Of a DNA stretch of 42,492 nucleotides, positions 1-42,492 are shown piece by piece. Both the position numbers and the translations under genes were made by a program. The notes under the pieces are model-generated. The model saw nothing but the letters and a program-made list of their open reading frames with translations, made no database searches and was not told the DNA's origin. Origin of the DNA: Spirochaetota bacterium (GTDB taxonomy: Bacteria > Spirochaetota > Spirochaetia > SZUA-6 > Fen-1364); NCBI GenBank assembly GCA_026398635.1, contig JAPLSM010000190.1, positions 1 through 42,492 on the forward strand. The letters are read 5' to 3'. The number at the start of each line of letters is the position of its first letter. Within the stretch, counting starts at the first letter, position 1.

Positions 1-1845
1 GGCGCAGGCTCTGAGATCACGAAGATCGGCAAGCCGTACGCGGCGCAGCTCGAGCAGATCGGCCGGACGGTGGAGCAGCACTTCAAGGAGATCCGGTCCA
101 TCCGGTTCACGGTCGAGAACAAGCAGCTGTGGCTGATCGACCAGCGTCCCGTGATGTCGAAATCCACCCAGGCGGACATCAAGATGCTGCTCGACCTGCA
201 CGCGAGGAAGCTCGTCGACGCCGACTGGGTGGTGCAACAGATCAAACCGGCGCAGCTGAACGAGGTCCTGCACCCGATCGTCGACCTCACCTCGGTCTCC
301 CGCATGCCCTGCCTGACCGGGGGCATCATCGGCGCCCCGGGCGCGGCCATCGGCCGGATCTTCTTCAGCACCGACCGGCTGCTCGAGGAGTTCAAGACCG
401 CCCAGCAGAAGGGACGGGACACCAAGCTCATCCTCTGCCTGCCCGCGTCCTTCGCCGAGGACGTCAAGGCCATCGAGGTCGCAACCGGCGTGCTGTCCAC
501 CGAGGGCGGTTACTCAGCCCACGCCTCGGTCGTGGCGAGGCAGTACGGCAAGATCTCTCTCGTGAAGCCCGACATGCGGATCAGGGGGAACAAGGCCGTC
601 ATAGGAGACCGGACCATCAAGGAGGGCGACTACGTCACCCTGAACGTGCCCTTCTACGGTGTGCCTTCGCTGTACCTCGGGAAGGCCCAGCTCATCGAGC
701 CGGACCCCGAGGAATCGGGTATGCTCGCGTTCCTCAAGATCGTCGACGGGTTCATCGGGCACTTCCATGTGCGTACGAACGCCGACACCCCGCGGGATGC
801 GGCCCTGGCGCGCACCTTCGGTGCACGCGGCATCGGTCTGGTGCGCACCGAGCACATGTTCTTCGCCGAGAGCCGGATCAACGTCTTCCGCGAGATGGTC
901 ATCTCGGGCTCGGTTGAGGATCGCCGGCGCAACCTCGCACGCCTCCAGCCGATGCAGAAGGCCGACTTCTACAAGCTCTTCAAGATCATGGAAGGCTATC
1001 CGGTCATCATCCGACTGCTGGACGCGCCGCTGCACGAATTCCTACCGCACAACGACCAGGAGATGGATCGGTTCATGCGACACCTCAACGCCGGGCAGAA
1101 GGGCGCGAAACGGCTCTCCCAGCGCGAGGTGGACGCGCGCTGCGAGGCGCTGCACGAGTTCAACCCGATGCTGGGCCACCGGGGGTGCCGGATCGCCGTG
1201 TCCTACCCCGAGATCTATGAGATGCAGGTGCGGGCGATCTTCGAGGCCATTTACCAGCTTCGCAAGGAGGGCGTGAAGGTCGAGTCCGAGATCATGATCC
1301 CGATCATCATGAACGAGAACGAGCTGAGGCTGATCGTCTTCGGCAAGAAGATCGAGGGCAAGCACATCCGCGGCCTCGTAGACATCGAGCGTGAAGTGCG
1401 CGACGCGTTCAAGGCGCGACCCGTGGCCTACAAGATCGGCACCATGATCGAGCTTCCGGCCGCGGCGCTCGGATCGGACGAGCTGGCGCGCTACGCCCAG
1501 TTCTTCTCCTTCGGAACCAACGACCTGACCCAGACCACGATCGGGCTCTCCCGGGACGACTTCAACTCGTTCATGCCCGACTACACGCAGTTCGACCTGC
1601 TCGAGGGCAACCCCTTCCAGATCCTGAACCAGCAGGTGAAGGAGCTCATCACGATCTCCGTCAAGCGGGGACGGATGACCCGGCCGGACCTCGAGGTGGG
1701 TCTGTGCGGCGAGCACGGGGCCATTCCCGACAATGTCCGGTTCTGCATGGAGGCGGGGTTGGATTACGTGTCCTGCTCGCCGTACCAGGTGCCCATCGCG
1801 CGCCTGGCCGTTGCGCAGTTGGAGATCGACCGGCGGAAGAAGTAG
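1..1845 (+). CDS. ppdK: Pyruvate phosphate dikinase / PEP-utilising enzyme, C-terminal part (5' end outside window)
   Basis: Open frame from base 1; phospho-His-like GGYSAHASVVARQYG, GARGIGLVRTEHMFF, FGTNDLTQTTIGLSRDD and C-terminal GLCGEHGAIPDNVRFC...YVSCSPYQVPIARLAVAQ motifs. Confidence 0.9.
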   Translation, partial: GAGSEITKIGKPYAAQLEQIGRTVEQHFKEIRSIRFTVENKQLWLIDQRPVMSKSTQADIKMLLDLHARKLVDADWVVQQIKPAQLNEVLHPIVDLTSVSRMPCLTGGIIGAPGAAIGRIFFSTDRLLEEFKTAQQKGRDTKLILCLPASFAEDVKAIEVATGVLSTEGGYSAHASVVARQYGKISLVKPDMRIRGNKAVIGDRTIKEGDYVTLNVPFYGVPSLYLGKAQLIEPDPEESGMLAFLKIVDGFIGHFHVRTNADTPRDAALARTFGARGIGLVRTEHMFFAESRINVFREMVISGSVEDRRRNLARLQPMQKADFYKLFKIMEGYPVIIRLLDAPLHEFLPHNDQEMDRFMRHLNAGQKGAKRLSQREVDARCEALHEFNPMLGHRGCRIAVSYPEIYEMQVRAIFEAIYQLRKEGVKVESEIMIPIIMNENELRLIVFGKKIEGKHIRGLVDIEREVRDAFKARPVAYKIGTMIELPAAALGSDELARYAQFFSFGTNDLTQTTIGLSRDDFNSFMPDYTQFDLLEGNPFQILNQQVKELITISVKRGRMTRPDLEVGLCGEHGAIPDNVRFCMEAGLDYVSCSPYQVPIARLAVAQLEIDRRKK

Positions 1846-1851
1846 GGGAAC

Positions 1852-1883
1852 GCCGGTGCGGGACGGCAGCGTCCTGTACCGGC
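1852..1883. terminator. Candidate terminator hairpin in convergent gap, no U-tract
   Basis: GCCGGTGCGGGACG-GCAG-CGTCCTGTACCGGC: 14-bp stem (2 G-U), 4-nt loop, just after the ppdK stop. Confidence 0.5.
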
Positions 1884-1897
1884 AGTATGTCCGGCCC

Positions 1898-3856
1898 TCA
1901 TGACGGCCGGACCGTTTCCGCGGACTTCTTCAGGCGCCGCCCCGTAGCCAGGAATTTCTCCGCGAACTCCTTCACGCCCGTCTTGCGGTACACCATCCCG
2001 AGGTTCCGGTAAGCCCGCCAGTCCTTCGGGGCGAGCGCGATCGCGGAACGGAACGCGGACGCCGCTTTTTCCAGCTTCCCCGCGCGGTACCAGAGCACGC
2101 CGCTCATGAGGGTGAGATCGTGCCGCTCGCCGTGGTCCTTCTGGAACCTCTCGGCAAGCCGCAGGGCGTTCTCCCGGGCCCCGAGCCGGTCGAGGCAGTA
2201 CAGGGCAGCCTTCACCAGCTCTTCGGCATCCGGACGCTCGACCAGAAGCTCCCTGAGCACGAGCAGCGCGTCGGCGTGACGACCGGATCGCCGGTAGCAG
2301 TGTACGAGGGTGGTGCGGAGGCGTTCGCCTTTCGCGCCGGAGGCGATGAGCCGTTCGATCTCGGGCGCAGCCTCGGCCCAGCGGCCGAGCTCCACCAGGG
2401 CGCGCACCAGCCCGCGCCGGGCCTTCCGGTCGTCCGGTTTCGCCTCGAGGAGGCGCCGGTAGACGCTGCCGAGGTCCTCGGTGCGTCCCGCTTTCGCGTA
2501 GAGCCGGCCGAGCCCGCGGAGCGCAGAGGTTTCGCCGGGCACGACCTTCAGCGTCCGGGAGTACCAGCCTTCCGCGAGGTCCGCGAGTCCGGCCGACTCG
2601 TAGGATTCCGCGAGCGCGGCCATGACCACCGGATCGGCCCCGCGGTCCCTGACCTGACCCTGGAGGGCGCCCAGCGTACCCGGGTCTGCCGGCGCGACCT
2701 TCGAGAGCGCGAGTGACTCGAAGTATCGGGCGGTCGAATCCGCGTCGTCGCGGCGGAGCACGCGGCGCGCCTCGGCAGCAAGGTCTCCATGCCGTCCCTG
2801 CTCCCAAAGCACGGCGAGGAGGCCGTAGCGGGGCGCCATGGCCTCCCGGTCGCCTTCCAGGGCACGCAGGTAGTGATTTCGTGCCTTCTCCAGCTCGCCG
2901 AGCGCCCGGTAGGACTCCGCGACGAGCGCGTGCAGCATCGGATCCTTCCCGTCGGCGCGAAGGAGGCGCGTGGCGTGGAATACCGCGTCTCGGAAGCGCC
3001 CCTGCTGGAAGAGTTCCACCGCGAGGAAGCGCTGCACCTCTTGCGGAGATCTGCCCGCGCCCTTGCCGGCCTTGAGGAAGTAGGAACCGATCTTCAGGGC
3101 CTCGAACGCCTCCGGCTCGCGTCCGAGGGCGAGCAGCACCATCGCACGCTGCAGCTGAAGTGAGGAATCGCCGGGCGAGAGGGAGCAGGCCGCATCCAGG
3201 TGGAAGAGCGCCATCCCGTCCTTCCCGAGCTCCCGGAAGATCCGCGCCAGGTAGACGTGGGGGAGCATGCTCGAGCCGCGCCGGTCGAGGACCTCGCTGA
3301 AGAGACGGGCGGAGTCGACGAGCCGGTTTCGGTGGAAGCAGCGTACGGCCGCCACGAGCGCCGTGTTGAGGTAGCCGACCTCGAGCCGCCGATCGTCCGG
3401 AGCGAGTCGGCGCGCCTCGGTGAAGGCGGCAAGCGCCTCGTCGAATCGCCGTGCTCGCAGGCAGGCGAGGCCGAGCAGGCCGTGCGCGGGCGCCAGGTCC
3501 GGACGGGCCTTGACCGCGGCAGCGAGCTCGCGAACGGCCGCCTCGAGGTCGCCGACCGCGAGGTGGGCTCTTCCGAGGAACAGCCGTCCTGCAGCTGATC
3601 CGGGGCGTCGGCGGACGAACGCGGTGAGCGCGCGGATTGCCCTGCCGTGTTCGCCGAGCGCGTGGCAGCTTCTGCCGAGGTACAGCAGGGCGAGCGGGAA
3701 CTCATCGGTGGCGCCGGCGACCTGGGCGAAGAGGTCCGCGGCCCGGCGGTAGTCGCGGCGGCGACCGGCCTCGATGGCCTCGCCGTAGAGCGATGAGAAG
3801 TCGGGCCGCGCGGAGTCCGGCGTCTGGAGCCTGCCTTTCTTTTGGCATCTTATCAC
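1898..3856 (-). CDS. Large tetratricopeptide-repeat protein
   Basis: 652-aa ORF with many TPR-like units (LALLYLGRSCHALGEHGRAIRAL; MLHALVAESYRALGELEKARNHYLRAL; WRAYRNLGMVYRKTGVKEFAEKFL); GTG start uncertain. Confidence 0.85.
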   Translation of the reverse strand: MIRCQKKGRLQTPDSARPDFSSLYGEAIEAGRRRDYRRAADLFAQVAGATDEFPLALLYLGRSCHALGEHGRAIRALTAFVRRRPGSAAGRLFLGRAHLAVGDLEAAVRELAAAVKARPDLAPAHGLLGLACLRARRFDEALAAFTEARRLAPDDRRLEVGYLNTALVAAVRCFHRNRLVDSARLFSEVLDRRGSSMLPHVYLARIFRELGKDGMALFHLDAACSLSPGDSSLQLQRAMVLLALGREPEAFEALKIGSYFLKAGKGAGRSPQEVQRFLAVELFQQGRFRDAVFHATRLLRADGKDPMLHALVAESYRALGELEKARNHYLRALEGDREAMAPRYGLLAVLWEQGRHGDLAAEARRVLRRDDADSTARYFESLALSKVAPADPGTLGALQGQVRDRGADPVVMAALAESYESAGLADLAEGWYSRTLKVVPGETSALRGLGRLYAKAGRTEDLGSVYRRLLEAKPDDRKARRGLVRALVELGRWAEAAPEIERLIASGAKGERLRTTLVHCYRRSGRHADALLVLRELLVERPDAEELVKAALYCLDRLGARENALRLAERFQKDHGERHDLTLMSGVLWYRAGKLEKAASAFRSAIALAPKDWRAYRNLGMVYRKTGVKEFAEKFLATGRRLKKSAETVRPS

Positions 3857-3903
3857 GTGCGGATTGCTTTACAAACCGCACCCCATCGGCTACAAAGGAT
3901 TAC

Positions 3904-5358
3904 ATGAGGGGTCGCGAGCGGACCGGCACGGTGCGGAACCTCGGGGAGATCGCCCAGGCGCAGGTGTCGAGGGCCGAGGTGCTCGTCATCCCCGTACGTC
4001 TGGGTGCAGCCGGCGCCGTACTCTCGATCGTGGCGGCCACCGCACGAGGCATGCCGGCCGTCGCGGTTGCGGCCGCCGCCGTCGGTGTATTCCTTGTCTG
4101 GTCTCTCGTCGTCATCATCCTCGCAGCCCGCAGGGCAGACCTCACGCGCATCAACCGCGTGTCCGTTGCCCTCGACGCCCTGGGAATCCTCGCGATCGCC
4201 CTCTCCCTGCTGATCGGGCCGTCGGCCGGCCTGTCGGCGCCTGAGCTGATCGTGCTCGAAACGTGGGGTGTGTGCCTGATCGTCATGGCACCCATGCGTC
4301 TCCGGGTGGCGGACGCGGTGTTCGCGTGCGCCGCTGCGGTCATCGCGCCTCTCGCCATCGCAGTCGTCGCCATCCTGCGCTTACCCTCCGCGATACCGAT
4401 GTGGATCTTCCTCGTCCCGCCGGCGAACCTCGCGGTCGGGGCGCTCGCCGTACTGGGGACCGCGAGCGTCCGCCGGGCGATGGGCGAGAACCTCGTGACC
4501 GAGGACCTGATGCGGGCCAGCCGGCGGCTGAAGATGACGCTCGACATCGTCAGCGCGTCGATCTACAACCTCCACCAGCTCATCAACCGGCTCGCCGACG
4601 TCTCGCGCGCCGTTTCGGAGGGCGCCCGCGAGCAGGAGCACGGCATCGACCGTGTCAGCGCCACCGCGGGCGCGCTCGCCGAAGCCATGGAGGGCATCGC
4701 CCGATCGACGGGCCGCGCCGCCGACACCGTCGGCCGCACCGCCGAGAGCTCGGCGAGGGGAAACGCCATCGTCCAGCGCGTGGTGGAGGAAATCCTCGGC
4801 ATCCATGACACGGTGGACCGGATGGTGGCCGCCCTGGCGCGCCTGAACGACATCGCCGACCAGACGAACCTGCTCGCCTTGAACGCCGCCATCGAGGCCT
4901 CCCGGGCGGGCGACGAGCACAGCGGGTTCTCGGTGGTCGCGGCGGAGATCCGCACACTCGCCGAGAAGTCGTCGCATACGGCCGGTGAGGTAAGCAAGTG
5001 GGTCCGCCAGATCGAGACCGTCATCACGCGCGGCGGCGACTCCAGCCGCGAGGCGGGCACGATCTTCGCCGCCATCGCCCACGAGCTCGGGGACCACGCC
5101 GGCTTCATCCAGGAGCTGTCCCAGACCGTGCAGGCGCAGCTCGCGGCCAACCGGGAGGTGAGCGGCACCGTCACGTCGATCGACGCAGTCGTGGTCGAGA
5201 ACACCGGAGCGGCCGACCGGGTCGCAGACATCGTCGCCTCGCTGAAACACGAGATGGAGAAGCTCGAGTCGCTCGTCGTCGACAAGGTGCAGGAGGTGGA
5301 ACAGCTCACCCGGGGGACGGAGGTCGATCAGCGAGCTGAGGTCCGGCCCGGCCGGTAG
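3904..5358 (+). CDS. Methyl-accepting chemotaxis protein, multi-TM N-terminus without an evident HAMP domain
   Basis: ATG at 3904 with AAAGGA SD; about six hydrophobic segments, then signalling domain with DQTNLLALNAAIEASRAGDEHSGFSVVAAEIRTLAEKS. Confidence 0.9.
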   Translation: MRGRERTGTVRNLGEIAQAQVSRAEVLVIPVRLGAAGAVLSIVAATARGMPAVAVAAAAVGVFLVWSLVVIILAARRADLTRINRVSVALDALGILAIALSLLIGPSAGLSAPELIVLETWGVCLIVMAPMRLRVADAVFACAAAVIAPLAIAVVAILRLPSAIPMWIFLVPPANLAVGALAVLGTASVRRAMGENLVTEDLMRASRRLKMTLDIVSASIYNLHQLINRLADVSRAVSEGAREQEHGIDRVSATAGALAEAMEGIARSTGRAADTVGRTAESSARGNAIVQRVVEEILGIHDTVDRMVAALARLNDIADQTNLLALNAAIEASRAGDEHSGFSVVAAEIRTLAEKSSHTAGEVSKWVRQIETVITRGGDSSREAGTIFAAIAHELGDHAGFIQELSQTVQAQLAANREVSGTVTSIDAVVVENTGAADRVADIVASLKHEMEKLESLVVDKVQEVEQLTRGTEVDQRAEVRPGR

Positions 5359-5413
5359 CGTCCCGCGACGGGCCGGCCGCCGCGCGGCACCCGCCGAACC
5401 CAGGAGGATCCGC

Positions 5414-6853
5414 GTGGAATCCCGTTCCATCTTCGCAAACCTGTCGCCGCTCGACCACCGGTATTCGATCTGCGAACCCGAGCTCTTCGAGAAGCTCTCC
5501 GCGTACCTCAGCGAGGAGGCGGTCATCCGCTCGTGCGCGCGGGTCGAGGAAGCACTCCTCGTCGTCCTTATCCGCCGACTCGCGCCGGCGGACCGCCGGG
5601 ACGGACTGGCCGCCGCGGTCACCGGGGTGGCGGAATCGGTCAATCCCGGAGAGGTGTACGCCGAGGAGGCGAAGACCCGGCACAACGTGCGCGCGCTCGT
5701 GAACGTCCTGAAACGGAAGGTGCCGCCCGAAGCCGGGCCGTACGTGCACCTGGGAGCCACCTCGGCAGACATCCTGGACACTGCCGCGTCCCTGCGATAC
5801 CGGGAGGCGACCCGACGCGTGCTGCTGCCCTTGCTCGTTGACCTCGAGGAAGCCCTCGTCCGCCTCGCGCAGGCCGAGGCGGACACCCCGCAGATCGGAC
5901 GGACCCACGGGCAGCACGCAATACCCATAACGTTCGGGTTCGCCATGGCGGGGTACACATCGCGGCTCGGCAAGTGCATCCTGCGCATCCGCGACCGGGC
6001 AGCGGACCTGCGCGGGAAGCTCTCCGGCGCCGTGGGCTCCTACAATGCCGGCTCGCTGCTCGTGCCGGACCCCGAGACGCTGGAGCAGGAGTTCCTCGCC
6101 GGGCTGGGGCTCCGCCCTTCCGACACTTCGACCCAGCTCGTCGAGCCGGAGCACCTCCTCGGGCTGCTGCTGGAGATCAACACCTGCTTCGGGGTCATCG
6201 CCAACCTTGCCGACGACCTGCGGCAGCTCCAGCGCTCGGAGATCGCGGAAGTGCGCGAGGAGTTCTCGGAAACACAGGTCGGCTCGTCCACCATGCCCCA
6301 GAAACGCAACCCCTGGAACGCGGAACACGTGAAGAGCCTGTGGAAGGCCTTCGCCCCGCGGGTCGTCACCTTCTTCATGGACCAGGTCTCGGAGCACCAG
6401 CGAGACCTGACGAACTCCGCCTCCGGGAGGTTCGTGGCCGACTATCTCGCGGGATTCGCATGCGCGGTCGCCCGCGCGGTGTCGGTGATCGGATCGCTCG
6501 CCGTCGACCGCGCGGCGATGGCCGGGAACCTGCGCCGGGCCGGTGACCTCGCCTTTGCGGAGGCCGTGTACGTGCTTGCGGCGAGGGGCGGGATAAGCGA
6601 TGCCCACGAGCGGGTGCGGCAGGCCACCCTGAGGGTCGAGCGCGAGGGGCGGCCGCTGCGCGAGGTACTCGCCGAGGATGCCGCGCTCTGGAAGACGCTC
6701 GACGAGGGCCTGCGCCGGTCCGTGGGATGCGACGCCGCGGCGTTTTTCAGTGATCCTGCGCGGTACACGGGAAGAGCCGCATCCCGGGCACGGGACGCGG
6801 CGGACCGCTGGAAGGCCGCGATGGCGGGGCTGCGGAAGGAGCTGGAATCATGA
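5414..6853 (+). CDS. purB: Adenylosuccinate lyase
   Basis: Fumarase/aspartase-superfamily signature SSTMPQKRNPWN, THGQHAIPITFG; AGGAGG SD; followed by purA. Confidence 0.88.
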   Translation: MESRSIFANLSPLDHRYSICEPELFEKLSAYLSEEAVIRSCARVEEALLVVLIRRLAPADRRDGLAAAVTGVAESVNPGEVYAEEAKTRHNVRALVNVLKRKVPPEAGPYVHLGATSADILDTAASLRYREATRRVLLPLLVDLEEALVRLAQAEADTPQIGRTHGQHAIPITFGFAMAGYTSRLGKCILRIRDRAADLRGKLSGAVGSYNAGSLLVPDPETLEQEFLAGLGLRPSDTSTQLVEPEHLLGLLLEINTCFGVIANLADDLRQLQRSEIAEVREEFSETQVGSSTMPQKRNPWNAEHVKSLWKAFAPRVVTFFMDQVSEHQRDLTNSASGRFVADYLAGFACAVARAVSVIGSLAVDRAAMAGNLRRAGDLAFAEAVYVLAARGGISDAHERVRQATLRVEREGRPLREVLAEDAALWKTLDEGLRRSVGCDAAAFFSDPARYTGRAASRARDAADRWKAAMAGLRKELES

Positions 6854-8079
6854 ATCTCGTGGTGATCGGCGCCCAGTGGGGCGACGAGGGAAAAGGAAAG
6901 ATCGTGGACTACCTGTCCCGCGGCGCCGACGTGGTGCTGCGCTACAGCGGCGGCGCCAATGCCGGTCACACGATCGTGCACGGCGGGGTCACGTTCAAGC
7001 TGCACCTCGTGCCCTCGGGCATCACCTCGCCGGGGAGGGTCGTGGTGCTCGGGATCGGAATGGTGATCGATCCCGGGTCGCTGTTCGATGAGCTCGAAGG
7101 TCTCGAGCGAGCGGGGATCGACTGGAAAGGCAGGGTGAAGGTGGCGGATCGGGCCCACCTCGTGCTGCCGCGCTACCGGGACATCGATCGCGAGCAGGAG
7201 AAGGCCAGGGCCGTGCCCCTGGGCACCACCGGCCGGGGCATCGGCGTCACCTACTCGCTGAAGTCCAGCCGGGACGGCATCCGGGTGGTCGACCTGTTCG
7301 ACGACGCGTTCATGGCGCACATCCCGCCGGGCGACCGCGAGTACCTCGAGCCGTTCCGGGACCGACTCGCACCGATGGTGATCGATGCCTCCGTCTTCAG
7401 CCACGGCCAGAGGGGAAGGAACGTGCTTTTCGAAGGGGCGCAGGGGACGCTCCTCGACCTCGATTTCGGCACCTACCCGTTCGTTTCATCGGGCAACTCC
7501 TCGGCGAGCGGAGCGCCCATGGGCGGAGGCATCGGTCCCACGGCCATCGACCGGTGCATCGGGGTGTGCAAGGCCTACTCGACCCGGGTGGGAAGCGGCC
7601 CGTTCCCGTCGGAGTCCGTGGGCGAGCGCGACGGGGACCTCGGAGACCGGTTGCGCGAGCTGGGCAGGGAATATGGCACCACGACCGGGAGGCCGCGGAG
7701 GTGCGGCTGGCTCGATCTCGTGGCGCTGCGATACGCCTGCCGGTCGAACAGCCTCGACTCCATCGCCCTCACGAAGCTCGACGTCTTAAGCTCGTTCGAC
7801 GAGGTTCAAGCCTGCGTCGCCTACCGGTGCGGGGATGCGCGTTTGGAGGATTTCCCCGCTTCGAGAGCCGCCCTGGAGTCCGCTCTTCCTGTCACGGAGC
7901 GCCTACCGGGCTGGCAGCTGCCGCTCGGAGGCTGCCGTCGGTTCGAGGACCTGCCGCCGCAGGCTCGGGACTTCGTGCGGTTCATCGAGGAATCGGCGGG
8001 CGTTGCCGTCTCGATCGTTTCGGTCGGCCCTGAGCGTGAAGACACCATGACCCGGCAGGATCCTTGGACACGATCCTGA
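6850..8079 (+). CDS. purA: Adenylosuccinate synthetase
   Basis: QWGDEGKGKIVDYL, GGANAGHTI, GTTGRGIG, EGAQGTLLDLDFGTYPFV, TTTGRPRRCGW; ATGA overlap with purB. Confidence 0.95.
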   Translation: MNLVVIGAQWGDEGKGKIVDYLSRGADVVLRYSGGANAGHTIVHGGVTFKLHLVPSGITSPGRVVVLGIGMVIDPGSLFDELEGLERAGIDWKGRVKVADRAHLVLPRYRDIDREQEKARAVPLGTTGRGIGVTYSLKSSRDGIRVVDLFDDAFMAHIPPGDREYLEPFRDRLAPMVIDASVFSHGQRGRNVLFEGAQGTLLDLDFGTYPFVSSGNSSASGAPMGGGIGPTAIDRCIGVCKAYSTRVGSGPFPSESVGERDGDLGDRLRELGREYGTTTGRPRRCGWLDLVALRYACRSNSLDSIALTKLDVLSSFDEVQACVAYRCGDARLEDFPASRAALESALPVTERLPGWQLPLGGCRRFEDLPPQARDFVRFIEESAGVAVSIVSVGPEREDTMTRQDPWTRS

Positions 8080-9617
8080 TTCTCGACTTCGGCAGCCAAA
8101 GCACGCAGCTCATCGGCAGGCGCGTGCGCCAGCTCGGTGTCTACAGCGAGATCGTCCCGGGGGATGTGCCGTTCGGGCGTACGGACCTCTCGGGGGTGCG
8201 CGGGATCATCCTCTCCGGGTCGCCTGCGTCGGTGTACGAGGCGGGCGCTCCGACGATCGACCCGCGCTTCTATGGGCTCGGGCTGCCGGTGCTCGGCATC
8301 TGCTATGGGCTGCACCGGATGACGACCGACCACGGCGGCCGGGTAGCCCCGCTCGGCCACAAGGAATACGGTCGGGCCCGGGTCGAGGTGCTGGCGGACG
8401 ATCCCCTGTTCGCGCGGGTGCCCGAGAGGAGCTTCGTGTCGTGGATGAGCCACGGCGACACGGTGGCCGAGACGCCACGGGGTTTTCGGGTCATCGCCCG
8501 GTCGGAGGGTGGGCTTCCCGCTGCCTTCGCAGACCCCGGACGCAGGATGTGGGGCGTGCAGTTCCACCCCGAGGCGAGTCATTGCGAGCACGGCATGGAG
8601 GTGCTCGAGGCGTTCGTGGCCGACATTGCCGGGGCTCACCGCGAATGGAACATGGATGCGTTCTTCAGGAGCGAGCGGGAGGACCTCGCCCGAAGGCTTG
8701 CGGGCAAGCCCGTGGTGCTCCTGATCTCGGGCGGCGTGGATTCCTCGGTCGTGGCTGCGCTGCTCCTGGCGAGCCTCGATCACGACGCGGTACACCTGCT
8801 GTACGTGGACACGGGCCTCATGCGCCAGGGCGAGTCCGGCGAGGTCATGGCGGGCCTGAGGGATCTCGGCGCCCGGCACCTGCACGCCGTGGACGCCTCC
8901 GAGCGCTTCTACGCGGGACTCGCCGGGGTCGGAGATCCGGAGCAAAAGCGACGGATCATCGGCGACCTGTTCATGACGGTCCAGCGGGAGGAGATCCAGA
9001 GGCTCGGGATCGCCGACTACTGGCTCGCCCAGGGCACGCTCTACACGGACCTCGTGGAAAGCGGGAAGGGAGTCGGTTCGAAGGCGACGGTCATCAAGAC
9101 CCACCACAATGTCCGTTCCCCCCTGGTCGAAGAGCTGCGTGCCAGCGGCCGTATCGTGGAACCGCTCGCTACGCTCTACAAGGACGAAGTCAGGGCCCTG
9201 GGCCTCGCCCTGGGGCTGAAGCGGGAGATCGTCTTCCGGCACCCTTTCCCGGGCCCGGGCCTGGCCGTGAGGATCCTCGGGGAGGTGACCCGGGAGAGGT
9301 GCGATCTCCTGCGCCGGGTCGACGCCCTGTTCCTCTCCGAACTGCGGTCCCGGGGGCTCTACGACCGCATCTGGCAGGCGTTCTGCGTGCTGCTCCCGCT
9401 CCGGTCGGTCGGCGTGTCGGGTGACGCACGGCGTTATGGATGGGTGGTGGGCCTGCGCGCGGTGGCGTCGCTGGACGCGATCACCGCCGACGTGTACCCG
9501 TTCGAAGCCCGGGACCTGCTCGAGATCTCCTCGCTCATCACGAACCGCATCCCCGAGGTCGGGCGGGTCGTCTATGACGTTTCGAGCAAGCCCCCGGCAA
9601 CCATCGAATGGGAGTGA
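8064..9617 (+). CDS. guaA: GMP synthase (glutamine-hydrolysing)
   Basis: Class I GATase (ILDFGSQSTQLIGRRVR, GICYG, QFHPEASH) plus PP-loop SGGVDSSVVAALL; C-terminal SKPPATIEWE; TTG start. Confidence 0.96.
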   Translation: MDTILILDFGSQSTQLIGRRVRQLGVYSEIVPGDVPFGRTDLSGVRGIILSGSPASVYEAGAPTIDPRFYGLGLPVLGICYGLHRMTTDHGGRVAPLGHKEYGRARVEVLADDPLFARVPERSFVSWMSHGDTVAETPRGFRVIARSEGGLPAAFADPGRRMWGVQFHPEASHCEHGMEVLEAFVADIAGAHREWNMDAFFRSEREDLARRLAGKPVVLLISGGVDSSVVAALLLASLDHDAVHLLYVDTGLMRQGESGEVMAGLRDLGARHLHAVDASERFYAGLAGVGDPEQKRRIIGDLFMTVQREEIQRLGIADYWLAQGTLYTDLVESGKGVGSKATVIKTHHNVRSPLVEELRASGRIVEPLATLYKDEVRALGLALGLKREIVFRHPFPGPGLAVRILGEVTRERCDLLRRVDALFLSELRSRGLYDRIWQAFCVLLPLRSVGVSGDARRYGWVVGLRAVASLDAITADVYPFEARDLLEISSLITNRIPEVGRVVYDVSSKPPATIEWE

Positions 9618-9688
9618 AAAAACCTCGTTTACCCACTTGAGGAAATGGCGGTACGTTTCCGATAAGCATGGTAAGCGAGGAGCAGACG

Positions 9689-10090
9689 ATGCCAGCCGAC
9701 CTGCTGCCGGACGATCCCTCGGTCCAGGTGATGCTCTCCTGGATCATGTCGACCTTCGAAATGACCAAGGCCGACATTGCTCGGATGTTTCAGCGTACGC
9801 AGTCCACGATCCACCATTGGCTCGCCACGGGCAACATCTCCCACCGGAACCTGATGAAAGTGCGCTCGAGCTGGTATTTCCTCCACAATGCGCGTGACCC
9901 TCACGGGAGCGAGCGCCGGTGCGAATCGTGCGAGCGGTGGCTCTCCCAACGTGACTACCGGCAAGGCAAGGCGATCTGTCATGGGTGCGAGAATTCGCGC
10001 ACCCTGCGCTACTACTGGGCCCACCGCGAGGAACAGCTGTCCAAGCGCAAGGCAAAGAACTGGTACAACAAGCGCGCTGCCGCACGCTGA
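9689..10090 (+). CDS. Small HTH plus Cys4 zinc-finger protein (function unknown)
   Basis: HTH-like TKADIARMFQRTQSTIHHWL; CESC-x16-CHGC; basic aromatic C-terminus; ATG 9689 preceded by GAGGAG SD (ORF track starts upstream at 9668). Confidence 0.75.
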   Translation: MPADLLPDDPSVQVMLSWIMSTFEMTKADIARMFQRTQSTIHHWLATGNISHRNLMKVRSSWYFLHNARDPHGSERRCESCERWLSQRDYRQGKAICHGCENSRTLRYYWAHREEQLSKRKAKNWYNKRAAAR

Positions 10091-10140
10091 TCGCCCTGAG
10101 CCTTCCCACGCAACCCTGATTCTGGTATTCTACCGGCGAC

Positions 10141-10749
10141 ATGCGCACGGTGATCCTCGTCTGCCTCTGCGCTGCACTGCTGTGTTCGTGCGTTGGCGTG
10201 GAAAGCGGACTTTTGATCAGGAACGACGGTTCCGGAACGCTCACCCTCGAGTACCGCATTTCCCGGTCCGCGGCGGATCTCGGCCGGACTCCCGACAAGG
10301 ACGCACCCGTGCCGCTCCCTGTCGAGAAGGCTGACTTCCTGCGGGCGATCGCCGGCATCCCCGGTGTACGCCTCGCCCGGTACACGCGTCGCGCGGACGA
10401 GGAGAACGTCTCCATCCACGCGGAGATCGCGTTCAAGCGGCTCGAGGAACTCGCAAAGGTGCCGTCACTCCGCGACGCCGGCCTCTCCTTCGTCGAGAGC
10501 GGCGGGACCCGGACCCTGACACAGGTAGTGGCCGGCGCTCCCGAGTCCCCGCCGACCGCCGAGAGCCTCGCGATGATCGATTCCCTCTTCGCGGGCGGCA
10601 GCGTCACCGTCGTCCTCAAGACGCCGGCACCGATGACGTCGGGTCCCATCGGCACGCTGTCCGCTGACCGCCGGATGCTCGCCTGGACCGCGACGATTGG
10701 CGATCTCGCTCGTCGAACGGGCAGCGTGGTGCTCACGGCCACCTGGTGA
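10141..10749 (+). CDS. Putative lipoprotein
   Basis: Signal peptide with lipobox MRTVILVCLCAALLCSC; no family recognised. Confidence 0.75.
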   Translation: MRTVILVCLCAALLCSCVGVESGLLIRNDGSGTLTLEYRISRSAADLGRTPDKDAPVPLPVEKADFLRAIAGIPGVRLARYTRRADEENVSIHAEIAFKRLEELAKVPSLRDAGLSFVESGGTRTLTQVVAGAPESPPTAESLAMIDSLFAGGSVTVVLKTPAPMTSGPIGTLSADRRMLAWTATIGDLARRTGSVVLTATW

Positions 10750-10760
10750 GGGGGACGGCC

Positions 10761-11888
10761 ATGAAACGCGTTACCGCTCTCGTCGCTCTCGCCTGCGCCC
10801 TTGCCGCTTCCTGCGTTTCGACCGGATCCGCGCCGGCCTCCCCTCCGTCGAGTGCCGCCGCGGCCGAACGCATGCGGGAGTATCTCGACAACGGGATGGC
10901 GAAGATCGGCGACGGCGCTGTGGCCGAGGGCGCGCGGCAGCTCGTCACCGTGCTCGCCGAGCGGCGGAAGCCGGGAGTGGCGGGGGCAGAGGCCGACGAG
11001 ATCGCCGGCCTGGCCGAGACGGAGCTCGCGAAGCTGGGCGCCGCGCTCTCCCTCGAGGCCGGACCCGAGTGGCTGGACGAGGCGAATAACCAGCGCACCG
11101 GCAGCACGCTCGACGTCGGCACGCCGAAGGCGCTTCAGCCCAGCGTGATCCTCACCTACAACATGGGCAGGGGCCGCAGCCTTGTGGCCGGAGCACCCGT
11201 CGCGTTCAGCTTCGAGCGCGGCGGCGGCACCTTGACCGCCGCAGTCAACACGAACGAGCTGGGCCAGGCCACCTGTTCGCTCGGCCGGTTCGACAGCACG
11301 GCAAGCGAGCAGGTCATTCGCGCCGCGGTCGAGTACCGGGTGGAGGGTTTCGTCTGGCGGTTCGAGGGTGTCATGAAGGATTTCGCCTACGCCCCGCCCG
11401 GGCGCAGGGCGGTCATCCTGGCCCTCGAACGGACGTCATCGGGTGTCGTTCAGCCGCCGGTCATCATCGACGCCGTGTTCAATGCGCTCAAGAGCGTGGA
11501 CCTCGACTTCTCGCATTACGATGGTGCGCTCGCTCCCGACCGGTTCCTGAAACTGTTCGCCGGAGATCCTGCCGCCATCAAGGCGCTCAAACTGGAGGGG
11601 GACACCGCGTACCTTGTCACCGTGCTGAACGACTGCGCACAAGCGAAGCAGGTGGTGCTCGACGGGAAGACCTACAACATCTGGAAGGCTACGGCAACCG
11701 CCACCATCCGGCTGATCCGCACGGCCGACGGGAAGATCATGTTCTCGGGGACGACGGACGCGGCGGGGCAGGGCGGTACCTCCGAGAAGGCGGCTTCCGA
11801 CGGGCTGGCCGCGGCCGCATCTGCGATGGCGAAGATGCTCGCGGGCCGGCTCACCGAGATCGAGTCCGCGCTCGCGGAGAGGAACTAG
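10761..11888 (+). CDS. Putative lipoprotein with Ig-like middle region
   Basis: ATG at 10761; MKRVTALVALACALAASCVS lipobox; bacterial Ig-like stretch VAGAPVAFSFERGGGTLTAAVNTNELGQATCSL. Confidence 0.75.
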   Translation: MKRVTALVALACALAASCVSTGSAPASPPSSAAAAERMREYLDNGMAKIGDGAVAEGARQLVTVLAERRKPGVAGAEADEIAGLAETELAKLGAALSLEAGPEWLDEANNQRTGSTLDVGTPKALQPSVILTYNMGRGRSLVAGAPVAFSFERGGGTLTAAVNTNELGQATCSLGRFDSTASEQVIRAAVEYRVEGFVWRFEGVMKDFAYAPPGRRAVILALERTSSGVVQPPVIIDAVFNALKSVDLDFSHYDGALAPDRFLKLFAGDPAAIKALKLEGDTAYLVTVLNDCAQAKQVVLDGKTYNIWKATATATIRLIRTADGKIMFSGTTDAAGQGGTSEKAASDGLAAAASAMAKMLAGRLTEIESALAERN

Positions 11889-11893
11889 GGCCC

Positions 11894-12205
11894 ATGGACG
11901 TCCTGAAGGAGATCCAGCAGGCGGAGGCGCAGGCCCGCGGAATCGAACGCGAGTACGCGGAGAAGGCGAAATCCCTCGCAGCCGGCACGGCCGAGGAGCT
12001 GGCACGGCTGCAGGCCGAGCGGGAAGCCGCCCTCAAGCGAGAACTGGCGGCTCTGAAGGCGACGCTCGACCAGGACCTTGAGCGCGAGAACAAGGCGGCC
12101 TCCGACCGCACCCGCACCGAGCTCGCCAAGCTCGAGACCCGCACGCGCGCGCGAGGAGAGGCCGCGGCGGCTATCATACTCGGAAAGGCCGGTCTCTCGA
12201 GATGA
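11894..12205 (+). CDS. V-type ATPase peripheral stalk subunit (H/NtpF/AhaH-like)
   Basis: 103-aa coiled-coil protein at first position of the ATPase operon; 4-bp overlap with subunit I. Confidence 0.75.
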   Translation: MDVLKEIQQAEAQARGIEREYAEKAKSLAAGTAEELARLQAEREAALKRELAALKATLDQDLERENKAASDRTRTELAKLETRTRARGEAAAAIILGKAGLSR

Positions 12206-14220
12206 GCATCGCACGCATGCTCCACGCCGACCTCGTGTGCGACGCCGGCGCGGGTGCCGATCTCGTGTCGCGTCTCGAGCGGGCCGGCATCCTCCAGGTC
12301 ATCGACCTGCACCAGGGTCTTCCCGAGGAGCTCGGCGTCATCGAGCGCAGGCCGGATCTCGATGCTCCCGGCCTGGACGAGGAGCTTCAGAAGGTCCGCC
12401 AGGTGCTCGAAACGTTCGACCGGTTCCTGCCGGTGAAGAAGGGGATGCTGCAGGGCTTCTTCGGGTCCCCGCCGTTCGTCACGGAGCAGCAGCTGCAGGA
12501 GATCGCCGAACGCCTCGATGCCGACCGGTACGCGCCGGAGCTTCAGCAGCGCACTGAAGAGCACGATCGAACGATCTCTGAGCTCGAGGATGCACGGGAA
12601 CTCCAAGCCCGGCTCGCGCCGTGGGAAGCCCTGGATCTCGATCTCGCGGCGCTGGCGTCGGCGCGTCACTCATCAATTGTGACCGTCCAGGCGACCACTA
12701 CCCAGCACGAGACCCTCTCCACCCTCGTGCGCGAGTCTGGTGCCGGCAGCGACTTCGCCTGGCAGGAAGTCGGGCATGACGACAGGACGCTGTGGGGAGG
12801 CTGGGCGACCCTCGCCGATCGGCGCGCCGACCTGGAAGGGTGGATTCGGCAGGCCGGCGTCTCGCCCGTGCACCTTCCCGATATCGCCGAGACTCCTCGA
12901 GTCGCGCTGGCCCGGCTCGCCACAAAGATCGCTACCCTCGAGAGTCGCCGGGATGCGCTCGCCTCCAGCCTGGCCGCCGATGCCGCCGAGAAGCGTCCGC
13001 TGGCGCAGGCCCTGCACGACGAGCTCGCAAACCAGCGGAAGAACACCCGGGTGCCGGGCAGCTTCTTCTCCACCAGGACTGTCACCGTCGCGCGCGGGTG
13101 GGTGCTCGAACGCGATCGGGTCCGGCTGGAAGCCCTGGCCGCGGAGGCGGGAGCGGACCTCGTGCTCCGCAAGCCCCTGAAGGAGGAGAGCCCGCCGGTG
13201 TTCCTCGTGAACCGCAGGCTCCTCAGGCCGTACCAGATCCTGCTCGAGATGTTTGGGCTGCCCTCGTACACGGGATTCGATCCCACCGTCTTCGTAGGCG
13301 TGGCCATGACGCTCTTCTACTCGATCTGCCTCGGCGACGTGGGGTACGGTCTCGTGCAGGTGCTCCTCGCGGTCCTCCTGAAACGCAAGTACAAACCGGC
13401 GGCCGGTACCCGGCTCTTCCTGGACCTGTTCGTCCAGCTCGGCATCGGCGCCGCGTGCTTCGGCCTGCTCACCTGGAGCTTCTTCGGCACCAGCCCCGGG
13501 TACAAGCCGGGCGGTCCTAAGATCCTCGGCATCCTGCCCCTGATCTCCCCGACGAACGACTTCCTGCTGATCATCGGCGTGGGACTCGCTGTGGGCGTCC
13601 TCGTGCAGATGTCCTCGATCGGCGCGGGGCTCGTGAACGCGTTGAAGAACGGCGACGTGAAGGCAGCGATCTTCGACTTCGGCGCGTGGCTGGCGATGCT
13701 GTTCGGGCTGCAGCTCTGGGCGGCTACGAAGTTTCTGCCGGGCCTGCCCGCCGTCGTCTCCACCGTGGGGCTCGCGATCATGAGCCTCGGGGCCCTCGTG
13801 ATCATCGGTTTCGCCGGCCGGGACGCGAAGACCATCGGCGGACGCCTGGCTACGGGGGTCATCTCCCTTTATGGCATCGTCGGGGCCTACGGCATCGTCT
13901 CATACTTCTCGGACGTGCTCTCGTTCTCGCGCCTCGCCATCCTGAACCTGACCAGCGGCTTCATCGCGATGGTCGGCAACCTGCTGGGCTCCCTTGTGAC
14001 CTCGACGGCCGGGGTGCTCGCGACGATCCTCACACTGCCGTTCGGCATCCTGATCGTAGTGCTCTTCCACGTGCTGAACGTCGTGCTCTCCATGCAGGGG
14101 GCGTTCATCCACTCCCTGCGGCTCAACTACCTGGAATCCTTCGGCCGCTACTACCGTGGCGGCGGACGGCCCTTCCTCCCGCTGCGTCGGGAGGGGACCC
14201 ATTATCGCTTCGAACAGTAG
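12202..14220 (+). CDS. ntpI: V-type ATP synthase subunit I
   Basis: 672 aa; soluble coiled-coil N-terminus and multi-TM C-terminus (FDPTVFVGVAMTLFYSICLGDVGYG; VVLFHVLNVVLSMQGAFIHSLRLNYLESFGRYYRGGGRPF). Confidence 0.93.
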   Translation: MSIARMLHADLVCDAGAGADLVSRLERAGILQVIDLHQGLPEELGVIERRPDLDAPGLDEELQKVRQVLETFDRFLPVKKGMLQGFFGSPPFVTEQQLQEIAERLDADRYAPELQQRTEEHDRTISELEDARELQARLAPWEALDLDLAALASARHSSIVTVQATTTQHETLSTLVRESGAGSDFAWQEVGHDDRTLWGGWATLADRRADLEGWIRQAGVSPVHLPDIAETPRVALARLATKIATLESRRDALASSLAADAAEKRPLAQALHDELANQRKNTRVPGSFFSTRTVTVARGWVLERDRVRLEALAAEAGADLVLRKPLKEESPPVFLVNRRLLRPYQILLEMFGLPSYTGFDPTVFVGVAMTLFYSICLGDVGYGLVQVLLAVLLKRKYKPAAGTRLFLDLFVQLGIGAACFGLLTWSFFGTSPGYKPGGPKILGILPLISPTNDFLLIIGVGLAVGVLVQMSSIGAGLVNALKNGDVKAAIFDFGAWLAMLFGLQLWAATKFLPGLPAVVSTVGLAIMSLGALVIIGFAGRDAKTIGGRLATGVISLYGIVGAYGIVSYFSDVLSFSRLAILNLTSGFIAMVGNLLGSLVTSTAGVLATILTLPFGILIVVLFHVLNVVLSMQGAFIHSLRLNYLESFGRYYRGGGRPFLPLRREGTHYRFEQ

Positions 14221-14232
14221 GAGGCTCACCAG

Positions 14233-14721
14233 ATGGATTTTTCGATCGGATTCGGCATCGCCCTGGCTGGCGGCGCTCTGGCCGCGGGCATGGGCGCCTC
14301 GGGCGCCTCGATCGGCGTGGGGCTGGCCGGCGAGATGGCGGCTGGCGTTCTGTCGGAGGATCCCGACAAGTTCGGCCAGATGCTCATCCTCCAGGCGCTC
14401 CCCGGCACGCAGGCCATCTACAGCCTCGTCGTGGCCATCCTCGTCATGGTGAAGCTGCAGGTCTTCGGCGGGGGCGGCGGCCTGTACGACCTCCCCCTGG
14501 CGAAGGGAATCGCGGTCTTCGCCGCCTGCATCCCCTGCATGCTCGGGGAGTTCATCTCCGCGATCTGGCAGGGACGGGCATCGGTCGGCGCGGCCGGCAT
14601 GGTGGCCAGACGCCCAGACGCGTTCGGCAAGGCTGTCATCCTGCCCGCCATGGTCGAGACCTTCGCGCTGCTCAGCCTGATCGCGACCATCCTGCTGCTC
14701 ATGATCGCGATCCAGTTCTAG
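14233..14721 (+). CDS. ntpK: V-type ATP synthase subunit K (double-hairpin proteolipid)
   Basis: 162 aa, 4 TM; LPGTQ in TM2, IWQG in TM3, MVETF in TM4. Confidence 0.95.
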   Translation: MDFSIGFGIALAGGALAAGMGASGASIGVGLAGEMAAGVLSEDPDKFGQMLILQALPGTQAIYSLVVAILVMVKLQVFGGGGGLYDLPLAKGIAVFAACIPCMLGEFISAIWQGRASVGAAGMVARRPDAFGKAVILPAMVETFALLSLIATILLLMIAIQF

Positions 14722-14730
14722 GACCTCGGG

Positions 14731-15303
14731 ATGCCAGAAACGAGCATCGCGCGCCGGATCCTCGAGGCTGCCCGGCGCGCGGGCGAAGAAACGCTGGCCG
14801 CGGAACGCGCCCGGCAGGCCGAGGCGCTGAGGCAGGGGTCCGACCGCATCGACGCCGCAATGGCCGCACGCCGGGTGGCGGCGGAGAAGCGCCTTCGGGA
14901 GTCGCTCCAGCAGGCGGTATCCGCCTTCCGGCTGGCTGAGGCCAACCGCGTACGCACCGAACGCCGGAAGTCCCTCGACGGCGTGGTGGCGGGAGCGTGG
15001 CGGAAGGCACTCGAGCCCGCGGCCTACCGGGCCTGGATCGAGCGCACTCTCTCCGATCACTGCCGGAAGGGCGACGAGATCGTGGTCGCCGGGTCACAAA
15101 GATCCCAGTTCGAGAAGGACTTCGCGCCGTTGCTCGCGAAGCACGGGGTGCGGCTGTCGGACGAACGCGGCGTGTTCCAGGCCGGCTTCGTGGCAGTGCG
15201 GCCCGGTTCCGGCCTGCGTCTGAATTGCTCGCTCGACAAGGCGTTCGCCGAGGCGTTGCGCGCGACCGAGATAGAGGTCGGCCGCACGCTCTTCGCCTCG
15301 TAG
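14731..15303 (+). CDS. ntpE: V-type ATP synthase subunit E
   Basis: Coiled-coil N-terminus, E-subunit-like C-terminus, position in operon. Confidence 0.85.
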   Translation: MPETSIARRILEAARRAGEETLAAERARQAEALRQGSDRIDAAMAARRVAAEKRLRESLQQAVSAFRLAEANRVRTERRKSLDGVVAGAWRKALEPAAYRAWIERTLSDHCRKGDEIVVAGSQRSQFEKDFAPLLAKHGVRLSDERGVFQAGFVAVRPGSGLRLNCSLDKAFAEALRATEIEVGRTLFAS

Positions 15304-15315
15304 AAGGGCGGCGAG

Positions 15316-16311
15316 GTGGGAAGGGTTCCGGGCTACAACTTCCTCTGCGGCATCCTCCGCAGCCGGGAGACCGGATTCGTCACGGCACAGCGCCTCGAAG
15401 CCGTGCTCGCGGCTCGCGGGTTCGACGACGCCGTGGCGCAGCTTCCCGACGGCCCGTTCGCCGCGGAAGTGCGCCGGGCGCCGGGCTTCGAAGGTCTCGA
15501 ACGGGGGGCCCGCGCGGAAACCGCAGCGCTGCGCGACCTGCTCGCGAAGTATTCGCCCAGCGCTTCGCTGGAGGGGCTGCTGCTGGCACCCCTCGACTGG
15601 TTCAACCTGAAGGTTGCGGTCCTCCAGAAGCTCACCGGCAGGCGCGACGAGCGGCTCCCGGGTCCCGAGGGCAGCCTGCGCTTCACCGAGGTGAGCGCCA
15701 TGGCGGAAGCCGGGCGCTACGAGGGCCTCGCCCGATCGTTCGCCGACGCGCTTGGCGCCGCGCTCGCCGCGTACAACGAGGCAGGGCACAGCACCCAGGC
15801 GTTCGAGCTGGCACTGGACCGGCAGCGGGAGCTTGCGCTGCTCGCCCTGGCCCGGGACGTCTCGAGCGAGCTGGGAAGTCACGCCGGGGAATCGGCGGAC
15901 CTGTCGGCGGCGCTCGTGCTCTCACGTGCCGCGCTGGCAGGCATTCCCTGGACCGTGGCGCGGCATGCCTTCGCCGGCCACGTCGACGAGGCGCGCTTCG
16001 CCGAGCTCGCCGGCTTGAAACCGGCCGAATGGGCTGCCAGAGTCGGCGGCATCGGCAGCACGGTCATCCGCGAGGTGCTCGCCGCAGTCGCCGCAGGCGG
16101 GGACGTGGCGGAGATAGCCGCGGCGCGCCGGCGGAAGCTCGCGACGCGCATCAGGGACTGGCGCTTCCGGCCGCCCTCGGCGGAGTACGCGTACTGGTGG
16201 ATGTCGCGCAAGCTTGCGGACCTCGCGAATCTGCGGCTCGCGCTCGTTTGCCGGCTGAATGGCCTGCCGGAGGCGGAAACGCGGAAGAGGATCGACGATG
16301 GCCTCCTATAG
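15316..16311 (+). CDS. ntpC: V-type ATP synthase subunit C
   Basis: 331-aa helical protein beginning RVPGYNFLCGILRSRE (GTG start); operon position E-C-F. Confidence 0.85.
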   Translation: MGRVPGYNFLCGILRSRETGFVTAQRLEAVLAARGFDDAVAQLPDGPFAAEVRRAPGFEGLERGARAETAALRDLLAKYSPSASLEGLLLAPLDWFNLKVAVLQKLTGRRDERLPGPEGSLRFTEVSAMAEAGRYEGLARSFADALGAALAAYNEAGHSTQAFELALDRQRELALLALARDVSSELGSHAGESADLSAALVLSRAALAGIPWTVARHAFAGHVDEARFAELAGLKPAEWAARVGGIGSTVIREVLAAVAAGGDVAEIAAARRRKLATRIRDWRFRPPSAEYAYWWMSRKLADLANLRLALVCRLNGLPEAETRKRIDDGLL

Positions 16312-16639
16312 GATCGCGATGATCGGGGACGACTCGTCGACCGGCGGGTTCGCAGCCGGAGGCGTGGTGGGGGTTCCTGCCGCTACGCCTTCCGAGGCGC
16401 TGGAGCGGCTCAACCGGCTCGTCGCATCGGGAGAGTACGCGATCGTGTTCATCACCGAAGGTCTCGCCGAGCCCATCCTGGCCGACATCGCAGCCCTGCC
16501 GCGCACCGCGGTGCCCGCGGTCGTGGTGGTGCCCGACCAGGGCGGCTCGCGGGGCATCGGGTTCCGGAAGATCCAGGTCGCCGTCGAGAAGGCGCTCGGC
16601 CTGGACCTGCTCGGCAAGGAAGGGATCGGGAGGGAGTAG
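16298..16639 (+). CDS. V-type ATP synthase subunit F
   Basis: YRIAMIGDDSSTGGFAAGGV...YAIVFITEGLAEPI; ATG 16298 (ORF track starts upstream at 16259). Confidence 0.88.
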   Translation: MASYRIAMIGDDSSTGGFAAGGVVGVPAATPSEALERLNRLVASGEYAIVFITEGLAEPILADIAALPRTAVPAVVVVPDQGGSRGIGFRKIQVAVEKALGLDLLGKEGIGRE

Positions 16640-16643
16640 CGAG

Positions 16644-18404
16644 ATGGCGGGAAGGATCGTGCGGGTGTCGGGGCCCCTGGTCGTGGCTGAGGGTCTCGAG
16701 CACCCGATGATGTACGAGGTCGTCAAGGTGGGCAAACTCGGCCTGTTCGGCGAAATCATCAGCCTGAAGGCCGGCCGGGCGTCCATCCAGGTCTACGAGC
16801 AGACCGAGGGGCTCGGGCCCGGGGAGCCCGTCGTGAACACGGGTGAGCAGCTCAGCGTCGAGCTGGGTCCCGGGTTGATCCGGCAGATCTACGACGGTAT
16901 CCAGCGGCCCCTGGACGTCATCAGCCGCAAGCACGGTGACTTCATCCCCCGGGGAATCGAGGAGCCGGCCCTCTCGCAGGAGGCACGGTGGGAGTTCGTC
17001 CCGGCGGCGAAGTCCGGCCAGAAGGTCGAGGGTGGGCACCGGCTCGGCTACGTCGAAGAGAGCGACATCGTGCGGCACTGGATCATGGTGCCGCCCGGCC
17101 TCTCGGGCGTGCTGAAGGACCTCTCGGCGGGCACGTACACGGTGCGGGACGTGATCGGGCACCTCGAGCTGCCGGATGGCTCGGTGCTCGACCTCCGGCT
17201 CGCCCACCGGTGGCCCGTGCGCCGGGGCCGCCCGTACCGCCGGAAGCTGAACCCCGACGTGCCGCTCGTCACCGGGCAGCGCGTGCTCGACACGTTCTTC
17301 CCCGTGGCCAAGGGCGGCACGGCCTGCATCCCGGGCCCCTTCGGCAGCGGAAAGACCGTGGTCCAGCACCAGCTCGCCAAGTGGGCCGACGCGGACATCA
17401 TCGTGTATATAGGCTGCGGAGAGCGGGGCAACGAAATGACCGACGTGCTCCTCGAGTTCCCCGAGCTCACCGACCCCCGGACCGGCAAGCCCCTGATGGA
17501 GCGCACGGTCCTGATCGCGAACACCTCGAACATGCCGGTAGCCGCACGGGAGGCGTCGGTCTTCACCGGCATCACGATCGCCGAATACTACCGGGACATG
17601 GGCTACAACGTTGCCCTGATGGCCGATTCCACGTCCCGGTGGGCGGAAGCCATGCGCGAGATCTCGGGACGCCTCGAGGAGATGCCGGGCGAGGAGGGCT
17701 ACCCCGCGTACCTGGCCTCGCGGATCGCGTCGTTCTACGAGCGGGCGGGGAGGGTGGTGCCGGGCGGCAGCGACGAGGAGGCCACGCTTTCGGTGATCGG
17801 CGCGGTCTCGCCCCCCGGCGGAGACCTCTCCGACCCGGTCGTTCAGGGCACCCTGCGCGAGGTGCGCGTGTTCTGGGGCCTCGACGCGAAGCTCGCGTAC
17901 GCCCGTCACTTCCCGGCAATCAACTGGCTCAACTCCTATTCACTGTACTCGGACACCATGGGCGCCTGGTACGACGGGGAGGTCTCGAAGGAGTGGCTCC
18001 CCAACCGGGATGCCGCGCTGCGGATATTGCAGGAGGAGGCCGAGCTCGAGGAGATCGTGCGCCTCGTAGGCGTCGACTCCCTCTCGCCGAAAGACCGGCT
18101 GACGCTGGAGACCGCGCGGTCGATCCGGGAGGACTTCCTTCAACAAGATGCCTTCCACGAGGTGGACACCTACTCGTCGCTCGCCAAGCAGTTCCAGATG
18201 CTCGGAGCGATCCTGCTCGCCCACGGGCTGGCTCTGCGGGCCGTGGCGGCGGGGACCCCGCTGGATTCCCTGCTCGGCCTCCCGTACAAGGAGCGGATCG
18301 CGCGCATGAAGTACCACCCCGAGGACGAGATGGACCAGATCAAGGCGGTGCACGATGAGATCCGCGCCGCCTTCGCGGGCCTGGCGCAGGGGGTGACGGC
18401 ATGA
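16644..18404 (+). CDS. ntpA: V-type ATP synthase catalytic subunit A
   Basis: Walker [77 protein letters not shown]. Confidence 0.98.
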
Positions 18405-19804
18405 TCAAGGAGTACCAAACCGTCGCGGCCATCGAGGGGCCGCTCATGATCGTGCAGGACGTCGCAGAGGCAACCTACGGCGAGCTGGTCGAGGTGGAGC
18501 TGGCAGGCGGCCTCATGCGGCGCGGGCAGGTGCTCGACGCGAGCGAAGGCCGCGCCGTGGTCCAGCTGTTCGAGTCGTCCCAGGGCATCAGCGCCACCCG
18601 GGCGACGGTGCGGTTCCTCGGCAGGGGCATGACACTCCCCGTGTCGAAAGACCTGCTCGGCAGGATCTTCAACGGCGTCGGCGACCCCATCGACGGGGCC
18701 GGCGCGGTCGTCCCCGAGGCCTCGGCGGACATCAACGGGGCACCGATCAACCCGTTCAGCAGGGACTACCCCTCCGAGTTCATCCAGACGGGCGTCTCGG
18801 CCATCGACGGCCTGCTCACGCTCGTGCGCGGCCAGAAGCTGCCCATCTTCACGGGTTCCGGCCTGCCGCACGCCCAGCTCGCGGCGCAGATCGCCCGGCA
18901 GGCGAAAACCCTCGGAGCAGCGGGGGAGTTCGCGGTCGTCTTCGCGGCCATGGGCATCACCTTCGAGGAATCGAACTTCTTCATCGAGGACTTCCGGCGC
19001 ACGGGAGCCATCGAGCGGGCGGTTCTGTTCGTGAACCTGGCCAACGACCCCGTCATCGAGCGCATCGCCATCCCGCGTGTGGCTCTGACCGCCGCGGAGT
19101 ACCTGGCGTTCACCCTCGACATGCACGTGCTCGTGATCCTCACCGACATGACCAACTACTGCGAGGCCCTGCGCGAGGTGTCCGCGGCACGCAAGGAGGT
19201 GCCCGGCCGGCGCGGGTACCCCGGCTACATGTACACGGACCTCTCGACGATCTACGAGCGCGCAGGCCGTATCAAGGGCCGCAAGGGCTCCATCACCCAG
19301 TTCCCGATCCTCACCATGCCCGAGGACGACAAGACGCACCCCCTCCCCGACCTCACCGGGTACATCACCGAGGGGCAGGTGTTCCTCGGACGGGAGATCC
19401 AGCGCAAAGGGGTGCTCCCGCCCATCAACGTGCTTCCGTCGTTGTCCCGGCTGATGCAGAAGGGCATCGGTGCCGGAAGGACCCGCGAGGACCACGCGGA
19501 CGTGGCGAACCAGCTCTTCGCCGCCTACGCCAGGGGCGTCGAGGTGCGCGAGCTGGCCGTGGTGCTCGGCGAGGCGGCCCTGACGCCCGCCGACCGGATC
19601 TACGTGAAGTTCGCCGACGAGTTCGAGCGGACCTTCGTGAACCAGGGATTCAATGAGAACCGTTCGATCGAGGAGACGCTGGACATCGGCTGGAAGCTGC
19701 TGGCCATTCTGCCGCGCGCCGAGCTGAAGCGTGTACGTGCCGCGTTTATCGAGAAGTACTTGCCGGCCGCGCCAGCCGACGTCGCCGGGGCGGCGGCGGG
19801 GTAG
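18401..19804 (+). CDS. ntpB: V-type ATP synthase subunit B
   Basis: [54 protein letters not shown]; overlaps subunit A by 4 bp. Confidence 0.98.
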
Positions 19805-19807
19805 GGG

Positions 19808-20425
19808 ATGCCGGTACAGGTCAATCCGAACCGCATGGAGCTGCTGAAGCTCAAGCGGAAACAGGTGGTGGCCCGGCGCGGCCACAAGCTGCTGAAGGAT
19901 AAGCTCGAGGGGCTCCTGCGCGACTTCCTGCGCATCGTGCGCGAGTACCGCGAGCTGCGCCGCGCGGTGGATGGCGAGATCAGCACGGTGTTCGCGGGTC
20001 TCGTGCTGGCCTCTGCCGGCATGAACGCATCCGCCTTCCGGGCGGCCCTCGCGTTCCCCTCGTGCACGGCGCGCCTCGAGGTTTCGGAGCGTCACATCAT
20101 GAACGTGCGCGTGCCGGTGTTCCGTTTTTCCCTCGAAGGCAGCCTCGTCGCCTACGGCCTGGCGGACACCAACCGCGACCTCGACCGGGCCATGGGCCGG
20201 GTGCGCGAGGTTCTCGAGCGGATGGTGCGTCTTGCCGAGGTGGAGAAGACCGTCGAGCTTGTGGCTGCTGAAATCGAACGCACCCGCCGGCGGGTGAACG
20301 CGCTCGAATACATCCTCATCCCCCAACAGGAGGAGGCAATCTCCGGCATCGAGGGGAAGCTCGACGAGATGGAGCGTTCCAACACCACGCGCCTGATGAA
20401 GATCAAGGAGATGCTGGGCGCCTGA
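19808..20425 (+). CDS. ntpD: V-type ATP synthase subunit D
   Basis: NPNRMELLKLKRKQVVARRGHKLLKDKLEGLLRDFL; ERTRRRVNALEYILIP. Confidence 0.95.
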   Translation: MPVQVNPNRMELLKLKRKQVVARRGHKLLKDKLEGLLRDFLRIVREYRELRRAVDGEISTVFAGLVLASAGMNASAFRAALAFPSCTARLEVSERHIMNVRVPVFRFSLEGSLVAYGLADTNRDLDRAMGRVREVLERMVRLAEVEKTVELVAAEIERTRRRVNALEYILIPQQEEAISGIEGKLDEMERSNTTRLMKIKEMLGA

Positions 20426-20444
20426 GGGTCAACGGGAGGCGGGC

Positions 20445-20792
20445 ATGGAGAAGAAACGTGCGGCGTTCATGCAGCGCATCCTCGAGCAGATCGACGAGCT
20501 AGAACGCGAGCTCGGGCGCACCCGGGCCGACTGGCAGGAACGTAAGGGCGTCTTCCACGACGAAGGCTATGTGTATCGCGAGAACCTCGCTCTGCTCGAC
20601 GAGGAAGTGCGCGGCGTACATCGTACGCGCGAGGCGCTTGCGGGCATGGATCTCTCGGAGTTCACGGAGGTCGACGACCTGCGTGCCCGGGTCATCAGCG
20701 AGCTCGAGGACCGCTACGACTCCTCGATGCACATGAGAAGCGGCATCGCGATCATCATCAACCTGGTGCGGAGGCTGCCGGCGTGCCTGTGA
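20445..20792 (+). CDS. Uncharacterised 115-aa coiled-coil protein appended to the V-ATPase operon
   Basis: ORF with SD-like GGGAGGC; tightly placed between ntpD and ispG, overlapping ispG start. Confidence 0.75.
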   Translation: MEKKRAAFMQRILEQIDELERELGRTRADWQERKGVFHDEGYVYRENLALLDEEVRGVHRTREALAGMDLSEFTEVDDLRARVISELEDRYDSSMHMRSGIAIIINLVRRLPACL

Positions 20793-21853
20793 GCCGGCCC
20801 CCGCGTTCTACACGGACGGTGAAAGCGGGCAGCCTGCTCATCGGGGGCGGATTCCCGGTCTCGGTCCAGACGATGTGGAAGGCGGCCATCGGGCCGGCGG
20901 ACTTCGAGGCCGTGATTTCGTCGCTGACGCGCCTCGGGGAGCTGGGCTGCGACCTTGTGCGCTTCGCAGTGCCCGATCTGGCGGCAGCCGAGGCGGTCGG
21001 GGCGCTCTCGCGCAGGACCGCGATGCCGATCGCCGCGGACATCCATTTCGACCACACGCTGGCGCTGCGGTGCCTCGACTTTCCGATTGCGAAAATCCGG
21101 ATCAACCCTGGTACGCTCGGGGCCGAGTGGAAAGTCCGCGAGGTGGTGGGGAAGGCCGCCGACAGGGGAGTCGCCCTGAGGGTGGGGGTGAACGCCGGCT
21201 CGCTTCCCCGATCCCTCGAGGGAGAAAAGGATCCCGCGGAAGCCATGGTGAAAGCCGCCGAGGAAGAACTGGAACTCCTCGACCGGCTCTCCTTCCGCGA
21301 CGCGGTATTTTCGCTGAAATCTTCGGATGTCGGCGAGACGATCAGGGCGAACATGCGGTTCTCGAAGGCTCACGATCATCCGCTGCATCTCGGCGTGACG
21401 GAGGCTGGACCCCTGATCCCCGGAATCGTCCGCAGCACCGCGGGCATCGGGAATCTCCTCGAACGGGGAATCGGAGACACGATCAGGGTCTCGCTTTCTG
21501 CACCTGCAGCGGATGAAGTTGTCGCCGGCGTCGAGATCCTGAGAGCAACCGGACGGCGATCAGAGGGGGTCAAGATTATTTCCTGTCCCCGGTGCGGTCG
21601 AACCACATTCGATGTTCAGAACTTCACCGAGGATGTATCTTCTTTCATACATTCCACGAGAAAAACCATTACAATTGCTGTCATGGGGTGCGCAGTGAAT
21701 GGTCCCGGAGAAGCCCGGAAGGCGGATCTGGGTATTACGGGAGCCGGGAAAATGGCGATACTATTCAGGAAGGGTGAGATTGTTCGCAGAGTGACATACG
21801 AACAGGCACTGGAGGCCTTCCAGCAGGAGTTCGACAAGCTATGCGCAGATTGA
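20783..21853 (+). CDS. ispG: 4-hydroxy-3-methylbut-2-enyl diphosphate synthase
   Basis: SVQTMWK, ADIHFDHTLALR, ISCPRCGRTTFDVQ and GCAVNGPGEARKADLGITGAG Fe-S motifs. Confidence 0.96.
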   Translation: MPVSRPPRSTRTVKAGSLLIGGGFPVSVQTMWKAAIGPADFEAVISSLTRLGELGCDLVRFAVPDLAAAEAVGALSRRTAMPIAADIHFDHTLALRCLDFPIAKIRINPGTLGAEWKVREVVGKAADRGVALRVGVNAGSLPRSLEGEKDPAEAMVKAAEEELELLDRLSFRDAVFSLKSSDVGETIRANMRFSKAHDHPLHLGVTEAGPLIPGIVRSTAGIGNLLERGIGDTIRVSLSAPAADEVVAGVEILRATGRRSEGVKIISCPRCGRTTFDVQNFTEDVSSFIHSTRKTITIAVMGCAVNGPGEARKADLGITGAGKMAILFRKGEIVRRVTYEQALEAFQQEFDKLCAD

Positions 21854-22749
21854 CCTTCTGTGTCGCCTTCCTCCTCGCGGCGGCCGCAGGGCTCATGGCC
21901 CAGGCAGGAACCACTCCTTCCTGGCTCCTCTACGAACAGGGAAAGACGTGGGCTGCACAGGGCGAGTTCGGAAAAGCCCTCCAGTACTACAAGGAGGCAA
22001 TCCTCGCAGCCGGTGTCATGCCGGAAGCCGATGAAGCGATCGGCGACGTCTACCGTGAGGAGGGTGAATTCCAGCTCGCCGAGCGTCAGTACACACGCGC
22101 CTACAACCTCAGGAACGCCCTCGTCATCCCCGACGAGAAGTACGATATCCTCAACAAGTGGGCAGGCCTGTACGAGGACCAGGAGCTGTACAGCCTGATG
22201 GAATCGAAGCTCCTCATGATCGTAGCGGAAGACCGGTGGAGCCGGGGCGAGCAGCTGCCGATCCAGGTCGAGCGCAACTATGTCGACAAGGGCCTCGATC
22301 ACGTGCTCGCCCTGTACCGCTTCGACAGCCGTTTCGCGACATCCGCCCATTCGTGCCTCGGCTGGTTCTATTACCGGACCGGACGATATCCGCAGGCCGT
22401 CAGGCATCTCCTGTACGCCGTCATCCTGCAGGTCAGCGAGGTCGCCGATTTCCTGAAGCAGAAGGATCCCGATGTCGCGGTCACCAGTCTCGAGAGCTTC
22501 TTTGACTCGGCCTTGCTGGATCCGGATGTACGTGCCTGGTTCGCAGAATCGAGTTTAGCGTCCGATCTCTATTACCTGTCTGCCGCTGCATGGGAACTCG
22601 GACATCCCCTGAGAGCCCAGGCGGTATGGAAGACGCTTTCGAGCTTGAAGCAAGCGGGGAAGTACGCGGATCTTTCGAAAAGGCAGCTCGTGAAGCCGTT
22701 CCGTGAGCCTTTCCTTGAACCTGTGTACCGGCTTCAGAGCAATCCCTGA
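21841..22749 (+). CDS. Secreted/periplasmic TPR-containing protein
   Basis: Signal peptide MRRLTFCVAFLLAAAAGLMAQA; repeats such as AAQGEFGKALQYYKEAILAAG. Confidence 0.8.
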   Translation: MRRLTFCVAFLLAAAAGLMAQAGTTPSWLLYEQGKTWAAQGEFGKALQYYKEAILAAGVMPEADEAIGDVYREEGEFQLAERQYTRAYNLRNALVIPDEKYDILNKWAGLYEDQELYSLMESKLLMIVAEDRWSRGEQLPIQVERNYVDKGLDHVLALYRFDSRFATSAHSCLGWFYYRTGRYPQAVRHLLYAVILQVSEVADFLKQKDPDVAVTSLESFFDSALLDPDVRAWFAESSLASDLYYLSAAAWELGHPLRAQAVWKTLSSLKQAGKYADLSKRQLVKPFREPFLEPVYRLQSNP

Positions 22750-22778
22750 TTTACGCCCTGAGCCGAGAAGCTGGTACG

Positions 22779-22799
22779 GCCGGTGGGAAACCCGCCGGC
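22779..22799. terminator. Candidate hairpin terminator without U-tract, convergent gap
   Basis: GCCGGTGGG-AAA-CCCGCCGGC, 9-bp stem (1 G-U), 30 nt after the TPR stop codon. Confidence 0.5.
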
Positions 22800-22950
22800 A
22801 ACTCTTCAAGCTCCCTAAGCGAATCCCTAATATTTCTCAATTTATCGAATTAGACAGAATATGCATTATCGGAAGTATTGGAGATGAGGTTTTCGATGTC
22901 ATGATAGATATGCTGATTTGATGCTGTAGTCCTTAAAGCTGTCGCCTGCA

Positions 22951-23235
22951 CTACCGGGGATAGCTCGCCTTCGAAAGCAGCCAGAGCATGAACATCGAAA
23001 CGCCTGCCGCTGCGAACACGTTGACCGTGCCGTTGTTGAACTCGGCAAGGTACTTGATGACCCCGCCGAAGAGCTGGTCAACCAGGCCACCGAGGAACGC
23101 GCCGATAAGACCGACAACGAGCGCGCCCCAGAATCTCCCGAGTACGGGCTTCTTCAGCACGAAGTAGAAAAAAACCGCTGCCGCAACCCCAATGGTCAGG
23201 TAGGTCAGTCCCACGTTGAAATAGAAAAACCACAT
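22951..23235 (-). CDS. Small multi-TM membrane protein (YeaQ/GlsB-like architecture)
   Basis: 94 aa, three hydrophobic segments, glycine-rich VVGLIGAFLGGLVDQLFGG; AAGGAG SD. Confidence 0.7.
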   Translation of the reverse strand: MWFFYFNVGLTYLTIGVAAAVFFYFVLKKPVLGRFWGALVVGLIGAFLGGLVDQLFGGVIKYLAEFNNGTVNVFAAAGVSMFMLWLLSKASYPR

Positions 23236-23262
23236 ACGAAAAAAGCTCCTTAAATCCTTAAA

Positions 23263-23913
23263 TCATGGAATGGTGTGGTATACCATGTGACCGAGGTACT
23301 GCGCTGTAGAGTACAGGGGAATCGAGCGGTTGTACACGCCGTAGGTGACTGCGTACATGGCAAGGTGGATCTCATCGTCGTTCAAGGCCTCACTCCAGAT
23401 TGCGGATACATCGGAATCGCCCGGGCTCAATTCAGCTTTTTCGAATGTCTTGGTGGAACCAAGATACTCGACATCGCGGCGTAAATCGATGTTGCGGGGG
23501 GGGATCCCGTTGTACTGCGCCTCCGATGCAACGGGTTGGTTGAAGTCGATTGCCACGTCGAAGTCGGTATTCTGGTCGCCTGCGTTGATGAGAATCAACG
23601 GCAAGCTTTGCGCGGAAAGCGATCCCGGAGCACTCACTCGATGAAATTGGGCGCCGACCAAATCGTCCCGGGTCCTGAGGTTGATCTCTTTCGATTGAGC
23701 CATGGTATAAAATTTATAATACAGTTCGAAACCATATTGCAATTTGAAGTTGTAGAAGTCTGGAATCGTCGTCGGATAATTCTTAACCTGGAAAACCGGG
23801 TTGAGGTCGGATGCAAGGGTATCCGGGACATCGGGCGGGTCGAGTATCGGAATAATTTCGAGGCCGCAACCGGTCAGCGCCAGGACGAGCGCCACGAGGA
23901 GCGCCCTTCTCAT
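23263..23913 (-). CDS. Putative lipoprotein
   Basis: MRRALLVALVLALTGCG lipobox; 216 aa; no family recognised; strong GGGGAGGGG SD. Confidence 0.75.
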   Translation of the reverse strand: MRRALLVALVLALTGCGLEIIPILDPPDVPDTLASDLNPVFQVKNYPTTIPDFYNFKLQYGFELYYKFYTMAQSKEINLRTRDDLVGAQFHRVSAPGSLSAQSLPLILINAGDQNTDFDVAIDFNQPVASEAQYNGIPPRNIDLRRDVEYLGSTKTFEKAELSPGDSDVSAIWSEALNDDEIHLAMYAVTYGVYNRSIPLYSTAQYLGHMVYHTIP

Positions 23914-24000
23914 GCAGCACCCCTCCCCTTCCCCCTGGTCCCGTAGGCCTGGGGCAGCATCGCTCTTCGGAAAAGCTTCACCCAGCAGCCTCAGGCCGGG

Positions 24001-26565
24001 TCAACCGCCCTTCTCCTGGCCCTTCTTTTGGGTCCGTGCCTCGCCTCGCGCCTTCTCCGCCCGCTCCCGGCGGTCGGCCGCAGCCTCGGCGGCGAGCATC
24101 TTCCCCTTCGACGCCGGCGGCTTCGGGGGCTCGTACCCGCCCTCGACGTCGATGAGCTCGTAGACGATGGACGGCTGCTCCTTCCCCTTCACCTTCAGCA
24201 CGTCGAGCTCCCGCGCGATGACCTTGTCTTTCACCTCGGCGTAGGTGAGCTCGCTGATGAGGATACGGCTGTAGTGCCCTGCCCCCTTGCTGACGTCGTA
24301 GTACGCCTTGTTCGCCCCCTCGAGTCTTGAACCGAGGTTGACCGCGTCGCCGATCACCGTGTAGTTGAGGTGGTCACGCGATCCCATCAACCCCACGGTC
24401 ATGATGCCCGTGCTGATGCCGATGCCGATGTCGATGCGCTGGTTCTCGGACCACATCGCGTTGAAGATCTTGAGGTTTTCCATCTGCTTCAGCGCGCACT
24501 TGCACGCGAGCAGCGCGTGGTCGTCCTGCGCCACTGGAGCGCCCCAGTACCCCATCACCGCGTCGCCGATGTACTTGTCGATCGTACCGTTGTAGTCCTT
24601 GACGGTGTCCGCCATGATCGTGAGGTACTTGTTGAGGAAGTTGAGAAGCTCCTGCGCGGCCATCCGCTCCGAGATGGACGAGAAGCCCCGGATGTCGGAG
24701 AAGAAGACGGTCATGCTCTTGTCCCGGCCGCCCGGCTCGGGGGGGTGCTCGAGGATTTCCTTCAGGACTGCCGGGCCGACCATCTTGCTGAAGATCGCCT
24801 TGTTGCGCCGCTTGTCGCGTTCCTCGAACACCGTCCGGTAGGCGACGACCGCGAGGAAGCACAGGAATGAGCCGAAGACCGGCGCCGAGAGTGTCAGTAT
24901 GTAGGCGTTGAAATCGAAGAGCACGAGGACAACGCCGAAGTAGGCGACCAGGGCCACGACGAGCGCCACCAGCGACCAGACCGTGGACAGGCGGGACGTC
25001 ATGAAGGCGGTCAGCATCACCATGCCGAAGAGGATAAGAATGCTCAGCCAGAACGGCGCATAACGGAGGAAGTTGCCCATGAGGATGGTGTTCAGCGCGT
25101 TCGCGTGGATCTCCACCCCGAACATGAGCCCGAACGGCGTGGGCTTCTGGTCCTCGGCCATGCCCTGTGCGAAGGCGCCCAGCATGACGATCTTGTTCGC
25201 CATCCCCAGGGTGTCATCCCAGGCTTCGGGATCCGATCCGGGCGGCGAGGAGGCGTAGCGGGAGTACGAGCGGACGGGATACGTGGAGGATGACCCGAAT
25301 GTGGCGCTGGAGGGATAACCCATGAAGTTGATCAGCATCTGACCGTGCTCGTCGATGGGGATCCGGAGCTCGGTCAGCACCTTCCGCTGCTCTGCCTTCA
25401 CGACCGCTCCAGTGGCCTCGTCGACTTTCGCCGGCCGTGTGACGATCGAATACGGTTCCAACGCTTTCGTCTCGGAATTGTATCGCTTGGGCGAGGGTAT
25501 GAGAATGTGCTCGCCCAGCTTGACCTCGACATCCGAGAGCTTCACGTTCAGGTACTCGGCGGCGAGGGCCAGCGCGATGGATGGCAGCCACGTCTCCCGG
25601 TACTTGCGCACGACGAACGTGACCCGGTCGACCGTGCCGTCGCCGTCGCGGTCCTCCTCTGTCGCGGGCGGCGCCTTGCTCGTTATCGTCTTCCGCAGCT
25701 CCGCGATCTCGTTCTCGGGGTCATCCCCCTTCGGGGGCCAGGGAATGTCGTGCTCGACATTGTGGGTGTCCCTCCAGGAAAGGCGTTCGAAGGCCGCGGT
25801 GTCGACCTTCGTGTCGACCGAGAGCTCGTCGAGCGGGATCTCCTCCACGAGCTGGGAAGCTCGGGCGACGAGCGACGCGCGCCGGTAGACCTGGTCCTCG
25901 TCCTGCACGTAGTTCGCGTGCCCGTACCCGTACGTGGCCCGAGTGTACGGCGAGAGCGGGGGCTTCATGCCGAGGAAAGAATCCACCTTCTTCCAGTCGC
26001 CCGTGATGCGGGTGATCGTCCCGAAACGCTCCGCGAGGACCTCCTGCCGGTCGAACGGCCCCTCGCCTTCCATTTCCGGGTACTCCTCGCGCTGGAGGAC
26101 GGTCTCGAGGAAGACCCGGCCGTTCTCGCGAATGGCATCGACCACCGCCGCGTCATCCTGGGGGGCTTTTCCATCCGGCTCGTTGAAGAAGATGTCGAGG
26201 AACAGGGCCCGCTCGCGCTCGTCCTGATTGCGAATCCGCGAGAAGGTGTTGAGGAGGTCCGCGTGCCGGTAGCGCGGGAACGGCCACCGGCCGAACCGGG
26301 CGAGCGCCCGTTCGTCGATGCCGACGATCAGGATGTCCGGGGAGATCCGCGGGTTCGTCTCCTCGACCGTCACTCCCTCCTGGATCCGTGTGGTGGCCTT
26401 GGGGTTCTTCATCCGGAAGTTGAAGTCCAGGACCTTGGTCTCGAGGTTGGAGATGAGCAGGGTCCCGTACGTCATGCCGGCCATGAGCCCAAAGACCACG
26501 AGCCCGATCAGGAGCCCGAACCACTTCGTCTCGAGGAAGCGCCTCGTGAACCCTTTCTCTGCCAT
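24001..26565 (-). CDS. CHASE2-domain class III adenylate cyclase
   Basis: Extracytoplasmic CHASE2-like region (ILIVGIDERALARFGRWPFPRYRHADLL), TM segments, cyclase domain TVFFSDIRGFSSISE...GTIDKYIGDAVMGYWGAP...YTVIGDAVNLGSRLEG. Confidence 0.93.
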   Translation of the reverse strand: MAEKGFTRRFLETKWFGLLIGLVVFGLMAGMTYGTLLISNLETKVLDFNFRMKNPKATTRIQEGVTVEETNPRISPDILIVGIDERALARFGRWPFPRYRHADLLNTFSRIRNQDERERALFLDIFFNEPDGKAPQDDAAVVDAIRENGRVFLETVLQREEYPEMEGEGPFDRQEVLAERFGTITRITGDWKKVDSFLGMKPPLSPYTRATYGYGHANYVQDEDQVYRRASLVARASQLVEEIPLDELSVDTKVDTAAFERLSWRDTHNVEHDIPWPPKGDDPENEIAELRKTITSKAPPATEEDRDGDGTVDRVTFVVRKYRETWLPSIALALAAEYLNVKLSDVEVKLGEHILIPSPKRYNSETKALEPYSIVTRPAKVDEATGAVVKAEQRKVLTELRIPIDEHGQMLINFMGYPSSATFGSSSTYPVRSYSRYASSPPGSDPEAWDDTLGMANKIVMLGAFAQGMAEDQKPTPFGLMFGVEIHANALNTILMGNFLRYAPFWLSILILFGMVMLTAFMTSRLSTVWSLVALVVALVAYFGVVLVLFDFNAYILTLSAPVFGSFLCFLAVVAYRTVFEERDKRRNKAIFSKMVGPAVLKEILEHPPEPGGRDKSMTVFFSDIRGFSSISERMAAQELLNFLNKYLTIMADTVKDYNGTIDKYIGDAVMGYWGAPVAQDDHALLACKCALKQMENLKIFNAMWSENQRIDIGIGISTGIMTVGLMGSRDHLNYTVIGDAVNLGSRLEGANKAYYDVSKGAGHYSRILISELTYAEVKDKVIARELDVLKVKGKEQPSIVYELIDVEGGYEPPKPPASKGKMLAAEAAADRRERAEKARGEARTQKKGQEKGG

Positions 26566-26630
26566 GCCGTCCCCCTCTCAGCGTGAGCGCGCCTCCCCGG
26601 GCGCCCGGTCCCGCGCGGGCGGGGATGTCG

Positions 26631-27347
26631 TTATTGTATCTTCCCGGCCACCTTCAGCGCAATCAGCCGGTTCTTGGCGAGCTGGGTCCAGCCGCTGGAC
26701 GGCCACTCGGCGTCGAGCTGCTCGTAGCGCGACTTCGCCTCGTCCCATGTCCCGGCGTCCTCGGCGAGGCGTCCCAGCGCGAAGAGGGCCCGGGGGGCCA
26801 CCGACGTTCCCTTCCAGCGGGTGACAATGTCCTTGTACAGCGCTGCGGCTCCCTCCCGGTCGGCCTTTTCCTCGATGCAGGTGGCCGCGTTGAACAGGGC
26901 GATCGGCGCGAGGTAGCTCGCGGGGAAACGGCGCGCGAGCTCACGGTAGTCGGCAGCGGCCTCGTCCCATGCGGCGAGCTCGAAACGCAGGTCGGCGCGC
27001 AGCAGCAGCGCGCGCTGGCTGCCGTACAGCCGGCCGGGGCGTTTCACCAGCCCGTCGAGCCGTTCGAGGAGGTCCTTCTGGATCGCCTCCTTCTTCGCCG
27101 TGTCCGTCTCCGCGAGCCACGAGTCGTAGATCTCCTGCGCCTGCTCGACCCGGAGCGTGGCGTCCGCGGACTGCCGTCGGGTGATCTCGGACCATCCGAA
27201 ATACCCCACGAGGAAGACGAGCGCCGCGCCGAGGATGCCCCAGAGCGCGAAGCGGAAGCGGTGGATGAATCCGGTGAGCGCCAAGGCGATGCGCCGGCCT
27301 ACTCTCACCTGCTCGGGCTGCTGCTGCTGAACCTGCATGATGGTCAT
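26631..27347 (-). CDS. Membrane-anchored TPR-like protein
   Basis: ATG at 27347 overlaps the upstream regulator stop; one TM ([20 protein letters not shown]) then TPR-like repeats. Confidence 0.8.
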
Positions 27348-28867
27348 ACCCCTCTTTCCCTGATGATGCCGAGCTCCTTCACGAGCTTGGAAAGGTAGCT
27401 GCGCTGGATCGAGAGCTCGCGGGCTGTCCGGGTCTGGTGCCACCCATTAGCCTCGAGGGCACTCTTGATGAAATGCCGCTTGAACACCGCGAGCGCCTCG
27501 CGGAGCGTGCGCCCCGCATAGGCCTCGTCGCCGGGGCCCGCGCTGCCGCTCAAGGTGAGCTCGTCGGCGTCGATCAGCTCGCCCCGGGCGAACACGACGG
27601 CCCGTTCGACCGCATTGGCCAGCTCGCGCACGTTGCCGGGCCACGCGTACGAAAGCATGGCCTCCATGGCGCCGCTTGTGAACCCGCGTACCGGTTTCTT
27701 CGCTTCAGCGGCGTGGCGGCGCAGGAAGTGCTCCGCCAGCAGCGGGATGTCCTCGCGCCGCTCCCGCAAGGGCGGGATGCGGATCGGTAGGACATTCAGC
27801 CGGTAGAAGAGATCGGTCCGGAACCGGCCCGCCGATACCTCTTCACCCAGCTCCCGGTTGGTCGCCGCGATGATGCGCACGTCGACCACCCTGGGCTCGT
27901 CCGCGCCCACGGGCTCGAAACTACGGCTCTGCAGCACCCGCAGCAGCTTCGCCTGCACCGTCAGCGGTATGTCCGCGATCTCGTCGAGAAAGATCGTGCC
28001 GCCGTCGGCGAGCTCGAACCTGCCCCGGCGCTCCGCAGCCGCATCCGTGAAGGCGCCCCGCACGTGACCGAAGAGCTCGCTCTCGAGCAGGCCCTCGGGC
28101 AGCGCCGCGCAGTTGACCCGGATGAACGGACCGTCGCGGCGGGGACTCGCGAGGTGGATCTGCTCGGCGAACAGCTCCTTGCCCGTCCCGCTCTCGCCCA
28201 GCAGCAGCACCGACGAGTCGGTCTCGGCCGCCTTGCGGGCGATCTCGAGCTTCTCCTTCAGCTGACGGCTCTCGCCGACCAGCTCGTGCCACGACCCGCC
28301 GGGCGGCACCTGCCGGTCGCGCAGGCGAGCCAGCTCATCGCTCACCTGCTGGTAGGTGCCCGCGTTCTGGATGGCGATGGCCGCCTGCGTCGAGAAGACC
28401 TCGAGCCACTCGAGATCCTCCTCGGTGAAGGTTCTGCCGCCCTTCTTGTTCAGGATCTCGATGACCCCCACGCATCGGTCTTTCAGGCGCATCGGGACGG
28501 CGAGGATGGAGGACGCGGGGTAGCCGATCTGCTCGGCGATGTCCCGGCGGAACCGGGGATCTGCGGCGGCGTCGTTCACGATGAGCGCGGTGTTCTTCTC
28601 GGCCACCCATCCGGCGATGCCCTCGCCGAGGTTGAGGGAGAACCGCTTTACGCTGGGTCCCTTGGGTCCGAGGGCGATCTCGAAGTAGAGCTTGCCGTTC
28701 TCCGGGTTGACGAGCATGAGCGAGGAGGCCTCTCCCCCGGTCAACTCCGACGCGCTCTCGATGATGAGCGTCAGGAGGCCCGTGCGGTCGGTCCACGCGG
28801 AGTTGATGCGTACGTAGATGTCGAGCAGCACCGCGAGCTTCTCGCGGTCGGGGGTGAACCGCAGCAT
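27344..28867 (-). CDS. GAF-domain sigma-54-dependent transcriptional activator
   Basis: N-terminal GAF; AAA+ [54 protein letters not shown]-terminal Fis-type HTH. Confidence 0.95.
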
Positions 28868-28909
28868 CCCGATTGATCGCTCCCGGGCACCGCCGGAGGA
28901 GGCCCGGGG

Positions 28910-30607
28910 CTAACCCTTGATCCGGTCCTTCAACAGGTCCGCGAGGGCGACCGTGTCCTCCTTGCTGTCGTCGTGGATGTACTTGTCCATCTCCTCGCGC
29001 TGGACCCGGCGCACGTAGTCGCGCAGGGAGAGCGACAGCTTCTGCTTGGACGGGCTGCACTCGATGACCACGGCCTTCACCTGGTCGCCGACCTTGTGCT
29101 TGGCCATGGCCGCCTCGGGCGTCTCGAGCGCGGGATCGGCCACGCTGGCCTTGTGGACGAGCCCCTCGATGCCGCCCTGCACCTTCACGAACAGGCCGAA
29201 GTCGGTGATGTTGGTGATCTCGCCGTCGATGATGGCCCCGCGCGGGTAGGCCCGCGCGATGGATTCCCAGGGGTCCTCGGACAGCTGCTTCACCCCGAGG
29301 TGGACCTTGCCGCGCTCCTTGTCGATGCCGATGATCATCACCTCGAGCTCGTCGTCGACCTTGGCGAACGAGGAGGCGTTGCGGATCTTGCGGGTCCAGG
29401 ACATGTCGTCGGCGTGCAGCACGCCGTCGATGCCCTCCTCGATCTCGAAGAACAGGGCGTACGGGCTGGCGCGCACGACGCGGCGGGTCAGTCTCATGCC
29501 CACGGGGTAGCGCTGGTCGATCTCGTCCCACGGGTTCGGCAGCACCTGCTTGAGCCCGAGGGAAAGCTTGCCCTGCTGCACGTCGTAGCCGAGGATCTTG
29601 GTCTCGACCACGTCGCCGACCTTGAGCACCTCCTTGGGGTGCTTCACCTTGCGGACCCAGGACAGCTCGGAGATGTGCGCGAGGCCCTCGATGCCCTCCT
29701 CGATCTCGATGAAGGCGCCGAAGTCCGCGAGCTTCGTCGTGCGGCCCTTCACCACGTCGCCGACGTGGTACTTCTCCTCGAAGTGGTTCCAGGGGTCCTC
29801 GGTGAAGTGCTTGAGGCTCAGGTTGATCCTCGACTCCTGGGGCTCCAGTCGGATCACCTTCAGCTGGATCGGCTCGCCGAGACGCACGAAATCCTTCGGT
29901 CGGGTGACGTGGCCCCAGCTCATGTCGTTGATGTGCAGCAGGCCGTCGAAGCCGCCGAGGTCAACGAAGGCGCCGAACGACGTGAAGCTCTTGACCGTCC
30001 CCTCGACCACGTCGCCGATGTGCGTGGAGGAGAAGAACTCGTCCTTGCGCCGCTTGATGTCCTCTTCCATCCAGTCGCGGCGGGAGACGACGATGTTGGT
30101 CTTGCCCTTGGCGTACAGCCGGTCGATATAGAAAAGGCTCTTCGTGCCCACGAAATCCGCGTTCTCGGCCGGCCGCCGCACGTCCACCTTGGAGGCGGGG
30201 CAGAAGGCGCGGATTTCGCCGCCGAGGTCGACCTCCCAGCCGCCCTTCACGCGCCGGTCGATGACGCCTTCGATGGGCTTGTGCTCGTCGAACGCCTGGC
30301 GCATGTTCTTCCAGACCAGCTTCTCGTCGGCCCGGCGCTTGGAGACGATGACCTGCCCTTCCTTGCCCTCCTTGCGGATGAGGATGACGTAGACGTTCTC
30401 GCCGATCTGCGGAGGGGATTCGAACTCGCTGAGGGAGATCTTGCCCTCGCTCTTGTAACCGACATCGACGTACACGTAGCCGTCCGTTACCTCGATCACC
30501 CGGCCGGGGATCATCTGGCCCTCTTCGATGGGCTGGATCGACTGCATGTAGTGCTGCAGGTCGGTCTCGGACTGCTGGGCAGTCGTCTTCTTGTCTTCCG
30601 TGCTCAT
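28910..30607 (-). CDS. rpsA: 30S ribosomal protein S1
   Basis: 565 aa with six S1-type repeats (e.g. GDVVEGTVKSFTSFGAFVDLGGFDGLLHINDMSWG); follows cmk. Confidence 0.96.
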   Translation of the reverse strand: MSTEDKKTTAQQSETDLQHYMQSIQPIEEGQMIPGRVIEVTDGYVYVDVGYKSEGKISLSEFESPPQIGENVYVILIRKEGKEGQVIVSKRRADEKLVWKNMRQAFDEHKPIEGVIDRRVKGGWEVDLGGEIRAFCPASKVDVRRPAENADFVGTKSLFYIDRLYAKGKTNIVVSRRDWMEEDIKRRKDEFFSSTHIGDVVEGTVKSFTSFGAFVDLGGFDGLLHINDMSWGHVTRPKDFVRLGEPIQLKVIRLEPQESRINLSLKHFTEDPWNHFEEKYHVGDVVKGRTTKLADFGAFIEIEEGIEGLAHISELSWVRKVKHPKEVLKVGDVVETKILGYDVQQGKLSLGLKQVLPNPWDEIDQRYPVGMRLTRRVVRASPYALFFEIEEGIDGVLHADDMSWTRKIRNASSFAKVDDELEVMIIGIDKERGKVHLGVKQLSEDPWESIARAYPRGAIIDGEITNITDFGLFVKVQGGIEGLVHKASVADPALETPEAAMAKHKVGDQVKAVVIECSPSKQKLSLSLRDYVRRVQREEMDKYIHDDSKEDTVALADLLKDRIKG

Positions 30608-31272
30608 ACCTGACGCTTGTCTCCCAGGGTGAGTTTTTTGACGTGGATTGCGTCGAGTACTCTGTCACAAACTTCCTCAATGGTCAAGTGCGAGGTGTCG
30701 AGGATCAAGGCCCCCGGGGCAACGGCGAGCGGTGCCTCGGCCTTGAGGCGGTCGAACCGGTCGCGTTCGACGATCGACCGCTCGATCTCCTCGAGAGACA
30801 TGCGGCTGGTGCCCTGAGCGTGCCGGCGGCGCGCCCGGGTGGCCACGTCCGCGTCGAGGTAGACCTTCACATCCGCGTCGGGGAAAACCACCGTGGCGAT
30901 GTCCCGGCCGTCGACCACCACGTCCCGCGCCGCGGCGATGTCCCGCAGCCGGCGGTTGACTGCCGACCGTACCTCGCCGATCGCGGAGTGCCGTGCGACC
31001 CACTCGTCGATCGCGTCCGACCGCAGGAGGTGCTCCACGGGCTGCCCGTCCACCGCCACCCCACCTCCCCCGTCGAGGGACAGGCGAACGGCACGTGCGG
31101 TCAGCACCACCGCCTCCCGGTCGGCGGGATTCCTGCCCTTCGACAATACCGCCCAGGTGACGGCACGGTAGAAGCTGCCCGAGTTCAGCCAGGCGAATCC
31201 CGCCTGCTCCGCCACCCGCCGGGCCACGCTGCTCTTGCCGGCCCCGGCCGGCCCGTCAAGCGCTACCACCAT
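30604..31272 (-). CDS. cmk: Cytidylate kinase
   Basis: VVALDGPAGAGKSSVARRVAEQ; DVVVDGRDIATVVFPDADVKVYLDAD; adjacent to rpsA. Confidence 0.95.
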   Translation of the reverse strand: MVVALDGPAGAGKSSVARRVAEQAGFAWLNSGSFYRAVTWAVLSKGRNPADREAVVLTARAVRLSLDGGGGVAVDGQPVEHLLRSDAIDEWVARHSAIGEVRSAVNRRLRDIAAARDVVVDGRDIATVVFPDADVKVYLDADVATRARRRHAQGTSRMSLEEIERSIVERDRFDRLKAEAPLAVAPGALILDTSHLTIEEVCDRVLDAIHVKKLTLGDKRQV

Positions 31273-32149
31273 GCTCGTAGAACCATTTGACCTCGCGCTC
31301 GGTCAGCCGCCGGAACCGGCCGGGCGCGAGGCCGCGCAGGGTGACGACCCCGATGCGGATCCGGTGCACGCGCTTCACCCGGATGCGACGCGTCGCGAAC
31401 ACATTGCGCAGCTCCCGGTTCTTCCCCTCGACCAGGGTGATCAGCACTGAGTGGTCCGACCTCAGCTCGTACGCCTCGCATCGGTAGCGCACCCCTTCGA
31501 TCCAGAAGCCCTTGCGGTACTGCTCCATGAAGGGCTCGTCGATCGCTCGGGCCGTCTCCACGAGATACTGCTTTTCGACACGCGATCCGGGATGGCTCAC
31601 CACCCGGTCGAACTCACCGTCGTTGGTGTAGAAGATCAGGCCAGTGGAGAGGTAGTCCAGCCGGCCGACGTGGAACAACCGCTCCTTGATCGCCCCCTTG
31701 AAGAGGTCCGAGGCGAGGGGCCGTCCCTCGGGGTCGGCGTTCGCGCACAGGTACCCCGCCGGCTTGTGCACGGCGAGGTAGACCAGACTCGAGACGGGCT
31801 TCACGATCCGGCCGTCGACCGTCACACGGTCGCTGAAAGCGACCTTCGTGCCCAGCCGATCGACACGGGTCTCGTTCACCTGCACCCGGCCCGCGAGGAT
31901 GATCTCCTCGCATCCCCTGCGGGAGCCCAGGCCGCAGCGGGCCAGGTAGACCTGGAGACGGATGCCCGCCGCCCCGCCCGCCGAGCCGGACCGGACAGTC
32001 GGTCTGCCCGAAGCCGCCGTACGCGGCTCGACCCTGGCTCCCCGCGGGGTGGCTGGACGGCCCCGCGGTTGCCGGGCAGTCCGTTCAGGCTCCGGCCGGT
32101 TCAGCCGGTCCGGGTTCTTCCCCCTGGGCCGCTTCATGCGGTCGTTCAT
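31256..32149 (-). CDS. rluB: RsuA/RluB-family 23S/16S rRNA pseudouridine synthase
   Basis: S4-like region (RLQVYLARCGLGSRRGCEEIILAGRVQVN), catalytic GRLDYLSTGLIFYTNDGE; AGGAGG SD before ATG 32149. Confidence 0.85.
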   Translation of the reverse strand: MNDRMKRPRGKNPDRLNRPEPERTARQPRGRPATPRGARVEPRTAASGRPTVRSGSAGGAAGIRLQVYLARCGLGSRRGCEEIILAGRVQVNETRVDRLGTKVAFSDRVTVDGRIVKPVSSLVYLAVHKPAGYLCANADPEGRPLASDLFKGAIKERLFHVGRLDYLSTGLIFYTNDGEFDRVVSHPGSRVEKQYLVETARAIDEPFMEQYRKGFWIEGVRYRCEAYELRSDHSVLITLVEGKNRELRNVFATRRIRVKRVHRIRIGVVTLRGLAPGRFRRLTEREVKWFYEHGGSA

Positions 32150-32690
32150 CCCGTTCCTCCTGTTCGAACCGTTCCCTCTCTAGGCCGTCCAGCTTCGGCA
32201 GGTCCGCGATCGAAGCGAGGCGGAACGCCTTCAGGAACTCCTTCGTGGTGCCGAATTGCACGGGCCGGCCCACGGTCTCCTTGCGGCCGATCTCGCGAAT
32301 GAGCGACCGTGACACCAGGAGCCGGATCATGCCGTCGGCCTGCACGCCCCGGATGCTCTCGATCTCGGCCCGGGTGATGGGCTGCGAGTACGCGATGATG
32401 GCGAGCGTCTCGAGGGCGGCCCTCGAGAGCCGGTTCTCGGCCGACTTCCCGTAGCGGCCGCGCAGGCCTTCCCACAGGTCGCGGCGCGGCGCGAAGGAGA
32501 ACCCGCCTCCGATGTCGACGATCTCGAGGCCGTGCCCTCCCTCAGCGAGCGCCAATCGAAGCTCGGACACCGCCGCGGCGGCCGCCTCGGGCTCGAGCCC
32601 CGCCGCGGAGGCAAGGCGCTGCAGCTCGAGCGGCTCGCTCTCCAGCAGCAACACCGCTTCGACGAGCGCTGCCTCCCTGCTAAGGCTCAT
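32085..32690 (-). CDS. scpB: Segregation and condensation protein B
   Basis: SRAALETLAIIAYSQPITRAEIESIRGVQADGMIRLLVSRSLIREIGRKETVGRPVQFGTTKEFL. Confidence 0.95.
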   Translation of the reverse strand: MSLSREAALVEAVLLLESEPLELQRLASAAGLEPEAAAAAVSELRLALAEGGHGLEIVDIGGGFSFAPRRDLWEGLRGRYGKSAENRLSRAALETLAIIAYSQPITRAEIESIRGVQADGMIRLLVSRSLIREIGRKETVGRPVQFGTTKEFLKAFRLASIADLPKLDGLERERFEQEERDERPHEAAQGEEPGPAEPAGA

Positions 32691-34035
32691 GCCGTGTCGT
32701 CTCCTCGGCCGTCGGGCTCCCGCGGACTGCGATCGGCGCCGAGCCCGCTTCCGAAGCCGTCGCCACCGGCGGCCGCGCCTTGATGCGGATGTCCCCGAAC
32801 AGCCGGTTCTGGAACACCGTGATGTGCCGCGCCTTGACCATCTCGAGCACCGCGAAGAAGGCGCACACCACCTCGAGCACGGACCGGCGGCGCAGCAGGT
32901 CCGTGAACAGGAACTCGTCTCGGCTCTCGAGCATTTCGCCGATCAGGGTGACCTTCTCGTTGATGCTGACCTCTTCGTACAGGTCGATGATGCGTTCCGC
33001 GCTGAGGCTCGACAGCAGCGAGGAGAACGTCTGCAGCAGGTCCCAGACGCTCACCTCGCCCCAGATGCCGTCGTCGGTGAACGGGAGGATCCGCTGGTCC
33101 CTTCCGCGCTCCACGATCCACTCGACCTCGCCTTCCTTCTCGCTCATGAGGTCGCTCAGGCGCCGGAACTTCTGATACTCGATGAGCTTCTCCACGAGCT
33201 CCCGCCGCGGGTCCTCGATCTCGTCGTCGAGATCGAGCTCCACGGGCAGCAGCATGCGGCTCTTGATGTACAGCAGCGTGGCTGCCATCAGGTAGAATTC
33301 GCTCATCGTGTCGAGGTCGGCTTTCGCCGACCAGCCGAGCACGGAGAGGTACTGCTCGGTGATCGAGGCGATGGGGATGTCGTAGATGTTGACTTCGGAC
33401 TGCTTGATGAGGAACAGGAGCAGGTCCAGGGGACCGTCGAAGTCTTTGAGGTGGAAGTGCTGCTTCTCGGGGGGGCCGTTGTCGGACATGACGGGGCGGG
33501 TCTCCCTGGGAACGTCGGAATCGGCAATCGGCGAGGCAGGATGAGTATACTTCCCGACCGGATACGAGTAAACACCCGCTTGGCCGATGCGTGCCAGCAC
33601 GGCCGCGTACGCCTCGCCGGTGCGGGGGTCCGCGAGGTCCGGTGCGATCTCGAGCAGCGGCACCAGGACAAAGGCGCGTTCCGCGAGCCGCGGGTGCGGC
33701 AGCGTCAGCTCGGGATCGTCGCTGAGGTGCCCCTCGTACAACAATATGTCCACGTCGATGGTCCGGGGGCCCCGTCGCACCTCGACGGACCGGTTCCTCC
33801 CGAGCGACCCCTCGATTGCCTGCACCGCCGCGAGCAGCTCGCGGGGAGCGAGCCGGGTCGTGCCGGCGGCGACGGCATTGAGGAACCGGGGCTGCGAGAC
33901 GACGTCGAGAGGCTCGGTCTCGTAGATCGAGGACAACTCCAGTCGTTCGCACACGCCGCTGAGCATCCGGAAGGTCTCGCGGATCGCAGCCTCACGGTCG
34001 CCGAGGTTGGAACCGAGCGAAAGCCAGACCCGCAA
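32680..34035 (-). CDS. folK-scpA: Fused ORF: HPPK (FolK, residues 1-~150) + linker + ScpA (from internal Met183)
   Basis: HPPK motifs LSLGSNLGDR, GPRTIDVDILLYEG; ScpA motifs FDGPLDLLLFLIKQSEVNIYDIPIASITEQYL, FYLMAATLLYIKSRMLLP; continuous frame with no stop. Confidence 0.92.
   Translation of the reverse strand: MRVWLSLGSNLGDREAAIRETFRMLSGVCERLELSSIYETEPLDVVSQPRFLNAVAAGTTRLAPRELLAAVQAIEGSLGRNRSVEVRRGPRTIDVDILLYEGHLSDDPELTLPHPRLAERAFVLVPLLEIAPDLADPRTGEAYAAVLARIGQAGVYSYPVGKYTHPASPIADSDVPRETRPVMSDNGPPEKQHFHLKDFDGPLDLLLFLIKQSEVNIYDIPIASITEQYLSVLGWSAKADLDTMSEFYLMAATLLYIKSRMLLPVELDLDDEIEDPRRELVEKLIEYQKFRRLSDLMSEKEGEVEWIVERGRDQRILPFTDDGIWGEVSVWDLLQTFSSLLSSLSAERIIDLYEEVSINEKVTLIGEMLESRDEFLFTDLLRRRSVLEVVCAFFAVLEMVKARHITVFQNRLFGDIRIKARPPVATASEAGSAPIAVRGSPTAEETTRHEP
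33544..33572 (-). promoter_or_regulatory. Candidate sigma-70-like promoter inside folK-scpA linker
   Basis: TTTACT (33572-33567) - 17 nt - TATACT (33549-33544), about 55 nt upstream of internal ATG at 33489. Confidence 0.45.
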
Positions 34036-34038
34036 AGC

Positions 34039-35265
<1,227 letters not shown>

Positions 35266-35407
35266 GGATACCCCTCCCCCCTCCCCGGAGTCCGACCGGT
35301 TAAACGGCCCCGAACGGCGCGCTGCTTGTCGGCGCCTCGATCGGGAATACCCACGCGGCGCCGATTTTCATGCGTCCGTGCATCAGAGCGGTCCGGCCGT
35401 GCCGATA

Positions 35408-35435
35408 AGTATACCGGGAACCATGCGGATGTCCA
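35408..35435 (-). promoter_or_regulatory. Candidate recA promoter
   Basis: TGGACA (35435-35430) - 16 nt - TATACT (35413-35408); implies ~135-nt recA leader. Confidence 0.5.
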
Positions 35436-35478
35436 GACTGCGCGGCCGATCGGTGCCTGCGCGAAGCGCGCGCCGGTG

Positions 35479-36150
35479 ATGGCTGTCAGGCCATTCCTCG
35501 TCTTCCTCCTGCTCCTCGCCACGGTGCATCCCGCCGGCGCGCTCTGGCGCGAGTTCGCCCTCGCCTCCGACCGTTCGAACGATCCCGTCATCCTCGATCT
35601 TCTCGAAGATGCGACGCTGGACGAGCGACTCGAAATCCTGGCAGCGGTCGGGGAACGCGCGGATCCCTTCATTGGCGCGTACCTCGATGATTTCCTGCTC
35701 CGGCACACCTCCCGGCCCGCGGAATCCGAGCACCTGATGCGGGTGCTGCTCGCGTCGGCCTTCCCCCGGTCGACGGCACTGGATCAGCTCGCCGAACGGG
35801 TCGCGCCGAACCAGGCGGCCCTCCTCGCGGCGTCCGCCCGGCTCGCGACCTTCGTAGATCCACAGCTCTGCGCCGCAATCGTTCGGCTCATCCCCCTGCT
35901 GCCGGGCGGGCTTTCCGATCTGCTCGGGATCGTCGACCGACTCGTCAACCGGCTCGGGCAGGGGGACGGCTTCCTGGATCCCCGGGACGACGGCCTGCTT
36001 CTCGATGCCCTGGAGGCGATGGGTCGAATCGGATCGCCCGACTTCCTCGAGCCCGCACTCGCCGTTGCACGCCTCTCGCGCGAAAGGATCGTGGTCGAAC
36101 GGTCGCGCGCCGTCGCACGGGCGCTTGCCCTCGACGGGACCGGTCGGTAG
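35479..36150 (+). CDS. Secreted HEAT-repeat-like protein
   Basis: ATG 35479 (GTG 35476 alternative); signal peptide MAVRPFLVFLLLLATVHPAGA; helical repeats ending LLLDALEAMGRIGSPDFLEPALAVARL. Confidence 0.65.
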   Translation: MAVRPFLVFLLLLATVHPAGALWREFALASDRSNDPVILDLLEDATLDERLEILAAVGERADPFIGAYLDDFLLRHTSRPAESEHLMRVLLASAFPRSTALDQLAERVAPNQAALLAASARLATFVDPQLCAAIVRLIPLLPGGLSDLLGIVDRLVNRLGQGDGFLDPRDDGLLLDALEAMGRIGSPDFLEPALAVARLSRERIVVERSRAVARALALDGTGR

Positions 36151-36160
36151 AGTTCTCATC

Positions 36161-37273
36161 ATGCGCGGCAGGCTGCTCATGGTAGCCACTCGCGCGCTGG
36201 CTGCCTACTGCGACGAGGTGGCAGCAGCGCTGCGGAATCTGCATCCCGACGTGGAGGACCTCCGGGGCGAGCTCTCCGTGGCCGCGTTCGCGGACGGCGA
36301 GATGGAAGTCGAGCTTGGTACGTCGGTCCGCGGCCGGGACGTCTTCCTGTTCGCCGGCTCCGCGCGCAACTCCCTCGGCCTGTCGGCGCCCGAGTGCAAG
36401 CTGGAGACCTACCACGCGGTGGACGCCCTGCGGCGTGCCCAGGCCGGCCGCATTTCGCTCTTCGAGCCCTACTGCGGTCCCGGCCGGTCGGACCGTCCGA
36501 CCCGGCGCAACTCGGTCGGCCTGTGGATGCATCTCAAGACGCTCGTGGAGCTCGGCGTGGACCACTACCTCACGTTCCAGCTCCACTCCGAGAAGTCCGG
36601 AACCTTCATCGATCCCGTCCGGTGCGCGGTCGACGACCTGCCCGCTCACGTGCTGCTCAAGGCGCATCTGTGCGAAACGGCCATCGGAACCGTCGAGCGC
36701 CTGCGGTCGGAGGTGCGGCAGCACTGGGTCTTCTGCTCGGTCGACGCTGGCGGCGAAGGCCTCGCGAAGCGGTTCGCCGCCTCGTTCGGCACCCGAATCG
36801 TCATCGGTCACAAGCAGCGCGACTACTCGGCGCCCGACACGGTCGAGTCGATCACACTGTTGGAGAGTGCGCCGATCGAAGGCACGGTGGTGTGGGTGGT
36901 CGACGACATGATCAGCACCGCCGGCTCGGTCTACCCGCTCGTGCGGGAGCTCGCCCGGCGCGGGCCGGCCGAGATCAACATCGCGGCCGTGCACCCAGTA
37001 TTCTCACCGCCTGCCCTCGAACGACTCGGCGAGCTTTGCGATCGTGGCCTCGTGAAGACGATCCTCGCCACCGACACGGTCCCGTGCACCGACGAGATCA
37101 GGCGCCGCATCCCTTGCCTTTGCGTGGTGCCCTCGGTCCGGTATGCCGCCGAGGTCGTGCACCGGCTGAACGCCGAGCAGCCGCTTTCGTCGCTGCTCGC
37201 GCCGTTCGACGCGCAAAAATACCTCGAGGATCGCTCCGAGCCCTCGCGACCGCGGGGTCAACGGACCTGGTAG
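36161..37273 (+). CDS. prs: Divergent ribose-phosphate pyrophosphokinase
   Basis: PRPP loop VVWVVDDMISTAGSVY; YLTFQLHSEKSGTFIDP; SVAAFADGEMEVEL; ATG at 36161. Confidence 0.85.
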   Translation: MRGRLLMVATRALAAYCDEVAAALRNLHPDVEDLRGELSVAAFADGEMEVELGTSVRGRDVFLFAGSARNSLGLSAPECKLETYHAVDALRRAQAGRISLFEPYCGPGRSDRPTRRNSVGLWMHLKTLVELGVDHYLTFQLHSEKSGTFIDPVRCAVDDLPAHVLLKAHLCETAIGTVERLRSEVRQHWVFCSVDAGGEGLAKRFAASFGTRIVIGHKQRDYSAPDTVESITLLESAPIEGTVVWVVDDMISTAGSVYPLVRELARRGPAEINIAAVHPVFSPPALERLGELCDRGLVKTILATDTVPCTDEIRRRIPCLCVVPSVRYAAEVVHRLNAEQPLSSLLAPFDAQKYLEDRSEPSRPRGQRTW

Positions 37274-38034
37274 CACCCCCGGCTGCCGACGAGGAACCCC
37301 TCTGCCTCGAGCTCCCGCACGATCGGCGACAGTTGGGCCTCTGAGGTGCCCATAGCCCGCGCCAGCGTCCCGATCCTCCGCGCCCTTCCGCCGACGAGCA
37401 GGGCGAGCACCTTCCCGCGAAGCTGCCGCCGCGATCCCTCAAACCGGGCCTGGCGCACGTGATGAGCGCTGCGCCGGTTGGGGTTGACCACCCGACCCGC
37501 GAGCCACGCGCCGTAATCCATCAGGGCGTTGAACCACTCGTTCGGGCGCCGGCGGTCCATGGTACGCTCGATGAGGGGCAGGATGTCGCGGTCGTGCACG
37601 CTCCGCCGGCCCGGGAAGAACCAGTGGATGAACACCCGGCGTATGTTGGTCTCGATGAACGCGACCGGCTGTCCGTAGGCGAACGCGGCCACCGCGCACG
37701 CGGTGTAGCGGCCGACGCCCGGGAGGCTTTCGAGATCCGCGACCGATCGCGGCACCCTGCCCCCGAACCGCGCGACGATCTGCGTCGCCGCCCGGTGGAG
37801 GCCGAGGCACCGGCGGTTGTAGCCGAGCCCTTTCCATAACGCGAGCGCATCGGCGAAGGGCGCCCGGGCCAGGGCCGCCGGATCGGGGAACGCTTCGACG
37901 AATTCTTTATAGCGGCCGACCACCCGGGAGATCTGCGTCTGCTGGAGCATGACCTCCGACACGAGGATGCGCCAGGGGTCGCGGGTCCTCCGCCAGGGCA
38001 GGTCCCGCCCGTGCCGTCGGTAATGCCCGCGCAC
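37258..38034 (-). CDS. MutY-like HhH-GPD DNA glycosylase lacking Fe-S cysteines, with C-terminal wHTH-like segment
   Basis: LPWRRTRDPWRILVSEVMLQQTQISRVVGRY; LPGVGRYTACAVAAFAYG; FIETNIRRVFIHWFF; NALMDYGAW; GTG start at 38034 tentative. Confidence 0.8.
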   Translation of the reverse strand: MRGHYRRHGRDLPWRRTRDPWRILVSEVMLQQTQISRVVGRYKEFVEAFPDPAALARAPFADALALWKGLGYNRRCLGLHRAATQIVARFGGRVPRSVADLESLPGVGRYTACAVAAFAYGQPVAFIETNIRRVFIHWFFPGRRSVHDRDILPLIERTMDRRRPNEWFNALMDYGAWLAGRVVNPNRRSAHHVRQARFEGSRRQLRGKVLALLVGGRARRIGTLARAMGTSEAQLSPIVRELEAEGFLVGSRGCYQVR

Positions 38035-38075
38035 GGCGCGCCGGAATCGGTCGACGGTCCGGGGATCTGGACCCT

Positions 38076-38525
38076 TCAGAAGGTCTTCTCCGTGTCGACG
38101 AGGATGGTCACGGGCCCCTCGTTCACGTAGGTCACCTCCATCCGTGCGGCGAACTCGCCGCCGGCGACCGTGACACCCTCTGCGGCGATTCCGTGCATGA
38201 CTGCCTCGTAGAGCTCGCGCGCGGTCTCTGGCTCGGCCGCGGCGGTGTAGGACGGCCGCCGGCCCCCCCGCACGTCCCCGTACAGCGTGAACTGCGGCAC
38301 CACGAGCACCGAGCCGCCGGTGTCCTTCACCGACCGGTTCATCTTGCCCGCCTCGTCGGGGAAGATCCTCAGGTTCACGACCTTGTCGACGACGGCCGGG
38401 ACCGTGGCGGCCGTGTCCACCCGGCCCACGCCGAGGTACACGAGGAGCCCGTGGTGGATGTTTCCGACGGTCCTGCCCGCGACGTCGACCGAGCAGTCCC
38501 GGACCCGCTGTACGACGGCCCGCAC
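38076..38525 (-). CDS. dtd: D-aminoacyl-tRNA deacylase
   Basis: MRAVVQRVRDCSVDVAG; PQFTLYGDVRGGRRPSY; NEGPVTILVDTEKTF. Confidence 0.95.
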   Translation of the reverse strand: MRAVVQRVRDCSVDVAGRTVGNIHHGLLVYLGVGRVDTAATVPAVVDKVVNLRIFPDEAGKMNRSVKDTGGSVLVVPQFTLYGDVRGGRRPSYTAAAEPETARELYEAVMHGIAAEGVTVAGGEFAARMEVTYVNEGPVTILVDTEKTF

Positions 38526-38534
38526 GGAGAGCCC

Positions 38535-39605
38535 CTACGGCACCAGCCGGTGCAGCGAGACGCCCGCGAGCATCATGCGGCCTTTGTCGGCGACGACCCG
38601 GCCGAGCACCTCGAGACCGACGCCGTCCTCGAGGTCCGCTGCGAAGTCGAGGGTCACGGACACCGTACCCGCGAGCTCGCGCTCTGACTCGTACCCGACG
38701 AGCAGGTCGAACGTGATGGTCTCGCCGCCCAGGGAGAGGTTTGCGACTTTCCCTTTCCAGACGACGTGGCACCCGTCGTAGAGCTCCGGCTTGGCGGCAA
38801 CGTCTCCATACGGGTAGGGATCCTTGAACGTTGCGAAGTTCGGCGGCCTGAGGAAGCTTTTCAGCGCGAGGGCGCGATCCTTCACCGCGGCCGACGCGTT
38901 CGAGAGCAGGATCCGGTTGATCTCGAGGCAGGCGGGGTTGTCCCGGTAGTCGAGCAGGAAGTCCTTGGCTCGCTTGAAGGCGCGCTCGACCTCGCGCTCG
39001 CTGAGGGTGTAGACCGCGGCCGCATTCGTATCGACCCGCATCCCGCCGCCGGAAGGCAGGAAAATGCCCGACACCCCGGGCCGGGTCTGTGCCTGGGGCC
39101 GCAGGTGCCTCCAGGCGAGCGATCCGCCGAAGATGAGCACTGCACCTCCCAGCGCGACCGCAAGCAGGATTGGCCACAACGGCCGGCCGGGCAGGCGCGG
39201 GTAGAGCTGCGGGAGCTTCCCGGAATCGACGAAAGCCTGGAGCTCCTCACGGGGCAGGCCTCGGCGGAGGAGGTTCATGCCCCTGAGCGCCACGGGGTTG
39301 CGGGGATCCTCTTCGAGCGCTTCGAGCCAGAGTTTCAGCGCCTGCTCGGTCTCCGCGCGCTTGAAGTGGACGGCTGCCAGCCCCAGCAGTGCGGTGACCG
39401 ACCCCGGCTTCAGCTGCCGGGCCCGTCCGAGGTACGAGGTCGCGCCGCCGAGATCGCCGCTGTGGAGGCAGGCGGTGCCCAGCATGAGGAAGTAATCGGC
39501 GCTCTCGCGGAAGCGAAACACTTCGGGCTCGAGCAGCCGGATGACCTCGGGGAACCTGCGCGCCCGGAACAGCTTCCGGGCGTCGCCGAGGTTCCTGGCA
39601 GGCAT
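38535..39605 (-). CDS. TPR protein with a single internal TM segment
   Basis: N-terminal TPRs (ADYFLMLGTACLHSGDLGGATSYLGRA), TM LWPILLAVALGGAVLIFGGSLAW, then unassigned C-terminal domain. Confidence 0.8.
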   Translation of the reverse strand: MPARNLGDARKLFRARRFPEVIRLLEPEVFRFRESADYFLMLGTACLHSGDLGGATSYLGRARQLKPGSVTALLGLAAVHFKRAETEQALKLWLEALEEDPRNPVALRGMNLLRRGLPREELQAFVDSGKLPQLYPRLPGRPLWPILLAVALGGAVLIFGGSLAWRHLRPQAQTRPGVSGIFLPSGGGMRVDTNAAAVYTLSEREVERAFKRAKDFLLDYRDNPACLEINRILLSNASAAVKDRALALKSFLRPPNFATFKDPYPYGDVAAKPELYDGCHVVWKGKVANLSLGGETITFDLLVGYESERELAGTVSVTLDFAADLEDGVGLEVLGRVVADKGRMMLAGVSLHRLVP

Positions 39606-39616
39606 GCCGCGGCCCC

Positions 39617-40759
39617 CTACTCGCGGCCCGTGCCGTAGAGCGCCGCGCGCTCCTTCAGGGCCGCGAGGGACTGTTCCAGGGCTGCGAGTTCCTCCGCGGT
39701 GACAGCCGAACCAGTGGCGAGACGACGGTCGATCTCCTGCAGCAGCTCATTGATCGCAGTCAGGTCGCTGCGGGCGGCCGCAATGGGATCGGGGGCCGGC
39801 GCCGTCACGGCAGGTGTGGGTTCCACGGTCGTCTCGGGCGCCGTCACCTCGAGCGTCGTTTCGATCGCGGTCGCTTCGACCGCGGGTGTTTCCGCCGCCG
39901 CGACCGTGGCCGCGGCCGTCTGCAGCGTCAATCCCGAAGGCGACGCTCTGCCCAGCGCGAGCGTGATGGTCAGGCTCTCGCCCCGGGGGATGGGCCGGGA
40001 GTCATAGTACTGTCCGACGGCCGAGTCGTTCATAGAGTAGGGTGCCTGGCTGAAGGTCCGGGCCGTTGAGGTCGTGTAGCTCCAGGCCGAGTCGCTGAGC
40101 CGCTTCCAGTTGGCGAAGACCACCCGATCGGGCACCGTGACGCCCTCGCCAGACAGCATGCATTGAAACCCGAAGCCTTCCGCATTGTCCGCAAGCGGCG
40201 AGACCCAGTACGCGGGCCTCTCGTCTTTCGTAACCGTGAGCTCCCGGGTGAGGCCGGCGACCGTGTCCGTACGGAAGTGCACCGAGGATGCCTCGCCCAG
40301 CCACGTGTCGAACAGGTACCGCACGGCGACCGACAGGGCCTGCTCCGAGACGTTCGCGACCTGCAGGTCTACGCGCACACCGCTCGCAACATCAGACCCC
40401 GGAACTCCAATGAAGGAGAAGGTTTCAGTCACCACGAGCTGCTTCGACGCCCAGGAGAAACGAGCGCCCGTCGCGGTCTTCTCGACGACCTCCAGGAAGT
40501 CGGAGCTCTCGCCGAGCCGGATGACCCGGTCGGACACGAGGAGGCTCACCATGCTGGATCGCGGATCCTGCGCAACCAGGAGGGGTGTGTATGATGCGCC
40601 CGAGGCCTGGGTGAGACCTGCGAGGCTGAACCGGCCGATGCCCTCGTGGAGCGTCAGCTTCACCAGCCCGTTCGTGACTTCCAGGGCCCCGAGTGGGACC
40701 GCGATCGCCACGAGTGCGGCGAGGAGGAAGGAGGGGATGACGATGCGGCGTGCCTTCAT
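39617..40759 (-). CDS. Secreted protein: beta-rich domain, Thr/Ala/Pro linker, C-terminal coiled coil
   Basis: Signal peptide MKARRIVIPSFLLAALVAIAVPLGALE; linker AAAETPAVEATAIETTLEVTAPETTVEPTPAVTAPAPD. Confidence 0.75.
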   Translation of the reverse strand: MKARRIVIPSFLLAALVAIAVPLGALEVTNGLVKLTLHEGIGRFSLAGLTQASGASYTPLLVAQDPRSSMVSLLVSDRVIRLGESSDFLEVVEKTATGARFSWASKQLVVTETFSFIGVPGSDVASGVRVDLQVANVSEQALSVAVRYLFDTWLGEASSVHFRTDTVAGLTRELTVTKDERPAYWVSPLADNAEGFGFQCMLSGEGVTVPDRVVFANWKRLSDSAWSYTTSTARTFSQAPYSMNDSAVGQYYDSRPIPRGESLTITLALGRASPSGLTLQTAAATVAAAETPAVEATAIETTLEVTAPETTVEPTPAVTAPAPDPIAAARSDLTAINELLQEIDRRLATGSAVTAEELAALEQSLAALKERAALYGTGRE

Positions 40760-41763
40760 GGCTGCGCCCCCTTCCCTTCCAGCCAGTCGAGGAGCAGCTC
40801 CTTCAGCGTCAGCGCCTCCGCCTTCGCCGCTAGCAGGCGTTCGGTCTCCGCGGTGCCGGCTGCCGAAGCCGCGGCGGCGGTCATCATCGCCTCAGTGAGG
40901 GCCTCGTTCGCGACTGCGAGCTGCCCCTCGAGCTCGCTGATCCGAGCGGCGAGCGCGGAGGCTTCCGCGTTCTTCTTCTCGAGCTCGGCCCGCAGTTCGG
41001 CGAGGGCCTTGTCGGACGCCGCCGTGGATGCGGCCGCCGTCGCGCCCGTGGCGCCGGCGCCTCCGCCGGCGAGCCGCTTCTGCAGGGCCTCGATGAGCTG
41101 GTCGGAGGATTCCTGCCGGCGCTGGTACTCCTCGATCGTGCGCAGGAACTCCTCGTGGCTCCACTTCAGCAGCCGTGACAGCTCCTGCTCGCGCTGCTTA
41201 AGCCCGATCAGCGACGCCTTGTACTGGGCTGCCTCGACCTTCGCGCTCATCGGGTATTCCCGGATGACCTTCTGGTAGAGGACGGACGCCTCCTCGAGCC
41301 GGCCAAGCCCGTAGAGGCTCTCCGCCGACCAGAACCAGGCGTTCGCGGCGAATGGCGACGCGGGGTAAGCCGCGAGGAACGACTGGAACACCCGGATGGC
41401 GGCCTCGAAGTCCTCCTGCTGGTTGAGCACCCTGCCCTGCAGGTAGACGGCTTCCGCGCGGTCGGCGGCCTTCGGCCAGTTCGCGAGGTAGAACTCGAGG
41501 TTGCGGGCCGCGTCGTCGAGACGCCCTGCGGCGAGGAGCGTCTTGGCGAGCCAGAAGTACGCGGCGGGTTTCTGGGGGTCGTCGGCCTGCGAAAGCACGA
41601 TGCCGCGAAAGGAGATGAGAGCCTGGTCGTACTGGCCGGCCTGGAAGTGCTCGATGCCCCCCGCGAGTGCGCCAGACGGCTGTGCCGTCTGGGCGGCGAG
41701 CGGTCCGGCGAGAGCCGCTGCCAGCGCGAGTGCGAGCAGGAATTGCACACGCCTCATGAGCAC
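40756..41763 (-). CDS. Secreted TPR (YbgF/CpoB-like) protein with coiled-coil C-terminus
   Basis: Signal peptide; HFQAGQYDQALISFRGIVLSQADDPQKPAAYFWLAKTLLAAGRLDDAARNLEFYL; C-terminal coiled coil. Confidence 0.8.
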   Translation of the reverse strand: MLMRRVQFLLALALAAALAGPLAAQTAQPSGALAGGIEHFQAGQYDQALISFRGIVLSQADDPQKPAAYFWLAKTLLAAGRLDDAARNLEFYLANWPKAADRAEAVYLQGRVLNQQEDFEAAIRVFQSFLAAYPASPFAANAWFWSAESLYGLGRLEEASVLYQKVIREYPMSAKVEAAQYKASLIGLKQREQELSRLLKWSHEEFLRTIEEYQRRQESSDQLIEALQKRLAGGGAGATGATAAASTAASDKALAELRAELEKKNAEASALAARISELEGQLAVANEALTEAMMTAAAASAAGTAETERLLAAKAEALTLKELLLDWLEGKGAQP

Positions 41764-41772
41764 TCTCCCCCC

Positions 41773-42450
41773 TTACTCACGCGCAGCATGGTACCATTCT
41801 CCGCGGAGGAATGCCACCTCCCGGGCCGGGTCCGGCGCCTCGAATACCGCCGAACCGGCTACAATGACATCGGCGCCCGCCTCGACCGCCGACCGCGCGG
41901 TGTCGCGGTTGATACCGCCGTCGACTTCGATCAGGAAGTCGAGCTTCCGCCCGGCCCTCATCCGGGCCAGGGTCTCGACCTTGCGCAGCGTCCGGGGAAT
42001 GAGCTGCTGTCCACCGAATCCGGGATTAACGGTCATGACGAGCACCAGGTCCACGTCGTCGAGGACCTCGGACAGCGCCTCGGCCGGGGTGGCAGGGACG
42101 ATCGAGATGCCCGGTCGCCTCCCGTGCTGCCGGATCGCAGCGAGCGAGCGCTGCGCGTGGACCGCAGCCTCGAGGTGTATCGTGAGCCAGTCGGCGCCTG
42201 CGTCGATGAAGCGGTCGATCCAGAGATCGGGGCGTTCGACCATCAGATGCACGTCGAACGGCAGCGTGGTCACCGGGCGGAGGTCCGCCACCGCCTTGGG
42301 GCCGAAGGTGAGGTTCGGGACGAAGTGCCCGTCCATGACGTCGAGGTGCACGAAATCCCCGCCCATCTCCGCCACGGCCCGGGTGGCGCGGGAGAGTTCG
42401 CCGAAGTCGGCCGAGAGGATCGAGGGAGCGATGAGGACGCGTCGCGGCAT
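41773..42450 (-). CDS. rpe: Ribulose-phosphate 3-epimerase
   Basis: IAPSILSADFGELSRATRAVAEMGGDFVHLDVMDGHFVPNLTFGPKAV; VMTVNPGFGGQQ; EVDGGINRDTA. Confidence 0.97.
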   Translation of the reverse strand: MPRRVLIAPSILSADFGELSRATRAVAEMGGDFVHLDVMDGHFVPNLTFGPKAVADLRPVTTLPFDVHLMVERPDLWIDRFIDAGADWLTIHLEAAVHAQRSLAAIRQHGRRPGISIVPATPAEALSEVLDDVDLVLVMTVNPGFGGQQLIPRTLRKVETLARMRAGRKLDFLIEVDGGINRDTARSAVEAGADVIVAGSAVFEAPDPAREVAFLRGEWYHAARE

Positions 42451-42492
42451 CGCCTCATCATAGCCCGGGCAGGCGGGGGTGATGCAAGATGC

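Follow-up and report, generated by a model that had tools for sequence, protein, structure and literature searches.

The recA-folK-scpA-scpB cluster and its fused frame

The window, i.e. the whole stretch of 42,492 nucleotides that was analysed, contains the gene order recA-folK-scpA-scpB-pseudouridine synthase-cmk-rpsA, as identified by Pfam matches. Reading of the open frames revealed that FolK and ScpA are encoded in a single frame of 451 codons, which runs from 34035 to 32680 on the minus strand without an internal stop, as the first-pass annotation had described it; the frame is real as assembled. Its TTG start at 34035 is located 3 nt past the recA stop and in recA's own frame, and the recA and folK frames are kept apart by the recA TAG alone. 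The source genome is a draft of 3.94 Mb in 491 contigs, with contamination at 7.4%, in which folK and scpA are each single-copy, while FolP and SMC are encoded elsewhere (SMC on contig C19). The locus comprises the following features.

35408..35435, minus strand: promoter-like TGGACA-16-TATACT upstream of recA (consensus match only)
34039..35265, minus strand: recA, directly upstream of folK (PF00154)
32680..34035, minus strand: FolK-ScpA fused open frame, 451 aa, TTG start, TAG stop (open reading frame and Pfam)
33565..34035, minus strand: FolK (HPPK) domain, residues 1-157 including the last strand VYS (PF01288, AlphaFold, invariant active site)
33567..33572, minus strand: -35 element TTTACT of the predicted scpA promoter, overlapping codons V155-S157 (promoter scan and conservation)
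33544..33549, minus strand: -10 element TATACT of the predicted scpA promoter, codons Y163-T164 (promoter scan and conservation)
33490..33543, minus strand: scpA 5' leader, 54 nt, fusion residues 165-182; flat codon-position GC, no stop in any frame
33502..33507, minus strand: AGGGAG, 12 nt ahead of the scpA ATG, possible Shine-Dalgarno sequence (from sequence)
32680..33489, minus strand: ScpA from its own ATG, 269 aa (PF02616, PDB matches, homologues start here)
32085..32690, minus strand: scpB, sharing 11 nt with the end of scpA (PF04079)

Judging from its consensus match, the promoter-like sequence upstream of recA is the probable source of folK-containing transcripts. RecA itself (34039-35265) has a repetitive Ala/Pro-rich C-terminal tail with AVPAT repeats.

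Both parts of the frame represent complete proteins, in agreement with the first reading of the sequence, with Pfam scores far over the cut-offs and invariant active-site residues. The HPPK profile PF01288 matches residues 5-132 (E 6e-38, 130 bits at a cut-off of 25.7, profile positions 2-116 of 116), and TIGR01498 matches the FolK part with 127 bits (cut-off 54.1). Residues R82, R91, D94, D96, H114 and R120 do not vary across an alignment of 17 sequences (the query and 16 relatives); we take them to be the equivalents of the catalytic residues R82, R92, D95, D97, H115 and R121 of E. coli. The FolK part is thus a complete HPPK with predicted pyrophosphokinase activity. The SMC_ScpA profile PF02616 matches residues 209-419 (E 3e-28, 99.7 bits at a cut-off of 24.6, profile positions 1-230 of 232), and this part also matches solved ScpA chains in the PDB. 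Met183 (ATG at 33489-33487) is the expected ScpA start, at which the homologues begin. With scpB overlapping the end of scpA and SMC present in the genome, the ScpA part represents a complete kleisin, for which bridging of the SMC heads and ScpB binding are predicted.

The linker between FolK and ScpA

The frame had initially been described as carrying a linker of about 33 aa. A linker indeed exists, but it is placed differently: residues 155-157 form the last strand of FolK in an AlphaFold model of FolK plus tail, in which the pLDDT is about 95 or more across most of residues 1-157 and drops to about 49-66 past about residue 157-160. The disordered part is modelled to span roughly residues 160-190, about 30 aa.

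A promoter scan identified a sigma-70-type sequence, TTTACT-17-TATACT, at 33572-33544 inside this linker, where it encodes residues 154-164 (GVYSYPVGKYT). The strict motif TTTACN-N17/18-TATANT is present in 32 of 57 distinct folK-scpA junctions and in none of 2811 control windows, which were of the same lengths and from the same loci as the junctions; a looser motif is found in 37 of the 57 junctions and in 0.64% of the control windows. With the 17-nt spacer, only four matches occur on both strands of the window's own 3.94-Mb genome, one of which is this linker. A DNA alignment with the two same-family genomes shows no change in GGGTGTTTAC and TATACT, whereas the sequence around these blocks diverges. 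Of the 38 junctions counted with the promoter, 13 have the folK stop before the end of the -10 element, so that this element is kept whether it is coding or not. Moreover, the promoter pair is retained 8-90 nt before scpA at loci where folK is not beside scpA or ends well upstream (L063, L065, L072, L091, L094, L087 and L093), and it is therefore constrained as DNA. The element thus has what defines a sigma-70-type promoter, namely hexamers at a spacing of 16-18 nt that are conserved independently of coding. From its consensus and conservation, we conclude that TTTACT-17-TATACT is likely to act as scpA's own promoter. Because the codons of its -35 element, V155-S157, belong to FolK's last strand, the same stretch would serve both the protein and the promoter. 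A class-wide scpA promoter within the last codons of folK is better supported than any function of the fusion. Separate initiation of ScpA, which had been suggested at Met183, is well supported, but mainly through this class-wide conserved promoter, which is followed by AGGGAG and the ATG.

The composition of the linker differs from that of the flanking domains. The GC content at the three codon positions is 0.64/0.55/0.67 in the whole linker and 0.62/0.57/0.67 for residues 162-182, compared to 0.74/0.48/0.89 in FolK and 0.63/0.36/0.93 in ScpA; the deficit at the third position corresponds to a binomial p of ~1e-4 for the whole linker and of ~0.002 for residues 162-182 alone. This flat profile sets the leader apart from typical coding regions, as would be expected after a recent join. 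None of the three frames contains a stop between the FolK domain and the scpA ATG, and the first stops in the other two frames are located 184 and 800 nt inside scpA. A stop-free in-frame leader of this length has a chance of about 18% from base composition alone. The open frame taken alone therefore says little for selection, without which an occasional in-frame junction is expected. A conserved linker peptide was considered as an explanation and rejected, since QG[VI]Y belongs to FolK's last strand, and any conservation of the -10 element and the leader is at the level of DNA. From this we conclude that the FolK-ScpA linker consists of scpA's own conserved promoter and leader and is not an ordinary inter-domain linker.

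The folK-scpA junction in related genomes

The recA-folK-scpA-scpB cluster has the same gene order in genomes of the same order or class (L004, L005, L010-L013, L039 and others), which also share the embedded promoter, the FolK tail QG[VI]Y and the ScpA start. These relatives keep a stop at the end of folK or have folK entering scpA in another frame, whereas here the frame is continuous. In both same-family genomes, folK and scpA are separate, with a folK TGA 24 nt past the -10 element; in one of these, L004, folK and scpA share one frame and are parted by this single TGA. The distance from the promoter to scpA is 54 nt here and 81 and 79 nt in the same-family genomes, and the segment of about 25 nt that bears the TGA in their leaders has no counterpart in the leader of the window according to a DNA alignment in which the gap placement is ambiguous. 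In several relatives (L008, L009, L014, L067, L068, L077 and L078), recA is directly followed by scpA, and folK is missing from the cluster.

The survey for further fusions used the 451-aa query, with stops read through, on 397 other genomes of the class and about 200 more from the phylum. Among the matches listed from these about 600 genomes, no other uninterrupted FolK-ScpA frame was found, and the fused frame was thus seen in no second species there. At least 21 other class matches and, in the phylum search, at least two further ones span both domains, each with at least one stop, again among the matches listed; these were the best-scoring ones, and a fused frame of low conservation in a distant class could escape such a survey. 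In 15 other junctions, folK continues for 1-53 nt beyond the assigned ATG of scpA, in each case in a different frame, which makes an in-frame case an expected variant. The long open frames in L034-L038 and L043 turned out, on inspection, to be something other than FolK-ScpA fusions. A scan of genome contigs with the fusion as query yielded no close relative and only unrelated FolK matches, and no fusion of FolK/HPPK with ScpA was found in the non-subscription literature.

Fusions of HPPK with another complete protein do exist in nature, as in FolK-FolP (PDB 7mpy, 2bmb) and FolB-FolK (2cg8), which indicates that HPPK tolerates fusion. However, the partners in these proteins are enzymes of one pathway, whereas ScpA is unrelated to folate. 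NCBIfam NF001751/PRK00478 (505 positions) also describes ScpA with an N-terminal extension of about 160 residues, but the window protein reaches only 52 bits against this family (cut-off 436), with the match confined to the ScpA part.

Origin of the fused frame and its expected products

The reading that we favour, with a probability of roughly 0.7, is a lineage-specific loss of the folK stop beside a nested scpA promoter, with both the fusion and free ScpA as products. The starting state would have been the conserved recA-folK-scpA(-scpB) cluster with the scpA promoter lying within the last folK codons. The leader between this promoter and scpA was then presumably shortened, probably by a short deletion that removed the folK stop, with the two frames happening to coincide, so that the folK frame would now extend past its own tail and, by way of the scpA promoter and leader, into scpA. 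Most likely, the fusion represents a recent accident in one lineage and not a designed two-function protein.

Two products would be expected. Free ScpA (269 aa) would result from the embedded promoter and the ATG at 33489, and the 451-aa FolK-ScpA from transcripts that start upstream, on the recA side. In the latter, FolK would be N-terminal and ScpA C-terminal, and the domains should fold independently around the disordered linker of about 30 aa. Since there is no stop between FolK and ScpA, FolK would be made only as a fusion, unless translation or the mRNA ends early, and ScpA would occur in both forms. It is conceivable, at slightly less than even odds, that the organism has a naturally two-form kleisin: all FolK would be covalently joined to ScpA, free ScpA would be supplied alongside by the promoter nested within this gene, and some of the condensin would thus bear a folate enzyme.

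A selected bifunctional or moonlighting protein, in which FolK is tethered to a condensin subunit, for instance to co-regulate folate or nucleotide supply with chromosome segregation, is in our view highly improbable. Such a protein would agree with two intact, single-copy domains in a genome that encodes FolP and SMC elsewhere, with the known fusions of HPPK to other folate enzymes (PDB 7mpy, 2bmb, 2cg8) and with a disordered linker that would let both domains fold. However, no second genome with the fusion appeared among the matches listed, the composition of the linker is not coding-like, the scpA promoter and leader account for it, and no pathway joins the functions of FolK and ScpA. The first-pass annotation had considered a real bifunctional protein and proposed to look in relatives for linkers that contain a stop or shift the frame; both were found, and a conserved functional fusion is thus unsupported, with separate genes in both same-family genomes. 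The stops of the relatives count against a conserved fusion, and a fused protein in this lineage alone would still be compatible with them. It is even less probable, and indeed very unlikely, that the frame is open but the fusion hardly made, with folK transcripts that terminate or are silent in most conditions and only free ScpA of importance: ScpA owns a conserved promoter, but folK is the only HPPK gene and has a conserved active site, so it is presumably expressed, and any FolK that is translated must run on into ScpA.

A sequence or assembly error, i.e. a miscalled base or a small deletion that erased a true folK stop in the draft, is unlikely but deserves more weight. The assembly is a metagenome-type draft of many contigs, all relatives have a stop or a frame change, the missing piece is the TGA-bearing segment of about 25 nt, and the join could result from a substitution or from a short deletion made in assembly. 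On the other hand, the neighbouring genes are intact, and the promoter, the leader and the Shine-Dalgarno-like site are otherwise normal. A one-base frameshift artefact that joins separate genes was largely rejected, since no frame stops before the scpA ATG and a one-base indel could therefore not part the genes there.

If the stop loss beside the nested promoter is correct, the locus would represent a snapshot of unrelated neighbouring genes becoming one reading frame. A downstream promoter nested in the last codons of the upstream gene would keep the downstream protein separately available, and because free protein is supplied in this way, the cell can tolerate losing the upstream stop. The case also cautions that a two-domain open frame need not imply functional linkage, and a class-wide scpA promoter hidden in the 3' end of folK would be missed by gene-level annotation.

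An antisense open frame of 1212 aa at 32512-36150 (plus strand) crosses scpA, folK and recA and enters a small gene that looks genuine, located at about 35.5-36.1 kb and without a Pfam match; its antisense part is probably a high-GC artefact. Elsewhere in the window, a CHASE2-adenylate/guanylate cyclase protein is encoded at 24001-26565 (minus strand), and a run of V-type ATPase subunit-like genes is located at 12202-20326 (plus strand), as judged from the translations of the open frames.
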